Below are positions 1 through 61,914 of a stretch of DNA of 61,914 bases, one piece after another (position 1 is the first letter of the stretch; every line of letters begins with the position of its first letter). The notes beneath the pieces were generated by a model. The model had not been told where the DNA came from and did not search any database. It saw nothing but the letters and a program-made list of their open reading frames with translations. The translations under genes and the position numbers were made by a program. Origin of the DNA: Chthoniobacteraceae bacterium (GTDB taxonomy: Bacteria > Verrucomicrobiota > Verrucomicrobiia > Chthoniobacterales > Chthoniobacteraceae); assembly GCA_028293625.1 (NCBI GenBank), contig JAQGOL010000026.1, forward strand, positions 1-61,914. Direction: 5' to 3'.

Positions 1-286
1 CATAACTGCAGTCGGCAACTTTGACCAACCGAACAAGCTCTTCATCGGTTGGCAGAAGCTCCGGAGCTGGCCGGTGCGGCACCTCCACCAACAGATGGAA
101 ATGATTGCTCATCACGCAAAAGGTCACAATCCGCACGCCGCAGAATTCCTCATAGGCGCGCATGAACTTAACGAAGCGCTCTTTTTCCAGATCTCCTAAG
201 GCGAAGCGCTTATCGACCACCCTCGAAAAGCAGTGGTAATAAGCCACCTCCGCGTCCGCCGCCGCCCGACTCCTCCCATATCGCAT
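1..286 (-). CDS. REP-associated tyrosine transposase (RAYT, Y1_Tnp), partial
   Basis: Only the first 95 codons are in the window; the frame is open through the left edge. The start is the ATG at 286-284 and the protein begins MRYGRSR. The segment YYHCFSRVVDKRF followed by a region with VTFCVMSNHFHLLVEVP is characteristic of the IS200/IS605-like Y1 transposases; NHFHLL is the HUH metal-binding motif. The catalytic tyrosine lies beyond the edge. RAYT proteins act on REP palindromes, usually as single-copy domesticated genes, and here REP-like repeats sit immediately upstream of the start (positions 328-568), which fits that family. I did not see inverted repeats of a complete IS. Functional state cannot be judged from a fragment. 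Confidence 0.85.
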   Translation of the reverse strand, partial: MRYGRSRAAADAEVAYYHCFSRVVDKRFALGDLEKERFVKFMRAYEEFCGVRIVTFCVMSNHFHLLVEVPHRPAPELLPTDEELVRLVKVADCSY

Positions 287-535
287 ACTAAAAACCGTTC
301 ACTGGCTTCAACGGTAGGTCAATGCCTCTTTCCCGATAAAGTGTCTGTCCCTTACGTCTCTTTTCGAAGGCGAAGCGCTTATCGACCACCCTCGAAAAGC
401 AGTGGTAATAAGCCACCTCCGCATCCGCCGCCGCCCGACTCCTCCCGTATCGCATGCCAAAAACCGTTTACTGGTTTCAACGGTAGGTCAATGCCTCTTT
501 CCGAGAAAGCGTCTGTCCCTTACGTCTCTTTTCTT
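198..535. repeat. 169-bp tandem direct duplication covering the RAYT start
   Basis: Positions 198-366 and 367-535 are nearly identical over about 165 bp, with a handful of substitutions and one 1-bp indel. The unit holds the first ~29 codons of the transposase, its start and its upstream region with a REP-like unit. The junction lies in the motif AAGGCGAAGCGC. Confidence 0.9.
288..455 (-). pseudogene. Duplicated 5' fragment of the RAYT gene
   Basis: A second ATG at 455-453 begins the same 29 residues as the neighbouring transposase (MRYGRSR to VVDKRFA), because a 169-bp unit is tandemly duplicated. After residue 29 the frame runs into the REP-like repeat and upstream sequence and stops at 290-288, giving a 55-residue product with no HUH motif. 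It is best read as a by-product of the tandem duplication and not as a working gene, although it keeps an intact start identical to that of the real gene. Confidence 0.7.
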
Positions 536-568
536 TCCGAGAAAGCGTCTGTCCCTTACGTCTCTTTT
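497..568. repeat. Perfect 36-bp tandem repeat, REP-like, with small hairpin
   Basis: Positions 497-532 and 533-568 are identical 36-mers. Each begins with a mini-hairpin, CTTTC-CGA-GAAAG, followed by a conserved tail reading GTCTGTCCCTTACGTCTC. A third, diverged copy lies at 328-364 (hairpin CTTTCCCGATAAAG). A short imperfect stem plus conserved tail upstream of a RAYT gene is the classic REP arrangement. Confidence 0.7.
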
Positions 569-757
569 CCGGTGGCAAAACGACTTAAATAACTACATGT
601 CCGGCTTGATGAGGGGATGTGGAAACGGGAACAGCGAAGCTTACCGCGCGACGTCCCCACTCTACCCCTTTTTTGTGTCGCCCCCTTCTGTAGAGACCTT
701 GCGCCGTCAATTTTCCAAATTTGCTCTGGTGATTTCCGCCCGCCGATGAGGTGATGG
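569..757. other. Intergenic region between the REP-like repeats and the channel gene
   Basis: No convincing gene here; frames that read through it continue out of the repeats or run antisense to the next gene. The last bases, GAGGTGATGG just before the ATG at 758, could act as a ribosome binding site for the channel-like gene. Confidence 0.5.
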
Positions 758-1456
758 ATGAAGCATGATGGACTGGATAATTCGAAGATGAAATACGCCC
801 GCCTGCTTGTGCTTATGCGCCGCCATCCGTCGGCCATCCTGCTCGTCGTGCAACTGGCCGGCCTGGTCCTGTATCCGTTCGTGGAGTCAGCCCGAGGTGG
901 CCCCGTTGCGCTCAGCACCTTTGGCATCATGGTCCTGATCATCACTACTGGCATGGTCCGGCGCACGCCTGGCTACACATGGGTCAGCGTTTGCATCGCG
1001 CTGCCGGCGATCGTGCTGTTGTTGCTTCAAGGGTTTCTGGGCATGGGGTGGCTGCTGCCTTGGTCGGCGGCGCTTGAAGCGGTCTTCTATTTCTATGCTG
1101 CCGGTAGCCTGATCGCCTACATGATGAAGGACTGGCATGCCACCACCGACGAGTTGTTCGCCGCCAGCGCCACCTTTACGCTGCTAGCCTGGGCCTTCAC
1201 TTACTTGTTCGTAGTGCTCCAAGCGCTGCAGCCGGGGAGTTTTTCCGCAGCGGTGAACCCGCAAGCCCCGCGTACGTGGACCGAACTGATGTTCCTCAGC
1301 TTTGCCTTGCTGTCCAGCACCGGAATCGGCGATGTCATTCCGCTTAAACCGCCGGCTCGTGCCCTGGCCAGCCTGGAGATGTTCGTCGGCGTAATGTATC
1401 TGGCTGCGGTAGTTTCGCGGCTGATCGGGCTGACCTTGTTGCAGCGGCGATCATGA
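758..1456 (+). CDS. Ion channel family protein (K+-channel-like pore domain)
   Basis: 232 residues with about five hydrophobic segments (roughly 25-40, 50-67, 76-96, 104-122, 135-157) followed by a pore region and a last membrane helix (205-227). The pore segment at residues 180-195 contains TGIGD (188-192) in the place of the TVGYGD/TTxGYGD selectivity filter of Ion_trans_2 channels, and it is followed by a proline and arginine-rich turn as in this family. It is therefore probably a small ion channel of the inner membrane; the GYG to GIG change makes potassium selectivity uncertain. ATG 758 has GAGGTGATGG upstream; ATGs at 788 and 818 are alternatives. It stands alone on the plus strand, convergent with the DUF2339 gene. 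Confidence 0.7.
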   Translation: MKHDGLDNSKMKYARLLVLMRRHPSAILLVVQLAGLVLYPFVESARGGPVALSTFGIMVLIITTGMVRRTPGYTWVSVCIALPAIVLLLLQGFLGMGWLLPWSAALEAVFYFYAAGSLIAYMMKDWHATTDELFAASATFTLLAWAFTYLFVVLQALQPGSFSAAVNPQAPRTWTELMFLSFALLSSTGIGDVIPLKPPARALASLEMFVGVMYLAAVVSRLIGLTLLQRRS

Positions 1457-1581
1457 GTCTTGCTATCAAGGTTGCTCCGGAGCTTGTCGAGGCAAGGCAG
1501 CAATCCCCGCTCGCATTGCCCTGCTTTTTTCACGGCCGATCCGCTTCCGAACGTGGTTCCACTCCTTTGGGACAAGCGTAA

Positions 1582-4500
1582 TTACACAGATTCCCCTTCG
1601 CTGACTGGCTTGGCACTGTTTGCGATAAATCGCTGGTAAAGAAACGCGGCTACGATCGCCACGACGGCCACCAGGATAAACGCGCCGATGCGATAGAGAT
1701 CGTCCAGTTTTGAGGTGTCGTGAAAAAAGAGTTTTAAGATCGTCACGCTTAGCAGGGCAACTCCGGCGTAACGTACGGGCGCGAGCTTTTTTTGCATTCC
1801 CGTAATAACGAGCATCAGGGCGAACAAAGCCCACGCAATGCTGTAACTCATGTCGCGGGCGAGGTTCCCGCTGAAGTGAAAGGTGACTACCGGCGAATCC
1901 GGGTGGGTGAAGAAGTCCGCGATTTCAATATTGATTAAAAGAAAGGCAAGCGTCGTCCCGAGACCATATAACAAGGGAGGCACATTGCTTCCGGCAACGA
2001 TGTTGCGAGGCGGCGCCAGCAGCCGGGCTCCGGCAAAGAGAGCGGCGCAGACAATGCCGTAGGCATAGAGATACCAGTTAAAAACCGGGGAATTGCTGCG
2101 TGTATGATACTCAAGCACAGCAGCATTAAGCGCCAGTCGAATAAAGGAGGCAACTAACAACCCGACTCCGACCCCCCTCAAGCCAGGATGCGCGATCCTA
2201 TGAAAGAGCCAGCAAAGCGCGGCCCCTTCCAGCGCCCAACCGATCGTGACCCATTCGTTCTCAAATTGGATTGGAAATATGAGCGTAATAAAAAACAGGG
2301 TGACTCCGCCAAACCACGCCAATGCAGCGCTGTCTGAATAGCGCTCCCGGGAGATCTGACGAACCAGGAAAATAAATCCGGTAAAGGAGACGATCGCAAA
2401 GGAGGCCGGCAGCAAGCCCATCGCGCGGTTGGGATAAGCATCTTCAACCAGTCTGAGAATAAGGTAAAAATGAAGCGGCCCGGAGAGCGCTGCAGCTGCC
2501 CAGGAGAGGTTCTCTTTGCCCTCTGCTTTTTCAAACAGGTAAGGGTAAAGAGTGAACAACGCATAGAAGCCCAAATACCATCCGAGGGGCAGGCCCGCGG
2601 CGGCGTAGTTAAAATGATTGGCGTGCCATACATGTTCAAGTGCGGTCGTGGCAAGGAGCCCGCACAAAGGCAATCCCTGCACCTTAAGTATCCGGGTCGA
2701 GGCGAGCAATAATACTCCAAGAATCAAGGCGAGACCAAATAAAGGCGAAGGATTGGTAATCGGCAGTCGCACGGTTGCCATGATCAGAAGAAGGAACGGG
2801 AGCACGCACGAGCATACCGGGAGAAGCGCAGTTATGCTTTCAGGCGCCGACAAATTGCCCAATGCTCTTGATAAGTCTCCGGAGCGATTTATGTCACTCG
2901 ATTTGGAAAGGATGCGTGCCGCCAGGATGCCGATGACAAAAAAGAAAACCGCAAATCCGCCAAGGAGCAGCAATGAGACAGGGAGCCCTTCAAGCGTGAT
3001 CGGGATTCGGGCCATCCAGGCTCCAAGCACGACAAGCGTAAGCAGAAAAACCAGCAAGACCGGCACCAAAGTTCCAGCGGCTACTGCTACTATGATCGCC
3101 AACAGATCAATGAGTGATACAAATGGCCAAACCATGAACGAAACGCCGATGGTTTCTGACATTGGCAAGAGCACCATCAGCAACGACAACACGGAGAATG
3201 CGTGGGTCCAGCTGCCGAGCCTTGGCACCTTGCCAAAACGCTGAAGGAGAATCGGCGATACGGAATGAAATACCGCGAACAGGAAATAGAACGCGAGACC
3301 CGTGTTAAGAAGATCCGGAGTCATCAACGCACTTGTCCAGATGGCGAGAAACATGAATACCACCAGACCAAATACCGGCTGCAGGGCGGCCCGGCGTTCA
3401 TCGAGGAAAACTGTCACCAGCACTATGAGGTCTATGCCAAAGAGATAGCCAAAAATCAGCGTTGGCCTTGCGGCAAGCGACGGGAAACAAAGGAAAAGAC
3501 CGGTAAATCCGATCGCCACGGCGGCTATTGCGAGCGTGCTCCATGTGAGGAATCCATTGATCTGCCTCCGGCATTTAGCGACCAACTGCGCCGCAAGGAA
3601 GAGCATGGAAAACCCGGCAAAAATCGTCATCGGCACAAAGATCCGGTTTCCATAATAATACTCTTCGGGGACGAAAAACCGCAAGGTCCATGCGCTCTCC
3701 ATAAGGAGAGTACCAATCGCGCCAAGAAAAGTCAGATAATACCATTGGCGATAGAGCGCCACGGCAAGCAAGCCGGCATCTAGCAACGCGATATAGCCAA
3801 ACAATCCCAGCGGATTATCATATCCGCTGGAAAGCAGGAGTGGTGTTAGGAAGCCTCCCAACATCCCGAGCAATGCAACCACCTGCGCATTCATTCGGAC
3901 AGCAAGAATGAATGCAGCGACAGTAATGGCGCTCATTAGTCCAAATGTCTCGATCGCTCCCAGAAGATTCAGCGATCGCGCCGCATACGAACACGCGTAC
4001 AGCACCACAATTCCCGTCGCGCAAAGAGTCTGTGAAGTAACGGAGTAAACTGCTCTGCGCCGCATCCGGATCCCGCCTGCCAGCAGTCCAAGCCCCGTAA
4101 CAAATCCAATTCCCACCCGCATCTTTGGCGAGATAAGATTGCGCTCAAAGGAATACTTAACAAAGAAGACGATTCCAAGAAACAGCGCCAGTCCGCCGAT
4201 CCAGGCAAACAGTTTCGCTCCCATGAACTGCTCCCAGTTGATTACCGCGACCTTCTTTTGGCTCGGAGCCGGTTGCGGGATGAAGGGCGGCTCCGGATTT
4301 TGCGTTTTGGTTTTTGCGGCAGCCATGGGAGCCGGCCTTTGTGATTTCCTCGGCACGAACTCCGGAGACAACGCGGGAGGTTCGGTTTTTTGCGGTCCGG
4401 CATGCGAGGTTGTCGTGGCTGTTTGTGGCTCAGTGAATTCCGAAGGTGCGGGGACACTTTTCCGCAACTTCCCATTTTCCAACTCAAGCACGGCAACGCG

Positions 4501-4593
4501 TTCGAGCAGGCTCTGAATAAGGCTGGCGCTTCTTCCTGCCCGCAAGTAAGCGACAAAGGATAACACCAGAGAAATAAGAATGAAGAGTTGCAT
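1582..4593 (-). CDS. DUF2339 family multi-spanning membrane protein
   Basis: 1,003 residues. The N-terminus has one hydrophobic helix, a short leucine-heptad segment (about 22-46, LLERVAVLELENGKLRK) and a proline/lysine-rich linker to about residue 120. From there a long series of hydrophobic helices (I estimate more than twenty) fills the rest. The sequence IGGLALFLGIVFFVKYSFERN around 130-150 is the hallmark entry into the DUF2339 (PF10101) domain. Family members are large inner-membrane proteins of unknown role, about this length. ATG at 4593. It is transcribed alone, divergent from the Gfo/Idh/MocA gene across a 299-bp gap. No catalytic residues can be named. Confidence 0.88.
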   Translation of the reverse strand: MQLFILISLVLSFVAYLRAGRSASLIQSLLERVAVLELENGKLRKSVPAPSEFTEPQTATTTSHAGPQKTEPPALSPEFVPRKSQRPAPMAAAKTKTQNPEPPFIPQPAPSQKKVAVINWEQFMGAKLFAWIGGLALFLGIVFFVKYSFERNLISPKMRVGIGFVTGLGLLAGGIRMRRRAVYSVTSQTLCATGIVVLYACSYAARSLNLLGAIETFGLMSAITVAAFILAVRMNAQVVALLGMLGGFLTPLLLSSGYDNPLGLFGYIALLDAGLLAVALYRQWYYLTFLGAIGTLLMESAWTLRFFVPEEYYYGNRIFVPMTIFAGFSMLFLAAQLVAKCRRQINGFLTWSTLAIAAVAIGFTGLFLCFPSLAARPTLIFGYLFGIDLIVLVTVFLDERRAALQPVFGLVVFMFLAIWTSALMTPDLLNTGLAFYFLFAVFHSVSPILLQRFGKVPRLGSWTHAFSVLSLLMVLLPMSETIGVSFMVWPFVSLIDLLAIIVAVAAGTLVPVLLVFLLTLVVLGAWMARIPITLEGLPVSLLLLGGFAVFFFVIGILAARILSKSSDINRSGDLSRALGNLSAPESITALLPVCSCVLPFLLLIMATVRLPITNPSPLFGLALILGVLLLASTRILKVQGLPLCGLLATTALEHVWHANHFNYAAAGLPLGWYLGFYALFTLYPYLFEKAEGKENLSWAAAALSGPLHFYLILRLVEDAYPNRAMGLLPASFAIVSFTGFIFLVRQISRERYSDSAALAWFGGVTLFFITLIFPIQFENEWVTIGWALEGAALCWLFHRIAHPGLRGVGVGLLVASFIRLALNAAVLEYHTRSNSPVFNWYLYAYGIVCAALFAGARLLAPPRNIVAGSNVPPLLYGLGTTLAFLLINIEIADFFTHPDSPVVTFHFSGNLARDMSYSIAWALFALMLVITGMQKKLAPVRYAGVALLSVTILKLFFHDTSKLDDLYRIGAFILVAVVAIVAAFLYQRFIANSAKPVSEGESV

Positions 4594-4892
4594 AGTGTTC
4601 GGGGCGCTGTCCGTTGCGGCTGAAAGGCTGACTACAACCGGCGGACAGACTCAAGCGGGCAAAGTGGTAATCAAAGCCGGTTTCAGCTCGTGAATCGAAA
4701 AAATGAATCTTTTACGCGGATAAATCCGATCATTTGTCTTTCACAGCGGAAACGGAGTCAGGAGAGAGGTCCACCCCTTTCCTACTTGTATCTTTGCCAC
4801 CGTTTTCAGACGGGCGTTATTTCGGTTCCCTCATGCCGAATGCACCAAACCGTTTATTGACGCGCCCCCATCTTAAGATTCAAAACGGTGCA

Positions 4893-6239
4893 ATGCAGTT
4901 CCCCTATCGCACCAGACGTTCTTTCATCAAAAATCTTGCCCTGGGTCTTGGCGCCGCGCCTTTCATCACGCGCGGTCTCATGGCCCAATCGCCCTCAGCC
5001 AAAATCCGTCATGCCTCCTTTGGCACCTCGGGAATGGCGTGGGCGGATGTCACTGCCATCGCCAGCCACCCTTCTGTCGAAGTCGTCGCCGGATGCGATG
5101 TCGACGAGCGATCAACGGCTCAGTTCCGCAAAAGATTTCCAAACGCGCGCATCTACAGCGATTACCGCGAGCTGCTGGCCAAGGAGAGCGACTTGCAGAG
5201 TGTGAATGTCTCCACGCCGGATCACATGCACGCGCCGATCGGCCTCGCATGCCTGAACCGTGGACTCCATGTGTATGGGCAAAAGCCGCTTACCCACGAT
5301 ATCTACGAAACCAGGCGGTTAACCGAAACGGCACGGGAAAAGAAACTTTTCACCCAGATGGGCATCCAGATTCATTCCAGCTCGGAGTATCGGACTGCGG
5401 TAAAACTCATACAAGATGGTGTCATTGGGAAAGTGAAAGAGGTTCACACATGGAGCAGCAAAAAATGGGGCGACACCGGAGTGATGCCGGAAAAGGCTGA
5501 TCCTGTGCCGGAAGGCTTAAATTGGGATCTTTGGCTGGGAGTATGCGAAGAGCGCCCGTTCATTGGAAATGGATGGTATCATCCGGGCAATTGGCGCAAA
5601 CGGCTTGATTTCGGCACCGGCACTTTCGGTGACATGGGCTGCCACATCTATGATCCTGTTTTCAAGGCACTTGCGCTGACGGCTCCGCTTAGCGTTCGCA
5701 GTGAAGGCGCGGCTCCAAACTCCCACTCATGGGCCACCGATGCAGTCATTCACTACATCTTCCCCGGCACCGCTTTTACTGAAGGCAAAACGGTCGAAGT
5801 AGTCTGGTATGACGGCGATCAAAGGCCGCCGGAAGCAATCAAAGCATTTGCGACAAGCACTCCTCAGGCCAATGGAAAAGCCGGGGAATTGCCCGATCAA
5901 GGCTCCATCTTTATCGGCACTGAAGGAGTGATGATATTGCCGCATATCGCCATGCCAAGGCTCGTTGGGGAGTCGTTTAAGAACTTCAAGATTGAGCCGG
6001 TTAACGGGGCAAATCATTGGCATCAATTTATCGATGCCGCATTGGGCAACGGGATCCCGGGCGCAAACTTCGACTACTCCGGACCGCTCACTGAAGCGAT
6101 CCTCCTTGGAAGCGTCGCAACCCGTTTTCCCAAACAGACACTTGAATGGAATGCCGAAGCGCTCAAGTTCCTCAACATTGCCGAGGCCAACCGCTTTGTT
6201 CGCCGCTCGTACCGGCACGGCTGGGAAACAGCCGCATAA
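4893..6239 (+). CDS. Gfo/Idh/MocA family oxidoreductase, Tat-exported
   Basis: 448 residues from ATG 4893. The N-terminus RTRRSFIKNLALGLG is a twin-arginine signal, so the protein is expected to fold in the cytoplasm with its nucleotide and be exported. An NAD(P)-binding Rossmann region follows (about 35-150: GTSGMAWADV, VVAGCDVDE, NVSTPDHMHAPIG). The conserved EKP motif is QKP here (GQKPLTHDIYE, about residues 129-139), keeping the lysine. The C-terminal part has the usual alpha/beta oxidoreductase domain. A longer frame begins at 4734, but its extra 53 residues would bury the Tat signal, so I chose 4893. The family oxidises or isomerises sugars and inositols; the substrate is unknown. A GNAT gene follows after 12 nt. 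Confidence 0.9.
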   Translation: MQFPYRTRRSFIKNLALGLGAAPFITRGLMAQSPSAKIRHASFGTSGMAWADVTAIASHPSVEVVAGCDVDERSTAQFRKRFPNARIYSDYRELLAKESDLQSVNVSTPDHMHAPIGLACLNRGLHVYGQKPLTHDIYETRRLTETAREKKLFTQMGIQIHSSSEYRTAVKLIQDGVIGKVKEVHTWSSKKWGDTGVMPEKADPVPEGLNWDLWLGVCEERPFIGNGWYHPGNWRKRLDFGTGTFGDMGCHIYDPVFKALALTAPLSVRSEGAAPNSHSWATDAVIHYIFPGTAFTEGKTVEVVWYDGDQRPPEAIKAFATSTPQANGKAGELPDQGSIFIGTEGVMILPHIAMPRLVGESFKNFKIEPVNGANHWHQFIDAALGNGIPGANFDYSGPLTEAILLGSVATRFPKQTLEWNAEALKFLNIAEANRFVRRSYRHGWETAA

Positions 6240-6251
6240 GAAAGCCTTTAG

Positions 6252-6764
6252 ATGCGCTCCTTTGAGGCCTCCAACTGCCGTGTACGCCAAATCACGGCCG
6301 AGGAAACCGTTCCAATCCGGCTCGCTATCCTGCGTCCGGGCATGGCAAGGGAGTCTGCGCTTTTTCCAGGCGATGAAGCTACTACGACGCGGCACTTTGG
6401 CGCCTTCGACAGCCAAAAAGAGCGGCTCCTGGGGGTGGTCAGCATCTACCGGGCGGCTCTTGAGGAACGCCCCGACATGCCGGACACGTGGCAGTTGCGA
6501 GGCATGGCGACCATGCCGGAAGTGCGCGGGCTCGGATTTGGCAAAGCACTCGTGGCAGCCTGCGTCGAGGCTGTCATTCAGGAAAACGGCGGGCTGCTTT
6601 GGTGCAATGCGCGCAAAAGCGCTGTCGCCTTCTATGCGAGGCAGGGGTGGGAGATTCTCGGCGACGAATTTGAAATTCCCACCGCTGGACCGCATTTTAA
6701 AATGTTAATCCGCCTAAGATCCAGAGACGGCTCCCACTTGTTTGGTTTGCGCGAAACCGCCTGA
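6252..6764 (+). CDS. GNAT family N-acetyltransferase
   Basis: 170 residues with the standard GNAT layout: N-terminal VRQITAEETVPIRLAILRPG, a central strand with LLGVVSIYR, and the acetyl-CoA pyrophosphate-binding motif in ATMPEVRGLGFGKALV (about residues 86-101), then GLLWCNARKSAVAFYARQGWE, typical of motif B. It begins 12 nt after the oxidoreductase stop and is probably co-transcribed with it. GNAT enzymes transfer an acetyl group from acetyl-CoA to an amine; nothing in the sequence names the acceptor. Cytoplasmic, no signal peptide. Confidence 0.9.
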   Translation: MRSFEASNCRVRQITAEETVPIRLAILRPGMARESALFPGDEATTTRHFGAFDSQKERLLGVVSIYRAALEERPDMPDTWQLRGMATMPEVRGLGFGKALVAACVEAVIQENGGLLWCNARKSAVAFYARQGWEILGDEFEIPTAGPHFKMLIRLRSRDGSHLFGLRETA

Positions 6765-6789
6765 CCGCAAACCATTGCCCATTCTTTCG

Positions 6790-8058
6790 ATGAATCCCTT
6801 CAGAACTTCCATTTACCCCATTCTCTCCGCTGCAATTGCGGTTGCCAGCGCCCAGGCGGTTGAAAGCGAATGGCCGCAATTTCGCGGACCGACAGGCCAG
6901 GGAATTTCCAAGGCCGTCAATGTTCCAGTCCAGTGGGATGCCGCAAACAACGTGGCGTGGAAGGTGGAGATTCCCGGTCGCGGCTGGTCGTCGCCGGTGC
7001 TTTCAAAAGGGAAGCTTTACCTGACAAGCGCCGTCCCGGACCAAGGCGGTACCGATGTCACCCTTCATGCGCTTTGCATCGATGCCGCCGCCGGCCGTTT
7101 ACTTTGGGATACTGAACTTTTCCGCCCGGATCCGGCCAGCACGGCGGCAATGCATCGTAAGAACTCGCCCGCAAGCGCAACGCCGATTGTTACCGACGAA
7201 AGGCTATATGTGCATTTTGGCCATATGGGCACCGCGGCGCTCGATTTAAGCGGTCAGGTGCTCTGGCGTCAGAATGAACTCAAATACTCGCCTATTCACG
7301 GCAATGGCGGCTCGCCGCTTCTGCTAAAGGACGAGCTGATTGTCAGCTGCGATGGCCAGCAGGATCCGTTTGTCGCCGCGCTTGATACAAACACCGGGGC
7401 ATTGCGCTGGAAAACGCCACGCAATTCCCCGGCAAAAAAACATTTCTCCTTCTCCACACCACTCGCCGTCGACATAGACGGCGCTACTCAGGTTATCAGC
7501 CCCGGCAGCGGCTTTGTCGGCGCATACGACCCAAAGGATGGCCGGGAAGTATGGAGGGTGGCTTACGGCGAAGGTTATTCAGTGGTGCCGCGTCCGGTAT
7601 ACGCCCATGGCTTGCTCTTTGTGAGTTCAAGCTTCGATGCGCCGGTGCTATATGCCATTAATCCGAAGGGCGCAATCGGCGATGCAACAGCCACCAATGT
7701 TGCATGGACAACCCGTAAAGCGGTTCCCTGCACGGCTTCAATGCTGGTTGCAGGCGATGAACTCTACTTTGTATCGGATGGCGGAGTAGCTACTTGCGCC
7801 GATGCAAAGACCGGCAAGGTTCACTGGACGGAACGGCTCGGCGGCGATTTTTCGGGGTCACCCGTGGAGGCCGAAGGGCGCATCTACTTTCAGAATGAAG
7901 CCGGAATCGGTTTTGTGCTGAAAGCAGGAAAGAGCTTTGAATTGCTCTCAAAAAACGAACTTGGCGAACGCACCCTTGCTTCTTACGCCATGGCCGATGG
8001 CGCAATCTATATTCGCTCTGATGCGCATCTCTGGAAGATTGCTTCCAAACAACCTTAA
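6790..8058 (+). CDS. PQQ-like beta-propeller repeat protein, secreted
   Basis: 422 residues from ATG 6790. The first ~24 residues (MNPFRTSIYPILSAAIAVAS) form a signal peptide, followed by EWPQFRGPTGQG, the sequence that opens most PQQ_2-type propellers in Planctomycetes and Verrucomicrobia. Blades such as LSGQVLWRQNELKYS, GALRWKTP, GREVWRVAYG and GKVHWTERLGG carry the repeated W docking residue. An in-frame start at 6742 would overlap the acetyltransferase gene and spoil the signal peptide. No catalytic residues of PQQ dehydrogenases are evident, so it is more likely a structural or sensor propeller outside the cytoplasm. It may belong to the same transcript as the two genes before it (25-nt gap). 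Confidence 0.88.
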   Translation: MNPFRTSIYPILSAAIAVASAQAVESEWPQFRGPTGQGISKAVNVPVQWDAANNVAWKVEIPGRGWSSPVLSKGKLYLTSAVPDQGGTDVTLHALCIDAAAGRLLWDTELFRPDPASTAAMHRKNSPASATPIVTDERLYVHFGHMGTAALDLSGQVLWRQNELKYSPIHGNGGSPLLLKDELIVSCDGQQDPFVAALDTNTGALRWKTPRNSPAKKHFSFSTPLAVDIDGATQVISPGSGFVGAYDPKDGREVWRVAYGEGYSVVPRPVYAHGLLFVSSSFDAPVLYAINPKGAIGDATATNVAWTTRKAVPCTASMLVAGDELYFVSDGGVATCADAKTGKVHWTERLGGDFSGSPVEAEGRIYFQNEAGIGFVLKAGKSFELLSKNELGERTLASYAMADGAIYIRSDAHLWKIASKQP

Positions 8059-8379
8059 ACCGCGGGGATCTACTTCAAGGCGTTCCTCCTCGCGTTGCCG
8101 GGTCCGTGCTACGGCCATCCACCACAGGAGGCAGTGCAGGCAGGTCTTGTTAACATCCCAAATCGGATAAAGCCTGGTCCGCCATATGGCCCAGGAGAGC
8201 GATAGCATTTGAAGGGATGCGCATTGATTTAGATGACTTCATTTAAATTCAATAAAAATGCAGGTTATACGATATACGATACTCTATCGGATTTATTCTA
8301 ATATTTACCGGATTTACTGTTGCCATTGCCATATAAAAAGATAAATGCTCGTGGAGCTCCCCTTTCCGGCAATAAACAT
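8059..8379. other. Intergenic region upstream of the glycine-rich secreted protein
   Basis: 321 bp without a gene. The second half (8220-8330) is clearly more AT-rich than its surroundings and holds the short repeated string ATACGATATACGATAC (about 8268-8283), so the promoter of the downstream gene probably lies here. I cannot assign -35/-10 boxes with confidence. Confidence 0.4.
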
Positions 8380-11295
8380 ATGAACTCCCGCCTGTATCGT
8401 TCCCCCCGCCATTCTTTTATTGAGTGCCTTGAGTCGCGCGTTGCGCCGGCGGCCGTGGTCCTTTTCCTTTCGCCAGCCGATTTCAAAGTTAAAAATAGCG
8501 CGAATGTACTGGCCACCTCGGTTGGATCGGCCGCACTGGCGACAGGCGCTGACTTTGCCTATTTTCTAAAAGCGGGAGACTCGCTGGTTTTAGACGCCAA
8601 TGCGGATCATAAACTAACCGCGGGTGAGATTACGCTGGTAAATACCAAATCCGCCGGGGCTTTGGTTTTCCTAACAGATCTTAACGGCGATCACAAATTT
8701 CAATCCAATGAACTCACGGGCATCGCTGTCGCTAATAACGCCAAACTGACCGTCAATGGCGATGTCAATGGATCAATCGCGACTCTTCTCAACGCGGGAG
8801 GCACCTTTTCCGGATCGGCTCTTATAAACGGTTCCATAGGCAGTCTGGTAGTCACCGGCAGCGTTAGCGGTGCCATTTTAGCGGGCGATGAAATCTCCAA
8901 TGTCGATATTGGAAAGAATGCCGGCGCCGGCATTACACAAAGCGTCGGATTGATCGCAACGGGCAAGGCAGCCATCGGCACAGCTCTTAAATTTAGCGGC
9001 AAGACCTCTTTTGGCAGTGTCTCCAATTACGTGATCCCGGCGGGAGGAGCCGGCGGGGACATTTTCAATGTGAACCTCGCCAAAGGCGCGACCATGATTT
9101 CCGCGGGAAGCGGCGGCTCAGGGGGCCTTGGCGGAAGTATCGCCAATCTGACCATCGGAGCACAGAGCTCGGCTCTAAGTATCATCGCCGGCGCGGGCGG
9201 AAACGGACTCGCCAATGGAAAAGGCGGATTGGGCGGTTCAATCTCGGATGTGGATTTGACTTATCCCGCCGATACTTCCGCTTTGACAATCACCGCGGGA
9301 AACGGCGGGGCAGGACATGGCACAAAAGCAGGTGGCGCGGGAGGTAGCATCGGAGGCGCAACGGCTTCATCGGCTATTCTAACCAAAGGCGCCGGCAAGA
9401 TCGGCACTGTTCTGATTACGGCGGGGAACGGTGGAAATGTCGATGATGGGGTAAATGGATCATCATCGGGGAGTATCAGTTCGGTGTCAGTCGCTTCAGC
9501 CGCAAGTATTACAGTCAAAACATCGGATGGTATCAGCGGCACGGGAAAAGGAACCGGCGGGGACGCGGGATCCATTGGCAATCTCAAGGCCACGGCGGAG
9601 AGTGTCTCAATCACCACGGGAAAAGGAGGTGAGGGCGCATCGGGAGGAGAAGGCGGCGATGCGGTTAACCTTAACATCACGGCTTTATCCTCCGCTGTCC
9701 TTACCGGGGACGGAGGCGATTCAACCGGCAAAGGCGCCGCGGGTCATGGCGGCGCCATCCTGTTGTTTTCAGGCGCCATCAAAGGTGAGTTATCGCTTAT
9801 AACTGGAAATGGCGGTGCAGGCGGAGAGAATGCGGCGGGGGGCGATGGAGGAGCGATCTCCGGATTGCCCAACACTCAAATCAGGAGCGGCAATTTAACC
9901 GTTCTCACCGGAACCGGAGGCGGGACCGATAACGCGCTGGCGGGTGGAAACGGCGGTTCGATTATTTCCCTCAATGTCCTGAGCTCGGGCGATGTATCAA
10001 TAGCCACTGGCGATGGGGCAAGCGGCGGAACAGGTGGCGACGCAGGTAATGCTGGCGTCCAGATCAACGCCCTTTCGCTGACGATACTCACGGGCAACGG
10101 AGGCGATAGCGCAGGCAAAAAGAGTGCCGGCGATGGCGGAACGATCCGTCTCTCGCAAGGGACGATTACCGGCGACATCTCCGTCACAACCGGCAATGGC
10201 GGCACCGGTGCCGACGCAGGGGCCGGAGGCAGTGGTGGGAATTTTTCAACATCAGGGTTGCTCAGGAGCAGCACCCTTGAGCTTGTTACCGGGGATGGCG
10301 GTGATTCAAATGGATTGCTTGCCGGCGGCAACGGCGGATCAATTGATTCCCTGAATAGTGAATCCAGCGGCGATGTATCGCTAACGACCGGAGCAGGCGC
10401 AGGCGGTGGCGCAGGCGGCGATGGCGGTTCGATTTCAAACCCGGTCATATCGGCGCGCTCCATCGACCTGCTCACAGGCGATGGGGGCTTTGCATCGGGC
10501 AAATTCAACGCTGGCAATGGAGGCTCCATTAAAGGACTGGACGCAGGTTCATTCCTTGAACTTTCCATTGCGACAGGAGCAGGCGGCGGCGCAAGCGATG
10601 GAGCGGCCGGAGGCGATGGAGGGAGCGTGCTTTCAATCAAACGCGCCAACGGCGGCTCCCTGACAGTAGTCACCGGGGATGGCGGAGACTCCGATGCGCC
10701 CACAGCCGGCGGCGACGGCGGCAGCATCGATGGGATAATTGGTTCCCTTTCGGACGACCTTTCGCTGACCGCGGGCAGTGGCGCGGCAGGCGGATTCTTT
10801 ACCCCATCAAGCGGAGCTGACAAAGGAGGCAATGGCGGAGCGGGTGGCGGTATTCTGAACATCAAGCTCGCTCTGACAGGCATCAGTGCGATCCCTCAGA
10901 ACATTAGCATTCAGACGGGTAATGGGGGCGATTCACAAGCCAATCAGACCGGCGGCGCGGGTGGCGCCCTCTCGCTGATCGACCTTCTGGTTCAGCATTC
11001 CATCGCGGATTTCTCCCTTGCCACAGGCAACGGCGGCTCAACCGACGGCACCGACGGGAGCGATGGAGGAAATGGCGGCTACTTCCTTAATGTCCATGTT
11101 GGAGCGGCCTCGGGTTCCATTTTTGGAATTGCGGAGATTACTTCCGGCAATGGGGGTGACGGCGCGCGCAAAGGCGGCGATGGGGGGAAGATAACCAATC
11201 TCAGGATTGAAGCCACCAACTCGGGTTCCGTGGCTCCCGACCTTGGGGTCGGCGGCGACGGCCTCACTCCCGGTCTCGACGGCATCCTCGTCTAG
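8380..11295 (+). CDS. Large glycine-rich secreted repeat protein with LEPR-like N-terminus and EF-hand-like motifs
   Basis: 971 residues from ATG 8380 (a longer frame starts at 8320). The N-terminus HSFIECLESRVAPAAVV contains the LE-x-R motif found near the start of many giant Planctomycete/Verrucomicrobia surface proteins. Two calcium-loop-like segments follow (DANADHKLTAGE and DLNGDHKFQSNE, about 75-117), as in dockerin or EF-hand proteins. From about residue 210 to the end it is built of repeats of roughly 40-45 residues in which a short beta-like strand (for example LSLITGNGG) alternates with Gly/Asp/Asn-rich runs such as AAGGDGGAIS. There are at least fifteen such units. It is probably an extracellular beta-helix-like protein; no enzyme domain was seen. 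The antisense strand has long proline-rich open frames that are only a consequence of the repeats. Confidence 0.75.
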   Translation: MNSRLYRSPRHSFIECLESRVAPAAVVLFLSPADFKVKNSANVLATSVGSAALATGADFAYFLKAGDSLVLDANADHKLTAGEITLVNTKSAGALVFLTDLNGDHKFQSNELTGIAVANNAKLTVNGDVNGSIATLLNAGGTFSGSALINGSIGSLVVTGSVSGAILAGDEISNVDIGKNAGAGITQSVGLIATGKAAIGTALKFSGKTSFGSVSNYVIPAGGAGGDIFNVNLAKGATMISAGSGGSGGLGGSIANLTIGAQSSALSIIAGAGGNGLANGKGGLGGSISDVDLTYPADTSALTITAGNGGAGHGTKAGGAGGSIGGATASSAILTKGAGKIGTVLITAGNGGNVDDGVNGSSSGSISSVSVASAASITVKTSDGISGTGKGTGGDAGSIGNLKATAESVSITTGKGGEGASGGEGGDAVNLNITALSSAVLTGDGGDSTGKGAAGHGGAILLFSGAIKGELSLITGNGGAGGENAAGGDGGAISGLPNTQIRSGNLTVLTGTGGGTDNALAGGNGGSIISLNVLSSGDVSIATGDGASGGTGGDAGNAGVQINALSLTILTGNGGDSAGKKSAGDGGTIRLSQGTITGDISVTTGNGGTGADAGAGGSGGNFSTSGLLRSSTLELVTGDGGDSNGLLAGGNGGSIDSLNSESSGDVSLTTGAGAGGGAGGDGGSISNPVISARSIDLLTGDGGFASGKFNAGNGGSIKGLDAGSFLELSIATGAGGGASDGAAGGDGGSVLSIKRANGGSLTVVTGDGGDSDAPTAGGDGGSIDGIIGSLSDDLSLTAGSGAAGGFFTPSSGADKGGNGGAGGGILNIKLALTGISAIPQNISIQTGNGGDSQANQTGGAGGALSLIDLLVQHSIADFSLATGNGGSTDGTDGSDGGNGGYFLNVHVGAASGSIFGIAEITSGNGGDGARKGGDGGKITNLRIEATNSGSVAPDLGVGGDGLTPGLDGILV

Positions 11296-11306
11296 CAGGC
11301 GCTTCG

Positions 11307-12683
11307 CTACCGATCAAAACCGGCGATAGCCTCGGGCAACTCACGCATTATCTCTTCGATGCGGTAGCCGAGCCCGGGTCCCTGCACGCTCGACAGATCA
11401 ATTCGCCCATCCCGGCGTCGGTAAAGACCAGGATGGATCATTGCCTCGGGATTGGAGGCATCAGGATAGAATTGCATGCTGTTGGTCTCCACCCCCATCA
11501 ACGTCGGAAGGTAGGCAGCGAGTTGCACGTGGGAAATTTGCGCCAGCATTGGATTGGTCAGATCCTGGACCATGAGCGAGAGTCCGTGCGCTTGCGCCCA
11601 GCATGCGCTTAACAAGGCGCCGGTGAGAGTCTTGCAGGTTTTAAGCGCCACGCCGTTCCAGCCAAGCTCCCGACCCAGACGTACCATGCGCCAATCGTGC
11701 GCGCTTTCATCGAGAAAGAGCGGCTTTTGCTCCGCCAGCGTGTGCACATCGATCTTATGTTCCTGGAGTTCGTAAGGAAAAGGCTGCTCCACATAAAGGG
11801 TCATCGCCTCGATCATTGGATGCTCAATGTAAAGGCGCGCCAGAATTTCGCTGACATACGCCGGATCATGAACCGTGCAGTTAAAATCGGCACTTAGCCA
11901 TTGCACGTCGTTATTAAGTCCGATCGAGCCGACCTGACAAAGCCGCTTGTAATCCCACTCCGAATCCGTTCCGCATAATTTGATCTTCAGGCAGGTCAAT
12001 CCGTCGGCTTTTATCCAGTCCTCCAGGAACACCGGATGCGAATCGCCGGGCCATTGTGCGCGCCACGTCTCATCATTCTCCAATGGATCGAGTCCGCCGA
12101 CCAGATGCCAGGCGCAAAGCTGTTCGCGTCGCGTGCAAAGGAAATCGGCAGGGTATTTGCCGCTGAATTGCGGATCGTTCTCCAACAAACCGGCCAGATC
12201 ATGCGGCAGATGTTCCGATCCGTATGTTTCAAAACTCGGACGCTTTAAAAGGAGCCCATAAGCGTCGTGGAGCGCCAGATCGAACGCGGAAAAGCAAACC
12301 AGTGCCGCCAGCCAGGGCATCGGTTCCGCTTCGGGATGGCTTTGGTTAAAATCGAACAGCAAGCCTGGCAAGACGGTCTCCTGAAAAGCATGGCTGATCA
12401 TGATAGGATGGCCCGAGAGCTCAAAACGGACGATTGCCTTGGCGAGCAGTGCGCAAAATCTCTCGATTTTTTCAAGCCGCTGCGAGTAAGGGATGGAGCT
12501 GGGCCAGATCCATTGCACACTGAGCGGCGTTTCACCCCAACCGACTGAGCGACGGCCGGACGAGTCGTGAACTTCGACTGAGACCCTGGCACACGTCACC
12601 TCCGTAAGAACCTCGTTTCCAAACTTCAACGGCAGCCGGGTTTGGATAGGAAGATAGTAAAGTCGTGTGGCGATCAGTTTCAT
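11307..12683 (-). CDS. Enolase-superfamily enzyme (mandelate racemase/muconate-lactonizing group)
   Basis: 458 residues. The barrel domain shows the expected catalytic set: K233-x-K235 (CLKIKL), D266 (SADFN), E299 (VEQPF), D325/E326 (LFLDES) and K348 (ALKTCK). This spacing matches the MLE/dipeptide-epimerase side of the superfamily, where two lysines flank the bound enolate and Asp/Glu/Asp bind Mg2+. Compared with usual members (about 350-400 residues) it carries inserts around 155-225. The N-terminal capping domain (LPLKFGNEVLTEVTCARVSV) is recognisable. Substrate unknown; acid sugars or dipeptides are both possible. It is convergent with the glycine-rich protein gene, 11 nt apart, and stands alone. 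ATG at 12683. Confidence 0.87.
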   Translation of the reverse strand: MKLIATRLYYLPIQTRLPLKFGNEVLTEVTCARVSVEVHDSSGRRSVGWGETPLSVQWIWPSSIPYSQRLEKIERFCALLAKAIVRFELSGHPIMISHAFQETVLPGLLFDFNQSHPEAEPMPWLAALVCFSAFDLALHDAYGLLLKRPSFETYGSEHLPHDLAGLLENDPQFSGKYPADFLCTRREQLCAWHLVGGLDPLENDETWRAQWPGDSHPVFLEDWIKADGLTCLKIKLCGTDSEWDYKRLCQVGSIGLNNDVQWLSADFNCTVHDPAYVSEILARLYIEHPMIEAMTLYVEQPFPYELQEHKIDVHTLAEQKPLFLDESAHDWRMVRLGRELGWNGVALKTCKTLTGALLSACWAQAHGLSLMVQDLTNPMLAQISHVQLAAYLPTLMGVETNSMQFYPDASNPEAMIHPGLYRRRDGRIDLSSVQGPGLGYRIEEIMRELPEAIAGFDR

Positions 12684-12835
12684 GGCCAGGAATGGAGGAT
12701 TTTAAGCAGACCAGCAGCGGGGCGGCGCGGCAATCGTCAATTCCAGGGCGTGTCCGGCCCCGATCGCTGGCGGGATCAGTTTTGCCTCAAAAAAGGGGAA
12801 AGTTTTCAGGTTTGTAACATAATCTCCACCCAATC

Positions 12836-13669
12836 GTGTTCTGCCACGGCTCAAGTCTCAGCGTGAACTTGTTACAAGCTCCAAACAGTGGCCACCGCTT
12901 ATCAGAACCCGTCTTGCGCCCATCGCGCGCAGGCCGGCGGATTCTCGGGAGCGTGGATTCAGACAACAGCTATACAGTGCGACTGGCCCGCTCGGCAAGC
13001 GACGTGGCCGCCGCACAGGCACTCCGGTTCCGTGTTTTTAATATCGAACGCGATTCCGGGTTGCAAACCTCTTACCTGACCGGTCTCGATCAAGACCTCT
13101 TCGACCCGGTTTGCGCTCATTTGCTTGTGGAAAAAAATGGCGAGGTCGTCGGTACTTATCGCATGCAAACCGGGCGTAGCGCCGCCCTCAACAATGGTTA
13201 TTACAGCGCCAGAGAGTTCGATTTTGAACCTTTTGAACCATTGCGTGATCAGTTTCTTGAAGTGGGACGCGCCTGCGTAGCCCGTTCCCACCGCAACCTC
13301 ATCGTGCTGGGAATGCTCTGGCGCGGAATCGCGGCCTACGCGCGCGATCATGGCTGCCGATTCCTGATAGGATGCAGCTCGCTTGACTCGGTGGCTCCGC
13401 GGGAGGGCGCCTCTCTTTTCTGGCGCCTGAGCCGCACGCATCTTGCCTCGCCCGACTTGAGCACCGTTCCAAACGACGGATGGCACTGCTCGCTTGATAA
13501 CCTGAGCAAGCATCCGCCTCGCACTCCCAAGCTGCTCTCAGCCTACCTTTCCATCGGCGCACAGATCTGCGCGCCGCCGGCGATCGACACGGAGTTTAAG
13601 ACCATTGATTTTCTTACTCTGCTCGACATGGAGACACTTCCATCCGCTATTCAGCAGCTTTTGTTCTGA
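12836..13669 (+). CDS. OlsB-like acyltransferase (ornithine-lipid synthesis, Acetyltransf_5)
   Basis: Up to 277 residues. The core from about residue 46 (YTVRLARSASDVAAAQALRF) through FDPVCAHLLVEKNGEVVGTYR, REFDFEPF, FLEVGRACV and FLIGCSSLDS matches the hemolysin-like/OlsB N-acyltransferase family, which attaches a 3-hydroxy fatty acid from acyl-ACP to ornithine in the first step of ornithine-lipid synthesis. OlsA, the second acyltransferase, is not in the window. The start is uncertain: GTG at 12836, 12863 or 12953 are all in frame and none has a clear ribosome binding site. Ornithine lipids often replace phospholipids under phosphate limitation, which fits the PhoB-like and Pit genes downstream. 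Family assignment is solid; the exact substrate is inferred. Confidence 0.8.
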   Translation: MFCHGSSLSVNLLQAPNSGHRLSEPVLRPSRAGRRILGSVDSDNSYTVRLARSASDVAAAQALRFRVFNIERDSGLQTSYLTGLDQDLFDPVCAHLLVEKNGEVVGTYRMQTGRSAALNNGYYSAREFDFEPFEPLRDQFLEVGRACVARSHRNLIVLGMLWRGIAAYARDHGCRFLIGCSSLDSVAPREGASLFWRLSRTHLASPDLSTVPNDGWHCSLDNLSKHPPRTPKLLSAYLSIGAQICAPPAIDTEFKTIDFLTLLDMETLPSAIQQLLF

Positions 13670-14098
13670 AACTACCGCTCCTTTTGGAGCAATTACTCCG
13701 CCCGGCTTCAACGGGTAATCCGCGCAGGTAGATCGGGGAGAACGCGGCTCGATGTAAAGGACGCGGAGCGCATCCGCGGACACCGGAACTACAAACCTCG
13801 TAGCCCGTCCGGTCGCTGCCTTGCCGGCCGGTTTGCTAAATCTTAATTTAGCTACAACCGCCGGGAACTCGTAAGTCATCTGAATTTCTCAATACTGTGA
13901 CTTACTTGTCGTCATTTTGACACATGGTTCAGTCGAATATGGAAGCGTGAATCCCGCGCCTTCCATTTGCTCCATCCCCACCCCTCCGGAGGTGAAGACT
14001 AATGCAGCCCCGCCAATTGCTGCACACCCCAAAAGCTCGCGCTCCACGCAATCTGGCGACCAGCTTGCCTCGGCCACAACACTTCGCTTCTGGCGGCT
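13670..14098. other. Intergenic region between the OlsB-like and PhoB-like genes
   Basis: 429 bp with no convincing gene (small frames on both strands have no recognisable content). It contains the phased repeat array at 13873-13934, entered separately, and otherwise nothing I can name. Confidence 0.5.
13873..13934 (+). promoter_or_regulatory. Candidate Pho-box array (six 7-mers at 11-bp spacing)
   Basis: Seven-base units begin every 11 bp at 13873, 13884, 13895, 13906, 13917 and 13928: AAGTCAT, ATTTCTC, CTGTGAC, TTGTCGT, TTGACAC, TTCAGTC. The column consensus is roughly T-T-G-T-C-A-C/T, close to the PhoB half-site (CTGTCAT with a 4-bp spacer, 11-bp period). The array ends about 165 bp before the start of the response-regulator gene. 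The match of individual units is imperfect; the regular phase is the main support. Confidence 0.4.
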
Positions 14099-14785
14099 AT
14101 GAAACCGCGCGTTCTTATCGCCGATGACGAACCCGATGTTCTCGCGCTTGTCGGATTGAATCTTTCGCGCGCAGGATTCCACGTTATCACGGCCGCGGAT
14201 GGCGACACCGCACTCGCACGCGTGCTCGAGCAGCCGCCTTCCCTGGCAATCCTCGATCTGATGATGCCGGGAATGACAGGTTTGGAAATCTGCCGGATCA
14301 TGCGGGCCACACCGGCTACCGCCTTGGTCCCGATTGTGATGCTTACAGCTAAATCGGCGGAGATGGAGCGTATTGTCGCATTTGAGCTCGGCGTTGATGA
14401 CTACGTCACCAAGCCATTTAGTCCTCGGGAACTGGTTCTTCGTGTTAGCGCCATCCTACGCAAGACGGCGGCAATGGAGGATAAACCGCCGATCATGCAG
14501 GCAGGCAGCATCACCCTTGATACCCAACGCCATGAAGTGACCGTTAACAACCAGCCCGTCGACCTGACAGTCACTGAGTTCAAGCTTCTTTCCGCAATGC
14601 TCGCCGCGCGAGGACGCATGCAGGCGCGTGAAACCTTGCTTACCGCAGTATGGGGCGATGAGGCGGAAGTAGAACCGCGAACCATCGACACCCACCTGCG
14701 CCGGCTGCGCGAGAAACTTGGCCCGGCCGGCGCTCAGATCCACACCGTCCGAGGGTTTGGCTATCGCCTGAACACTGACTGCTAA
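14099..14785 (+). CDS. PhoB/OmpR-family response regulator
   Basis: 228 residues. The receiver domain (1-120) has the acidic pair D10/E11, the phospho-acceptor D53 in LAILDLMMPGMTG, T83 in VMLTAKS and K105 in YVTKPFSPRE. A winged-helix DNA-binding domain follows (about 130-226) with LTVTEFKLLSAM, VEPRTIDTHLRRLREKLG and HTVRGFGYRL; the EPRTID-THLRRLR recognition helix is of PhoB type. The gene has no histidine kinase next to it. The surrounding phosphate-related genes suggest it is the PhoB of this organism, but several OmpR-family regulators look alike in these regions. A Pho-box-like array upstream would mean autoregulation. Confidence 0.92.
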   Translation: MKPRVLIADDEPDVLALVGLNLSRAGFHVITAADGDTALARVLEQPPSLAILDLMMPGMTGLEICRIMRATPATALVPIVMLTAKSAEMERIVAFELGVDDYVTKPFSPRELVLRVSAILRKTAAMEDKPPIMQAGSITLDTQRHEVTVNNQPVDLTVTEFKLLSAMLAARGRMQARETLLTAVWGDEAEVEPRTIDTHLRRLREKLGPAGAQIHTVRGFGYRLNTDC

Positions 14786-15175
14786 CAACACAGACTTACC
14801 GCCGGCTCAGAGTAAGAGACGAGCAGTCCGGCAAGTCATCTAAATGTTACCTTGCAACGATTGCCGCTGACTTGAAGACCAACTATTTTGAGTCCCGAAT
14901 CAAGGATGCGCAATCGACGACTCAGTCGGCTCCCCTCATCCGGTTTCAAAATAATCAGGTGAATCAACCGTGCTCCGCTTCATGAGAACTCCTTCGGAAC
15001 GATTGGCTAAGCTTTAGTTAGCATAACGTTCCCGTGAGGAATCCGCGGCCTAAACCGGTCTCATTGATAGCAACCCGAGAGTTACTTCGAAACTCGAAGC
15101 CAGCTCCCTGTCGGCAGTTTCGCCAATTCATCATTCATCCACGACACAATCCCACCATACCAACGCAAATTCTCA
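14786..15175. other. Intergenic region upstream of the PstS-like gene
   Basis: 390 bp without a gene. Positions 14833-14850 carry a short Pho-box-like direct repeat, entered separately. A string AGCTTTAGTTAGCATAACG near 15010-15028 could hold a -10-like element but I cannot support it further. Confidence 0.45.
14833..14850 (+). promoter_or_regulatory. Candidate Pho box upstream of the PstS-like gene
   Basis: AAGTCAT-CTAA-ATGTTAC is two 7-mers at 11-bp spacing. The first half repeats the sequence AAGTCATCTRAAT that opens the array at 13873, so the same string flanks the response-regulator gene on both sides. It is 325 bp from the next start codon, which is far for a PhoB site. Confidence 0.3.
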
Positions 15176-16669
15176 ATGAACGCCCTTAAAACCTCCATCG
15201 CGGCATTGCTCGCGATTGCCACCGTCCAGACGGCTTCCGCCGATGTGACCATCCGGATCACCGGCTCAAGCGCTTTTCGCGCGGCCACCAGCGCTGCTAT
15301 TAAGAATATCCTGACCAATCCCGTTTATGCTTATGACGGGAGTTCTTACTCGGGCGCCACTCATCAAATCCTCTCGGGAACAATTGCCACCCTGCCCGCG
15401 GCCGGCACGGTTACAATCAAAACCAACTGGTCCGGCTCAGTTGCCGGGATTCGGGATGTGTCCCAGGGAAACAATCTTACCTTTTTCGCCAACGATACCG
15501 CCCTCACCGCCGCCGGGAACAACCTCACCGGCAGCACTTCGCCAACTGCGAATGCCAAGCTAACGGAAAGCACTTTCGCTGAAATCGCGCTCGCGGACAA
15601 TCTTCAGAGTTCAACCCGATTTACTGCCACCACGCTCACCGACGCAATCGTAGGAGTGGTGCCTTTCGCCTTCGTTGCCAGCAATGGCGCACCCGCGGCC
15701 GTCACCAATATTACTTCCCAGCTCGCGCGCACCACGTTTAGCACAGGCTACGCTTCCGCCGCGCTCTTTACCAACAACAACGCTGACGCAATCGACCAGG
15801 CGGGCGGTTCGTGGATCTATGCCGCCGGCCGGGATCCATTCTCGGGCACCCGCCTTGTTGCTTTGGCGGAAACCGGCCTGGGAGTCAAAACTGCCCTCGC
15901 CCAGTATGAAGTTACCGGCACCATTTCAGCCAATGTTGTCAGCCAGATCCGCGCGACGCTTGCCGATGTACCCAATGGCGTGGGCGCGGGCGACAACGGG
16001 TTTGCAAGCGGCGGCACCCTTGCCGATATGATGCGCTATACGACCACTTCGGTTGAAGATACAACCAATGATCCGAAGCCCGATGGCAGCAATCGCAAAA
16101 TCGCTTTTGTCAGCTACCTTGGAGAAGGCGATGCCGATCGCGCGGTCAACGGGACAGGAAGTGCTGTGACCGGCGCCGGTTCCGGCAACGCGCGTTACCT
16201 TACCTATAATGGCGTCAGCGGCTTTGCCGGAGTGCGCGCCACGCCAACCGTCTCGACCACGACGGCCAGCACAACCCTGACTCTGACGACCGGCACCACG
16301 GCCGGTTTGGTTGCAGGCCAGGCAATCAAGGGCAATGGCATTCCCAATGACAATACGATTGCAAGCATCGTTGACGCTACCCATCTCACCTTGACCATCG
16401 CCGCCACGGCCACGGCAAGCGGCGTTACCGCCACGATCACCAATCTGCTTCCCGCGAACATCCGCTCCGGCGCCTACTCATTCTGGGGATATGAGCATAT
16501 CCTTTGGACAGCCTCGATCAACAGCGACGCCACCAAGCTTGGCATCGCCAATCTGATCAAGAACCAAATCACGAACACCGATTACTTCAACTCGGGAATC
16601 GCCAATGATAGTTCCATGCGCGTCAAGCGCACTTCGGACGGCGGAACCATCATCGGAAAATACTATTAA
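15176..16669 (+). CDS. Secreted PstS-like substrate-binding protein
   Basis: 497 residues. Signal peptide at 1-22 (MNALKTSIAALLAIATVQTASA), then VTIRITGSSAFRAATSAAIKNIL, which resembles the first strand and helix of phosphate-binding PstS proteins. Further PstS-like landmarks are VGVVPFAFVAS (about 162-172), TNITSQLA, and GRDPFSGTRLVAL (about 220-232), the position of the R-x-GSGT phosphate loop. A threonine-rich beta insert (about 350-415) is unusual. The C-terminus has no PEP-CTERM or lipobox, and no pstC, pstA or pstB follows. A role in binding phosphate or another oxyanion outside the cell is inferred from fold-like similarity and from the neighbouring PhoB-like and Pit genes. A strong terminator follows at 16721. 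Confidence 0.6.
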   Translation: MNALKTSIAALLAIATVQTASADVTIRITGSSAFRAATSAAIKNILTNPVYAYDGSSYSGATHQILSGTIATLPAAGTVTIKTNWSGSVAGIRDVSQGNNLTFFANDTALTAAGNNLTGSTSPTANAKLTESTFAEIALADNLQSSTRFTATTLTDAIVGVVPFAFVASNGAPAAVTNITSQLARTTFSTGYASAALFTNNNADAIDQAGGSWIYAAGRDPFSGTRLVALAETGLGVKTALAQYEVTGTISANVVSQIRATLADVPNGVGAGDNGFASGGTLADMMRYTTTSVEDTTNDPKPDGSNRKIAFVSYLGEGDADRAVNGTGSAVTGAGSGNARYLTYNGVSGFAGVRATPTVSTTTASTTLTLTTGTTAGLVAGQAIKGNGIPNDNTIASIVDATHLTLTIAATATASGVTATITNLLPANIRSGAYSFWGYEHILWTASINSDATKLGIANLIKNQITNTDYFNSGIANDSSMRVKRTSDGGTIIGKYY

Positions 16670-16720
16670 TCGCTTCAGCCGGCGCCTCCAGCAAGGACTG
16701 GCCGGCTGAAACAACAATCG

Positions 16721-16754
16721 CCGGTGCGGGTTTGAATACCCGCGCCGGTTTTTT
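16721..16754 (+). terminator. Rho-independent terminator after the PstS-like gene
   Basis: An 11-bp stem (CCGGTGCGGGT against ACCCGCGCCGG, one G-U pair) with a 6-nt loop is followed by six T residues at 749-754. It lies 52 bp after the stop at 16669 and separates the PstS-like gene from the next one. Confidence 0.85.
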
Positions 16755-16776
16755 CCTGACTGGAGTGAATCATTCG

Positions 16777-17559
16777 ATGAGAACCAATAAGACGCTGCTA
16801 CTTTCATTAACAGGCAACCTGTTGCTGATTGGTCTTGCAGGCTATCTCATTGAAAGCAGGCCCGTCGCTGACATTCAGAAGCCCATTTCGTCCAGAGCGC
16901 TGCCAGTCAATCTGCCGCGTTCACTTCAATGGAGCGATCTGGAGTCCGACGATTATCCTACTTACATTGCAAGACTGCGGTCGGTCGGTTGCCCCGAAGC
17001 AACTATCCACGAGCTCATTTCAGGCGAGTTGCAAACCACTTTCACGGAGAAGCGCCTGGTTATCGAATCGCGGTTGACTGGCAACTCCGCCGCGTTGTCG
17101 AGCGCGGTTCGGGAACTTGAACAAGAACAGAGCCGGTTGCTTGTTAGATTACTCCCGTCCGTTCCGGCCGAATTACCAATCGAGCCCGCTTCAAGCGCCG
17201 GCGACGCGCAACTCCCGCAATTGGACCCGATCGCTCCGCGCAGACATAGCCCCGCACCGACTGTCCGAATGCCGCTGGCTTTTGAAAGTATTGAATTACA
17301 AAGCCCTTCCAAAAGCGCCATTCGCAAGCCAATTCCAGCCGCTCCCGGCGCACGGGCACTCAATCAAATTCAACAGGAAACCGTCGAGCGGCTCCGCGAA
17401 GGTTTCCTTCAGGAAATCGGAGAAGCTCAGGATCCAGCCGATCCGAAGTATCTCGATCGCTGGGTAAAAGCGCAACCCGTGCTTGATGAGCGTCTCCGAG
17501 CTGAACTCGGCACTGATCTTTTCAACCAATACCAGATCGACACTTTCCGCCCCGAATGA
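16777..17559 (+). CDS. Hypothetical membrane-anchored protein
   Basis: 260 residues from ATG 16777; an in-frame start at 16732 lies inside the terminator stem and is rejected. One N-terminal membrane helix (about 6-22, LLLSLTGNLLLIGLAGYLI) is followed by a periplasmic part. The segment LPRSLQWSDLESDDYPTYIARLRSVGCPEATIHELI (about 38-73) is a motif I associate with Verrucomicrobia hypothetical proteins; it looks helical. A proline-rich linker (about 135-190) leads to a C-terminal helical segment. I do not recognise a domain with a known function. It is followed by the PEP-CTERM gene 58 nt later. Confidence 0.7.
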   Translation: MRTNKTLLLSLTGNLLLIGLAGYLIESRPVADIQKPISSRALPVNLPRSLQWSDLESDDYPTYIARLRSVGCPEATIHELISGELQTTFTEKRLVIESRLTGNSAALSSAVRELEQEQSRLLVRLLPSVPAELPIEPASSAGDAQLPQLDPIAPRRHSPAPTVRMPLAFESIELQSPSKSAIRKPIPAAPGARALNQIQQETVERLREGFLQEIGEAQDPADPKYLDRWVKAQPVLDERLRAELGTDLFNQYQIDTFRPE

Positions 17560-17617
17560 CGGCAACCGCCGCTCGGACAACACGACTTTATCCCTCGCAT
17601 ATACCTCATCTCACTCC

Positions 17618-18409
17618 ATGAAATCACAAAGCATCCTGACAACGTCAATTCTGACATTGGCCGCCCTGACCCTTGTGGTCTGCCCGGCAACCGCGGCGAC
17701 CACCGCTTACACGGCCGGCGACCTTTTTGTCGGCTTTCGGAAAACCGGCGCCACCAGTGACTACCTGGTCGATCTGGGCCAGGTCAGCCAGTTTCGAGAC
17801 GCCACCTCGGGCTTTACTTTAAGCATCGCCGGTATCAATACCGATCTTACCAGCCTCTTCGGCGCCGGATGGAAGACCGATCCTACGGTATTCTGGGGAC
17901 TGGTTGCCACATCGGGAGTCACCGCCGCCGGTGGAGACGCAGCCAACGTCCTTTACGCTTCCAAACCCCAGGACCCGTTCGGGACCATCGGCACGGCTTA
18001 CTTGCGCGACAGCTCTTCTTCTCAAGGCAATGTCAGATCCGCAATTAGCACACTCGGCACCACCTATGGACTTCAGGGGTCCACGGCCAACAATCCTGTT
18101 GGAATTGTGCAATCCTCGAGCGATTCAGCAAGCTGGGCCGCATTCAACCCGGGCGGCGGACTTAGCTTCAGCTACTTCGACGGACTTGAAGGCAACTTCG
18201 GAAACGGGACAGCCGGCACCACGCTTGACCTTTTTAGAATGGCTCCTCAAACCCCTGCAACGGGCGTCCCCGGCAGCTACGAAGGGAGCTTCTCCATCGA
18301 TAACGCCGGCATGCTCAACTTCTCGATTCCGGAACCGAGCTCTGCCCTCCTGATTGGACTTGGGGCGGGGCTTCTGGGATTGCGCCGCCGCCGCGCAACG
18401 GCCGCGTAG
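17618..18409 (+). CDS. PEP-CTERM sorting domain protein
   Basis: 263 residues from ATG 17618. An N-terminal signal peptide (MKSQSILTTSILTLAALTLV) precedes a beta-rich body (AYTAGDLFVGFRKTGATSDYLVDLGQ). The C-terminus SIPEPSSALLIGLGAGLLG followed by LRRRR is a complete PEP-CTERM signal: PEP motif, membrane helix and basic tail, processed by an exosortase in known systems. No exosortase gene is in the window. The body resembles other Verrucomicrobia PEP-CTERM proteins of unknown function. A longer frame from 17483 overlaps the previous gene and is not used. Confidence 0.87.
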   Translation: MKSQSILTTSILTLAALTLVVCPATAATTAYTAGDLFVGFRKTGATSDYLVDLGQVSQFRDATSGFTLSIAGINTDLTSLFGAGWKTDPTVFWGLVATSGVTAAGGDAANVLYASKPQDPFGTIGTAYLRDSSSSQGNVRSAISTLGTTYGLQGSTANNPVGIVQSSSDSASWAAFNPGGGLSFSYFDGLEGNFGNGTAGTTLDLFRMAPQTPATGVPGSYEGSFSIDNAGMLNFSIPEPSSALLIGLGAGLLGLRRRRATAA

Positions 18410-18908
18410 CGGGACCGGGTGAAAAAGGAGCGAGTTCCGACTTCAGCCTGTATGAAGTAGCAAAGACGGAACCAACACGGATCAGTGCGCGTTTGCCAAG
18501 GGTTAAGCTTTGAACTAAGGCTCACAGAGAGCCGGTCTCTTACAGGAGCGCTGTAGCTTGCGGGCGCTTTGATTGAGGACCCTCTGGAAACCAGCGGATC
18601 TTCTGCTGCGAGTGGAACTCACGATCTCCGCATATCGGACAGATTGATATTCCGGCACGGCTTTCTTCCTTGCCGGTTTGTTGGGCAACCCCGGGCGCAT
18701 TTCCTTCATGATACGCTTGCGGCAAAAGACGTTCGCCATATCATCCGGCGCCTGAATCGTTTGCCCCTCGCCCATGGCGTGCCGGGCCGGCATCTACCGC
18801 ATATGAGCTTCCCAGAGACCCGGCACACGTTAAAGAGCGAGCGGTCCTTCGCCTTGTTTGCGGCATTTTGCAAACCCTTGGCGCGACGATGAGGCCTCAT
18901 TTAACACC
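18410..18908. other. Intergenic region upstream of the first Pit gene
   Basis: 499 bp. No strong gene. A minus-strand frame (18540-18725) encodes a C-P-I-C-G...H segment resembling a zinc ribbon but has no family match I recognise. A small hairpin GGCTC-ACAG-A-GAGCC lies near 18519-18532 without a T run. No Pho-box-like repeat was found here. Confidence 0.4.
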
Positions 18909-19991
18909 ATGGAATTTCTCCTCTTCGTTCTCGTTGTTGTCTTCGTTTTTGAATACATCAACGGCTTCCACGACGCGGCAAATGCGATCGCAACCGTTGT
19001 CTCCACCAAGGTGCTTTCACCGCGCCAGGCGGTCATTCTGGCGGCTCTTTTTAATCTCGCCGGCGCGCTTTCCGGAGAAGCGGTGGCAAAAACGGTCGGC
19101 GCGGGTTTGGTCGACACCGCGTATGTGACCACGCTGACGATTCTCTGCGCCATGCTCGGCGGAATTGTCTGGAATCTGTTTACCTGGTGGCTGGGACTGC
19201 CTTCCAGTTCAAGTCACGCATTGATTGGCGGATTGTGCGGCGCCGCGCTCGCCTCGGCCGGCAACAACTGGAGTGTCATCAAGTGGTCGGTTGAAAAAAC
19301 AGACCCGGCAACCGGCGCCATCATCCGTGACGGATTATTCCACAAAGTCATCGTTCCAATGATCAGCTCACCCCTGGCCGGTCTCGCTGGCGGATTCCTT
19401 TTCATGACGGCACTCCTGATGCTGATTGCCAATTGGCGGCCCGCCAGGGTCAACGCCGTTTTTGGAAAACTACAGATTGGCAGCGCGGCGTATATGGGCT
19501 GGGCCCATGGATTCGCCGATGCCCAGAAAACCATGGGTGTTATCGCTTTGGCGACTTATGCGGCGACCAAAGCCGGGGACCTCGAAAATCTGCCTCCCGG
19601 TTTTGGGTTCCTCTACAATCCGACCTTTGAGATTCATCTCTGGGTCAAACTCTCCTGCGCCGCGGTGATGGCGGCGGGAACGTGGACCGGTGGCTGGCGG
19701 ATTATTCGCACGCTTGGCCAGAAACTGGTGGCGCTCAGGCCCGTCCACGGATTTGCAGCGGAAGCGGCCGGCGCAACCATCCTGCTGGTGGCCGGCCGAT
19801 GGGGAATGCCCGTATCAACCACCCATTCCATCACCACGGCCATTATGGGTGTGGGCCTGGCAAAGCGCCGCAGTTCGCTTCACATGCCAACGGTCAACCG
19901 GATCGTGATCGCATGGGTTTTCACGATTCCCGTCACCGCGCTTCTTGCTTATCTGCTCTTTCAAACGTTCAAGGCAATGGGCGTTGAATAG
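18909..19991 (+). CDS. pit: Inorganic phosphate transporter, PiT family
   Basis: 360 residues from ATG 18909. It carries the duplicated PiT signature: GFHDAANAIATVVSTKVL near residues 19-36 and the second half with GWAHGFADAQKTMGVIAL and STTHSITTAIMGVG (about 300-313). About ten membrane helices. PiT proteins couple uptake of phosphate, often as a metal-phosphate complex, to protons or sodium in the inner membrane. It faces a second Pit gene tail to tail, 30 bp apart. The longer frame from 18858 adds an implausible hydrophilic leader. No Pho-box-like site was seen upstream. Confidence 0.95.
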   Translation: MEFLLFVLVVVFVFEYINGFHDAANAIATVVSTKVLSPRQAVILAALFNLAGALSGEAVAKTVGAGLVDTAYVTTLTILCAMLGGIVWNLFTWWLGLPSSSSHALIGGLCGAALASAGNNWSVIKWSVEKTDPATGAIIRDGLFHKVIVPMISSPLAGLAGGFLFMTALLMLIANWRPARVNAVFGKLQIGSAAYMGWAHGFADAQKTMGVIALATYAATKAGDLENLPPGFGFLYNPTFEIHLWVKLSCAAVMAAGTWTGGWRIIRTLGQKLVALRPVHGFAAEAAGATILLVAGRWGMPVSTTHSITTAIMGVGLAKRRSSLHMPTVNRIVIAWVFTIPVTALLAYLLFQTFKAMGVE

Positions 19992-20021
19992 CTTTTCCCA
20001 CAAGCGCCAAAGCGCGCCTGT

Positions 20022-21116
20022 TTAAGGCTGGCAACCCGCGACAACCATCAAGTGCAGCAATCCATAGGCAAGCACGCCGGTGGCAGGGATCGTGAAGATC
20101 CAGGTCCAGAGGATGCGTTCCACCAATGTGTAATTAAGTGCCCCAAAACGCCGGGCACAACCGACGCCCATGATCGCTGTCGTAATCGCATGCGTGGTGG
20201 AAACCGGCATGCCCAGGAATCCCGCCACCGCGAGGATGGTGGCTCCCGCACATTCCGCGGCAAATCCGTGGATCGGCCTGATACGGACCAGCTTGTGTCC
20301 AAGCGTCTGGATAATGCGCCAGCCGCCAAGGTAGGTGCCCAAAGCCATCACAATGCCGCATGCCCACTTTACCCATCCGGCGATCTCAAACTTCGGCGTA
20401 TGCAGAAACTGAAGAAACCCAGGCACTTGTTCCCAATCGATCGATTTATTCGCCGCAAACAGGGCAAGCGCCATGATGCCCATCGTCTTCTGGCCGTCGG
20501 CAAAACCGTGCGCCCATCCCATATACGAGGCGCTTAATATCTGGGCGCGTCCAAAGGTGCGGTTCACGGTTAAAGGGCGCCAGTTGCGAATGATGACAAA
20601 AAGCAGCCCCATGATCAAATACGCGCCTATAAAGCCGACGATAGGCGAGGTGAGCATCGGAATGATGACTTTGTAGAAAACTCCGTCCTTTACCATCATG
20701 CCCGTGTGCGCATCGAGCTTGTCGTAGGACCAGAGGATGACTGAAAAGCTTCCATTCGCCGAAGCAACCGCGGCGCCGAGCAATCCGCCAATCAAAGCGT
20801 GGCTTGAAGAGCTCGGAATCCCAAAATACCACGTCAGGACGTTCCAGATGATGCCCGCGAGCATGGCGCAAAAGATCGTATAAACGGTGATAAAGTGGGT
20901 ATCAACCATCCCGGCGCCGATCGTTTTGGCAACGGCGGTGCCGCTCAGCGCGCCGACAAAATTTAAGACAGCCGCCATCAGCACGGCCTGTTTTGCCGTA
21001 AGGACCTTGGTGGAGACCACCGTAGCGATGGCGTTGGCGGCGTCGTGAAAACCGTTGGTGTAGGTAAAGCCGAGCACTACCACCAAAACAATCAGCAAAA
21101 ATATCAGCGCTGTCAT
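20022..21116 (-). CDS. pit: Inorganic phosphate transporter, PiT family (second copy)
   Basis: 364 residues, clearly related to the convergent neighbour (GFHDAANAIATVVSTKVLTAKQAVLMAA; GWAHGFADGQKTMGIMALA; STTHAITTAIMGVGCARRFG) but diverged along the loops, so this is an older duplication. Ten or so membrane helices. It starts 6 nt after the stop of the DUF47 gene, making a DUF47-pit operon, a common arrangement in which the PhoU-like DUF47 protein controls the transporter. The operon's likely regulatory site is at 21757-21785. Confidence 0.95.
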   Translation of the reverse strand: MTALIFLLIVLVVVLGFTYTNGFHDAANAIATVVSTKVLTAKQAVLMAAVLNFVGALSGTAVAKTIGAGMVDTHFITVYTIFCAMLAGIIWNVLTWYFGIPSSSSHALIGGLLGAAVASANGSFSVILWSYDKLDAHTGMMVKDGVFYKVIIPMLTSPIVGFIGAYLIMGLLFVIIRNWRPLTVNRTFGRAQILSASYMGWAHGFADGQKTMGIMALALFAANKSIDWEQVPGFLQFLHTPKFEIAGWVKWACGIVMALGTYLGGWRIIQTLGHKLVRIRPIHGFAAECAGATILAVAGFLGMPVSTTHAITTAIMGVGCARRFGALNYTLVERILWTWIFTIPATGVLAYGLLHLMVVAGCQP

Positions 21117-21122
21117 CGCCGA

Positions 21123-21749
21123 TTAGGAATTTTTCAGCACAATATTCGAAATCACGTTGCCGGTATCGCGGCACCGATCAACCGCTTTCTCAAGCAGCTC
21201 ATAAAGATCCTTCACGATCACGATTTTGACAGGATCCTGGGTCTGATTGCAGAGCTCCCCAAAAGAGGCGAGCATCAGTTCATCGGCTTCACCTTCCGCT
21301 TTTTGAAGGAGATCGTTTTGGGTTTTGGTCTTCTCAAGATGCGATTTTGCGCGCAGTTCCTGCACCATCGTCAGCACGATCCCGGTGGCCGTTTCCAGAA
21401 TCGCGAGATGCTGCTTCCACTTGAGGTCGCTCAGCCGGGGTGCAAAAAGAATGAAACGTTCCGCGAATTTCTCGACCGTCTTGGGAATCTTGTAGAGCGA
21501 ATTGGCCAGCGCCTCAATGTCTTCCCGCTCCAACCCGGTGATCGCCGTGCGGCATAAGAGCTCCGCAATCTCGTTGGTGATCTGTTTGCCTTTCCGGCGC
21601 GAGGCCGCGAACTCCTCAAGCGTTAACTTGGCTTCCGGTTGTAGAATTTTGTGAAGCGATTCGACACTGGAGCGACACTCCTGGGCCGAAGCTTCCAAAA
21701 GATCGAGGAACTGGTCTTCTTTACTAAAAAAGCGCTGGAGGGAAAACAT
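21123..21749 (-). CDS. DUF47 family (PhoU-like) protein
   Basis: 208 residues, all helical, starting MFSLQRFFSKEDQFLDLLEASAQ, the standard opening of DUF47 (PF01865) proteins. Acidic and histidine-containing helices of the kind that bind metal clusters in PhoU relatives are present (EEFAASRRKGKQITNEIAELL; LANSLYKIPKTVEKFAERFIL). DUF47 proteins are thought to regulate an adjacent Pit transporter. AGAAGG sits just before the ATG. Cytoplasmic. Confidence 0.92.
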   Translation of the reverse strand: MFSLQRFFSKEDQFLDLLEASAQECRSSVESLHKILQPEAKLTLEEFAASRRKGKQITNEIAELLCRTAITGLEREDIEALANSLYKIPKTVEKFAERFILFAPRLSDLKWKQHLAILETATGIVLTMVQELRAKSHLEKTKTQNDLLQKAEGEADELMLASFGELCNQTQDPVKIVIVKDLYELLEKAVDRCRDTGNVISNIVLKNS

Positions 21750-21756
21750 CGCCTTC

Positions 21757-21785
21757 TTGTCACCAGAATGTCACGCAATTGTAAA
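21757..21785 (+). promoter_or_regulatory. Candidate Pho box upstream of DUF47-pit operon
   Basis: Read on the plus strand, TTGTCAC-CAGA-ATGTCAC-GCAA-TTGTAAA gives three 7-mers at exact 11-bp spacing; the first two differ by one base and match the PhoB half-site (CTGTCAC/T) well. The site begins only 7 bp from the DUF47 start codon, and the direct repeats point away from the gene, unlike the usual E. coli orientation. Confidence 0.5.
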
Positions 21786-21910
21786 GAGGCGCTTGCCAGA
21801 AAATTCCGTGCAAGGCTGGTCCCCTGCGGCCCAGTGCCGGCGGCCCCGGACAACAGATGAAAGGAGCAACTTGAACACCTGAATGAGCGGCGTGATCAGT
21901 CGTGGACAAA

Positions 21911-21929
21911 TGCAAGCGTGCGGCTTGCA
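21911..21929 (-). terminator. Possible terminator hairpin after the MRJP-like gene
   Basis: TGCAAGC-GTGCG-GCTTGCA is a perfect 7-bp stem with a 5-nt loop; on the minus strand it is followed by ATTTGT. It lies about 60 bp past the stop at 21989. The T run is weak. Confidence 0.35.
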
Positions 21930-21988
21930 CGGCGCCTTTACGCAGGTGCCACCGAAAAAACCGGCACGAAACCGCGGAGGTGTGAATT

Positions 21989-23083
21989 TTAAGGCAAGCG
22001 AAGTTTAAAGAGCTTATACGGCTCTTTTCGAGCACTTTTACCGCCATTAAAGCGGGGCATGTTCTCGATCTGGGATGCCGTAATGTAGAGCGATTTATCC
22101 GGGCCCCACGCAAGCGTGTCCGGCCACTGAAGCCGTTTGTCCTGAAAGACCCGATCGATTGATTTTGAAGCCGGATCAAATCGCACGATTGCGCCACTTT
22201 CAATATCGGTGAGATAAACAGTGCCGTTTTCGCCTTCCATCATGCCGTCCGGCGCGGGCGTCTGGATTACAGTCTCCACTTTTGCGTCGAGCTCTTTCTC
22301 ACCCAGGCTGGCATCTTTGAGATACTCCGTCTTGATCCGGTAAAGGGTGCGGCCGGTCAACGCATGATAATAGAGATACTCACGGTTAAAATCCAAGGCG
22401 ATGCCATCGGAATTGATTTTAGGCGGCTCTTTGGTCCCCTGATCAACGAGCTCACGTCCATCAACGGCTAATTTAAATCCAGCCTCGGCCTTAGTGGACG
22501 GATGCTCCCTCAATAACCGCCTCGCCTTCCCACTCTTTAAATTGACTACTACCACCGCACCCAAGCCTGAGTCGGTAATAAAAGCGATCCCCGCTTTTGT
22601 ATCGACCCTTACATCGTTAAGATAACTTTTCTCCGGTGCCGCCTCCTCATCAAAAGCAATCGTCTGAACCACCTTGTTCGTTGCAAGGTCCACTTTCAGA
22701 AGCTTGGGACCGCTTTTCACAATTTCTTTCATTTTAGGCGCGGCAGGATCAAGCACCCAAAGCGCATTAGTGTCGTCGACATAAACACTCTGGACACAGA
22801 CAAAATGAGTGCCAGGCGCTCCCGGCTTGTTCCACTCCTCATTGGGATAAGGCTTCTGCTTTCCATCGACGATCTCGGCAACCGAAACCGTATGATCGTC
22901 AGACCAGTCCGGGAAATTCACAAAGACGCGGCCCTCTTTTGAAACCGTCACCCCTGTCACCTGCTGGCTTGGAAAGCTCGCGACCTCCTCCAGGTTGCCT
23001 GCAGCCACCTGCGCGGAATTCGCCGTGACCTGCCACATGCCTGCCATACACAAGCCTGTTACTCGCAAAAATTTTAGATTCAT
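21989..23083 (-). CDS. Secreted MRJP/yellow-like six-bladed propeller protein
   Basis: 364 residues with a signal peptide (about 1-24, ending SAQVAAG). The sequence VTGVTVSKEGRVFVNFPDW, KPYPNEEWN, FVCVQSVYVDDTNALWVLDP, SYLNDVRVDTKAGIAFITDSG and DGIALDFNREYLYYHALTGRTLYRI matches the major royal jelly protein/yellow (L-dopachrome tautomerase-related) family in bacteria, relatives of SMP-30/gluconolactonase propellers. Bacterial members have no firmly established substrate. It follows the five-gene operon on the same strand after a 202-bp gap, so it may be a separate unit. ATG 23083. Confidence 0.85.
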   Translation of the reverse strand: MNLKFLRVTGLCMAGMWQVTANSAQVAAGNLEEVASFPSQQVTGVTVSKEGRVFVNFPDWSDDHTVSVAEIVDGKQKPYPNEEWNKPGAPGTHFVCVQSVYVDDTNALWVLDPAAPKMKEIVKSGPKLLKVDLATNKVVQTIAFDEEAAPEKSYLNDVRVDTKAGIAFITDSGLGAVVVVNLKSGKARRLLREHPSTKAEAGFKLAVDGRELVDQGTKEPPKINSDGIALDFNREYLYYHALTGRTLYRIKTEYLKDASLGEKELDAKVETVIQTPAPDGMMEGENGTVYLTDIESGAIVRFDPASKSIDRVFQDKRLQWPDTLAWGPDKSLYITASQIENMPRFNGGKSARKEPYKLFKLRLP

Positions 23084-23285
23084 ATTTTATGAGGACACAA
23101 GCCTTTGGCACAACGAGCGCATTGCCGGCTTGGAACAACAACGCGCTCGAACCAGCCAGTAGACACATTTTGATGTTTGACTGGCGGACGCCACTAAATC
23201 GCGCCAGCCCCTTCCCCACGCCGCCTCCCGCTCCATATTAGTCCGCGCCGCACCTCAGGTTTAACCGGCCGGACAGGCGTGAAAT

Positions 23286-24674
23286 TTACCGGTTGATATC
23301 GATGGAAGTCGCGCCGCGTGGCAATGCAAAGCAGAGAGTCATTGTTTCCCCCTGACGAAACCAATTACCTGACTGCATTTGCCCGAGGCTTGCCACTTCC
23401 TTTAGCGCAACAGCTTTTCCCGCGGCGATCACGCCGGGCAGACTGCTGCCTGGAGACTGAAAAGAAAGAGTGAAGTCAGGGCAGGCAAAAGGCGCGGACA
23501 GGCTAATTGTGGAGCCGTGTTGCTCGATGCGAGTCAACTCTTTGGCTGCCCAATAACGAGCCACTTCACTCAGTTTCATCCAAATCAGATGATCGTAGCG
23601 GGCGTTCAACCGGCTGACCACTTCCTGAAAGATCTTGAACCCCAGTTCCTCTCCGTTCCAGTAGATGCCGGTCCAATGGGCAACCATGATCGCCGGCTCC
23701 CCGCGGTCAATAACTTCCACCATGCGTCCTTCTTTGAGGTCGGCGGTAATGAATCGATCGACGCCTTCGGGTTTGGAACAATCCCAGCCGCCCGTCCAGT
23801 CGCCCGTGCAACCAATTATGCTGACGACGCAACGAGGATCAGCGCCATGCAAGCCGCTGACGTATTCCACCCGCGGCGCGACGCTCTGATCGCCTTTGTC
23901 ATAAAGATGACGGAAGTAATGCGGAATCTCCGCAGCAAACACGTCGCGCACCGACTCCAGCGTCGCCTGAGAAAGCTGCGGCAGCGCTTTGTTTCCAAAC
24001 CCACCCGGCGTAGTGATCCCCTCGCAGGCAAACCCGGCGTTCTTCAGGATTCGTAACGCATAAGCCATGTAGGCGGCGATCTCGTCGACGCTGCGGCCCG
24101 TTGTCCATTCCCAGTTCTCCATGAACTTTGTGGAATGATCCGCGAACGGTTGCCCTGTGCGAAGATCAATAACGCGCGTGTGGGTCAGCATCTCCGGATG
24201 AATATCCCAGTTAGGGACGATGTGTGTGCGGACCAACTCCAGGCTTTCGTCCAGCTCACGTTGCGTCCAACCCGGCAGCATGCGATCAAGCCGTCCCACG
24301 CACGCCGGAAAAGGAACCATGCTATACTTTCCCTTTACTCCATGCTCAGTGCTCCACTCGCCAAACTTGCGCACAAAACTGTCCGGGATCTCAATCGGCC
24401 ACTCCCGCCACGGCTTTAGATAGGCATCGTTTGCACCGGCAAATGTCGCATCAAATTGCGGCATGGAAAACCGGTTTAAATTCACCAGCGCGGTCGAGTC
24501 ATCGATAATCAAGCCGACTGGCACCCGGGCTCGTGGATTAAGTATGGAAACAGTTCCGGCTCGCTCGGGTCGTTCACCCGGAACTTGCGCATTTAGTGTG
24601 GGGAGAATGGTCGACGCGGCGAGAACTCGTGCCGCCGACCGCATAAAATCACGCCTCGAAACGGGGTTATTCAT
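23286..24674 (-). CDS. Tat-exported polysaccharide-deacetylase-like protein
   Basis: 462 residues. The N-terminus SRRDFMRSAARVLAAS is a twin-arginine signal. The body starts with RVPVGLIIDDSTALVNLNRF, where the DD pair sits at the end of a first beta strand as in NodB-type deacetylase barrels, and later has IHPEMLTHTRVIDLRTG, GFACEGITTPGGFG and VAHWTGIYWNGEE. I cannot confirm the full metal-binding His/His/Asp set, so catalytic activity is a guess. It begins 1 nt after the stop of the PPC-domain gene and is the last member of the coupled operon. Similar genes of unknown function occur in Planctomycetes and Verrucomicrobia. Confidence 0.6.
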   Translation of the reverse strand: MNNPVSRRDFMRSAARVLAASTILPTLNAQVPGERPERAGTVSILNPRARVPVGLIIDDSTALVNLNRFSMPQFDATFAGANDAYLKPWREWPIEIPDSFVRKFGEWSTEHGVKGKYSMVPFPACVGRLDRMLPGWTQRELDESLELVRTHIVPNWDIHPEMLTHTRVIDLRTGQPFADHSTKFMENWEWTTGRSVDEIAAYMAYALRILKNAGFACEGITTPGGFGNKALPQLSQATLESVRDVFAAEIPHYFRHLYDKGDQSVAPRVEYVSGLHGADPRCVVSIIGCTGDWTGGWDCSKPEGVDRFITADLKEGRMVEVIDRGEPAIMVAHWTGIYWNGEELGFKIFQEVVSRLNARYDHLIWMKLSEVARYWAAKELTRIEQHGSTISLSAPFACPDFTLSFQSPGSSLPGVIAAGKAVALKEVASLGQMQSGNWFRQGETMTLCFALPRGATSIDINR

Positions 24675-24675
24675 A

Positions 24676-26349
24676 TCATTTGTTTTGCTGGCTTAACACT
24701 ATCAGCCAAAGCTGGTCTGTAGAAGAAATGACAAGTTCACCGTAACCTTGCGGCACCCCGTTATCTTCGCCCTCGGTAGTCATGTAAAAGGAAACGGCGG
24801 ATTCTTTGCCACTCTCAGCTTCGCGCAGAACAAGAGTAAATGGCTGGCTGACTGGCTTCACCTCGGCTTGCACGCTCAACTTCAGCGCCACGTCGCCTCC
24901 TTTCTCAGGAATTTCAGGATCGGATGCCACGACTCCATCCGGCAGATTCCTGGCAATCAGCTTTACATTCGCCTTGGATCCATTGACGCGTTTGACCACC
25001 ACCTTCAAATCGCCGCTCTTCCCTGCTTCAATAACAAGCGAGTGCTCCGCGGCGGTCGCGGTAACAGCGGGTTTGGCTTCGCCAATTGCCAGCCGATAAA
25101 CAAACTCTGCGCCGCCCTGATGTGAGACGTCCCCAATCACGGCGACATAGTTCCCGTCAGCGGGCGCTGTCCAAATCAGCTGCGGATCCCGGGATCCTTT
25201 GGAATCATCGTTTCGGGCAACTTCCTTTCCCTTGTCGTCCTCAATTTTTATCCATGCGTCGAGTGGCGATCCGATACTTGCCGCGAACAATCGAAATTCG
25301 TAGACCCGGCCCTTGCCAGCCGTGAATTGAAAACGATCCTCATCGGTGGCCGAGTCAATATGGCCGGTAATCGCGCCGGGCGTTTCAATGAGCTGAACAG
25401 CTTCGCCGGCCGGACTATTCTCCATCATTTCCGGCAACTCACTTACCATTACTGGAAAGCGGGTCGAGGAACCGGCCAGCGGGAGATTAAATGTCGCGGC
25501 ATTGGCCCCAAACTGCGTGCCATCCACTTCAACAGAGGGCGCGGCAAGATTCCATCCGACAAGTGATGCCACGGTCGTTTTTCCGGATTGAAACGCCAAT
25601 GGCAAAGTATAGCGAAGATATGGCCCGGTGGTAAGATGCAAACGATAAACACCGCCCTCCCCGCCAGCCAGGCGGACATCGGAAGAGGCGGGGTAGACAA
25701 ACCCCATTAGTTGGAGAACGAAGATACCGTCATAGGGAGCTTCCCACGCCAAAAACGGATCAAGCGTGCGTCCATCATGATTGAATGCAAGCTGCGTGCC
25801 GTTGCTGTCGGTAATCCGGAACAGCCCGTCGAAAGCAGAGCCGAGCAGATAAGCCTCCAGCCAGGCGACCAGCGTCTCGCCTTTTTTTAAGGAAACTCCA
25901 AACGAATCGACGTCGCCACCCTTATCGAGCCGGCCACTGAAAGTCGCGGGAAGCGCCGGAACCAACTGAGAAGCTTTATAGCTATCGTTAGGTTCTTTCT
26001 CTGCGAGTTCAGGTTCGCTCGAAACGATAAAAAAACGAGGAGCCGAGACGCCGCTTTCATTGTAAAACCGGACAAGATGCGGCCCGGGAATCGCGTCCTT
26101 TGCTATTTCGACATCAAACTTTCCACTTGCGCCGGCCTTGAAGGAAATACCCGGGGCATCCACCCAGACCTGTGGCGGCCATGGCTCGAACTTGCCGGCC
26201 GCGGCGACCGGGAGAGTTGTCCCTTGCTGACCCGCCACCGGGTAAAGATGCTCGAGCTTGGGGGGCGTGGCGCCCAACGCTGCCGCGGCAAAAAAACCGC
26301 TCAGAACGAGCAAGGCGGAGGCATTCAAGAAAGCCACTCGATTAGACAA
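24676..26349 (-). CDS. Secreted PPC-domain protein
   Basis: 557 residues. Signal peptide about 1-27 (ALLVLSGFFAAAALG). Two pre-peptidase C-terminal (PPC) domains: about 115-235 (EKEPNDSYKASQLVPALPATFSG, FGVSLKKGETLVAWLEAY) and about 318-425 (ITGHIDSATDEDRFQFTAGKG, YVAVIGDVSHQGGAEFVYRL). An Ig-like domain lies at the N-terminus, a C-terminal beta domain follows. No protease domain is present. It overlaps the end of the DUF1501 gene by 8 nt if the TTG at 26349 is used (AAGGAA lies just upstream); GTG at 26337 is the alternative. Probably a partner or surface-binding subunit of the cytochrome/DUF1501 system. Confidence 0.8.
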   Translation of the reverse strand: MSNRVAFLNASALLVLSGFFAAAALGATPPKLEHLYPVAGQQGTTLPVAAAGKFEPWPPQVWVDAPGISFKAGASGKFDVEIAKDAIPGPHLVRFYNESGVSAPRFFIVSSEPELAEKEPNDSYKASQLVPALPATFSGRLDKGGDVDSFGVSLKKGETLVAWLEAYLLGSAFDGLFRITDSNGTQLAFNHDGRTLDPFLAWEAPYDGIFVLQLMGFVYPASSDVRLAGGEGGVYRLHLTTGPYLRYTLPLAFQSGKTTVASLVGWNLAAPSVEVDGTQFGANAATFNLPLAGSSTRFPVMVSELPEMMENSPAGEAVQLIETPGAITGHIDSATDEDRFQFTAGKGRVYEFRLFAASIGSPLDAWIKIEDDKGKEVARNDDSKGSRDPQLIWTAPADGNYVAVIGDVSHQGGAEFVYRLAIGEAKPAVTATAAEHSLVIEAGKSGDLKVVVKRVNGSKANVKLIARNLPDGVVASDPEIPEKGGDVALKLSVQAEVKPVSQPFTLVLREAESGKESAVSFYMTTEGEDNGVPQGYGELVISSTDQLWLIVLSQQNK

Positions 26350-27679
26350 AGAGTTCCTTGATCAGGCGGCCATCATTGACCAAAGGCACGGGACGTCCGG
26401 TGGTTGTGTGCAATGATTGCCGTGGGTCGATCCCCATCTTTGTATAAAGCGACGCCGCAAAATCCTCCGGCCGATAGACGTTCTCGGCGGCGTTATAACC
26501 CTTCGCATCTGTCGCGCCGACAATCTGCCCGCCCGGGATTCCCGCGCCGGCCATCAATACAGACATTGCATGAGGCCAATGATCGCGTCCCGCATCCTTA
26601 TTGATTTTTGGTGTCCGTCCAAATTCGCCGAGCGCAACGACGAGGGTGTTGGCCAAAAGACCGCGTTCATCCAAATCGGTCAGCAATGCGGAAAGTCCGC
26701 GATCCAACTGTTTAAGCCGATCGCCTTTGTAGGTCTCGAAAAGGTTGCGATGATCGTCCCAACCGCCGTAGTTGATCGTCACCCACGAGACGCCGACCTC
26801 CACCAGACGGCGCGCCATCAGGAGCCGCTGCCCGAAATCGTTGCGTCCGTAGCGCTCCCTTACTTTTTCGTCCTCACGATTGATATCAAAAGCGGCTTGC
26901 GCTTTTGCCGAGGAAACAAGGTCGAATCCTTGCTGATAAAACTGATCGAATACGACGGAGGGATCCTCCACCAGCTTGTCATTAAACCGTTCCATCCTAT
27001 CCAGGGCGGCGCGCAAATCGCGGCGCGACCTGGCATGCTCCTCGGAAATTTCGCGTGGAAGCACGACATCGTTTACCTGGAAGTTCTTCGAGTTAGGCGC
27101 GCCGTCGATAATAAACGGCGCGTTCTGACCGCCAAGAAAGTTTGGTCCACCCGAACGCGTGTTGCTTGGCATTGCCATGTATGCCGGCAAACCGCCGCGA
27201 ACACCGCGATCATAGGAGACCATTGATCCAAACGATGGATGAAATGTCACAAAAGCGCCGCATCCCACCGGGACCGGGGTTGGCGAACCGGTCATCATGT
27301 AGTGGTTCCCACCGCCGTGGTTTGGATCCTTATGACAGATTGAGCGGATCACCGTGAACTTATCAAACGCCTTGGCCAACTCCGGCACGGGCTCGCTGAA
27401 ATGGACGCCGGGCACGCTCGTTGGGATCGATTTGAAAGTCCCGCGAATCTCAGCCGGCGCATCGGGCTTTGGATCAAAGCTCTCGTAATGAGAAGGCCCG
27501 CCATCAAGCCAGATCATGATGCAGTTGACGTTTTTGGCAGCGGGCCTGATTGCGCCTGTCTCACCGGCCAAGGCGCGCAGTCTGAATAAATCGCACAACC
27601 CCATCCCGAGCGCGCCGCCCAGGCCGAGTTGGATAAAGTCGCGCCGTGCGATGCCATTGCAGTTTCGGTGGAGGCTCAT
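26342..27679 (-). CDS. DUF1501 family protein, Tat-exported
   Basis: 445 residues from ATG 27679. The N-terminus CNGIARRDFIQLGLGGALGMG is a Tat signal. The body has the DUF1501 landmarks IMIWLDGGPSHYESFDPKPDAP, SICHKDPNHGGGNHYMMTG, WVTINYGGWDDHRN and LVVALGEFGRTPKINKDAGRDHWP, a fold related to alkaline phosphatase/sulfatase enzymes with conserved Asp and His residues. No experimental function is known to me; the family always sits next to DUF1549/DUF1553 genes. A longer frame from 27754 would overlap the upstream gene and bury the Tat signal. The following PPC gene overlaps its 3' end. Confidence 0.92.
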   Translation of the reverse strand: MSLHRNCNGIARRDFIQLGLGGALGMGLCDLFRLRALAGETGAIRPAAKNVNCIMIWLDGGPSHYESFDPKPDAPAEIRGTFKSIPTSVPGVHFSEPVPELAKAFDKFTVIRSICHKDPNHGGGNHYMMTGSPTPVPVGCGAFVTFHPSFGSMVSYDRGVRGGLPAYMAMPSNTRSGGPNFLGGQNAPFIIDGAPNSKNFQVNDVVLPREISEEHARSRRDLRAALDRMERFNDKLVEDPSVVFDQFYQQGFDLVSSAKAQAAFDINREDEKVRERYGRNDFGQRLLMARRLVEVGVSWVTINYGGWDDHRNLFETYKGDRLKQLDRGLSALLTDLDERGLLANTLVVALGEFGRTPKINKDAGRDHWPHAMSVLMAGAGIPGGQIVGATDAKGYNAAENVYRPEDFAASLYTKMGIDPRQSLHTTTGRPVPLVNDGRLIKELFV

Positions 27680-27737
27680 AAGCAAGCAGTTGGTGTCAGT
27701 GAAATTTGCAGGATTCGGATAAAGGAAGGACGCATCG

Positions 27738-30200
27738 TTAATGATTGAAGACAAACTCCGCGGAGTTCAGCAGTGCCCAAAGCAGATCTTCAATTGCCGA
27801 TCGGCGGGTCGCGCCGGGTGTGTTGAAAGCGGCCACGGAAATTCCGAGTTCCTCCGCACTCGGTGTGCGGCTATAACAGGCAAGGTATAGCGAGGAGACG
27901 ACTTCTTCGGAGCTCAAAGGACTCGTGACAAGACGCTGAACTCTCGAGTCAGCCTCGGTATTGGCGAGTTTGGACTGCAATGAGCGCGAGTTCGTCAGAT
28001 GGAGCGACTGAACTATACTGGGCCGCAGGTCGCGTTCGCACGGGCAATCGCTGCTTGAGTTAGGCCGTCCGAAAGCGTCCATGGTTTGGGACTCAATCTT
28101 GTAAGTCCATGCCTGCATCGCGCGGCTGCCGGCCGGCATTCCCGGGAAACTATCGGGCACACCTGTTGCGTCCGCTATGGCATCAGCCAGTACCTCGGCG
28201 GGGAGACGCCGACGATAGGCCCGGGAGAAGTTGCGGGTATCAGCCCGATTAAACTCATTTGGAATGGTGCTAAGCTGATAAAGACGCGAGCGCAATATCG
28301 TGCGCATCAGCATTTTCAAGTCATACTTCTGCTTTATCAGCTCACTGGCCAATGCATCCAGCAACGCCGGGTTCGATGGCGGATTGGAGATGCGGAAGTC
28401 ATCGACCGGATCAACTATTCCGCGTCCGAAAAACACTGCCCAAATTCGATTCGCCACGGCCCGCGCAAAGAACGGATTTTTTTCATCCGTCATCCAATTA
28501 GCCAGCTCGTGGCGCGGGTCGCTATCCGTTTTCACGGCCAGGCCGTCGGGAGGCTTCGGCGTCATTACCTCACCGGTCACAGGGTGTTTGACCGTCGTGC
28601 CGGGCGCGAAATAGAAGGTCTCATTCCCGGCCGAGATCGGGGCCGATATCCCGGCGCCCTTCTGTTTTACCGTCCCGAAAAAGGCGGCCATCTGGTAAAA
28701 ATCTTCCTGCCCCCACTTTTCATTGGGATGATGATGACACTTGGCGCAGTCGAGACGGACGCCAAGAAAGAGCTGGCTGAACATCGTGGTGAGATCCGCG
28801 GGCTCGCGGCGGTCCCGGTAAATAACAGCCGGCCCAAAACGATGCGTATTGCCTTCGGTCTGAACAATCTCACGCACAAACTGATCGTAAGGTTTGTTTG
28901 CCCGGAAACTCTCTCGCAGCCATTGATCGAGCAGATAGACGCTTTTGATTCCGGCTCGATCGGGATTTGGACGCAACAGATCGGCCCATTTATTTGCCCA
29001 ATAATCGGCGTAAAAAGGATGCGCCAACAGACGGTCAACCGCCTTTTCGCGTTTGGCCGGATCCGTGTCGTTGAGAAACGCGCGAGCCTCTTGCTCGCCG
29101 GGCAGCGCGCCGATGGTGTCGAGCGAGGCGCGCCGCAAAAACTCGGCGTCACTGCAATTAGCTGATGGGAACAAACCGAGCTGCTTGAAATGCGAATAGG
29201 CCAGTTCGTCGATGAAGTTATTAACCGGCAAGCCGGCATATTGGCTTTCAGGCAGCAGGCTTTCGGCGGGCACGATGAGCCGTGAATCGCCGACCAATCC
29301 CATGAAGCGTGCCACGATCACAGCCTGGCCACTGACCTTACCAACCGTCACGGCGCCTTCTTCAGTCACACGCGCGATCTCCTTGTCGTTTGAAACAAAG
29401 CCGGCCAGCGCGGTCACATCGCGCACCGATCCGTCCGCATAATGGGCATGCACAAGCAACCGCTGTCTGGCTCCTTTTCGGTAACGCCGTTCAGCGGGCA
29501 ACACGCTCAGGCTCTCAAGCGCGGGCTCTTTTTCAGCGTGAAAAGTCATGCCATTGCGGATCCATGCCACCAGCGCGTTATAGGCATCGGATTTTTTGTC
29601 AAACCGTTCACCGCCTTCATGGGGAAGAGCGAGAGTTGCTTTAAGCAAAAGCAGGCTTTCCTCGGGCGCGGCCGGAAAGACGCGCCGGCCCCGCGCATGT
29701 TTCACAATCTCGTCGTAATCGGATTTCGGATCAAAAGAAAACACCGTTAAATGGAATCCATTCTGACCGTCCGGCTTTGCATGGCAGGCGCCCGCGTTGC
29801 AGCCGGCCTTGCTTAAAATCGGCAGCACATCCCGGGTAAAACTCGGCGGCTCAGTGGTGGCCGCGGCGATCTCTACCGGAATTTCAATTCTTTGACCCGC
29901 AAACAGAGCCGTCAAATGTCCCTCACCTGCCTTGATGGCGCGGAGAGTCCCTCCCGTTTCCATCTTTAATAAATCAGGCGTTCCCACCTCAAACGTCGCG
30001 GTATCCGTGGCATCCGTATCGAAGCCGTCTTTTAGGCGCGCGGTGATCAGCACGTTTCCCTGTTCCCCGGCACGAATTTGAATCCGGGCCGGTTCCGCGA
30101 TCAACGCCGCCACAAGTTCATCGCGCGGCGCTTCTCCGCCGGCAATGGCGAATCGGCTGAAAACCCCCAGGAGTGCGGCAAGATGGAAAAGCGGTTTCAT
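27738..30200 (-). CDS. PSCyt-like DUF1549/DUF1553 protein with Big_2 domain
   Basis: 820 residues. Signal peptide (1-20), a bacterial Ig-like (Big_2) domain (about 30-112), a heme-c-like motif C134-x4-C139-H140 (GCNAGACHAKPDGQNG), a second Big_2 region (about 235-320), DUF1549 (about 330-535, with LDCAKCHHHPNEKWGQEDFYQ as another CxxCH) and DUF1553 (about 555-800, with NPFFARAVANRIWAVFFGRGIVDP). This is the standard large protein of Planctomycete/Verrucomicrobia loci. It is predicted to be periplasmic or surface-exposed and heme-binding. It overlaps the cytochrome-WD40 gene by an ATGA (positions 30197-30200). Function unknown; links to polymer degradation are based on genome context in the literature. 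Confidence 0.92.
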   Translation of the reverse strand: MKPLFHLAALLGVFSRFAIAGGEAPRDELVAALIAEPARIQIRAGEQGNVLITARLKDGFDTDATDTATFEVGTPDLLKMETGGTLRAIKAGEGHLTALFAGQRIEIPVEIAAATTEPPSFTRDVLPILSKAGCNAGACHAKPDGQNGFHLTVFSFDPKSDYDEIVKHARGRRVFPAAPEESLLLLKATLALPHEGGERFDKKSDAYNALVAWIRNGMTFHAEKEPALESLSVLPAERRYRKGARQRLLVHAHYADGSVRDVTALAGFVSNDKEIARVTEEGAVTVGKVSGQAVIVARFMGLVGDSRLIVPAESLLPESQYAGLPVNNFIDELAYSHFKQLGLFPSANCSDAEFLRRASLDTIGALPGEQEARAFLNDTDPAKREKAVDRLLAHPFYADYWANKWADLLRPNPDRAGIKSVYLLDQWLRESFRANKPYDQFVREIVQTEGNTHRFGPAVIYRDRREPADLTTMFSQLFLGVRLDCAKCHHHPNEKWGQEDFYQMAAFFGTVKQKGAGISAPISAGNETFYFAPGTTVKHPVTGEVMTPKPPDGLAVKTDSDPRHELANWMTDEKNPFFARAVANRIWAVFFGRGIVDPVDDFRISNPPSNPALLDALASELIKQKYDLKMLMRTILRSRLYQLSTIPNEFNRADTRNFSRAYRRRLPAEVLADAIADATGVPDSFPGMPAGSRAMQAWTYKIESQTMDAFGRPNSSSDCPCERDLRPSIVQSLHLTNSRSLQSKLANTEADSRVQRLVTSPLSSEEVVSSLYLACYSRTPSAEELGISVAAFNTPGATRRSAIEDLLWALLNSAEFVFNH

Positions 30201-31573
30201 TGAGCCGGTTTGTCTTCAAAAAGATCCAGTTTAGCGGTGAGCTTGCCGTCTTTATTCCAAACGAAAAGGCGGCCATCGTAAGACCCTGCAAAGACGCGGT
30301 CTCCGCCGGGACTCGCCACAACGCAGTAAAGCGCATTTCCGGCTCCCTCGAAATTTTTCTCCTGCGCGGACTCGGAACTTTGGGCACCGCTATGGGCCTT
30401 GAAATCGGTGTAACGCACCAGTCCCCCGCCGTCAGTCACGGCAAAAACCGAGGTCGGAGTCCACATCACCCCGTTAATGGCAGCGGTATGGGTGCCCAGT
30501 GTGATAAGCCGTTCCCGGGTTTTAACATCCCAGACCTTGAGCTGCTGGTCCGCGCCCCCTGTCACGAGCTGCGCGGAGCTGGCATCAAACGCAAGCGTCA
30601 GCACCTGCGCCACGTGTCCTTCAAATCGCGCGATTTCTGAATAAGTGGCAAGATCCCAGATTTTCACCAGCTTATCGCCGCCGGCGGTGGCCAGCATTGC
30701 GCCATCACTGCTGATCGCCATGTCGTAAATGAGATCGGCATGCGCCGGCCACGACCCGGTGATTCCGCCACATGCCACATCCACGATCCGCACGGTTCCA
30801 TTTTCGGAAACGCGTCCATCGGCCACGGCCAACTGGTTTCCATCGGCAAGAAAACGGAGCGCGGAAATGCGATCGGTCAGCCCGGCAGTGATTTGATGCT
30901 CAGCCGTGAGCGATTCCGCATCCCAGATCACAACCTGGCGAAAAGCACCGCTGGCCAGTCGCCTTCCATCCGGGCTCCACGCGATCGATTGCACCGGGTC
31001 GGGGTGAAGTGAGGCGTGTTCGAGCTTTGTTATTTCTTTTGATGCGACGTCGTAAAGGAGCACTTGATTGCCGCATCCCACTGCCAACCGGGTCGAATCA
31101 GGCGAAAGTGCAAGCGCGAGAACCGGGTGGTAAGAGCGCGGCAACGTGGAAAGTGCCACAACGCGCGGGGCCGGCGCGGAATCTTTCAAGGCAATCGCAT
31201 CCCAGGGCGCCCCGTCTTTCACCCAGCGGGAAAGCAGAGCGATTTGCCCAGCCGCAAGCTGCTTTTTAGGAGGCATATGCGGGTCGGCATCGGCGGAAAG
31301 CGCTTCAATCAGCGCGCTTTTTTCGGGAGCCCCTTCGACAATGGCCGGCCCGTTTTCCCCGCCTTCAATTAAAGCCTCGCGGGTTATCATCATCAGGCCG
31401 CCCTTTTTCTTCTCCGCGTTATGGCAGGAAAAACAGTGGGTTTTAAGCAGGCGCATTGAGGTTGCGCTATCGGCCCCCGGATCGGCCTGTGCACACAATC
31501 CCCAGGCAAAAATGCCAACCAACACCGCCAGAAGCCGGCCTCTGGAAAGGAATAAAAGGGGCGGCGTTCGCAT
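30197..31573 (-). CDS. c-type cytochrome (PSCyt1) fused to WD40 propeller
   Basis: 458 residues from ATG 31573. Signal peptide about 1-31. A PSCyt1 domain follows with heme motif C47-F-S-C50-H51 and the typical continuation KKKGGLMMITREALIEGGENG. From about residue 135 to the end are WD40 repeats (for example YDMAISSDGAMLATAGGDKLVKIWDLATYSEIARFEGH), probably seven blades. The first gene of the coupled operon; it ends in an ATGA overlap with the DUF1549/1553 gene. Likely an exported heme protein whose propeller holds the partner proteins. An upstream in-frame start at 31642 lacks signal-peptide character. Confidence 0.9.
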   Translation of the reverse strand: MRTPPLLFLSRGRLLAVLVGIFAWGLCAQADPGADSATSMRLLKTHCFSCHNAEKKKGGLMMITREALIEGGENGPAIVEGAPEKSALIEALSADADPHMPPKKQLAAGQIALLSRWVKDGAPWDAIALKDSAPAPRVVALSTLPRSYHPVLALALSPDSTRLAVGCGNQVLLYDVASKEITKLEHASLHPDPVQSIAWSPDGRRLASGAFRQVVIWDAESLTAEHQITAGLTDRISALRFLADGNQLAVADGRVSENGTVRIVDVACGGITGSWPAHADLIYDMAISSDGAMLATAGGDKLVKIWDLATYSEIARFEGHVAQVLTLAFDASSAQLVTGGADQQLKVWDVKTRERLITLGTHTAAINGVMWTPTSVFAVTDGGGLVRYTDFKAHSGAQSSESAQEKNFEGAGNALYCVVASPGGDRVFAGSYDGRLFVWNKDGKLTAKLDLFEDKPAQ

Positions 31574-31679
31574 TGGGGGAATGAGAGAACAACCCGTACA
31601 CCTCCGCCCGCTTAGTTCCAAAGGGTGCAAGCCGGCCGTCAATGGACGCGAGCCTCTGCCAAGCAGAGCAGATATCTGG

Positions 31680-33293
31680 CTAATCCGTGCGACTCTCCGC
31701 GATCCAGGCGGCCTTCCAGGCTGGTGGAAGGCCCGGCATTTTATTCAGCCACATTTGCGCCTCATCCGGATGCCAGCGAAGCCATTGCGGCAGAGTCGAA
31801 TCGAGCACGTCGCGGCGAATAACGGGATCGCTGATCGCAAGCGCATACTCTGCCGCAATGTCAGGGTGGTCCGCAGCGGCGAAGGAGCTGAACGCGCTTA
31901 AAACGGCATCGTGCTCGGAAGCTGCGGGGAATAGGTCAACAACCACCCCCATCCCCTCGGGTGCCGGCTTGCCGATGAGCCAGAGCGTCACAACGGTTTC
32001 AATCGCCGCATTGCGCACAGGTCCCGCGGGCAGCCGCTGACTCCAGCTTGGCAAAGCTCCCAACTCCGTAGGACCGAAATAATTTACCCCAAGTGCAAAT
32101 CCAATCCGTTCCTGGGAATCGGCCGGCAGCTTATTGAGATGGGCAATCACCAAAGGAACGTCGTGTTCGCAGAGTTCGGTTAGTGCGCATTCCAGCAATG
32201 CCTCCCGATAAGTGTCACGCGACAATGACTCAATCCATCGGAGCGTTCCTTCAGCGTCCGCTTTCGCAGCCACGGCAATGACCGGTTTGGTGGGAAAGTT
32301 CCATCCGCTGTAGCTAGTGGGCTCAAGGTTGGTGCGCGCGGCGTCAAAGCGATTTTCAAGACACCAATCGAGCGCTGCGATCGGATCGGTTTCAGCCCAG
32401 TGCCCGGCAGCCGCCCTCAATCCGGCTTCCTGCAATGGAAATGGCAGGCGGGCAGCCCAATCAAGAGCCAGTGCGACTCCCTGTTCCGCCAGTGCCTCCG
32501 CTGCACCCGCAACGATGGAAAGAGTGTGCCAGCCACCCTTTGTAAGTTGCGGCAAAATCGAGTCGATGGCTTCGGCCGCTTTCACAGGATCCTTTTGCGC
32601 CCATGCCGACAAAACGGAATGGAGTCGATCCGAGCGAAACAGGTCCGCGTCTGACCGTTGTATGAAAGCGAACGCGGCAGCCGGATCCTCCGCAGTCCAT
32701 TCCGACAGCTTTTCATTAAAAAATCCGTCGCGAGCGTGATTCGAAGGGAGTGCCGCCACGGCAAGCATCTGCTCTTTGGAACCGCTGCCAACCAGCCCGC
32801 TAATTGCCGTTTTTAGAATCTGCTGCGCCGATGGAATCCATGGACGGCGATGAATTTCTTCGATGATAATCTTAGGAGAACGCCGTGCCCAGACCTCCCA
32901 ACAGCGCGTTTCATTGGAATGCTGACGCGCCCAGCCCCCTGCGGCGTCGGGATTGAGTTCAAACCAACGCTCAAAAACCAAACCCAGCACTTCCCGCCTG
33001 AACCGTGGCGGCAGCGTATTCGCGCGAGCCATCATCTCACCAAGATCCTCCGGGTTCAGATCGCCGATTGCCAGAAAAAGTGCGTGCTGCTGCTTGAGAT
33101 GGCCGGGTTCAAGAAGCGCAGAAAGGACGCGACTGATCCGGGTGTCTCGCGCCGCTGTTGAAGCCGCTCCTCGATTAGCGCCCCCTTTCAGCGAAGCTTC
33201 CTCCGGCAAGCGGTCAACGCCGTATTTGGGAACACAAAGGGCGCCCAGGGCGAAGGAAAGGCCAAGAGGAAGAAGAAACCGCGGGATTTTCAT
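31680..33293 (-). CDS. Secreted helical-repeat protein (paralogue 1)
   Basis: 537 residues with an N-terminal signal or anchor (MKIPRFLLPLGLSFALGALC). The rest consists of helical repeats of about 35-45 residues with a loosely conserved pattern W-x3-(D/N)P-x2-A-x3-W-x3-LP, for example EWTAEDPAAAFAFIQ, AWAQKDPVKAAEAIDSILPQ, HWAETDPIAALDWCLE and QWLRWHPDEAQMWLNKMPG. This looks like an alpha-solenoid, but I recognise no named family. It overlaps the preceding paralogue by ATGA (33290-33293) and ends 107 bp before the cytochrome operon. Function unknown; a scaffold outside the cytoplasm is the most one can say. Confidence 0.75.
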   Translation of the reverse strand: MKIPRFLLPLGLSFALGALCVPKYGVDRLPEEASLKGGANRGAASTAARDTRISRVLSALLEPGHLKQQHALFLAIGDLNPEDLGEMMARANTLPPRFRREVLGLVFERWFELNPDAAGGWARQHSNETRCWEVWARRSPKIIIEEIHRRPWIPSAQQILKTAISGLVGSGSKEQMLAVAALPSNHARDGFFNEKLSEWTAEDPAAAFAFIQRSDADLFRSDRLHSVLSAWAQKDPVKAAEAIDSILPQLTKGGWHTLSIVAGAAEALAEQGVALALDWAARLPFPLQEAGLRAAAGHWAETDPIAALDWCLENRFDAARTNLEPTSYSGWNFPTKPVIAVAAKADAEGTLRWIESLSRDTYREALLECALTELCEHDVPLVIAHLNKLPADSQERIGFALGVNYFGPTELGALPSWSQRLPAGPVRNAAIETVVTLWLIGKPAPEGMGVVVDLFPAASEHDAVLSAFSSFAAADHPDIAAEYALAISDPVIRRDVLDSTLPQWLRWHPDEAQMWLNKMPGLPPAWKAAWIAESRTD

Positions 33294-35023
33294 CGCGGCC
33301 TCCGCAGCAGTTTTGCTTTGAGCTCCGCATCAATCCCGGGCACTTGATTCAACCATTCCCGGGCACGGCGCGGCTCTTTGCTCTCCCAACGCGTAAACAG
33401 CTCTTTAATTGCTTTGTTGCGAATAAAAGTATCGCTGATCTGATCAAGCCACAGCCCGGCGCCTTCGGGATCGATGACCGAAAACTCAAGCGCAAGCGTC
33501 TGCAGGGCACTTTCCCGTGCACATCCTCGGGGCAACGATTGCACCCATTGCGCCGCCTTTTCGGGCGATTCATTTGCCCATGTCTCCACCACGCCCCGCG
33601 CCGCATACGTCTGGACCCGGCCAGGCGGCAGCGTGCCAACCCATGCCGTGGCGGCTGCAATATCCTTGGAAGCGGTCGCTGATGCCAGACTGCGCGCTCC
33701 CCAAAGCAGCGACTCGGTGTCGGCATCCCGGGGAAAGTCGCGCCGCGCATCGGAGAGCCGTCCTTTGGCCACAAAAACGTCCGCCAAATCCGAATGTGCG
33801 CGATTCCGCACCTCTCCTGGAGGCAGATTGGCGAGCCATTTCCGGAGGCGCTCCGCGTCAATCAACGGCGAACTGCCAAGTTCACCCATATGTTTTGCAA
33901 GCACCTCAGCGGGCAGCGAATCAAGCCAGTCGAAAAGGGGCGCCGGATCGCGATCATCCCAGGCGTTGACGGTTACACCAATAAACTCACCACTCTGGGA
34001 AAACGGAAGTGTCTTCAACCACTCCAAACTTCGGATGGGGCTTGCTCTCATGAGCGCGCCAGTTGGCGTCCCGTGATCCGCACTTTGAAAATCGAGCAGT
34101 TCAGGATAAGCCGCAACTTGCTTCTGAATCCACTCCAACGGATCAACCTTGCCCTCCTCATCCAATGCTTCGAGTGCATCCCAGGCGAGCTCAGGGCGCT
34201 CGCTTGATTCCAGCTTGCTGAGAAGATTGACCGATAAGGAAGGCATCCGGCGGACTGCATTTAAGTAGACGGAGGAAATGAGGAATGCGCGATCGCGGTC
34301 CTTTTCTTTGAACTCCGCAGCCGCCCGCTCTATCGCGCCCTGGGGATCGGAATATGCCAGTCCTCTCACATAAGATCCAACCGCCAGAGGCCATTCCTTT
34401 TTGCCGCGAAAAGTCTCCAGCCATTCGAGCGCTTTTCTCGGATTGGATTGCCCACTTTGTTCCAAGAGTTGAGCGATTGCGATCCGCTGAGGGGTCTCCA
34501 ACGGAATCCGGGGAATATGCTCAAACAACCATTGCGGATTGCGTTGGGCCAAAACGCTGATCACCCGCGAAGTCTCATCCTCAAACTCCCTGCGAGTCGG
34601 TTGCACGGCCTGAATGATCTTCTCCAAGGCGTGCAAAGCACCCGTTTCATCGAGTTCAAGCCAGCGTTCAAGGCATGTTTGAATGAAATCGAGCGATACC
34701 GTACGATCCAATTTGTCGAGCTTCGTTATGAGCCCACCGGGTTCCTCCAGAGCGGCGAGAAAGTCAGCTGCCTGCAACGCCTGGAGCGCTTCATAAAGCG
34801 CGCTGTTCTTTGCCAGCCCGTCCGGTTGAGCACAAACCGTCCAGACCCTATCCAGCCGATCCTTTACAGACACCAAAGCCTGGTGGTTAGAAATTGGGCC
34901 CGGATTAGGTAATTCCACGCCCTTCCTCAGCGGCGCCCTTTCCTTCCATCCCGGATGAAACGCAGCATATCCCAAAACGAACCCTGTCGCCGACCAAGCC
35001 AGCATAACAAGGGGAAAGCGCAT
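33290..35023 (-). CDS. Secreted helical-repeat protein (paralogue 2)
   Basis: 577 residues from ATG 35023, chosen because it begins MRFPLVMLAWSATGFVLGYA, a signal or anchor helix; the frame extends upstream to 35212 into the end of the permease gene. The body repeats the pattern of its downstream neighbour: SNPRKALEWLETF, DRDPAPLFDWLDSLPA, KDIAAATAWVGTLPPGRVQ, ESPEKAAQWVQSLPRGCAR, KEPRRAREWLNQVPG. The two proteins share architecture and a similar C-terminal ending, so they are an ancient tandem duplication, translationally coupled. No catalytic motif was seen. Confidence 0.75.
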   Translation of the reverse strand: MRFPLVMLAWSATGFVLGYAAFHPGWKERAPLRKGVELPNPGPISNHQALVSVKDRLDRVWTVCAQPDGLAKNSALYEALQALQAADFLAALEEPGGLITKLDKLDRTVSLDFIQTCLERWLELDETGALHALEKIIQAVQPTRREFEDETSRVISVLAQRNPQWLFEHIPRIPLETPQRIAIAQLLEQSGQSNPRKALEWLETFRGKKEWPLAVGSYVRGLAYSDPQGAIERAAAEFKEKDRDRAFLISSVYLNAVRRMPSLSVNLLSKLESSERPELAWDALEALDEEGKVDPLEWIQKQVAAYPELLDFQSADHGTPTGALMRASPIRSLEWLKTLPFSQSGEFIGVTVNAWDDRDPAPLFDWLDSLPAEVLAKHMGELGSSPLIDAERLRKWLANLPPGEVRNRAHSDLADVFVAKGRLSDARRDFPRDADTESLLWGARSLASATASKDIAAATAWVGTLPPGRVQTYAARGVVETWANESPEKAAQWVQSLPRGCARESALQTLALEFSVIDPEGAGLWLDQISDTFIRNKAIKELFTRWESKEPRRAREWLNQVPGIDAELKAKLLRRPR

Positions 35024-35102
35024 GAAGTGAAGAAGAAACGAGTGCTTGGGCAAATACAACGCAAGCTGCGGATCCTGATGCGTTTTCGGGATTAGAACAC
35101 CC

Positions 35103-36797
35103 TTACACCCGGAAGAGCGCCCCGAGCTTTCTTCCCAGCAATCGGCTCGCGCCAAAGATGGCGATCGCCAGGAAAAGCATCGCCCAGACTCCGAGCGCCG
35201 AGGAGATTGCACGCCCTTCGCCCAGGAGCTGGAAAAGTTCGTAGATCGCTTTGGTTATCGGGTAATGCTGTTGTTTTTGCGCGAGCACGAGCGAATCGGA
35301 GACTTCCAGCATTGCGAACGAAAATGCGAGCAGGCCGCCCGCGAGGAGATTGGCTGCGATAAGCGGCAGGGTGACCCGCCAAAGGGTGCGGAGCGGCGGG
35401 CATCCGAGGTTTTGCGCCGCTTCCTCCAACGTCACGCTGGTTTGCTGGAGTCCGGCGGCGGCTGAGCGCACCACATACGGCAGGCGCCTTACCGCGTAAG
35501 CGATCACAAGCAACAGCGTGGGATCTTTGCCGGGATTCAACGCCGCAAACGGGCGGCCTTCCTGGGTCATGGAGATATAGCCAAATGCCAGCACCAGCCC
35601 AGGCACGGCGAGCGGCAGCATGGCAAGCGCATCGAGAACTCCGCGCGCTGGCAACGTGGTACGAACCACAATATAGGCAATCGCAATCCCCAGGATCAGG
35701 TCAAACGCGGTCGAAAGGCTCGCGTATTTAAGACTGTTGAGAATTGAAGGAACCGCCAGGTAATGACCAAGAGCCGTCTCGTAATGGGATAAGGTCCACT
35801 CGGTCGGCAGGATCGTCCGATACCATTGGCCCGCAAACGAAATACAAATCACTCCCGCGTGCGGCAGCAACGCGATGGCGGTGACTCCTCCAAATGCGAG
35901 CAGGCAAATCAAGCGCATCAGCGGCCCCGCTTCCCGTGCACCGCCGGCAGTAGTGGCTTTCGCGGCCATGGCGTGGTTTGCATCCCCGGCAAAAAACCGG
36001 CTCACGGCATAAAGCAGCAGCGTGCTCGCGAGCATCACCACCACAAGCGCGAATGGAAACGGGTTGCCGGCGATTTCCTTGATCCCGTAAAAGATCTGCA
36101 CCGGGGTCACGCGCGCGTAATCGAACATCAGGGGGACTCCCAATTCGGTAAACGCGAAGATAAATACAATGGTTCCGCCCGCAAAAAGCCCCGGCACAAT
36201 GAGCGGCAGCGTGATTTTCCGGAACCGGCGCAGCCCGGTGCAACCGAGGTTTTCCGCCGCCTCTTCCATGGCGGGATCCAGGTTTGCCAATGCCGCGGTG
36301 AGATTAAGGAAAAGAATCGGATAAAGGTGCAAGGCGTTCACAGCCACCACGCCCCAGAATTGGCCGCGTCCCAGCCAGTCGAAATTCGCGTCGGGCGCCA
36401 TTAGTCCGCTCTTTGTCAGGAGCGCATTGAGAGCGCCGAATTGCCCCAGGATTTGACGAATCCCAATGGCGCCGACAAAAGGCGGAAGGATCATCGGCAC
36501 GAGAACCAGGGCTGAAAGCAGCTTTTTGCCGGGAAAATCAAATCGATCGGCCAGCCAGGAAAGCGGCAGTGCAATCGCCAGCGTCAGGATCGTGGTTGCC
36601 ACCGCCAGAAAAAACGCGTTTCGAAGCCCTTCGAGATAGATCCGGTTCTTAAACACCTCGGCGATAAAATCAAATGTCAGCTTTCCGTCCGCATCGATGA
36701 AAGCGCCGCCGAGGGTTGTGACGATGGGCCAGATGAAAAAGCAGCCAAAGAATGCCATGGCAAAAAGCCACACGATCCAGGCAAAAGACTTCGACAT
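35103..36797 (-). CDS. Fused two-domain iron(III)/thiamine-type ABC permease
   Basis: 564 residues from ATG 36797. It consists of two concatenated BPD_transp_1 permease domains (about 55-260 and 325-545), each with an EAA-like loop: MEEAAENLGCTGLRRFRKITLPL and LEEAAQNLGCPPLRTLWRVTLPL. About twelve membrane helices. This duplication inside one chain is typical of FbpB/ThiP-type permeases for ferric iron, thiamine and similar ligands. No ATPase or binding-protein gene is near, so partners must be elsewhere. The frame runs on to 36869, but the extra 24 residues look non-membrane and atypical. Confidence 0.88.
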   Translation of the reverse strand: MSKSFAWIVWLFAMAFFGCFFIWPIVTTLGGAFIDADGKLTFDFIAEVFKNRIYLEGLRNAFFLAVATTILTLAIALPLSWLADRFDFPGKKLLSALVLVPMILPPFVGAIGIRQILGQFGALNALLTKSGLMAPDANFDWLGRGQFWGVVAVNALHLYPILFLNLTAALANLDPAMEEAAENLGCTGLRRFRKITLPLIVPGLFAGGTIVFIFAFTELGVPLMFDYARVTPVQIFYGIKEIAGNPFPFALVVVMLASTLLLYAVSRFFAGDANHAMAAKATTAGGAREAGPLMRLICLLAFGGVTAIALLPHAGVICISFAGQWYRTILPTEWTLSHYETALGHYLAVPSILNSLKYASLSTAFDLILGIAIAYIVVRTTLPARGVLDALAMLPLAVPGLVLAFGYISMTQEGRPFAALNPGKDPTLLLVIAYAVRRLPYVVRSAAAGLQQTSVTLEEAAQNLGCPPLRTLWRVTLPLIAANLLAGGLLAFSFAMLEVSDSLVLAQKQQHYPITKAIYELFQLLGEGRAISSALGVWAMLFLAIAIFGASRLLGRKLGALFRV

Positions 36798-37009
36798 GCA
36801 GCGCTCGTAGCCGAAGCGGCCCTGGCAGTCGAGGCCGATGGCAATCAACACTCCTCCAACGCCTCTCACGGACGCGGAATTTCCGAATCAACCGCGTGCT
36901 CGTAAGCGCCGCCTAAGCCACTCGCGTTATCGGGACGGCTAGGAAACCGCCGCATCCTTGATGTATCCCGCGCTGAAAATCACCGCCATGGAGCGGCGTT
37001 GATTCCGGT

Positions 37010-37288
37010 TCAACTTTTCAGCGGCAAAGGAATCGACTCGCCAATAAGCAATACCGGCAGCCCTCCGCGGATCGGATAAAACCGGGTTGCATCTTCGCGC
37101 AAAAGCCCCGCCTCGATCATGAACCCCACCGCGTTGCCGGAATAATCCGCCAGGCCCCGCTGTAATCGGGCGGCTTCCAGGGACGCGATTAATTCCTCGG
37201 AAGCCAATGCCAATGCCTGCCGCGTCTCCGGGCAGCGCAACAAGGCAAGGATTTCCGCCGACACCCCGCTTTTAGTAGGCGAATCCAT
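37010..37288 (-). CDS. Trm112-like (UPF0434) protein
   Basis: 92 residues from ATG 37288. It opens with SAEILALLRCPETRQALALAS and ends with REDATRFYPIRGGLPVLLIGESIPL, the pattern of Trm112p/YcaR-like proteins that otherwise carry a zinc ribbon; only one cysteine is left here, so metal binding is doubtful. Family members assist methyltransferases or have unknown roles in bacteria. It overlaps the 3' end of the flavin reductase-like gene by 17 nt and is very likely co-translated. The same frame extends further upstream, but that part lies inside the neighbouring gene. Confidence 0.75.
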   Translation of the reverse strand: MDSPTKSGVSAEILALLRCPETRQALALASEELIASLEAARLQRGLADYSGNAVGFMIEAGLLREDATRFYPIRGGLPVLLIGESIPLPLKS

Positions 37289-37739
37289 TGGCTCGCACGC
37301 GCACCATCGGTTCAGCCGACTCTCTTTGCAGGGCGCCATCGAGCACTTCAGCCAGATAAAGTGTATGATCGCCCGCGTCCAATTTGCCGACCACTTTGCA
37401 GGCCAGAAACGCCCATGCCTCGCTAAATTGCGGGATGCCAAATGCATTCTCAACCCGGGCCAACTCTTCAAAGGCCGCCGGGTTGTCGCCGCGGGCAAAC
37501 GCTTTCAACAACGCATTGTCGTCCTTGCTCAAAACGTGCAGGCCAAAAAGACCGTCCCCTTCCAGAGCGGCGACGATCGGACGGCCGGACCCAAGGGCAA
37601 TTGATACCATGGGAGGCTCAAAACCGGCTTGCTCAACGAAGCTGCAAAGCATCCCAATCGGCACGTCGTTGAGTTTGGCGGTCGCCACATAAAGGCCGCT
37701 GGCGATTTTGCCAATGGCCGCTCCGATAGATTTGCTCAT
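37272..37739 (-). CDS. Flavin reductase-like domain protein
   Basis: 155 residues from ATG 37739 (MSKSIGAAIGKIASGLYVATA). This start and the region CSFVEQAGFEPPMVSIALGSGRPI, FGLHVLSKDD and FACKVVGKLDAGDHTLYLAEV (approximate) follow the FMN-binding split-barrel (Flavin_Reduct) family, which reduces flavin with NAD(P)H or holds FMN. At 155 residues it is of typical length. It overlaps the Trm112-like gene. The partner enzyme is not visible. Confidence 0.85.
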   Translation of the reverse strand: MSKSIGAAIGKIASGLYVATAKLNDVPIGMLCSFVEQAGFEPPMVSIALGSGRPIVAALEGDGLFGLHVLSKDDNALLKAFARGDNPAAFEELARVENAFGIPQFSEAWAFLACKVVGKLDAGDHTLYLAEVLDGALQRESAEPMVRVRANGFAY

Positions 37740-37949
37740 ACAGGCAGGAGTAAAGAAACTGGGAATCTTAAGTTTTGGAGGCGGCCCACTCGTCGTGAAC
37801 CGAAGATGCATTTTGCCAACAACATCCGGACGCCATAACCGGAGAAAAAGAAACCCGCTCCGCCAAAAACCGCGGTTACGGTCCAGCGGAACGGGGTTCT
37901 GAAGTTCATCGGCAGCTTGCAGGGAAGGCCCTGCTCTTTTGGCAAAACC

Positions 37950-39137
37950 TTAGTATTTGGGGACGGACGGATCGACCTGCTCGGCCCACGCGGTAATGCC
38001 GCCATCGAGGTTCCAGAGCTTGCCAAATCCGGCTTCCTGCAAAAGCTTTAGAGCACGCGCTGAGCGAACCCCGGTCTTGCATTGAAGCACGATTTCGTCC
38101 GCGCTATCGAGCTCGCTCATGCGCGAAGCCAATTGGCCAAGCGGAATCAAACGCGAACCGGGAATGCGGCAGATATCGTATTCGAACGGCTCGCGCACAT
38201 CGACAAGGACGAAGTTTTCCGTCCGATCCTGCTTTGCTTTCAAATCAAGAGCGGTAATGGCGGGCACATGCGCCTCGGCTTCCTCGGCCGCCTTGGCCTG
38301 GGGAATGCCGCAGAACTGATCGTAATCGATGAGCTCGGTAATTGTCGGATTATCGCCGCAGACCGGGCACTTTGGATCCTTGCGCAGCTTGAACTCGCGG
38401 AACTTCATCTTGAGCGCATCGAAATGGATGAGCTTTCCAATAATCGGCTCGCCAATGCCCATGATGAGCTTGATCGCCTCAATGGCTTGAATCACGCCAA
38501 TGATCCCGGGCAGCACTCCAAGCACGCCGCCTTCCGCGCAGCTTGGAACCATCCCTGGAGGCGGCGGTTCGGGGAACATGCAACGATAGCATGGCCCGCC
38601 AAGATGCGGCGCGAACACGGTCGCCTGCCCGTCAAAGCGGAAAATCGAGCCGTAAACGTTCGGCTTTTTAAGGAAAACACAGATGTCGTTGGAGAGATAC
38701 CGGGTCGGGAAATTGTCGGTCCCATCGATCACGATGTCGTAAGGCTCAACGAGTTCCTTCGCGTTTTCAGCGGTGAAAAAGGTGTCGTAAAGGTCCACCT
38801 GCACGTTCGGGTTCACCTCGCGAATCCGATCACGGGCCGAGTTCAGCTTTTTACGGCCGACATCCTTTGTGCCGTGAAGAATCTGACGCTGAAGATTGGA
38901 GAAATCGACGGTATCGCCATCGACAAGCCCCATGCGACCGATGCCGGCGGCTGCGAGGTAAAGGGCGATGGGCGAACCAAGTCCGCCTGCGCCGATGCAA
39001 AGAATGCTGGCTGCCTTAAGTCGTTTCTGACCTTCAAGCGTCACCTCCGGCATGATGAGATGCCGGGAGTAACGGGCGATCTCGTCGTTGCTGAATTCAA
39101 TGCGCTCAAGGCGGCTCGGGTCAATGATACTGGCCAT
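37950..39137 (-). CDS. moeB: MoeB/ThiF-type adenylyltransferase with C-terminal rhodanese
   Basis: 395 residues. E1-like domain: the ATP loop GAGGLGSP (about 49-56), D78-x5-RQ (VDFSNLQRQ), the cysteine C200 in VPSCAEGG, and the zinc ligands C183/C186 and C257/C260 (CYRC, CPVC). The rhodanese domain (about 300-395) has an active-site cysteine C353 in CKTGVRS. This Uba4/MoeZ-type fusion adenylates the C-terminus of a small sulfur-carrier protein (MoaD, ThiS or CysO-like) and can transfer sulfur to it. No carrier gene is next to it, so the pathway (molybdopterin, thiamine, cysteine or tRNA thiolation) is open. Confidence 0.93.
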   Translation of the reverse strand: MASIIDPSRLERIEFSNDEIARYSRHLIMPEVTLEGQKRLKAASILCIGAGGLGSPIALYLAAAGIGRMGLVDGDTVDFSNLQRQILHGTKDVGRKKLNSARDRIREVNPNVQVDLYDTFFTAENAKELVEPYDIVIDGTDNFPTRYLSNDICVFLKKPNVYGSIFRFDGQATVFAPHLGGPCYRCMFPEPPPPGMVPSCAEGGVLGVLPGIIGVIQAIEAIKLIMGIGEPIIGKLIHFDALKMKFREFKLRKDPKCPVCGDNPTITELIDYDQFCGIPQAKAAEEAEAHVPAITALDLKAKQDRTENFVLVDVREPFEYDICRIPGSRLIPLGQLASRMSELDSADEIVLQCKTGVRSARALKLLQEAGFGKLWNLDGGITAWAEQVDPSVPKY

Positions 39138-39621
39138 AATTTTGGGACGGCGACCCTACCACGACTTTCCCATTTGAAAAGGAGGGCTTTGGCAACGATG
39201 CGGAGAAAGGCAAAAACGGAGTAGGAAAACCTCCGGTCCCGGCTTGTTTGCATGGGCCGCGAATCGCGCCCTCTTCCCGCATCTTCCATCCTTCAGCCTT
39301 GCCAAAGCCCGACTGCTCGCTTAGCAGATGCGCAGGGTGTGGGTGAACCAAGGGCAAATGCGCTTGTGCTATCTCCAGCCGAGCCCTTTTAATCCTGAGC
39401 ACTTCTCCTGGTTAAAAGAGTTCATTTCCGGCGCGGTCGTTTTTGCGCCGAGGACGTGGAGAGGCGCTGAGGCCTCATTCGTCCACACTTTCCACCCGGC
39501 GGAACTTTGTTCAGCGACCGTCCGTGCTCCTTTGTTTCGTAATCGAGCGGCGGAGCGGCCTGTGAATGCGGCAACACGCCGCTTCCGTCCTTACATCAAC
39601 CGATAAATATAGTTCATTGAC
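39138..39621. other. Intergenic region between moeB and the RRM gene
   Basis: 484 bp without a supported gene. A plus-strand frame at 39328-39606 has no recognisable content. I saw no structured RNA. The promoters of both divergent genes are presumably here. Confidence 0.5.
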
Positions 39622-40134
39622 ATGAAATCCAAGCAATCCAGACCTTCGGGTCGCCGTTCGGAGCGCGCCCCGCGGCGTTCCGTTCGCGGCCGTGAAGAGT
39701 CGCGTGCCGCAAAGCCACCCGCAAAAAAGGGCTTTTGGCAAAAACTCGTTGCCTTCTTCACCGGCGGCAAAAAATCGGCGGCCACCTCCGGCAACCAAGC
39801 CAAAAAAACGTCCACCCCGGCTCGATTCAACACCCCGCGCAAGCCTGAGGTCACCGAGGTTACCTCTGCCAAACTCTATGTTGGCAATCTTTCCTTTAAA
39901 GCCACGGAAAGTGACCTGGAAGAGCTCTTCAACGGAGTGGGCGTCGTGCGCACCGCTGAAATTGTGACTCACAAAGACACCGACAAGTCGAAGGGCTTCG
40001 GGTTTGTGCTCATGACAACCATCGATGAAGCCAAACGCGCCGTGAGCGAGTTGCACGACCGCGATTTTCTCGGTCGCAAACTCGTTGTGAACGGAGCCAA
40101 AACCAACGATCGCGAGCCAAACTATCGCGGCTAA
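39622..40134 (+). CDS. RNA-binding protein with RRM domain
   Basis: 170 residues. A basic, Arg/Lys/Ser-rich N-terminus (1-75) precedes an RRM at about 83-160 with RNP2 LYVGNLSF and RNP1 KSKGFGFVLM, and the ending KLVVNGAKTNDREP. Bacterial single-RRM proteins of this type (Rbp) bind single-stranded RNA and are linked to cold adaptation; the long basic tail is a less usual addition and may also bind nucleic acid. Followed by a good terminator at 40159. Confidence 0.92.
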   Translation: MKSKQSRPSGRRSERAPRRSVRGREESRAAKPPAKKGFWQKLVAFFTGGKKSAATSGNQAKKTSTPARFNTPRKPEVTEVTSAKLYVGNLSFKATESDLEELFNGVGVVRTAEIVTHKDTDKSKGFGFVLMTTIDEAKRAVSELHDRDFLGRKLVVNGAKTNDREPNYRG

Positions 40135-40158
40135 ACCGTTGGAAAACCAGAATTGACC

Positions 40159-40198
40159 AAGGGAGGTTCATCGCAAGGTGAGCCTCCCTTTGCTTTTA
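40159..40198 (+). terminator. Rho-independent terminator after the RRM gene
   Basis: A 12-bp stem AAGGGAGGTTCA against TGAGCCTCCCTT (one G-U pair, 8-nt loop) is followed by TGCTTTTAT. It lies 24 bp after the stop codon and before miaA. Confidence 0.85.
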
Positions 40199-40213
40199 TA
40201 AACGTCTCCTCTC

Positions 40214-41098
40214 ATGCCATCGACTTTCTTCCTTCTCGGTCCGACCGCCTCGGGTAAAACCGCCCTCGCAATTGAAGCCGCGGCCCTTTGCGATGCCGAG
40301 ATCGTCGGAGCCGATGCGTTCCAGATCTATCGCGGACTCGACATTCTCACCGCGAAACCCTCGGTGGAAGAGCGCTTACGGACTCCGCATCATTTGGTCG
40401 GGGAGATCGCGTTAAGCCAGCCCTTCGATGTGGCCCAATATGCGGCAGCGGCAGGCGATCGAATCCGCGAGATCCATGCACGCGGCAAACACGTGCTCGT
40501 GGTGGGCGGCACGGGACTTTATGTGCGCGCCCTTACCCATGGCCTGGCCGATCTGCCGCCTGCGGATGCGGCCCTGCGAAATCAATTGGAATCAATGCAG
40601 CCTGAAGAACTGCAGGCACGCCTGCTTCAATATGATCCGGTGGCCGCGGCAGCGATTGATCTAAAGAATCCGCGCCGGGTGATTCGTGCGGTGGAGGTAT
40701 GCATCTTAACCGGCAAACCCTTTTCAAGTTTTCGTCAGCAATGGAATACGCCGAAGCCCGACGTCCAGGGTATCGTTTTAATGGCTGAGCGCACTGGGCT
40801 CTACGAGAGGATCAACCGGCGGACCGAAAACATGTTTATGGAAGGCGTCGTGGAGGAAGTGCGGGACGCCGGCCCGATTGGCTCCACGGCGGCCCAGGCC
40901 ATTGGACTTCGTGAAATCCGAGCCTGCTGCGAGGGGCTAATCTCCAAAGCTCAATGCATTGAATCCATTCAGCTCGCCACCCGCCGCTATGCTAAACGTC
41001 AGATCACCTGGTTCAGGAAAGAAACGGCGTTTGATGCCACGGCCTCAAGCCGGGATCTTGCCGAACAAATTGCCCGGCGTGTTGGCGAACAGTTATAG
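40214..41098 (+). CDS. miaA: tRNA dimethylallyltransferase
   Basis: 294 residues. The P-loop GPTASGKT is at 9-16, followed by GADAFQIYRGLDILTAKPS and the HHLVGEI region, and VVGGTGLYVRAL (about 96-107), all hallmarks of MiaA, which prenylates N6 of A37 in tRNAs reading U-starting codons. Length is typical. The C-terminus ends with the expected YAKRQITWFRKE. It converges with the DUF4870 gene and overlaps its 3' end by 6 nt. The partner MiaB is not in the window. Confidence 0.96.
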   Translation: MPSTFFLLGPTASGKTALAIEAAALCDAEIVGADAFQIYRGLDILTAKPSVEERLRTPHHLVGEIALSQPFDVAQYAAAAGDRIREIHARGKHVLVVGGTGLYVRALTHGLADLPPADAALRNQLESMQPEELQARLLQYDPVAAAAIDLKNPRRVIRAVEVCILTGKPFSSFRQQWNTPKPDVQGIVLMAERTGLYERINRRTENMFMEGVVEEVRDAGPIGSTAAQAIGLREIRACCEGLISKAQCIESIQLATRRYAKRQITWFRKETAFDATASSRDLAEQIARRVGEQL

Positions 41099-41500
41099 CG
41101 GCTGCCTGCTGGAAAGCTGCTTGCGAGCAAGCGGTCCCAGGTAGGGCACTTCCCATTCCTTGCCCGAGAACGCTTTCCAGATCTGCACCACGTAGAGAGC
41201 CAATGCCCCTAATACGACGACGGCCGAAATAATCGAAAAGCCCATCGAGAGCAATTTTCCCAGCAACGGAATTTCAAGAAGCACCTCCTTGCTTACCCGC
41301 AGCACTACGGTCAGCACGAACCAGGCGCATCCAAATAGGATCGATTGCATCGAGTAAAAGCGCACATACGGATTCTTGCGATCAAGAAGCAGGAACACGA
41401 GGCCTCCAATTGGGGGGAAAACACAAGCGAGCGTTGCGGCCACATTCGAAGGAAGACCACCCCGTTCTGGAGGAAGGGAAACAGGCTCGGAAACAGACAT
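41093..41500 (-). CDS. DUF4870-like small membrane protein
   Basis: 135 residues from ATG 41500. Three membrane segments (about 20-36, 51-69, 83-111) and the conserved CVFPPIGGLVFLLLDRKNPYVRFYSMQSIL pattern of DUF4870/Tic20-like proteins, split here around the first two helices. Function unknown in the family. Inner membrane. The frame extends to 41545, but its additional residues have no membrane or signal character. Confidence 0.8.
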   Translation of the reverse strand: MSVSEPVSLPPERGGLPSNVAATLACVFPPIGGLVFLLLDRKNPYVRFYSMQSILFGCAWFVLTVVLRVSKEVLLEIPLLGKLLSMGFSIISAVVVLGALALYVVQIWKAFSGKEWEVPYLGPLARKQLSSRQPL

Positions 41501-41676
41501 ACAGGTTTGGCAAACTAGGCCCCGGCCTTTCACAGTCAAGATCATCGCGCGCCCTTGCTGCAGTGAACTGACTTTGCTGTTTACCCAATCATCGGAATTT
41601 GTACACTGCGCACGTTCTTAACCCCACCTCGGTGGCCACCCCAGAGCGAAATCTCCTCCCGGACTTTTGAGACTTT

Positions 41677-42093
41677 ATGGCCAAAACACCGACTAAGGTT
41701 GCCGCGAAAACGGCATCCATCCCAACACCTGCTCCGGCATCCGTAAAAGCGCCTGCAAAACGCGTCACAGGCGTCAAGCAGCCCGCCCCTCCGCTGCCCG
41801 TCAAACCAACGAGCAAAGCGCCCGCATCCAAAAAGAAACCGGCTGTGGCAGCCGTCGTTCAGCCGCCTGCTCCGGAGCCTGTTGTCAGGAAAGCCGCCGC
41901 GCCTCGCAGGAAACCGATCGCCGCTCCTGCCGCGCCGATCAGTTTTCAGGAAGAGGTTGCGTTGCGCGCCTATTATCTTGGAGAAGCGCGCCGTGCCAAA
42001 GGGCTGCCTGGAGACGAGCATCACGACTGGATTGAAGCCGAGCGACAGATCCAAAGCGAGGCTCAGCCAAAGGCGAAGACCCGAAATCGTTAG
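41677..42093 (+). CDS. DUF2934 domain protein with Ala/Pro/Lys-rich tail
   Basis: 138 residues. The first ~85 residues are low-complexity Lys/Ala/Pro/Thr, like a histone-like or linker tail. The end, FQEEVALRAYYLGEARRAKG followed by LPGDEHHDWIEAERQI, is a DUF2934 domain (PF11154), a short helical module of unknown function frequent in acidobacterial and proteobacterial genomes. Standalone gene. The basic tail suggests nucleic-acid contact, which is inference only. Confidence 0.8.
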   Translation: MAKTPTKVAAKTASIPTPAPASVKAPAKRVTGVKQPAPPLPVKPTSKAPASKKKPAVAAVVQPPAPEPVVRKAAAPRRKPIAAPAAPISFQEEVALRAYYLGEARRAKGLPGDEHHDWIEAERQIQSEAQPKAKTRNR

Positions 42094-42136
42094 GCTCCCA
42101 CGTTACTTAAAGAGCTATAGTCCGGGCCGTACCTTC

Positions 42137-42811
42137 TTATGTTCGTGCCCGCATTGAGAGCAGACTAATCAGCCCCGCGAAAGCCAATACGATGGTGTCT
42201 GGTTCAGGAATGACTGCCAGATTGGCGATACCGAAACTCTCCGGGTCCTCGCCCCCGGCACTTTTGGTTACCAGCGGGTCAAAAGCCAGATTTGCTCCAT
42301 TGCTTGGGACCATCCATGTTCCGCCTCCGTGGATGGGGCCTTGCTGGCGGCTGAACTGCCCATACGCCTGCCCCGGCGCCAATGTGATTGAAGCGAAATC
42401 GTTTGCCATCAAACCCGGAAACCAGCGTATCCCAAGTCTAAGCCCGGCTGGCACGACATTCTCCGCAAACTCAAATACACGCTCAAGCCGGCCCGCGGTA
42501 TCGGCACCTTTAAACAGGTCAAATCCATTGGTAGATGAGAAGTCACTCTCCGCTCCGCCTCCGGTAGTAAAGATTGCTGAAAGAAGAGTATCATCTCCGC
42601 TCACCCATTGACTGCCGCCATCAGCGAGATCGATCGGGTTAAAGATGCCGTCGCCGCCCAGATTAATTAATTGAAGCAACGAGCCGGCGGGCAACGATTG
42701 GTTCTGCGCTGACTGCAACAGCCCGCCTGCAATGCTGATCACAATGCTGCCGTGGCTCACACCTGAAAGAGACGCGCAGGCGAAAAGCATCATCAACACG
42801 CGCCTCTTCAT
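42137..42811 (-). CDS. PEP-CTERM protein (tandem paralogue A)
   Basis: 224 residues. Signal peptide about 1-21 (LMMLFACASLSGVSHG), then VISIAGGLLQSAQNQSLPAGSLLQLINLGGDGIF and WVSGDDTLL, a beta-rich body. C-terminus VIPEPDTIVLAFAGLISLLSMRART is a PEP-CTERM tail with a short basic end. It overlaps the preceding paralogue by ATGA (42808-42811). Confidence 0.85.
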   Translation of the reverse strand: MKRRVLMMLFACASLSGVSHGSIVISIAGGLLQSAQNQSLPAGSLLQLINLGGDGIFNPIDLADGGSQWVSGDDTLLSAIFTTGGGAESDFSSTNGFDLFKGADTAGRLERVFEFAENVVPAGLRLGIRWFPGLMANDFASITLAPGQAYGQFSRQQGPIHGGGTWMVPSNGANLAFDPLVTKSAGGEDPESFGIANLAVIPEPDTIVLAFAGLISLLSMRART

Positions 42812-43548
42812 TGCGCCATGCGCCGGCGATACCAGCAGAGTGCCGCGAACGTGGCCGCGAAAATTGGGAGAAGCGACCCGGCTTCAGGAACACTCGTTGA
42901 TGCACCCGGCGTCTGGAAACTCGCCACACCGATGTTGTTGAAGTCTGATCCGCCAAAGGCCGTGGTAATCAGCGAATCGAAGATCACTGCGGAACCTGCC
43001 TCCGGCACTATCCATTCCGCGTCTCCATACAGCGACATCCCCTGCCGCGTAAACTGCCCATAAAAACTGCCAGGCGCAGGGGCTGTTGAACCATAGCTAT
43101 TGCTTGCAGCGATGTGGGGAAACCAACGGATGCCAAGCTTGTCGCCCGGATTGAGATTCACATCGAAATCGAAGTTAAAAACTCGATCGAGCGTTCCGGC
43201 CGTTCCCACGCCATCCGTTAGATCAAACGAACCTGCGCTCGCATATCCATCCACATTGGGGATTCCCGAAGCAAAAGGTAAATTTACAACCGAATCATCC
43301 CCGCCTATCCAGGAAGCGAGGCCGATTGAGTCAAAGACACCGTTGGCGCCGAGGTTCACCAGCTGAAGCATCGCCCCTGTTCCCAACGCGCTGCCGGTCT
43401 CAGTGCGGAACTCTCCGCCTGCCATACTGATGGTAATCATCGTGGCATGAGCCAAGCTCGCGCACAGCAAACTGCCCGCTACAAAAAGGGAGAGAATACC
43501 ACCGCCGGGGATCACTGTTTTCATTGGTTTAGCTTGATAAAGGTTCAT
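42808..43548 (-). CDS. PEP-CTERM-like protein (tandem paralogue B)
   Basis: 246 residues from ATG 43548, which overlaps the stop of the TIGR02597-like gene as ATGA (a start at 43524 would also fit the signal peptide MKTVIPGGGILSLFVAGSLL). The body repeats its neighbour's pattern: MITISMAGGEFRTETGSALG, LQLVNLGANGVFDSIGL, WIGGDDSVV, FDFDVNLNPGDKLGIRWFP. The end SVPEAGSLLPIFAATFAAL with WYRRRMAQ is a PEP-CTERM-like signal with V-P-E-A in place of PEP. Exported, likely surface-sorted; function unknown. Confidence 0.82.
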   Translation of the reverse strand: MNLYQAKPMKTVIPGGGILSLFVAGSLLCASLAHATMITISMAGGEFRTETGSALGTGAMLQLVNLGANGVFDSIGLASWIGGDDSVVNLPFASGIPNVDGYASAGSFDLTDGVGTAGTLDRVFNFDFDVNLNPGDKLGIRWFPHIAASNSYGSTAPAPGSFYGQFTRQGMSLYGDAEWIVPEAGSAVIFDSLITTAFGGSDFNNIGVASFQTPGASTSVPEAGSLLPIFAATFAALCWYRRRMAQ

Positions 43549-44693
43549 TCGGTTACCGGCATCGGCTGCACCCAATCCTTGCCCGGGTTGCCTATTGCTT
43601 TACGGATGATGTAGGCGCGGCCCGGCTCAAGAATCACGTCGTTGCCCACGGTGGTTGAAGCAGATCCGGCCTGCCGCCATCCTTGCCCCGCCAGATAATA
43701 ATAGATGCGGGCCGGAGCGCGATTGAACCCTGCCTGACCGTTGGCCCATTCAAGCAACAAATCGGTGCGGCGCAGGATGCTAGGCGAGGATTGGACCACG
43801 CTTTGACTCGGAGTAACGGCGTCTACCAAGCCTGAGGCGTTAAGCCTCACTGGCTCCGCCTGCGCCAGCGCCACATAGAAGTCGTTGGACTGTGTTGCAG
43901 ACGCGCCCTGCACAAATACAACCGCCTGCTCCCGCAGCGGCACCCCTACAACAATCATACTCAACGCTTCCATCCCCTTGCGACGCACCAAAAACGGCTC
44001 GCCCGCTCCAATCGGTTGCTCGCCCATGTCTATAACTCCTCCTCCTCGAACACGCCATCCTTCTCCTTCCACATAGAAAAATTCTCGAGAAGGCGCCTTG
44101 TTCGTGCCGACGCGGTCCTGGTCATATAGGAGCACCGAATCTTTAATCACAAAATCATTGGGCTGCTTCTCAATTATCACTTCGTCTTCATTGTTGCCGA
44201 ACAGAGAGCCGACCGTCCACGCCGGCCGAATGCGAACCGTATCCCCAAACGCCAGCGCCCCCAGTGGATGCGCGGTCAGGTCGTCGCCTTCGGTCTCTAC
44301 AACGATGCCGTCCCCGGAGTTGTCAAGAATCCGGTAGGAGACCCCTTTTAAGTGGCCTGATGTAAACTCCACATGATATGCCCCTTGAGGAACGCCGCCG
44401 GGCCCGATTCCTGTGGCAAAGCGCCTGGGCGTAAATCCCGCGGCCGCGCAAATAATCTGGTTGGGTTGAACCGCTGTGACCTTTGCATAAGTCGTGGCCG
44501 CCCGAAAGAGAGGCACTGAAACATGGTTATCCGAAGCGCCATTCAGCTCGACCGCAAAATATCCCGCAGGCGGCGAGGAAGCTAATTCAACCATCTCGGC
44601 ACAGGCAGATTCCCGTGCAACAACAAGAGCTACTGCGCCGCAAAGAAACAGGAAATAACGAGGGCACTGAAACAGATGAGAAAAGTAGTTCAC
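43545..44693 (-). CDS. Secreted protein resembling verrucomicrobial TIGR02597
   Basis: 382 residues if GTG 44693 is used; the frame is open to GTG 44747, which overlaps the preceding gene. The protein has a hydrophobic leader (YFLFLCGAVALVV) and a beta-rich body with VPLFRAATTYAKVTAVQPNQI, GVPQGAYHVEFTSGHLKGVSYRILDN, FGDTVRIRPAWTVGSLF and a related second half (DFYVALAQAEPVRLNASGL, LRRTDLLLEWANGQAGF). This matches, from memory, the conserved hypothetical family TIGR02597 of Verrucomicrobia, where it also travels with PEP-CTERM proteins. Its start codon is uncertain. It is the first of a three-gene coupled set. Confidence 0.7.
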   Translation of the reverse strand: MNYFSHLFQCPRYFLFLCGAVALVVARESACAEMVELASSPPAGYFAVELNGASDNHVSVPLFRAATTYAKVTAVQPNQIICAAAGFTPRRFATGIGPGGVPQGAYHVEFTSGHLKGVSYRILDNSGDGIVVETEGDDLTAHPLGALAFGDTVRIRPAWTVGSLFGNNEDEVIIEKQPNDFVIKDSVLLYDQDRVGTNKAPSREFFYVEGEGWRVRGGGVIDMGEQPIGAGEPFLVRRKGMEALSMIVVGVPLREQAVVFVQGASATQSNDFYVALAQAEPVRLNASGLVDAVTPSQSVVQSSPSILRRTDLLLEWANGQAGFNRAPARIYYYLAGQGWRQAGSASTTVGNDVILEPGRAYIIRKAIGNPGKDWVQPMPVTE

Positions 44694-44728
44694 TGGAGTA
44701 GGAAAAATACGGTTAGCCGAAGTGAATG

Positions 44729-46006
44729 TTAGCGTTTGCCGGGGCACGTTGCGCAGCCCGCGCTGCCGCGCACCACATTGACTGAACCTGGAGCAGACCC
44801 GCTGCCGCTGGCCGCCATCGTGACCGTCTTTGAATCACGCATCGCGGCCTGGAACCGCTCCCATTTATTAAAGCCCGCCAGACCACCTTCCAGATAGAAG
44901 GCGTTTGCAGAAGCACCCGCTTCTTCAATTGTGCGGTAATGCTCCCCGTGATCCGTTACAAAGAGAAGTTGTTCACTCGCGGACATGCCAGCCAGCAACG
45001 GCGCCAACGATTCCTTCCACTGCTCTTTCGTCCAGGCCGGATCATAGATCAATATTTTCGCCCCTGTCATTCCAGCGGCACCTTTTACCTGGTGCGCGCT
45101 TGCCTGGACGATTCTCCAGCCGCTTTCGATTGTCCACTCATCAAACTGACTTGGCGGGATCGTCATCACCTCGGCCATTTCAGAAAGCGAACCCGAGAGC
45201 GCTTTCCCGGCTCGCGTCCATGCGCGCAGACCGCCGGCCAAAATCCGCACGGATGCCGCGCCGCGCGATTCCAATTGTGTGATCTCTTTCAGGAGCTCCC
45301 CATCCTGATGTCCCTCCGCAATGAGGATCACCTGTTTTCCATTGAGAAAACCAAGCGTCTTGAGCAGGTGCGGAGGGAAATGCATTGCACCGGGAATGCT
45401 CAGGCGTTCGAACTTGGCCCGGGGTCTGACATCGAGAAGCACTGGCGCGCTGCCATTGCTTCGCAACGCTTCCATTTCAGCCATGCTTATATAGGAGGCA
45501 ACCGGAACCTCCTGCTTAAGACGCGGGTTTGAGACCAGGCCTTTCCATTGAAATTGAATCAGACGGCGATTCGCGCGGTTGGTCTCAACCAGCACCTCCG
45601 CCCTCGCAACCCCGGGTGCGGGCGCCCGATAGAGCAACTTCACACTTCCTGTTTCTCCCGCCTCAATCTCGCTTGGAAACTTCACAATGCTCAAACACGA
45701 GCACGAAGATTCCACTCGCAAAATCTTCAATCGCTCCGCGCCAGGATTCCTAATTACAAACTCGTGACTGATTTCAGCGCCAGACCGAGCCCTCCCGAAA
45801 TCAAAGCCTGCCTCCGCCTCCACTGCACTCTCGCCAGGCCCGGCTTTGAGACCTTCATTTCCTATTTTCGGCTTGTGAAACTCATGCAAAAAGAGCGCCA
45901 AAGCCCCGGCACTCGCCATAATGAATACTGCCGCTGAAATAATAAAAGGCCGGCGGCGCCGTGCCGTTACGGTGACGGCTATTTCAGAAGTTGGCGGCGG
46001 TTGCAT
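44729..46006 (-). CDS. DUF1573 domain fused to two rhodanese-like domains lacking the catalytic Cys
   Basis: 425 residues from ATG 46006 (TTG 46042 is an alternative). One membrane helix (about 20-41), a DUF1573 domain (about 65-157: FDFGRARSGAEISHEFVIRNPG, LRVESSCSCLSIVKFP, GETGSVKLLY), then a rhodanese-like domain (about 171-271) whose active-site loop reads LIAEGHQDG, without the cysteine of C-x5-R, and a second similar unit (about 285-395, LLFVTDHGEHYRT) also without it. The tail ends CATCPGKR. It is therefore a membrane-anchored periplasmic protein, probably a binding or redox-scaffold partner of the divergent rhodanese and MauE-like proteins. Confidence 0.82.
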   Translation of the reverse strand: MQPPPTSEIAVTVTARRRRPFIISAAVFIMASAGALALFLHEFHKPKIGNEGLKAGPGESAVEAEAGFDFGRARSGAEISHEFVIRNPGAERLKILRVESSCSCLSIVKFPSEIEAGETGSVKLLYRAPAPGVARAEVLVETNRANRRLIQFQWKGLVSNPRLKQEVPVASYISMAEMEALRSNGSAPVLLDVRPRAKFERLSIPGAMHFPPHLLKTLGFLNGKQVILIAEGHQDGELLKEITQLESRGAASVRILAGGLRAWTRAGKALSGSLSEMAEVMTIPPSQFDEWTIESGWRIVQASAHQVKGAAGMTGAKILIYDPAWTKEQWKESLAPLLAGMSASEQLLFVTDHGEHYRTIEEAGASANAFYLEGGLAGFNKWERFQAAMRDSKTVTMAASGSGSAPGSVNVVRGSAGCATCPGKR

Positions 46007-46129
46007 TGGGTGAAAAAGCGCTCTGAGCAGGATCAAGAACAAATCGCCTTGGTTTTGAATATGGCGCCGGGGGGAATTATTCCCGAGCCGCCCTTAACGA
46101 TGACAATCTGTTGTTATGTGATTAATGAT

Positions 46130-46147
46130 TTGACTCTTTCGAGTCAA
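46130..46147. promoter_or_regulatory. Palindrome in the divergent promoter region
   Basis: TTGACTC-TTTC-GAGTCAA is a perfect 7-bp inverted repeat in the AT-rich 181-bp gap between the divergent redox genes. TTGTTG at about 46110 and CAACAA just after it add outer arms. It could be an operator or a transcript hairpin. Confidence 0.4.
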
Positions 46148-46187
46148 CAACAAGTCAATCAATTCTTGCTTTAAATTAATTTAATTT

Positions 46188-46850
46188 GTGCTCCTTCAGC
46201 GTGAAATAGATAACATTCATTTTCACCTTTCGATTTCTGTAAAATCAGCTGTTTCCCAAACATTCAGAGAACGCCGGCAATCGACGGTTGCCACCTCCGC
46301 TTTGTCCCATCAATTACGCCACGTCCTTCTTACGGATCTCATCGCCCTGGCGCTAATCTTCGTCGTTGCGCTTTTGATCGGGCTCGTTCGCAACCAATTA
46401 AGCGCCATTCCTCTTGAGATCCCTTATCAGTCCAAACAGGCACGCCTCACGACTGCATCGCTTTCGCTTCCTCCTATCGGACCTGACCAGCCGAATCTGT
46501 CGCGGCAATACATTACTCAAACCGGTCTATCGACTTTGCTCCAAAAAAAACACGCGTTGCTCATCGACGCCCGCCCGGGTTTGTTTCACCAGGCCGGACA
46601 TCTGCCCGGCGCACTTTCTTTACCCCGCGCGAGCTTTAGAGAGAGCTACTTTTCGTTACGCGCCCAGCTTGAAGAAGCTTCGCGGCGCCGGACTCCGATT
46701 GTGGTCTACTGCCAGAACGTGGAATGTGAAGATAGCGAAATGGTAGCCGATACCCTGCGACATCTTGGCCTAAATAATGTCCTCGTCTTGCGTGAAGGGT
46801 TCCGGGCTTGGGAAGATGCAAACCTGCTTATCGAACCAAAGCGTCGCTAA
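46188..46850 (+). CDS. Membrane-anchored rhodanese
   Basis: 220 residues if GTG 46188 is the start; the true start could be later (TTG around 46302). One membrane helix at about 49-68 (DLIALALIFVVALLIGLV). Rhodanese domain about 107-217 with LLIDARPGLFHQAGHLPGALS and the active-site cysteine C175 in VYCQNVECEDS, followed by the DTLRHLGLNNVLVLREGFRAW ending. It is a sulfur-carrying or thiol-transferring domain facing the periplasm if the helix is the anchor. The MauE-like gene begins 11 nt after its stop, so the two are one operon. Confidence 0.8.
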   Translation: MLLQREIDNIHFHLSISVKSAVSQTFRERRQSTVATSALSHQLRHVLLTDLIALALIFVVALLIGLVRNQLSAIPLEIPYQSKQARLTTASLSLPPIGPDQPNLSRQYITQTGLSTLLQKKHALLIDARPGLFHQAGHLPGALSLPRASFRESYFSLRAQLEEASRRRTPIVVYCQNVECEDSEMVADTLRHLGLNNVLVLREGFRAWEDANLLIEPKRR

Positions 46851-46861
46851 AACCTGGGCGC

Positions 46862-47338
46862 ATGAAAATCTCTTATCCAACCCTCGCCCGCTGGATACTC
46901 GCAGCCGTTTTTGGGTACGCGGGCTGGCAAAAGGTCAAAGAGCCCGCGGCGTTTGCGGATAGCGTTGCAGCCTACCAACTTCTTGGCCCTGTTTCTATCA
47001 GCCTGGCTGCAATTGCGCTTCCTACTCTCGAACTCCTGACAGCAGTCTTGCTTATTATAAACCGGCCGCGGCGTTTGGGAACCGTGGCGGCGGCTGCAAT
47101 GACCGCTTTATTCACCGTGTCACTCGCTTCGGTGCTCGCGCGAGGCCTGCAGATCGACTGTGGCTGTTTTGGTTCAGGCAAAGCGGCGCCAACCAGCACT
47201 TGGCCGGCCTTCGCCCGCGCTTTACTACTCTTCGCCATTGCCACCGCGCTTTACCTGTTTGAACTGCTGAAGAGATCTCCCGAAAGCCCGACGGCTGGCA
47301 TTTCGAACCCAGCCTCAGACGTCCGGATCGAAAAATAA
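46862..47338 (+). CDS. MauE/DoxX-like redox membrane protein
   Basis: 158 residues with four membrane segments (about 9-24, 44-64, 71-90, 115-138). The motif QIDCGCFGSG (about 99-108) is the redox cysteine pair of MauE/DoxX-associated proteins, thought to pass electrons to disulfide-forming partners. It starts 11 nt after the rhodanese gene. Together with the rhodanese and the divergent DUF1573 protein it makes a redox module. ATG 46862. Confidence 0.86.
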   Translation: MKISYPTLARWILAAVFGYAGWQKVKEPAAFADSVAAYQLLGPVSISLAAIALPTLELLTAVLLIINRPRRLGTVAAAAMTALFTVSLASVLARGLQIDCGCFGSGKAAPTSTWPAFARALLLFAIATALYLFELLKRSPESPTAGISNPASDVRIEK

Positions 47339-47340
47339 CT

Positions 47341-49467
47341 TCATTGAATCCTGCCTACGCGCAATTCCAAAAAACGTTTGCCAGACCCGCCTTCAACCGC
47401 CACCGAGTCCCGCATTTTCTTGCGAATAAAACCTTCAGGCAGATTTTCCTGGGTAACCGCCAGCACGGTAGTTGCAGGCGTCCAGTTACTCTTAGGCGTT
47501 TTCAGGCTGTCAGCGGCCACCACCGTGCAGGCAAGGCCCGGATCGTCGGTGCGCTGGCGGTAGGTCATTGTCAGGTAATGCAGGCCGTTGTATTCCTCGA
47601 CCCGGACCTCAGGCCCGGCAAAATCATCGGGATTCGTCGGATCGCTCCCTGTGGCATACTCCAGTGCGTTGGGAAGTTCGTCCCCGTCGCCGTCGGCCGA
47701 TTCACCAACAATCGCGGGATCGGTTACTCCGGGCCAATAGCGGTTCTTCCAGGCATCGTAAAGAAGCCCGGCCGTGACGGTGATCATGGTTGACTTGCGG
47801 TCGCCAAGCTTTCCATCGGAGGCAGCAAACTGGACGGGATAGTTCCCCGTTTGCTCGGCTCCCGGTCGCCACTCAAAAACCGCCGTGCCATGGCCGTTAT
47901 CCGAGAAGCTGGCGCCCACGGGCAATGAAGCCACTGTGATCGCCACAGGATCGCCATCGGCATCGCTGGCTTGCACAATAAATCCAATTAAACTTCCCAC
48001 ACGCGCCACGCGGTCGGCTGGTTGCCGCAAAACTGGCGCGCGGTTCCCGCTTCCTGGACTCCCGAAATTGACGGCATACGAAGCCCCGCCCACATTATTG
48101 ATATCGAAGATATTCAGAAAATAGTTCCACCGCTGCACATCCGGCAGATAAGTCGAGGAGAGCCATGCATTGGCAAGGTTGATTGGCTTACCATCGCTGC
48201 GCATCGCTGAGTTCACAACCTTCGAGCCGCCAAACGGGTCAGCCAGTTTGATATAAGAAAACCCTGAACTTGCAGGCGCGGTGATTTGGTATCCTGAAGC
48301 AATCGGGCCAATCCCAGCAAAGGAGCTCAGATCCACCACACTCCCATCGTAGTTCTCCGACTCATAAACCCGGAGGGTATCGCCATCAAGCGCCAGGAAA
48401 TCGCGGATACTGTCCCGGCCGGAAAGATCAACAAGCACGTCGCGGATCAGCCGATGCGCGTTTAAATCTGTAATGAGCGAAGTCAGCTGTCCGCCCAGTT
48501 CATCCGCATGCGTAAACGTCGCGCTAAAATCGACAAACCGCCCATAAAGCGACGTGGTCATGATCCAGCGCCCGACAGCAGACCTGTTGGGCGCGATGTT
48601 GCCAAAGTCGGCAAGCAGGCTTGGCGTGGAGGGCTGGCCGTTTATCTCGCTTCCTTCAATCCTGAAGTTGATCAGAAGCCCCTGCTTGTTCTCCACGATC
48701 CGAGGCTGGCTCGATTCAATCTTTAGTTTTCTGGCCGCGCCATACCCCGAGTTCTTTATCCGGACTCCCAGGCTGAACGGAATCGATGGTTCAATCAAAG
48801 GCGTAAACGGATCATCGCCATAAACATCAAACGGCAAAAAATAATCGAGCGCGAGCATTGGCATCGGCTCAACACGGATTGAGTCCGGCGCAACATCAAC
48901 CACCGACTCCGCACCGCTGGAGGTATACGTCAGCTTTGCTCCAACAAAATAGAGTGTCCCGGTTGGATCGCTCCCGGCCGAGGATGGCGCCGGCACAATC
49001 AGCCAGCGCAGCTTTTCTTCTCCGCCACCTGCCACCCGTTCCGGCAACGCGGGACTGCTGGTCAGGCGCACGAAAAATTTGGCACCCGTGTTATTTGAAT
49101 CCGAGGTGGCAACCACAGGCTTCTTATCCTGATCAAGAAAGTTCAGAACCACCTTCACGTTTTCCAAGTCGACAGGCCCCCCATTCTTCACATTCATCCG
49201 CGCCTCAAACCCCTGCCGCTCCAAAGTAAGATCCTGGTCTATCTCAATCTTCACCCGGACACAGATGGAGTCCTGACAACGCGCCGACTGCGCAAATAGT
49301 GCCCACGCAACAAATCCATAACCACATGTCCGAATTAAGGATTCACCAAACGAGAGGCAGAATAAATCCCTCAGGGCAATTGCGAATCGCGCATATCCTC
49401 CTGAAAATGCCAGCCAAGTGACAACAAGTCTAGAGTGAACCGCCAGATTTGAAGCTAAGATTTTCAT
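47341..49467 (-). CDS. Secreted Ig-domain protein coupled to the Rhs/immunity locus
   Basis: 708 residues. A hydrophobic N-terminal region (GFVAWALFAQSARCQ about 49-63) acts as signal. The main body is beta-rich and contains CARDB-like sequence (about 75-135: GFEARMNVKNGGPVDLENVKVVLNF, SLGVRIKNSGYGAARKLKIESS) and a putative Ig/cadherin-like domain (about 475-575: APVLRQPADRVARVGSLIGF, QTGNYPVQFAASDGKL). A calcium-rich linker-like region GESADGDGDELPNALEYATGSDPTNPDD follows. It starts in an ATGA overlap with the small immunity-like gene and is thus likely part of the same transcript as the giant Rhs gene. It resembles other large Verrucomicrobia secreted proteins; no enzyme was recognised. Confidence 0.75.
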   Translation of the reverse strand: MKILASNLAVHSRLVVTWLAFSGGYARFAIALRDLFCLSFGESLIRTCGYGFVAWALFAQSARCQDSICVRVKIEIDQDLTLERQGFEARMNVKNGGPVDLENVKVVLNFLDQDKKPVVATSDSNNTGAKFFVRLTSSPALPERVAGGGEEKLRWLIVPAPSSAGSDPTGTLYFVGAKLTYTSSGAESVVDVAPDSIRVEPMPMLALDYFLPFDVYGDDPFTPLIEPSIPFSLGVRIKNSGYGAARKLKIESSQPRIVENKQGLLINFRIEGSEINGQPSTPSLLADFGNIAPNRSAVGRWIMTTSLYGRFVDFSATFTHADELGGQLTSLITDLNAHRLIRDVLVDLSGRDSIRDFLALDGDTLRVYESENYDGSVVDLSSFAGIGPIASGYQITAPASSGFSYIKLADPFGGSKVVNSAMRSDGKPINLANAWLSSTYLPDVQRWNYFLNIFDINNVGGASYAVNFGSPGSGNRAPVLRQPADRVARVGSLIGFIVQASDADGDPVAITVASLPVGASFSDNGHGTAVFEWRPGAEQTGNYPVQFAASDGKLGDRKSTMITVTAGLLYDAWKNRYWPGVTDPAIVGESADGDGDELPNALEYATGSDPTNPDDFAGPEVRVEEYNGLHYLTMTYRQRTDDPGLACTVVAADSLKTPKSNWTPATTVLAVTQENLPEGFIRKKMRDSVAVEGGSGKRFLELRVGRIQ

Positions 49468-49844
49468 GTTGGGTCATTCGCGTTGAAAGCTACATATAGG
49501 CTATGGCGCTTTTCATTCAGGTTTTGCTCAATCGTATTCGCCACACCGCCAACAACTTTAGAATCGAAAGAAAGATCATTTAAACTGCCCATTCCCCCAA
49601 ACAAGAGAATGCGAAGGTAATCCATTTGCCTGCAGGTCACCGGCGAATCCTGTCGATCGAGCATCTCTGCGATTATTTTGAGCATTGAATACCACTGAAG
49701 CGCTTTTGGATCCGACACTTTGTCGTGTCCTTTAGCATACTCACTACCGTTCCAATGCAACGCACTTCCGCTCGAAGAGTGGATTAACGGTTCTAACTCC
49801 GCCGCGACTGCGTTGAGATTTTCAATAAAGTATTTTTTGTTCAT
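49464..49844 (-). CDS. Putative immunity protein for the Rhs C-terminal domain
   Basis: 126 residues, helical, no signal peptide or membrane helix, so cytoplasmic as expected of an immunity protein. It starts 2 nt after the stop of the giant Rhs gene and overlaps the next gene by ATGA. I recognise no known immunity family. Its sequence is noticeably more AT-rich than the genes around it (for example TTTTTTGTTCATT at its start), the usual sign of an exchanged toxin-immunity module. The assignment rests on position, size and composition, not on homology. Confidence 0.55.
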   Translation of the reverse strand: MNKKYFIENLNAVAAELEPLIHSSSGSALHWNGSEYAKGHDKVSDPKALQWYSMLKIIAEMLDRQDSPVTCRQMDYLRILLFGGMGSLNDLSFDSKVVGGVANTIEQNLNEKRHSLYVAFNANDPT

Positions 49845-49846
49845 TG

Positions 49847-52800
49847 CTACTGGAGGATCAGCACACCTGCATTTCGTATAAATATTTGAACGGCACTATC
49901 TGCTCCCCCTTCCACGCCTCCTACGAAAATCCGCGTCCCTGCAGGAATAACAACCGAATTGAGTGTCTCGGCAGTGGCGCCGGCAGGGAGATTCAATGCG
50001 ATACTGGCGGCCGTAGGCGAGGAAATTTGGCTAACGGTTTCGGCGGTAGTCAAAAACCGACCAGTTGCTCCAGAAACACCTCCTGAATATCGATATGCAA
50101 CAATTGAATCTTCCAATACAGTGGAAGTATATTTCCCACCCGCAAAAGTGGCGGCAATTTCCGGAGTAATTACAGTTGCTGCGCGTTGCGCCGCAACTCC
50201 TCCGGGAATAATTCCTCCTAATGCGCCCGATACTGCGGATGATTCAATTACATCAGATACAGACGCCCCGGGATCTTTTAATAGGCCTGTGATTGCACCA
50301 CTAAACGCCCCCCAACCTGCACCGGCCAGCGCCCCTGCTGTAGCACCCGGGACAGCACCAACACCACCGGCAAGTGATCCAACGCCAGCGCCAACCAGCG
50401 CTCCAGTCCCGGCGCCAGCTAACGCTCCCGTCCCTGCGCCAATCAGCGCGTTGCGAAGTCGGCGCAGTCCATCCGGATCGGAGAAACCTAGAGGGTTATT
50501 CGCAACGTAAATATATAGATTAGTACCATCGTCGCCTTGGTCTCGGGTGAAATACCTTCCGGCCTCCGGATCGTAATACCGGTGCCAGTTATTGTGCAGC
50601 CCGGTCTCCGCGTCGAAATACTGGCCCGGGAAGCGAAGATTGTTTTCCACCAGATTGACTGTGATGTTCGCTTTTCCGAAGTCATCGTAGGTGGCGGCCC
50701 AGACTACCGCGCCGGAAACATCAGTGAGCTTGACCGGGGTTCCCAGTTGGTCGGCGTGGTAGAAATAGACCTGGCCGGCAGATTTCAGGTAAAGGGGTGC
50801 GGCGCCAAAGGAGGCGTCAGCAGCGTAGCCGTACTCGCGGAGCAGAGCGCCGAATGCGTCGTATTCGGCACAGATTCCTAACGCGCAGTGACGATAGTAA
50901 GTAACGGTGCCATTGACGTTTTTTGCAATCCGGCGGCCGCTCGGATCGTAATGATATTGAATTACGTCGAATCCGCTGGTTACACCAACAAGCCTGCCCG
51001 CCTGGTCATACGAGTAGTCCCATGTCCGGGTTGGAGAAATTTTGCGGACGAGCGAGCCGTTTTCGTCGTATTGATAAGTTGTCCGGCCGTCGGAAGTCAT
51101 CCGGTCATCGAGATCATACTGCCAGGTCCCTCCGCCGGCCGTTGAATCGGTCAGCCGGTTTCCATTCGGGTCATAGGTATAGCTGGACGAAGCCCCCTGC
51201 TTCAGGCGATTCCCCGCATCATATTGAAGAGAAACAGGGCCGGCGCCGGTGTCCCGCGAACTGACATTTCCTCCGGCGCTATAGCCGAGTTTTAAATCAA
51301 AAACCGCTGTGTTCGCCGGATCTGATGACTTGATTTGAGTGGGCCGCGAGTAAGCATCGCGTGTATAAGCGACCTTCGTTCCGCCCGGATACGTCATCCC
51401 GGTGGCAGCATCGACCTGGTAACCATTCACGGCAAACTCGCCGACCCCTGCCACGCTTGATCCGATCAGGCGATTTGCGGAAGCGTAACTGTAAGTCGTT
51501 ACGGCGCCCGAAGGTGATGTGTAACTGGCCAACTGTCCGTTGGCACCGTAGCTATAGGAAACGGTGCTCGTAAACGCACCATAATTGATCGTCTCGGTCG
51601 CCAGGCGCCCAACCGCATCGAAGCCATAGGTCCCGGTCGTGGTTCCATCGTTGTAACTGGTGATCCGTCCATCCTCGTCCCTGGTGAATACGACCGTTTT
51701 GGCCGGCACGCCACTTCCGGGTGCATATTCACTTACCGTCGTCACCCTGCCAAGCGCATCGAATCCGCGGACAATCTTTGCGCCGGTCGGCCGCGTAACA
51801 ACGGTTAGATTGCCAATATTATCGTAGACAAAAGCGGTGCGTTTTCCGAGCGGAGTAACCTCCTCAACCAGTTGCCCTGCGGCATCGTAAGCATATGTCC
51901 ATACCTGGCCGTTTGGATTGGTGAATGCGATGACGTGATCGCGGTCATCGTAGGCAAAAGAACTGGTTCCGACTCCCTCACGAGTCATGGAAGTCACCCG
52001 ATCCAGAACATCGCGTGTGAATGTGGTCTGATGGTTCTCGGGATCGACTATAGTGAGGAGCGCGCCGGTAGGCGAGTAGTTGTAGCTCGTCGTATGGACC
52101 ACGCCCTCAGGCAGACTATCGACAACCGTCAGCGGCTGGTGCCGGAAGTTATAAGTAAGCGTCCGCGTGAAGGTGGGGAAGGTGATCGTCACCGGATCGG
52201 CGGACGCGCTGCCGTCCGGGTAACCATAGAGGATCTGGTTTCCCTGCTCGTCGAACCCTTTGATCAACCGGTCGAGGTTATCATACTCATAAGCGAGCGA
52301 ATGGCCCGCACGATCAACACTCCTGGAGAGGCGTCCGCCGGAGTCGTATTCGTTGCGGTGCATACTCCCCGCCGGATCAAGGATCGAAACCAGGCTATTA
52401 TTGATGTCATAGCCAAAGTTAACCTTCCGGTTGGAGGGCGCAGTGACGGATGTCAGATTGTTAAATTCATCGAACTCAAACTGCGTGAGGCGATTGTCGG
52501 GGTCGACTGACGCGTTGACCCGGTTATGCGAGTCATACCGAAGCTGCCACGTCTTTCCATTGGCGTCCTTGTAGCTCTTGACGCTGTTAAGCGAAGTGCG
52601 GGAGAGAATTTCGCGGACCTTGTTCAGCGGATCAGTCAGACGCAGAAGATTGCCTTGGGCGTCGTACGCAAGAGCCACGGTTGATGCGGCGGTATTGGCA
52701 TCTCCGAGCCACGTTACCAGGGTTGGCCGGTCCGCTGCGTCATAAACAAACTGCACTTTGCGTTCCGACGGTGTTCCGAAGGCTTCAATAATCTGCGTCA

Positions 52801-55800
52801 CGTTCCGGCGCAGATCGTAGCTAATCGTCGTGACCAGGCCATTTTCATTGACGATGCGGACGGGCAGATGCGAGACCGGATCGTAACTCATTGATATCGA
52901 GCTGCCGTCCGGATTGATCCGTTGTTTTAGGAGGCGCCACTCGTCGTAACTTTCATGCCATGTGCGATTGTTCTCGTCAGTAATCGTGGCTGCAGTGGCG
53001 CCAGTGTAGACCCGGCGTTCCTTGAGTTCCCCGTTGATCTTCCACTCGGTAAGCTGGCCGATCTTATCAAATGTCGTCTCCTCAACAGTGCCGGAGCTCG
53101 AACGAATGGCGGTGTGATATTCACCCGTGGCGGAATCCGTGTTGAAGTCGAAGTATTTGCCCCGGCCATCCTTGTCGAGGACCGAGCGAACCGCGGCCCC
53201 ATTATAGCTGATAAGATGCGTTTCACCGGTGGCATCGGTTACTTTGGTAATTTTGCCTTCGGAATCGTATTCATAGGAAGTCTCTTTCCCGCCGGTATCC
53301 TTCACCTTGGCAAGCCGGCCGCCCAGATAACTGTATTCAACGCGGCGTCCGGCAAGATCCTGCACTGCAGCCAGGAGCGAGGGATTGGCCGCATTACCGG
53401 GCTCGCCGATCCATTCATAACTTAACAGCACACGCTGGCCATCGGTGACCTGGATCGGGCGATGCCGGGCATCAAAAAGCGTGGTGGTATAGGTGATGTT
53501 GTTGCGCCCTGTCGCCGCGATGTTCTGATAACGATCGAATTTGGTCCAGGAGCCGTCAGCCTCGGTAAGCTGCCCTTCACCGTCCGGTAACGGAGTAAAC
53601 GTGATTCCTTTGATCGGCTTGTCGACTCGCACGCCTTTCCAGTAGTACTGCGAAAGGTTGGCGCCTCCACTCACTCCTCCGGCCAGCACCGCGCACAGCG
53701 AACGGGAACCGCCTTTGACCCGGCGCAGTTTAATGGATTGATCCCCAATCGTGCATGTGGCGGTGCCATCGGAACCCGCGCCTGCTGCCGCGGGGGCATC
53801 AACTGACATCACAGACATCCCGTCGCGGATGACAACGAGCTTATCGAGCATTGACCATTGCGTACCCCGAATGCGCCGCGACACCGCCACCGACGCATTC
53901 TGCCGGCCCGGAACCGGGACGTTGATGTCCAGAACATCATCTTCGTAACGGCGTGTAAGAGAGTCGACCGAGCAGCCAACTGCGCTCAGGGTCCAATCCC
54001 GGTCATTCCACGTCCGGGTCGAAACATCGACAATTTCCCAGCCCCAGCATTCCACGCCGTCAGTGACAGGAAGTGGGGTGTAAGTCGTGCCACCACCTGG
54101 GCCACTGCCGGTTGCAAGCCACGACCATCCGATTCCAATACCTCCGCAATCTCCGAACTGCCCGGCGATCAGGTATTGAAGCGAGCCATTGAAAGTAAGC
54201 CCGTTGGAACAGACATAAGCGTAGGTGACACTGATCAGGCTAACGTAGGAGACGCATCCGCCCCCCTCTCCAATGGAAGCGAGCGTCATCGGCTCCCCGG
54301 GAGCCAAGCCGTTATCTCCCGCTCCATTGCTTCCCAAAACGCCAGGATTAGTTACCGCCACCGATTGGCCGCGGCCTTCGGATGAAGCTATCGCTCCACA
54401 ATTGCCGCCGAAATTGGCAATCGCAGTCATCCGATAAGCGACACGCATAACTTCGCCCGCACCGAGCGTGGTGGGGATGCCGCCAAGTAGCTCAACCTTA
54501 AAGTAGGCGTCGCTTTGCGGCACAGGCACCTTGATGTCATCCGCGCGGATCAACCCGTAGTTGGTGATGGTGAATTCACCATTATAAACGTCGCCCTTGC
54601 ACATCCTCGGGAGATTGACCGCCGGAGGATCAATCACGATGACAGGCGCCGGCACATTCGTCTCAAATGTTGCCTTTAAAACAATATTGTAGCGATCCTG
54701 GATGGTAATCGGGACAACTTCAAATTCCACTGTCACCGGATTATACTGCATCGCGACATCCTGGTTGGCGCTCGCCCCGGGACGAATCCAAAGGCGGCCT
54801 GATGAAGTCACATGCTTATCCGCGTTGACCCTATATTTATAGGGGCCGGCAGGCAGGTTGCTGGCGGAAGCCTCCCCGAAAGCGTCGGTCGTCAGAGTCT
54901 GAAAAATGGAGATGACCTGCTCGTTCTGCAACTCGATCCGCGCATTGCGCAATCCCTGAATGACAGAACCATTTTCATCAAGCGTGCCGGTATATGGGTC
55001 CCGCACTTTGAATATCGCTCCGCCCTGTCCGGCCGTGGTAACCGCCACGTGGACATTCACGTCGCTCGAAGTATAATTCTCGGTTCGAGCCCGGAGGATG
55101 AAAAAATAGTCTCCCTCCGCGATGGAAGCGGGCGGCTGCAAATTAATCCCGACCGGCCGGTTCGCACCGACTACAAGATCCGTGGCGCCGGAGCTTGTCA
55201 GGCTTACCCAATTCGGAGCCACCGAACCGTTCTGATTCAGGATACTGAAGCTGAGTCCCTGCGCATCCGCCAGCCCCGCATTTTCATAGTTGACGGTTTC
55301 GGTTACGCTTCCTCCTGGATTAACCCCTGTCGTAATGAATCCGGGTGTCGTGCGCAGGAGCGCGCTCGCTTCGCCGAACTCAAGATGGATCACCACCTTT
55401 TGCCATCCGCCTGACCCGCTTTCATCGCTAACAGCCCTCAACACCAGGTCCGACCGCTGAGCCGCGTCGCCGGAACCTGAAACTTTAGCGCCCAATGAGG
55501 CAGAAAGCTTCGGCCCCAAAACCGGGATCGGCTCGCCAACCTGCACGATAATACCCTCCGGCAGCACTCCTCCAACCTGGTCTTCAGGCAGATACTGAAG
55601 CCGCAGATTGTGCACTGTGACCGCTTCTCCTGTGGACGCCGAAAAGCTAAGCGGTTGGGAATAATTGCGAGGTGTGCGGAAGCCGCTTTCCCTCGGAGTG
55701 ACGAGGACACGGCGAACCACAAAGGTTTGCTGGACTTTGCGGGCCGTCAGATCGGGATGAACAGCCCAAACGTTATAAAGGCCGCCACCTTCTCCCGTGG

Positions 55801-58800
55801 CAGGACGGAAGGAGTAGGCAAAATTGCCGCTGCCATCAGTGACTACTTCATTGGTGCGTTCAAAACCGTCCTTTGAAACGACGACCAGCAACCGGGCATT
55901 CGGGATCGCCTGGCCGCCGATACGGGCAATAGCATGACCCGCAATCACGACATCCTGATCCCCATTGGATTCGGCCGGACTGACCGAGGTAACTTCCCCA
56001 GTATACGTCGTCTGCAGAGCACTCACGTCCCTTCGGCTCTGCAATCCTGGCAGCATCACCTGATCCACCTGGCCTTGGTGGTAGTAGATTGTATCAATTT
56101 CCAAACGAACAATCAGGTTCTCGGGCGCGGTGGATGGAAGCGCCACGGAGGTTTCGGGCGAGACATACTCCGCTCCGGCCGGCAGGCGCACGACGCTTCT
56201 CCCGTTGGGCAGCGTCACGACGCTGTTGCCTGTCACCGCTTTAAAAGCCTCGGTCGCAATCACATTGCCATCCGTATCCAGCAAGGTAAACCGGATCTCG
56301 GGCGATGGCAGCGAGCCGCTCCCGCTTGCCGTGGTAAATTCGATTTCTTCTTCGGAGCCATTGGCTACCCGGAACTGCACCTTGCCATTACCGCCTTGGA
56401 GGAAATCACCCGGCACCACGTCGACCTGTAATTTTCCCGAGCCTAGCGGCACGTTGCTATGCCTGACGATTGAAACCTTCTCCCCTTCATTGGGAACAAT
56501 CTCGAGCGTGATCGCAACCGGAGCCGTGTCACCAAGCAAGGTCGGATAACCTCCGACTACGACCGGGACGATCTGCGCGGACCCGGCAGCGACCGAAAAG
56601 AAAGAGGATGAATGTTCTTTTCCATCAAGGGTCACTCTCATCCGGGCGTGGCTGATTGCCGTCCCTGACTCATTCTTTACTTCAAACTGCAGACGGTTCA
56701 TTACGCCGCGATTGATCACACTTCCCGCTGCCAGCGTGACGGTTGTCCGCGGAAGGGTAAGATTTCGTCCCAGGCTTTCGGCTTGGTTATCAGCCACGGT
56801 GATCACCGTGTAATGCCGGTCGGCCGCGGGGCTGTAACCGGCGTCCGTGAAGTTCGTACCCGTTAATATTCCCTGAAGGTTTAACTTGGTCCGCTCGCCT
56901 TCGGTCCCTTGGTAAATATCGTATCCGGCAATTCCACCTGAAACTTGCGACCAGCTAACCAGTGGAGCCGAAGAATCAACCTGGGTCACTTCCAACGTCC
57001 GGACAGGAAGGAGAGCCACATTCTGATAGACGCGATTGGAAGGTTGCGATTGGTTTCCGGCGTTATCAACTGCGGTGACATAATAGACTGGATGCGCTGG
57101 TTCCGGCGAAGGATCAATAGCAACAAGCTGGCTGACGGCCTCTGCGACAATCTGCGAGTCCGAGCCATTCAAAGCGGAGCGAAATACCCGGTATGTAACG
57201 CTCTCCAGGGTGCCGGCGGGCGCCAGCCATTGCGTCTTGACTCCCTGGCTGGTGAGTTCGACTTGAAGGTTCAGTGGCGAGGTTGGCGCGACACGGTCCG
57301 ATGCCGCCGTCGCAATGTTGCTCTGCGTCCCCACCGACGTCTCATTATTCTCCTGACGAATAGCGGCAACTGTATAGTCGTAGACCCCATCCACCAATGG
57401 CAGCTCCGTGACTACCAGCAAACCAGCGCTACGCGAGACAGCAACAAAGAGCCCGCTTCCTGATGGCCGCCGGAATAGCTGGTAATCGGCGGCACCGTCC
57501 ACGCTGCGCCAATTCAGCTCGATGTGTCCGCCCGGTTTGGATTTGGCCGTAAGCGAAAAAGGCGAGTCAAGGCCAGGCAGATCACCTTGGTAGACCTGAA
57601 AGCCATGAGAAGGAACAATGACGGTGCCAATGTTATCAAGGTCGTCCAACGCAATGAACGACAGCTCCAGGTTCTCCGTGGTCTGGCCGGCGGTTGGGGG
57701 AAGAAGAATTGTAGCGATCCAGGTGAAACTATCCGCTCCCTGAACTACGTTGGACACTGCGGCCTTTGTTGGCGATGTGTTGGATAGAGAGTAAGAAAAC
57801 TCCGGAGCGGTTCCTGCCTTAACGAGTGTATCTAATCGTGCGGTGAAGGTAACCAGCTTAGGCGCGGAAGGATCATTCTTAACCGAGCGGCCGGGCTGGA
57901 TTTCCAGTTCAACGACTCGGGGGCCAGCTGTATCAATGGTGATTGTTCCGCCCACCGTGATGGCCGTGCCGCGGTTTCCGGCCACGTCGCGCATCGAGAC
58001 CGTTGCCGTCGCCAATCCCGATTGCGTTCCACTGCTGATAACAAACGATCCTATGTAACGCTGGGCTCCTGATTTTTGAAACGCAACGCCGATAGGCACT
58101 CCGCCCTGCGGCGTGATGCTAAAAAAGGGTGTTGAGCCAAGTTCCTCGCTCGCATCAAGTTGCACATCGACGCGCCCAATTCCAAATCGTGCCGCTGCGC
58201 CGTCATATTTGCCTTGAGGCAAGTAATTGATTGAAGCCGCAATGGGGACGGTCCGGTCGGCCTTCGCTGAAACCACGGAAGAGAGTACACTCTCAGTGCC
58301 AGCGGCGTTTAGTGTGCTCAGCCGGTAAAAGTAGACACGATCAGCAGGGGTTGAGTCGTTGTAAACGGTTCCTGTCACCAACGCTGCGTTGAGCCGGGTT
58401 GCCTGAGCCGCGCTTTCGAATTCGGTTTCCGAGCGATAGATGGCGTATCCGGCAACAAATCCGGAAGGCCGGCTCCATGAAAGCTGAACCACGCCATTTG
58501 GCTGGGCTGTCGCGTGTACGGCAACCGGCGTCGAAGGGGTCGCTCCGTCGAGTGTAAGGTTGACTGCATCGCGCGGCCCTTCACCTCCCCTGTTTCGCAT
58601 CGCCGCCTGAATAAAATTGGCGCCTTCAACAAGAGCGAGCGGCTTTGTAAAAGTACCATCCGAGAGGGCGGTGATCAAAGGCAGTTGCAGGATGCCATCC
58701 CTATAAACTGCGACCTGACTGTAAGGCGATGCGGTGCCCGTGATCACGAGATCGGCCTTGGCAACGGTCGATCCGGTGGCCGGCGAAGTAATGGAAGGCG

Positions 58801-61800
58801 CCGAAGGCGGGGCAAGCGCAAGATGCACGCCGCGGCTTTCAACGGTGCTATTGCCAAGAGTATCAGACGCCTTAAGTGTAATAATATAGTCGCCGTCCGA
58901 GGATGTCAGGCCAACGTTCCAAAATGCCTGAAAGCCGTCCTGTGCATTCGCATCAGTGTCAATCAAGGTATCGACGCCTCCGCCTGCGGAACGAAAGTAG
59001 AATTCCACACGGCTGACTCCCGACATGTCTGAAGCTGACACGCTAAGGACCGCTGGCTGCGAAACGCCAAGACCTTGGGTGAATTCGGACGCTCCATAAC
59101 GCCATTGTGCCAGGAGCGGGCCAGCATGGTCCGGAGGCGTTAGCTCTATCCGGATCGCCGCTGATCCTCTCGCTGAGTTATTATTCTCGTTGAGACTCTC
59201 GTAGACCTCATTCGCTCGATCCGCGGCTACAAAAATATAGTAATTTCCCGAGATACCCGGCGCGATTTTTACAGCCTGGTCCTGGCGCGTGTAAGTTGCG
59301 TTTTGCGCGAGCTCGCCGCTATGAGCAAAGGTTCCAAGCAGCGTCGCCGTGTTGATATCCAACACTGGTTGAGAAGAAAGGTAAATGGCGTCTTGCCACG
59401 AGGATTCATCCGCTGGGACGGGGCCTGACCCCCCATTTACCACGGTCCAACTTACCAAGATTTCCTGGTTTGCGACGCCGTTTGGAGGAGCTGTCACCGA
59501 CGAAACCCGAAGGTCGGGCGGCGGCGAGAGCTGGATCGCCGCCACGGATACTTCACTATTATTTCCATCGTTCGCCTCAATCAAGGCATGGCCGCTGTCA
59601 GCTTTTACAATGACGTAATAGGTGCCTGAGTAACCTGCAGGTACTTTAAGGTCCGTACCGGATACGTAGCTTTCCCCCGGAAGGAGAGCCTTCGGATTGG
59701 CGATTTCCACTTTCCATTGATCAAGGGAGTCCGCGATTTGATCTGTGGAAAGGAATACCTGATCATGCCAGGCCGACCCGGAGGCTGGGCCGGTTCCCAC
59801 ATTTCTAACCGTCCATTGCACGTGAATTGTCTGACCGGACCGCACACCTGCCGGAATGCTTATTGACTGCACGATAAGGTCGGGAATCGGTGTGACCGAA
59901 ACCGCGACTGATTGAAGGTCGAGCGTGCTGTTATTGGTTTCATTTTCCTCGACAATTGAATTCAGGACATCCGCGATAACAACGATGTGGTAATTGCCGG
60001 CGGCGACTGCCGCCCGCGGGATAGTGACCGTCTGCGCTCTTCCTGCTATCTCTCCTGCAACAAGATTCCCGGCGTTGACAAACTGTCCGAGAAGAATGTC
60101 GTTTCCTACAAGGCCATCGGCAGAAAGATAAATTCGGTCAACCCAGGGCCCGGTGGCAGCGGCCGTCCCGCGGTTTGCGGCCGTCCAATTTACCTCAAAT
60201 GCGATGTCAGTCGACACGGATGCAGGTGCGTTGATACTCTCAATGATCAGATCAGGGTAAGGGGCAATCACAGACGTCTCGATACGGCTCGCCGTATTAT
60301 TAGTCTCCGCCGGCGAGACCGGATCGAACTCGACAACCTGGCCGTTGCAATCCGCTATGATGGTAAAGAGCAATTCGCCGACGCCGGCGGCGCCGTCGGG
60401 AATCTGAAATGAGTATTGGCGAGGCCGCGTTTGGCCACCGGTAATCGCACCTAAAGAACTTACATCATAATAAAGCTCTGTATTAAGAAGAGTAGCTCCT
60501 GTTGTTTTATTCAGGACTGTGACTTTATCGGACCACGAACCGGAAGCCGGGAGTAAACCGCTGTTTCTGTCATTCCAACGGATCACGACCAGCGATCCGG
60601 ACCGAAGCGGGCCGGCAGTCTCCACCGCCAGATCGCTGATCTGCAGGTCAAGTGGAACGTCAAAAATAGTTTGGCCGCTGTTATTGTGTTCGGCGGTTGT
60701 GTGTCCGCTTTCGTCGAACTCGAAAATCTTCTCACGGGAATCGACCACAATGCTTGCCTGATAACGGCCGGCTGAAAGGATGCTGATGTCAAGTGACTGA
60801 GCGAGAACTGCACCGGCGGCTAGTACGGTGGAAATCTCACGTTCGGTATCAAGCAAAACAAGTTCGCTTGTAAGATTTCGCACAACTACATGTTCCTTCC
60901 ACGGTTGCGCTGCGCTGCCCGTGCCGCGATTGGCGGTTTTCCACGAGAGATTTAACGCACTGGATGAGAGAGCGCCGTTTATTACCACTGCCTCCGGGAC
61001 GAGATCAGGGTAGGCTGCCCGGACAACATGCAGCGTCGCATTGGACACCGTTACATTGTCACCTTCCAATAGGAATTCATTGACGGCATTCCCGGCATCG
61101 GCCTCCACGATGAGATAATATTCACCAGCGATACCGTCGGGAATCGTCAGAGTTGAAGTTTCGATGTAACTGCCGCCGGAAGCCAGCGCGCCCACATGCG
61201 GAATAGTGCCAATGACAATGTCGTCACCATCACCGAGAATCGGATTGAGAGAAAGCGTGACTCGGTCGGACCAGGCCCCCGCTACTGTGCTTGTATTACC
61301 CGCGTTCTGAATTGCGTAAGTAAGTGTGATCGCCTGGCCGCTTTGGATATTTCCCGACGACGGCGGCACGAGGCTGGTTACTTGCAGGTTCGGAAAATTA
61401 AAGCTTCCACTGGTACTAACCTGCACATCAAGGAGGTAAGAGTAGTTAAGCCCGCTTGCTGCGCTCTTATTTCGAGCTACGGCGTAATAAACGCCTGTTT
61501 GATCGATTGGAACCTCCGCGACTCCGTCAAATGGCCGGCCGCTTGGAACTTCGGATTTATAGGTCCCGTTAACGTTGTAGATGCTGACGGCTGGATCAAA
61601 CGCGCTTCCGGCCGGCTTGCGGGTCCGAAGAAAAATGGTCTTTCCTGCCTCGATGGTGCCGATCTTATAATAATCAAGATCGCCACCGAAATTAATGAAA
61701 CCTGCAACGCTTCCGAGAGTCGCGTCTCCACTGGAAGTCAGTGGCAACACGGTGGCGCTGGCTATGGAGTCATTATTTTCGGTCTCGATCTGGAGGGGCG

Positions 61801-61914
61801 GCGCCGCCATTGTCACCCGGAAGCGGTATTCGCCCGGGTAATCGTAGTAATAGACCGATACCACCACCGTGTAGACACCGCTTAGTGGCAGCACCACCGG
61901 CGCGGACTGGCCGC
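49847..61914 (-). CDS. Giant secreted CARDB/PPC/FN3/Rhs-repeat polymorphic-toxin-like protein, 5' end beyond window
   Basis: At least 4,020 residues; the frame is open at the right edge (the codons before GTG 61897 read GQSAPV). From N to C: two PPC domains (about 61430-61914), six CARDB-type Ig repeats (about 59150-61420; for example [12 protein letters not shown]), Big/FN3-like domains, a carboxypeptidase-regulatory-like region, and a long Rhs/YD-repeat region (about 50480-53450; [61 protein letters not shown]). The Rhs core ends with SDPDGL at 50465-50490, and a C-terminal part of ~205 residues follows. The architecture is that of a secreted cell-surface or contact-dependent toxin. Part of the giant protein may be adhesive. 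Confidence 0.87.
   Translation of the reverse strand, partial: [4021 protein letters not shown]
49850..50464 (-). other. Variable C-terminal domain of the giant Rhs protein (candidate toxin)
   Basis: After the Rhs core (DPDGL) comes a glycine/alanine-rich hydrophobic segment ([13 protein letters not shown]... about 50290-50450) and then about 100 residues ending in [53 protein letters not shown]. The order R-x-x-G...GRFLT...LPxG...IPAG...GG...Q is reminiscent of TNT-like/ADP-ribosyltransferase-like toxin tails in Rhs and haemagglutinin proteins, but I could not verify this. It is entered as a domain, not as a separate gene. Confidence 0.45.

What the first reader, a model, noticed from the sequence alone, without database searches (positions are those of the whole stretch)
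44729..47338. Divergent redox module: DUF1573/rhodanese-like fusion versus rhodanese and MauE-like protein
One rhodanese is active (C175) while the two domains of the divergent protein have lost the cysteine (LIAEGHQDG). The MauE-like protein supplies the CxC redox pair. It resembles a membrane thiol or sulfur relay with a scaffold subunit.
Basis: partly seen in the sequence, partly recalled or inferred. Interest (0 to 1): 0.5.

Follow-up and report, generated by a model that had tools for sequence, protein, structure and literature searches.

The report
Inactive rhodanese partner of RHS giants
A bacterial gene first read as the scaffold of a sulphur-transfer trio belongs to a family of rhodanese-like proteins without a catalytic cysteine that accompanies giant RHS proteins in several bacterial groups, while the active rhodanese and MauE genes beside it are a common, separate redox pair.

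Summary
In detail: a DUF1573 + tandem rhodanese-like protein (P1, 44729-46042, -) faces an active-type rhodanese (P2, 46188-46850, +) and a MauE protein (P3, 46862-47338, +). P1 lacks the rhodanese catalytic cysteine, and so do all 18 proteins aligned from this kind of cluster, P1 included; it is no sequence error. But P1 is not a thiol-free scaffold: it has exactly four cysteines, CxC in DUF1573 and CxxC near the C terminus.

P1's constant partners are the giant RHS protein (49847-61897) and the 708-residue protein P708 (47341-49467), not P2/P3. In the class, all 14 genomes where P708 is encoded apart from RHS carry a Cys-less tandem rhodanese; profiles of it find none in the other genomes searched. 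Where P708 is fused into the RHS protein no rhodanese was seen (31 loci, mostly downstream flank only). The link recurs in Desulfobacteraceae, Gammaproteobacteria and Lentisphaerae. P2-P3 is a widespread pair (57 of 89 P2-like rows lie beside MauE), found in this cassette in 2 of 6 close cases. Function (docking/assembly with a thiol tail) is inferred.

The parts
44729..46042 (-). P1: N-terminal membrane helix, DUF1573 (C114/C116), two rhodanese-like domains without catalytic Cys, flexible tail with C430/C433
46188..46850 (+). P2: membrane-anchored rhodanese with C175 and C180 (CxxxxC)
   Evidence: anchor read from the sequence
46862..47338 (+). P3: MauE family membrane protein with C100/C102 (CxC)
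47341..49467 (-). P708: exported all-beta protein with one cysteine (C69) invariant in 28 of 28 homologues; no Pfam match over its main conserved domain (about 61-480)
49464..49844 (-). small gene between RHS and P708, immunity-gene position (inferred from place only)
49847..61897 (-). giant CARDB/RHS (YD-repeat) protein, 4016 aa ORF, start near the window end
43545..44747 (-). TIGR02597 family protein; overlaps the end of P1 and recurs in the cassette of G245, G136 and G004

Best explanation
P1 is an exported, membrane-anchored member of a family of tandem rhodanese-like proteins without catalytic cysteine. The family is an accessory of split RHS systems, that is, of loci where P708 is encoded apart from the giant RHS protein. 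Shown by comparison: the gene association, the conserved loss of the catalytic Cys, and a conserved C-terminal thiol in the P1-type subfamily. Inferred: the rhodanese folds serve as a docking or assembly module that holds P708 and/or the RHS protein at the envelope instead of moving sulfur, and the thiols that act in P1 are the C-terminal CxxC and the DUF1573 CxC. P2 and P3 are a separate, widespread envelope redox pair that here lies inside the cassette and may keep P1's (or P708's) cysteines in the needed redox state.
For: All 14 class genomes with an RHS-separate P708 have a Cys-less tandem rhodanese, 13 on the same contig. Whole-genome profile searches find the P1-type only in 6 of 286 genomes, the same 6 whose P708 scores above 400 bits, and the A5-type only in 8 of 256, all separate-P708 loci. 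No rhodanese near 31 RHS-fused P708 loci. Same pairing outside the class: 4 of 5 new genomes. Catalytic Cys absent in 18 of 18. Tail Cys in 10 of 10 P1-type proteins at 18-26% identity to P1. Non-catalytic rhodanese domains act as binding platforms in TBC1D23 and occur in the FNR-docking protein TROL (PMC7274447, PMC12295754, passages). DUF1573 selenoproteins with UGC are tabulated (PMC9312934, PMC13188914, passages), which fits a redox CxC.
Against: No binding or activity datum. The tail Cys is missing in 8 of 8 A5-type proteins and is a single Cys in L104 and L106, so the thiol is not needed for the association as such. The invariant P708 Cys also occurs in RHS-fused forms without a rhodanese. 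Cys-less rhodanese domains are not rare in the class: 5 of 6 readable ordinary matches also lack it, though that set was picked by likeness to P1. One P708 locus cut at a contig start (L161, G125) and one unclear (L128) have no rhodanese; L105 has none either. Upstream flanks of the fused loci are mostly out of view. In G004 P1 and P708 are on different contigs. The profiles contain their own hits.
Confidence: 0.6

Rival explanations
1. One reading: P1, P2 and P3 form one membrane thiol/sulfur relay, with P2 as the active rhodanese, MauE passing electrons and P1 as scaffold or substrate carrier.
For: P2-P3 pairs lie near DUF1573 genes in 20 of 89 rows; DUF1573 is also divergent from the pair in G089, G118 and (rhodanese only) G156; P2/P3-like genes sit in the G004 cassette; P1 has free cysteine pairs.
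Against: P1-type proteins without P2-like or P3-like matches in G245, G135 and G201 and none beside P1 in L103, L104, L106.
Confidence: 0.2
2. P2-P3 sit here by chance, as a mobile pair between P708 and P1, with no functional tie to the cassette.
For: The pair is common in other settings, for example beside Wzy_C and ABC transporter genes; it is on the opposite strand and ends 2 bp from the P708 stop.
Against: G004 shows the same pair beside P708 and TIGR02597 in another arrangement.
Confidence: 0.3
3. P1 is a metal-binding or metal-delivery protein (CxC plus CxxC) rather than a docking or redox protein.
For: Two cysteine pairs; a sub-threshold P3 hit to a Cu-related RiPP maturation family (HvfX, 14.8 bits, cut-off 80).
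Against: L104 and L106 have one tail Cys and no DUF1573 CxC; I noticed no metal gene in the neighbourhoods read, which were not searched for one.
Confidence: 0.07

Closest known systems
Tandem rhodanese sulfurtransferases (PF00581; best PDB sequence match 1yt8)
   Same: fold, DxR and GG-L-x-W motifs
   Different: catalytic Cys absent in 18 of 18 cassette proteins; C-terminal Cys tail in the P1-type; linked to RHS/P708 genes
Non-catalytic rhodanese domains (TBC1D23, TROL; passages)
   Same: rhodanese fold without sulfur transfer, role in binding or docking complexes
   Different: eukaryotic, other partners, no Cys tail reported in the passages seen
RHS/YD polymorphic systems (PMC3482391, passages)
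   Same: YD repeats, RHS core domain, small gene next to the giant
   Different: split-off P708 and rhodanese-like partner; the held text of that review has no word rhodanese or CARDB
MauE (PF07291) as in methylamine dehydrogenase maturation (role recalled)
   Same: P3 is a family member with CxC
   Different: neighbour is a rhodanese; no methylamine dehydrogenase gene seen among the neighbours read
DUF1573 (PF07610) and OS_HP2 (seleno)protein NF041425
   Same: P1 domain over the Pfam cut-off, CxC where selenoproteins have UGC
   Different: fused to rhodanese domains; 53 bits against a cut-off of 100 for OS_HP2

Membership tests
Active rhodanese sulfurtransferase (P1) | rhodanese fold | tested here: met
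   Pfam 40.7 bits for domain 1; model and Foldseek
Active rhodanese sulfurtransferase (P1) | catalytic cysteine | tested here: not met
   absent in P1 and in 18 of 18 cassette proteins in domain 1; domain 2 read
Active rhodanese sulfurtransferase (P2) | catalytic cysteine in a rhodanese domain | tested here: met
   C175; 8 of 8 P2-type proteins
Active rhodanese sulfurtransferase (P2) | sulfurtransferase activity | not testable with these tools
   needs an assay
TsoB NF045694 (P2) | score over the curated cut-off | tested here: not met
   37.4 bits against 805, one domain only
DUF1573 PF07610 (P1) | score over the Pfam cut-off | tested here: met
   54.2 against 26.1 bits
MauE PF07291 (P3) | score over the Pfam cut-off | tested here: met
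   103.3 against 27 bits
RHS polymorphic system (49847-61897) | YD repeats and RHS core domain | tested here: met
   RHS_repeat 234 bits; Rhs_assc_core 75 against 32.5 bits
RHS polymorphic system (49847-61897) | immunity gene next to the toxin end | tested here: inconclusive
   126-aa gene there; only DUF6966 at 20.3 bits, below the cut-off 27
RHS polymorphic system (49847-61897) | C-terminal effector activity | not tested
   C-terminal domain not studied

The most novel reading that the evidence does not exclude
In split RHS systems a rhodanese fold has been turned from enzyme into a dedicated assembly partner; in the P1-type its flexible cysteine tail makes a disulfide to the invariant cysteine of P708 or to the RHS protein, tethering the parts at the cell surface, with the rhodanese-MauE pair controlling that bond where present.
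Probability: 0.12. Interest if true: 0.72.

Novelty: new variant of a known kind. Interest (0 to 1): 0.5.

Why it matters
How exported RHS giants are assembled is little known (my judgement, not looked up). A near one-to-one link between a P708 protein encoded apart from its RHS partner and a catalytically dead rhodanese, seen in Verrucomicrobia, Lentisphaerae, Gammaproteobacteria and Desulfobacteraceae, points to a new accessory family with clear tests. It also warns that automatic annotation, which sees a rhodanese domain, would call these proteins sulfurtransferases.

Tried and rejected
A single-sequence scan of GTDB contigs with P1 found no relative; P708 was used instead.

Rhodanese tree: rejected. 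Of 12 reference loci, 2 were dropped for stop codons, 4 (L012, L022, L023, L033) were translated from the wrong strand, 6 are readable; supports are low. Nothing is claimed from the tree; only the reading that 5 of the 6 readable domains (all but L018) lack the Cys is used, as evidence against.

Phage or defence origin: no PHROGs hit for 5 window proteins and no PADLOC hit for 6. Paper PMC13274458 (rhodanese, RHS and transglutaminase in one list) shows separate genes in a mutation table (passages). P708 fold search: no match over most of the domain (best TM-score normalised to the query among listed rows 0.25).

Literature: searches for DUF1573, MauE/rhodanese/DoxX (31), rhodanese + RHS repeat (53), TIGR02597 (54), MauE + disulfide + methylamine dehydrogenase (64), rhodanese + RHS + Verrucomicrobia (65), inactive rhodanese (81) and Verrucomicrobia/RHS repeat/CARDB (82) listed no title or abstract start that describes this cassette, nor did the passages of the six papers opened. 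Most subscription papers are not held. The role of MauE in methylamine dehydrogenase maturation is recalled.

Incomplete or dropped: the MauE and DUF1573 listings used were cut by the tool, so those counts are lower bounds; four DUF1573 places were added to the list. The class rows were sorted by reading: 14 separate, 32 in long ORFs (31 of them with an RHS match in the same ORF; L128 not, contig end near), one cut (G125, L161). Rows that match only the C-terminal part of P708 (G223 and the rows from E 5.7e-15 down) were left out.

Full report
What is there. The three genes exist as described. P1 (44729-46042, minus) is DUF1573 plus rhodanese; P2 (46188-46850, plus) is a rhodanese behind a membrane helix; P3 (46862-47338, plus) is MauE. 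P1's loop reads LIAEGHQDG against VVYCQNVEC in P2. P1 contains exactly four cysteines: 114 and 116 in DUF1573, 430 and 433 in the last eight residues. An AF2 model from five relatives (mean pLDDT 65.6) has a helix at 34-54, a beta domain (79-171), two rhodanese-like domains and a low-confidence tail; the top Foldseek matches are a HYDIN PapD-like domain and a rhodanese-like protein.

Relatives. With P1 as a single query 113 of 286 class genomes match at E <= 0.001; among the rows listed only G245, G004 and G136 match over most of the length, at 26-29% identity. G135 (L037) and G201 (L112) were recognised later. In five proteins (A1, 23-26% identity to P1) C114, C116, C430 and C433 are among 21 invariant columns; in L037 the tail pair is CC, not CxxC. 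In eight (A3, with Desulfobacteraceae and Gammaproteobacteria, where no DUF1573 is seen) the only invariant cysteine is C430. L119 from a Lentisphaerae genome, found after A3 was built, ends CEGCK. So a tail Cys is in 10 of 10 P1-type proteins, and an SCxC in the DUF1573 position in 7 of 10 (read). Pfam-level support for DUF1573 is shown for P1 and G245; L119 scores 25.7 bits, just under the cut-off, and L112 is not reported.

Neighbourhood. G245: P708 - TIGR02597 - RCC1-like - P1 - RHS/LamG giant. G136: TIGR02597 - P708 - P1 - RHS giant. G135 and G201: P1 and P708 on one contig with an RHS giant between. G004: P1 on a 4.8-kb contig, P708 - TIGR02597 - P2-like - P3-like on a 10.2-kb contig; both contigs end inside an open ORF of large repeat proteins, so linkage is plausible, not shown. 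Window: RHS, a 126-aa gene and P708 on the minus strand, then P2-P3 on the plus strand, then P1, TIGR02597 and two PEP-CTERM-like genes on the minus strand.

The association test. P708 was searched in the same 286 genomes. By reading I sorted its strong rows into 14 where P708 is separate (ORFs of 682 to 1472 aa, the domain starting near a signal peptide) and 32 where it lies in a long ORF; one row (G125) is cut by a contig start. All 14 separate cases have a Cys-less tandem rhodanese, 13 on the same contig and G004 on another. It directly follows P708 in 9 (G136, G249, G239, G013, G088, G132, G113, G253, G191). All 32 long-ORF rows were fetched: in 31 the P708 ORF also matches RHS, in L128 it does not; none of the 32 has a rhodanese in view. 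The view is one-sided: at least 1.5 kb downstream in 29 of 32, upstream in 1 of 32. The cut row G125 shows no rhodanese in 9 kb and remains a possible exception.

The reverse test. The A3 profile matches 19 of 286 genomes at E <= 1e-12. In five it covers nearly the whole model (393 bits or more), in G135 one domain (91.8 bits); the other 13 reach at most 55.3 bits over part of the model. Those 6 genomes are the 6 with P708 above 400 bits. The A5 profile matches 8 of 256 genomes at E <= 1e-15, each at 328 bits or more and each in a separate-P708 locus. A3 and A5 align over both domains (98.4% probability). The profiles contain their own hits, so the weight lies in the absence elsewhere, including the genomes that have only RHS-fused P708.

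Outside the class. The P708 alignment found seven GTDB loci. In the five new genomes P1-type genes adjoin P708 or lie in its direct neighbourhood in L103, L104 and L106; L105 has none on its locus and its genome has at best 35.5 bits; the genome of L108 has one on another contig (134.7 bits, L119). So 4 of 5. A transglutaminase-like gene is near in L104 (Pfam 86.7 bits) and, by reading, in L105, L106 and L119.

Cysteines. Loss of the catalytic Cys in domain 1: 18 of 18 proteins aligned, against Cys in 8 of 8 P2-type; L123 has a Cys one place earlier. Such loss is not rare in itself (5 of 6 readable ordinary domains). P708 has one cysteine invariant in 28 of 28 (A4), just behind the signal peptide in separate forms and internal in fused forms. 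Its domain is modelled with confidence (pLDDT 88.8) as all-beta, without a convincing PDB match over its length.

P2 and P3. Of 89 P2-like rows in 66 of 286 genomes, 57 have MauE within 1.5 kb, always on the same strand; 29 have DUF1573 within 2.5 kb; 20 have both. The pair is common, and the window genome has a second DUF1573-rhodanese-MauE set (L086). In the P708 cassette it is seen in the window and, more weakly for P3 (phmmer E 4e-4), in G004: 2 of 6. G245, G135 and G201 have P1 without P2-like or P3-like matches at the thresholds used. DUF1573 and rhodanese selenoproteins are tabulated with UGC and UxxxxU (PMC9312934, PMC13188914; passages), which supports redox roles for the CxC of P1 and the CxxxxC of P2.

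Mechanism. Shown: gene association, loss of the catalytic Cys, conserved tail thiol. Inferred: docking or assembly, by analogy with non-catalytic rhodanese domains in TBC1D23 and TROL (passages). The thiol tail may be a redox switch or a tether, with P2-P3 as an optional servicing pair; this last step is the least certain.

Lineage. The class is taken as verrucomicrobial because contigs of G245 and G136 have the lengths and content of records titled Verrucomicrobia. The window organism itself is not named.

Noticed in passing
49464-49844: 126-aa gene directly between the RHS giant and P708, the place of an immunity gene; only a sub-threshold DUF6966 match.
   Followed up: partly
47341-49467: The main domain of P708 has no Pfam match at E up to 1 (only an Ig-type match at 475-565) yet has an invariant Cys in 28 of 28 and occurs inside RHS giants too.
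   Followed up: partly
L066-L068, L071-L077, L083, L098: P2/P3-type genes share their neighbourhood with a Wzy_C (O-antigen ligase-like) family, seen in these 12 loci, and often an ABC transporter; small cysteine-rich exported proteins follow in some.
   Followed up: no
L074:10354-11634: DUF1573 (28.1 bits) behind an N-terminal part that looks like a C39-type peptidase (the latter by reading only).
   Followed up: no
42137-43575: Two adjacent similar PEP-CTERM-like genes downstream of P1 and TIGR02597; PEP-CTERM hits are below the cut-off.
   Followed up: no
L082, L084, L085, L100: P3-type genes within a few kb of other RHS giants that show no P708 hit; could be chance.
   Followed up: no
L104, L105, L106, L119: Transglutaminase-like gene near P708 or P1 outside the window's class.
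   Followed up: partly
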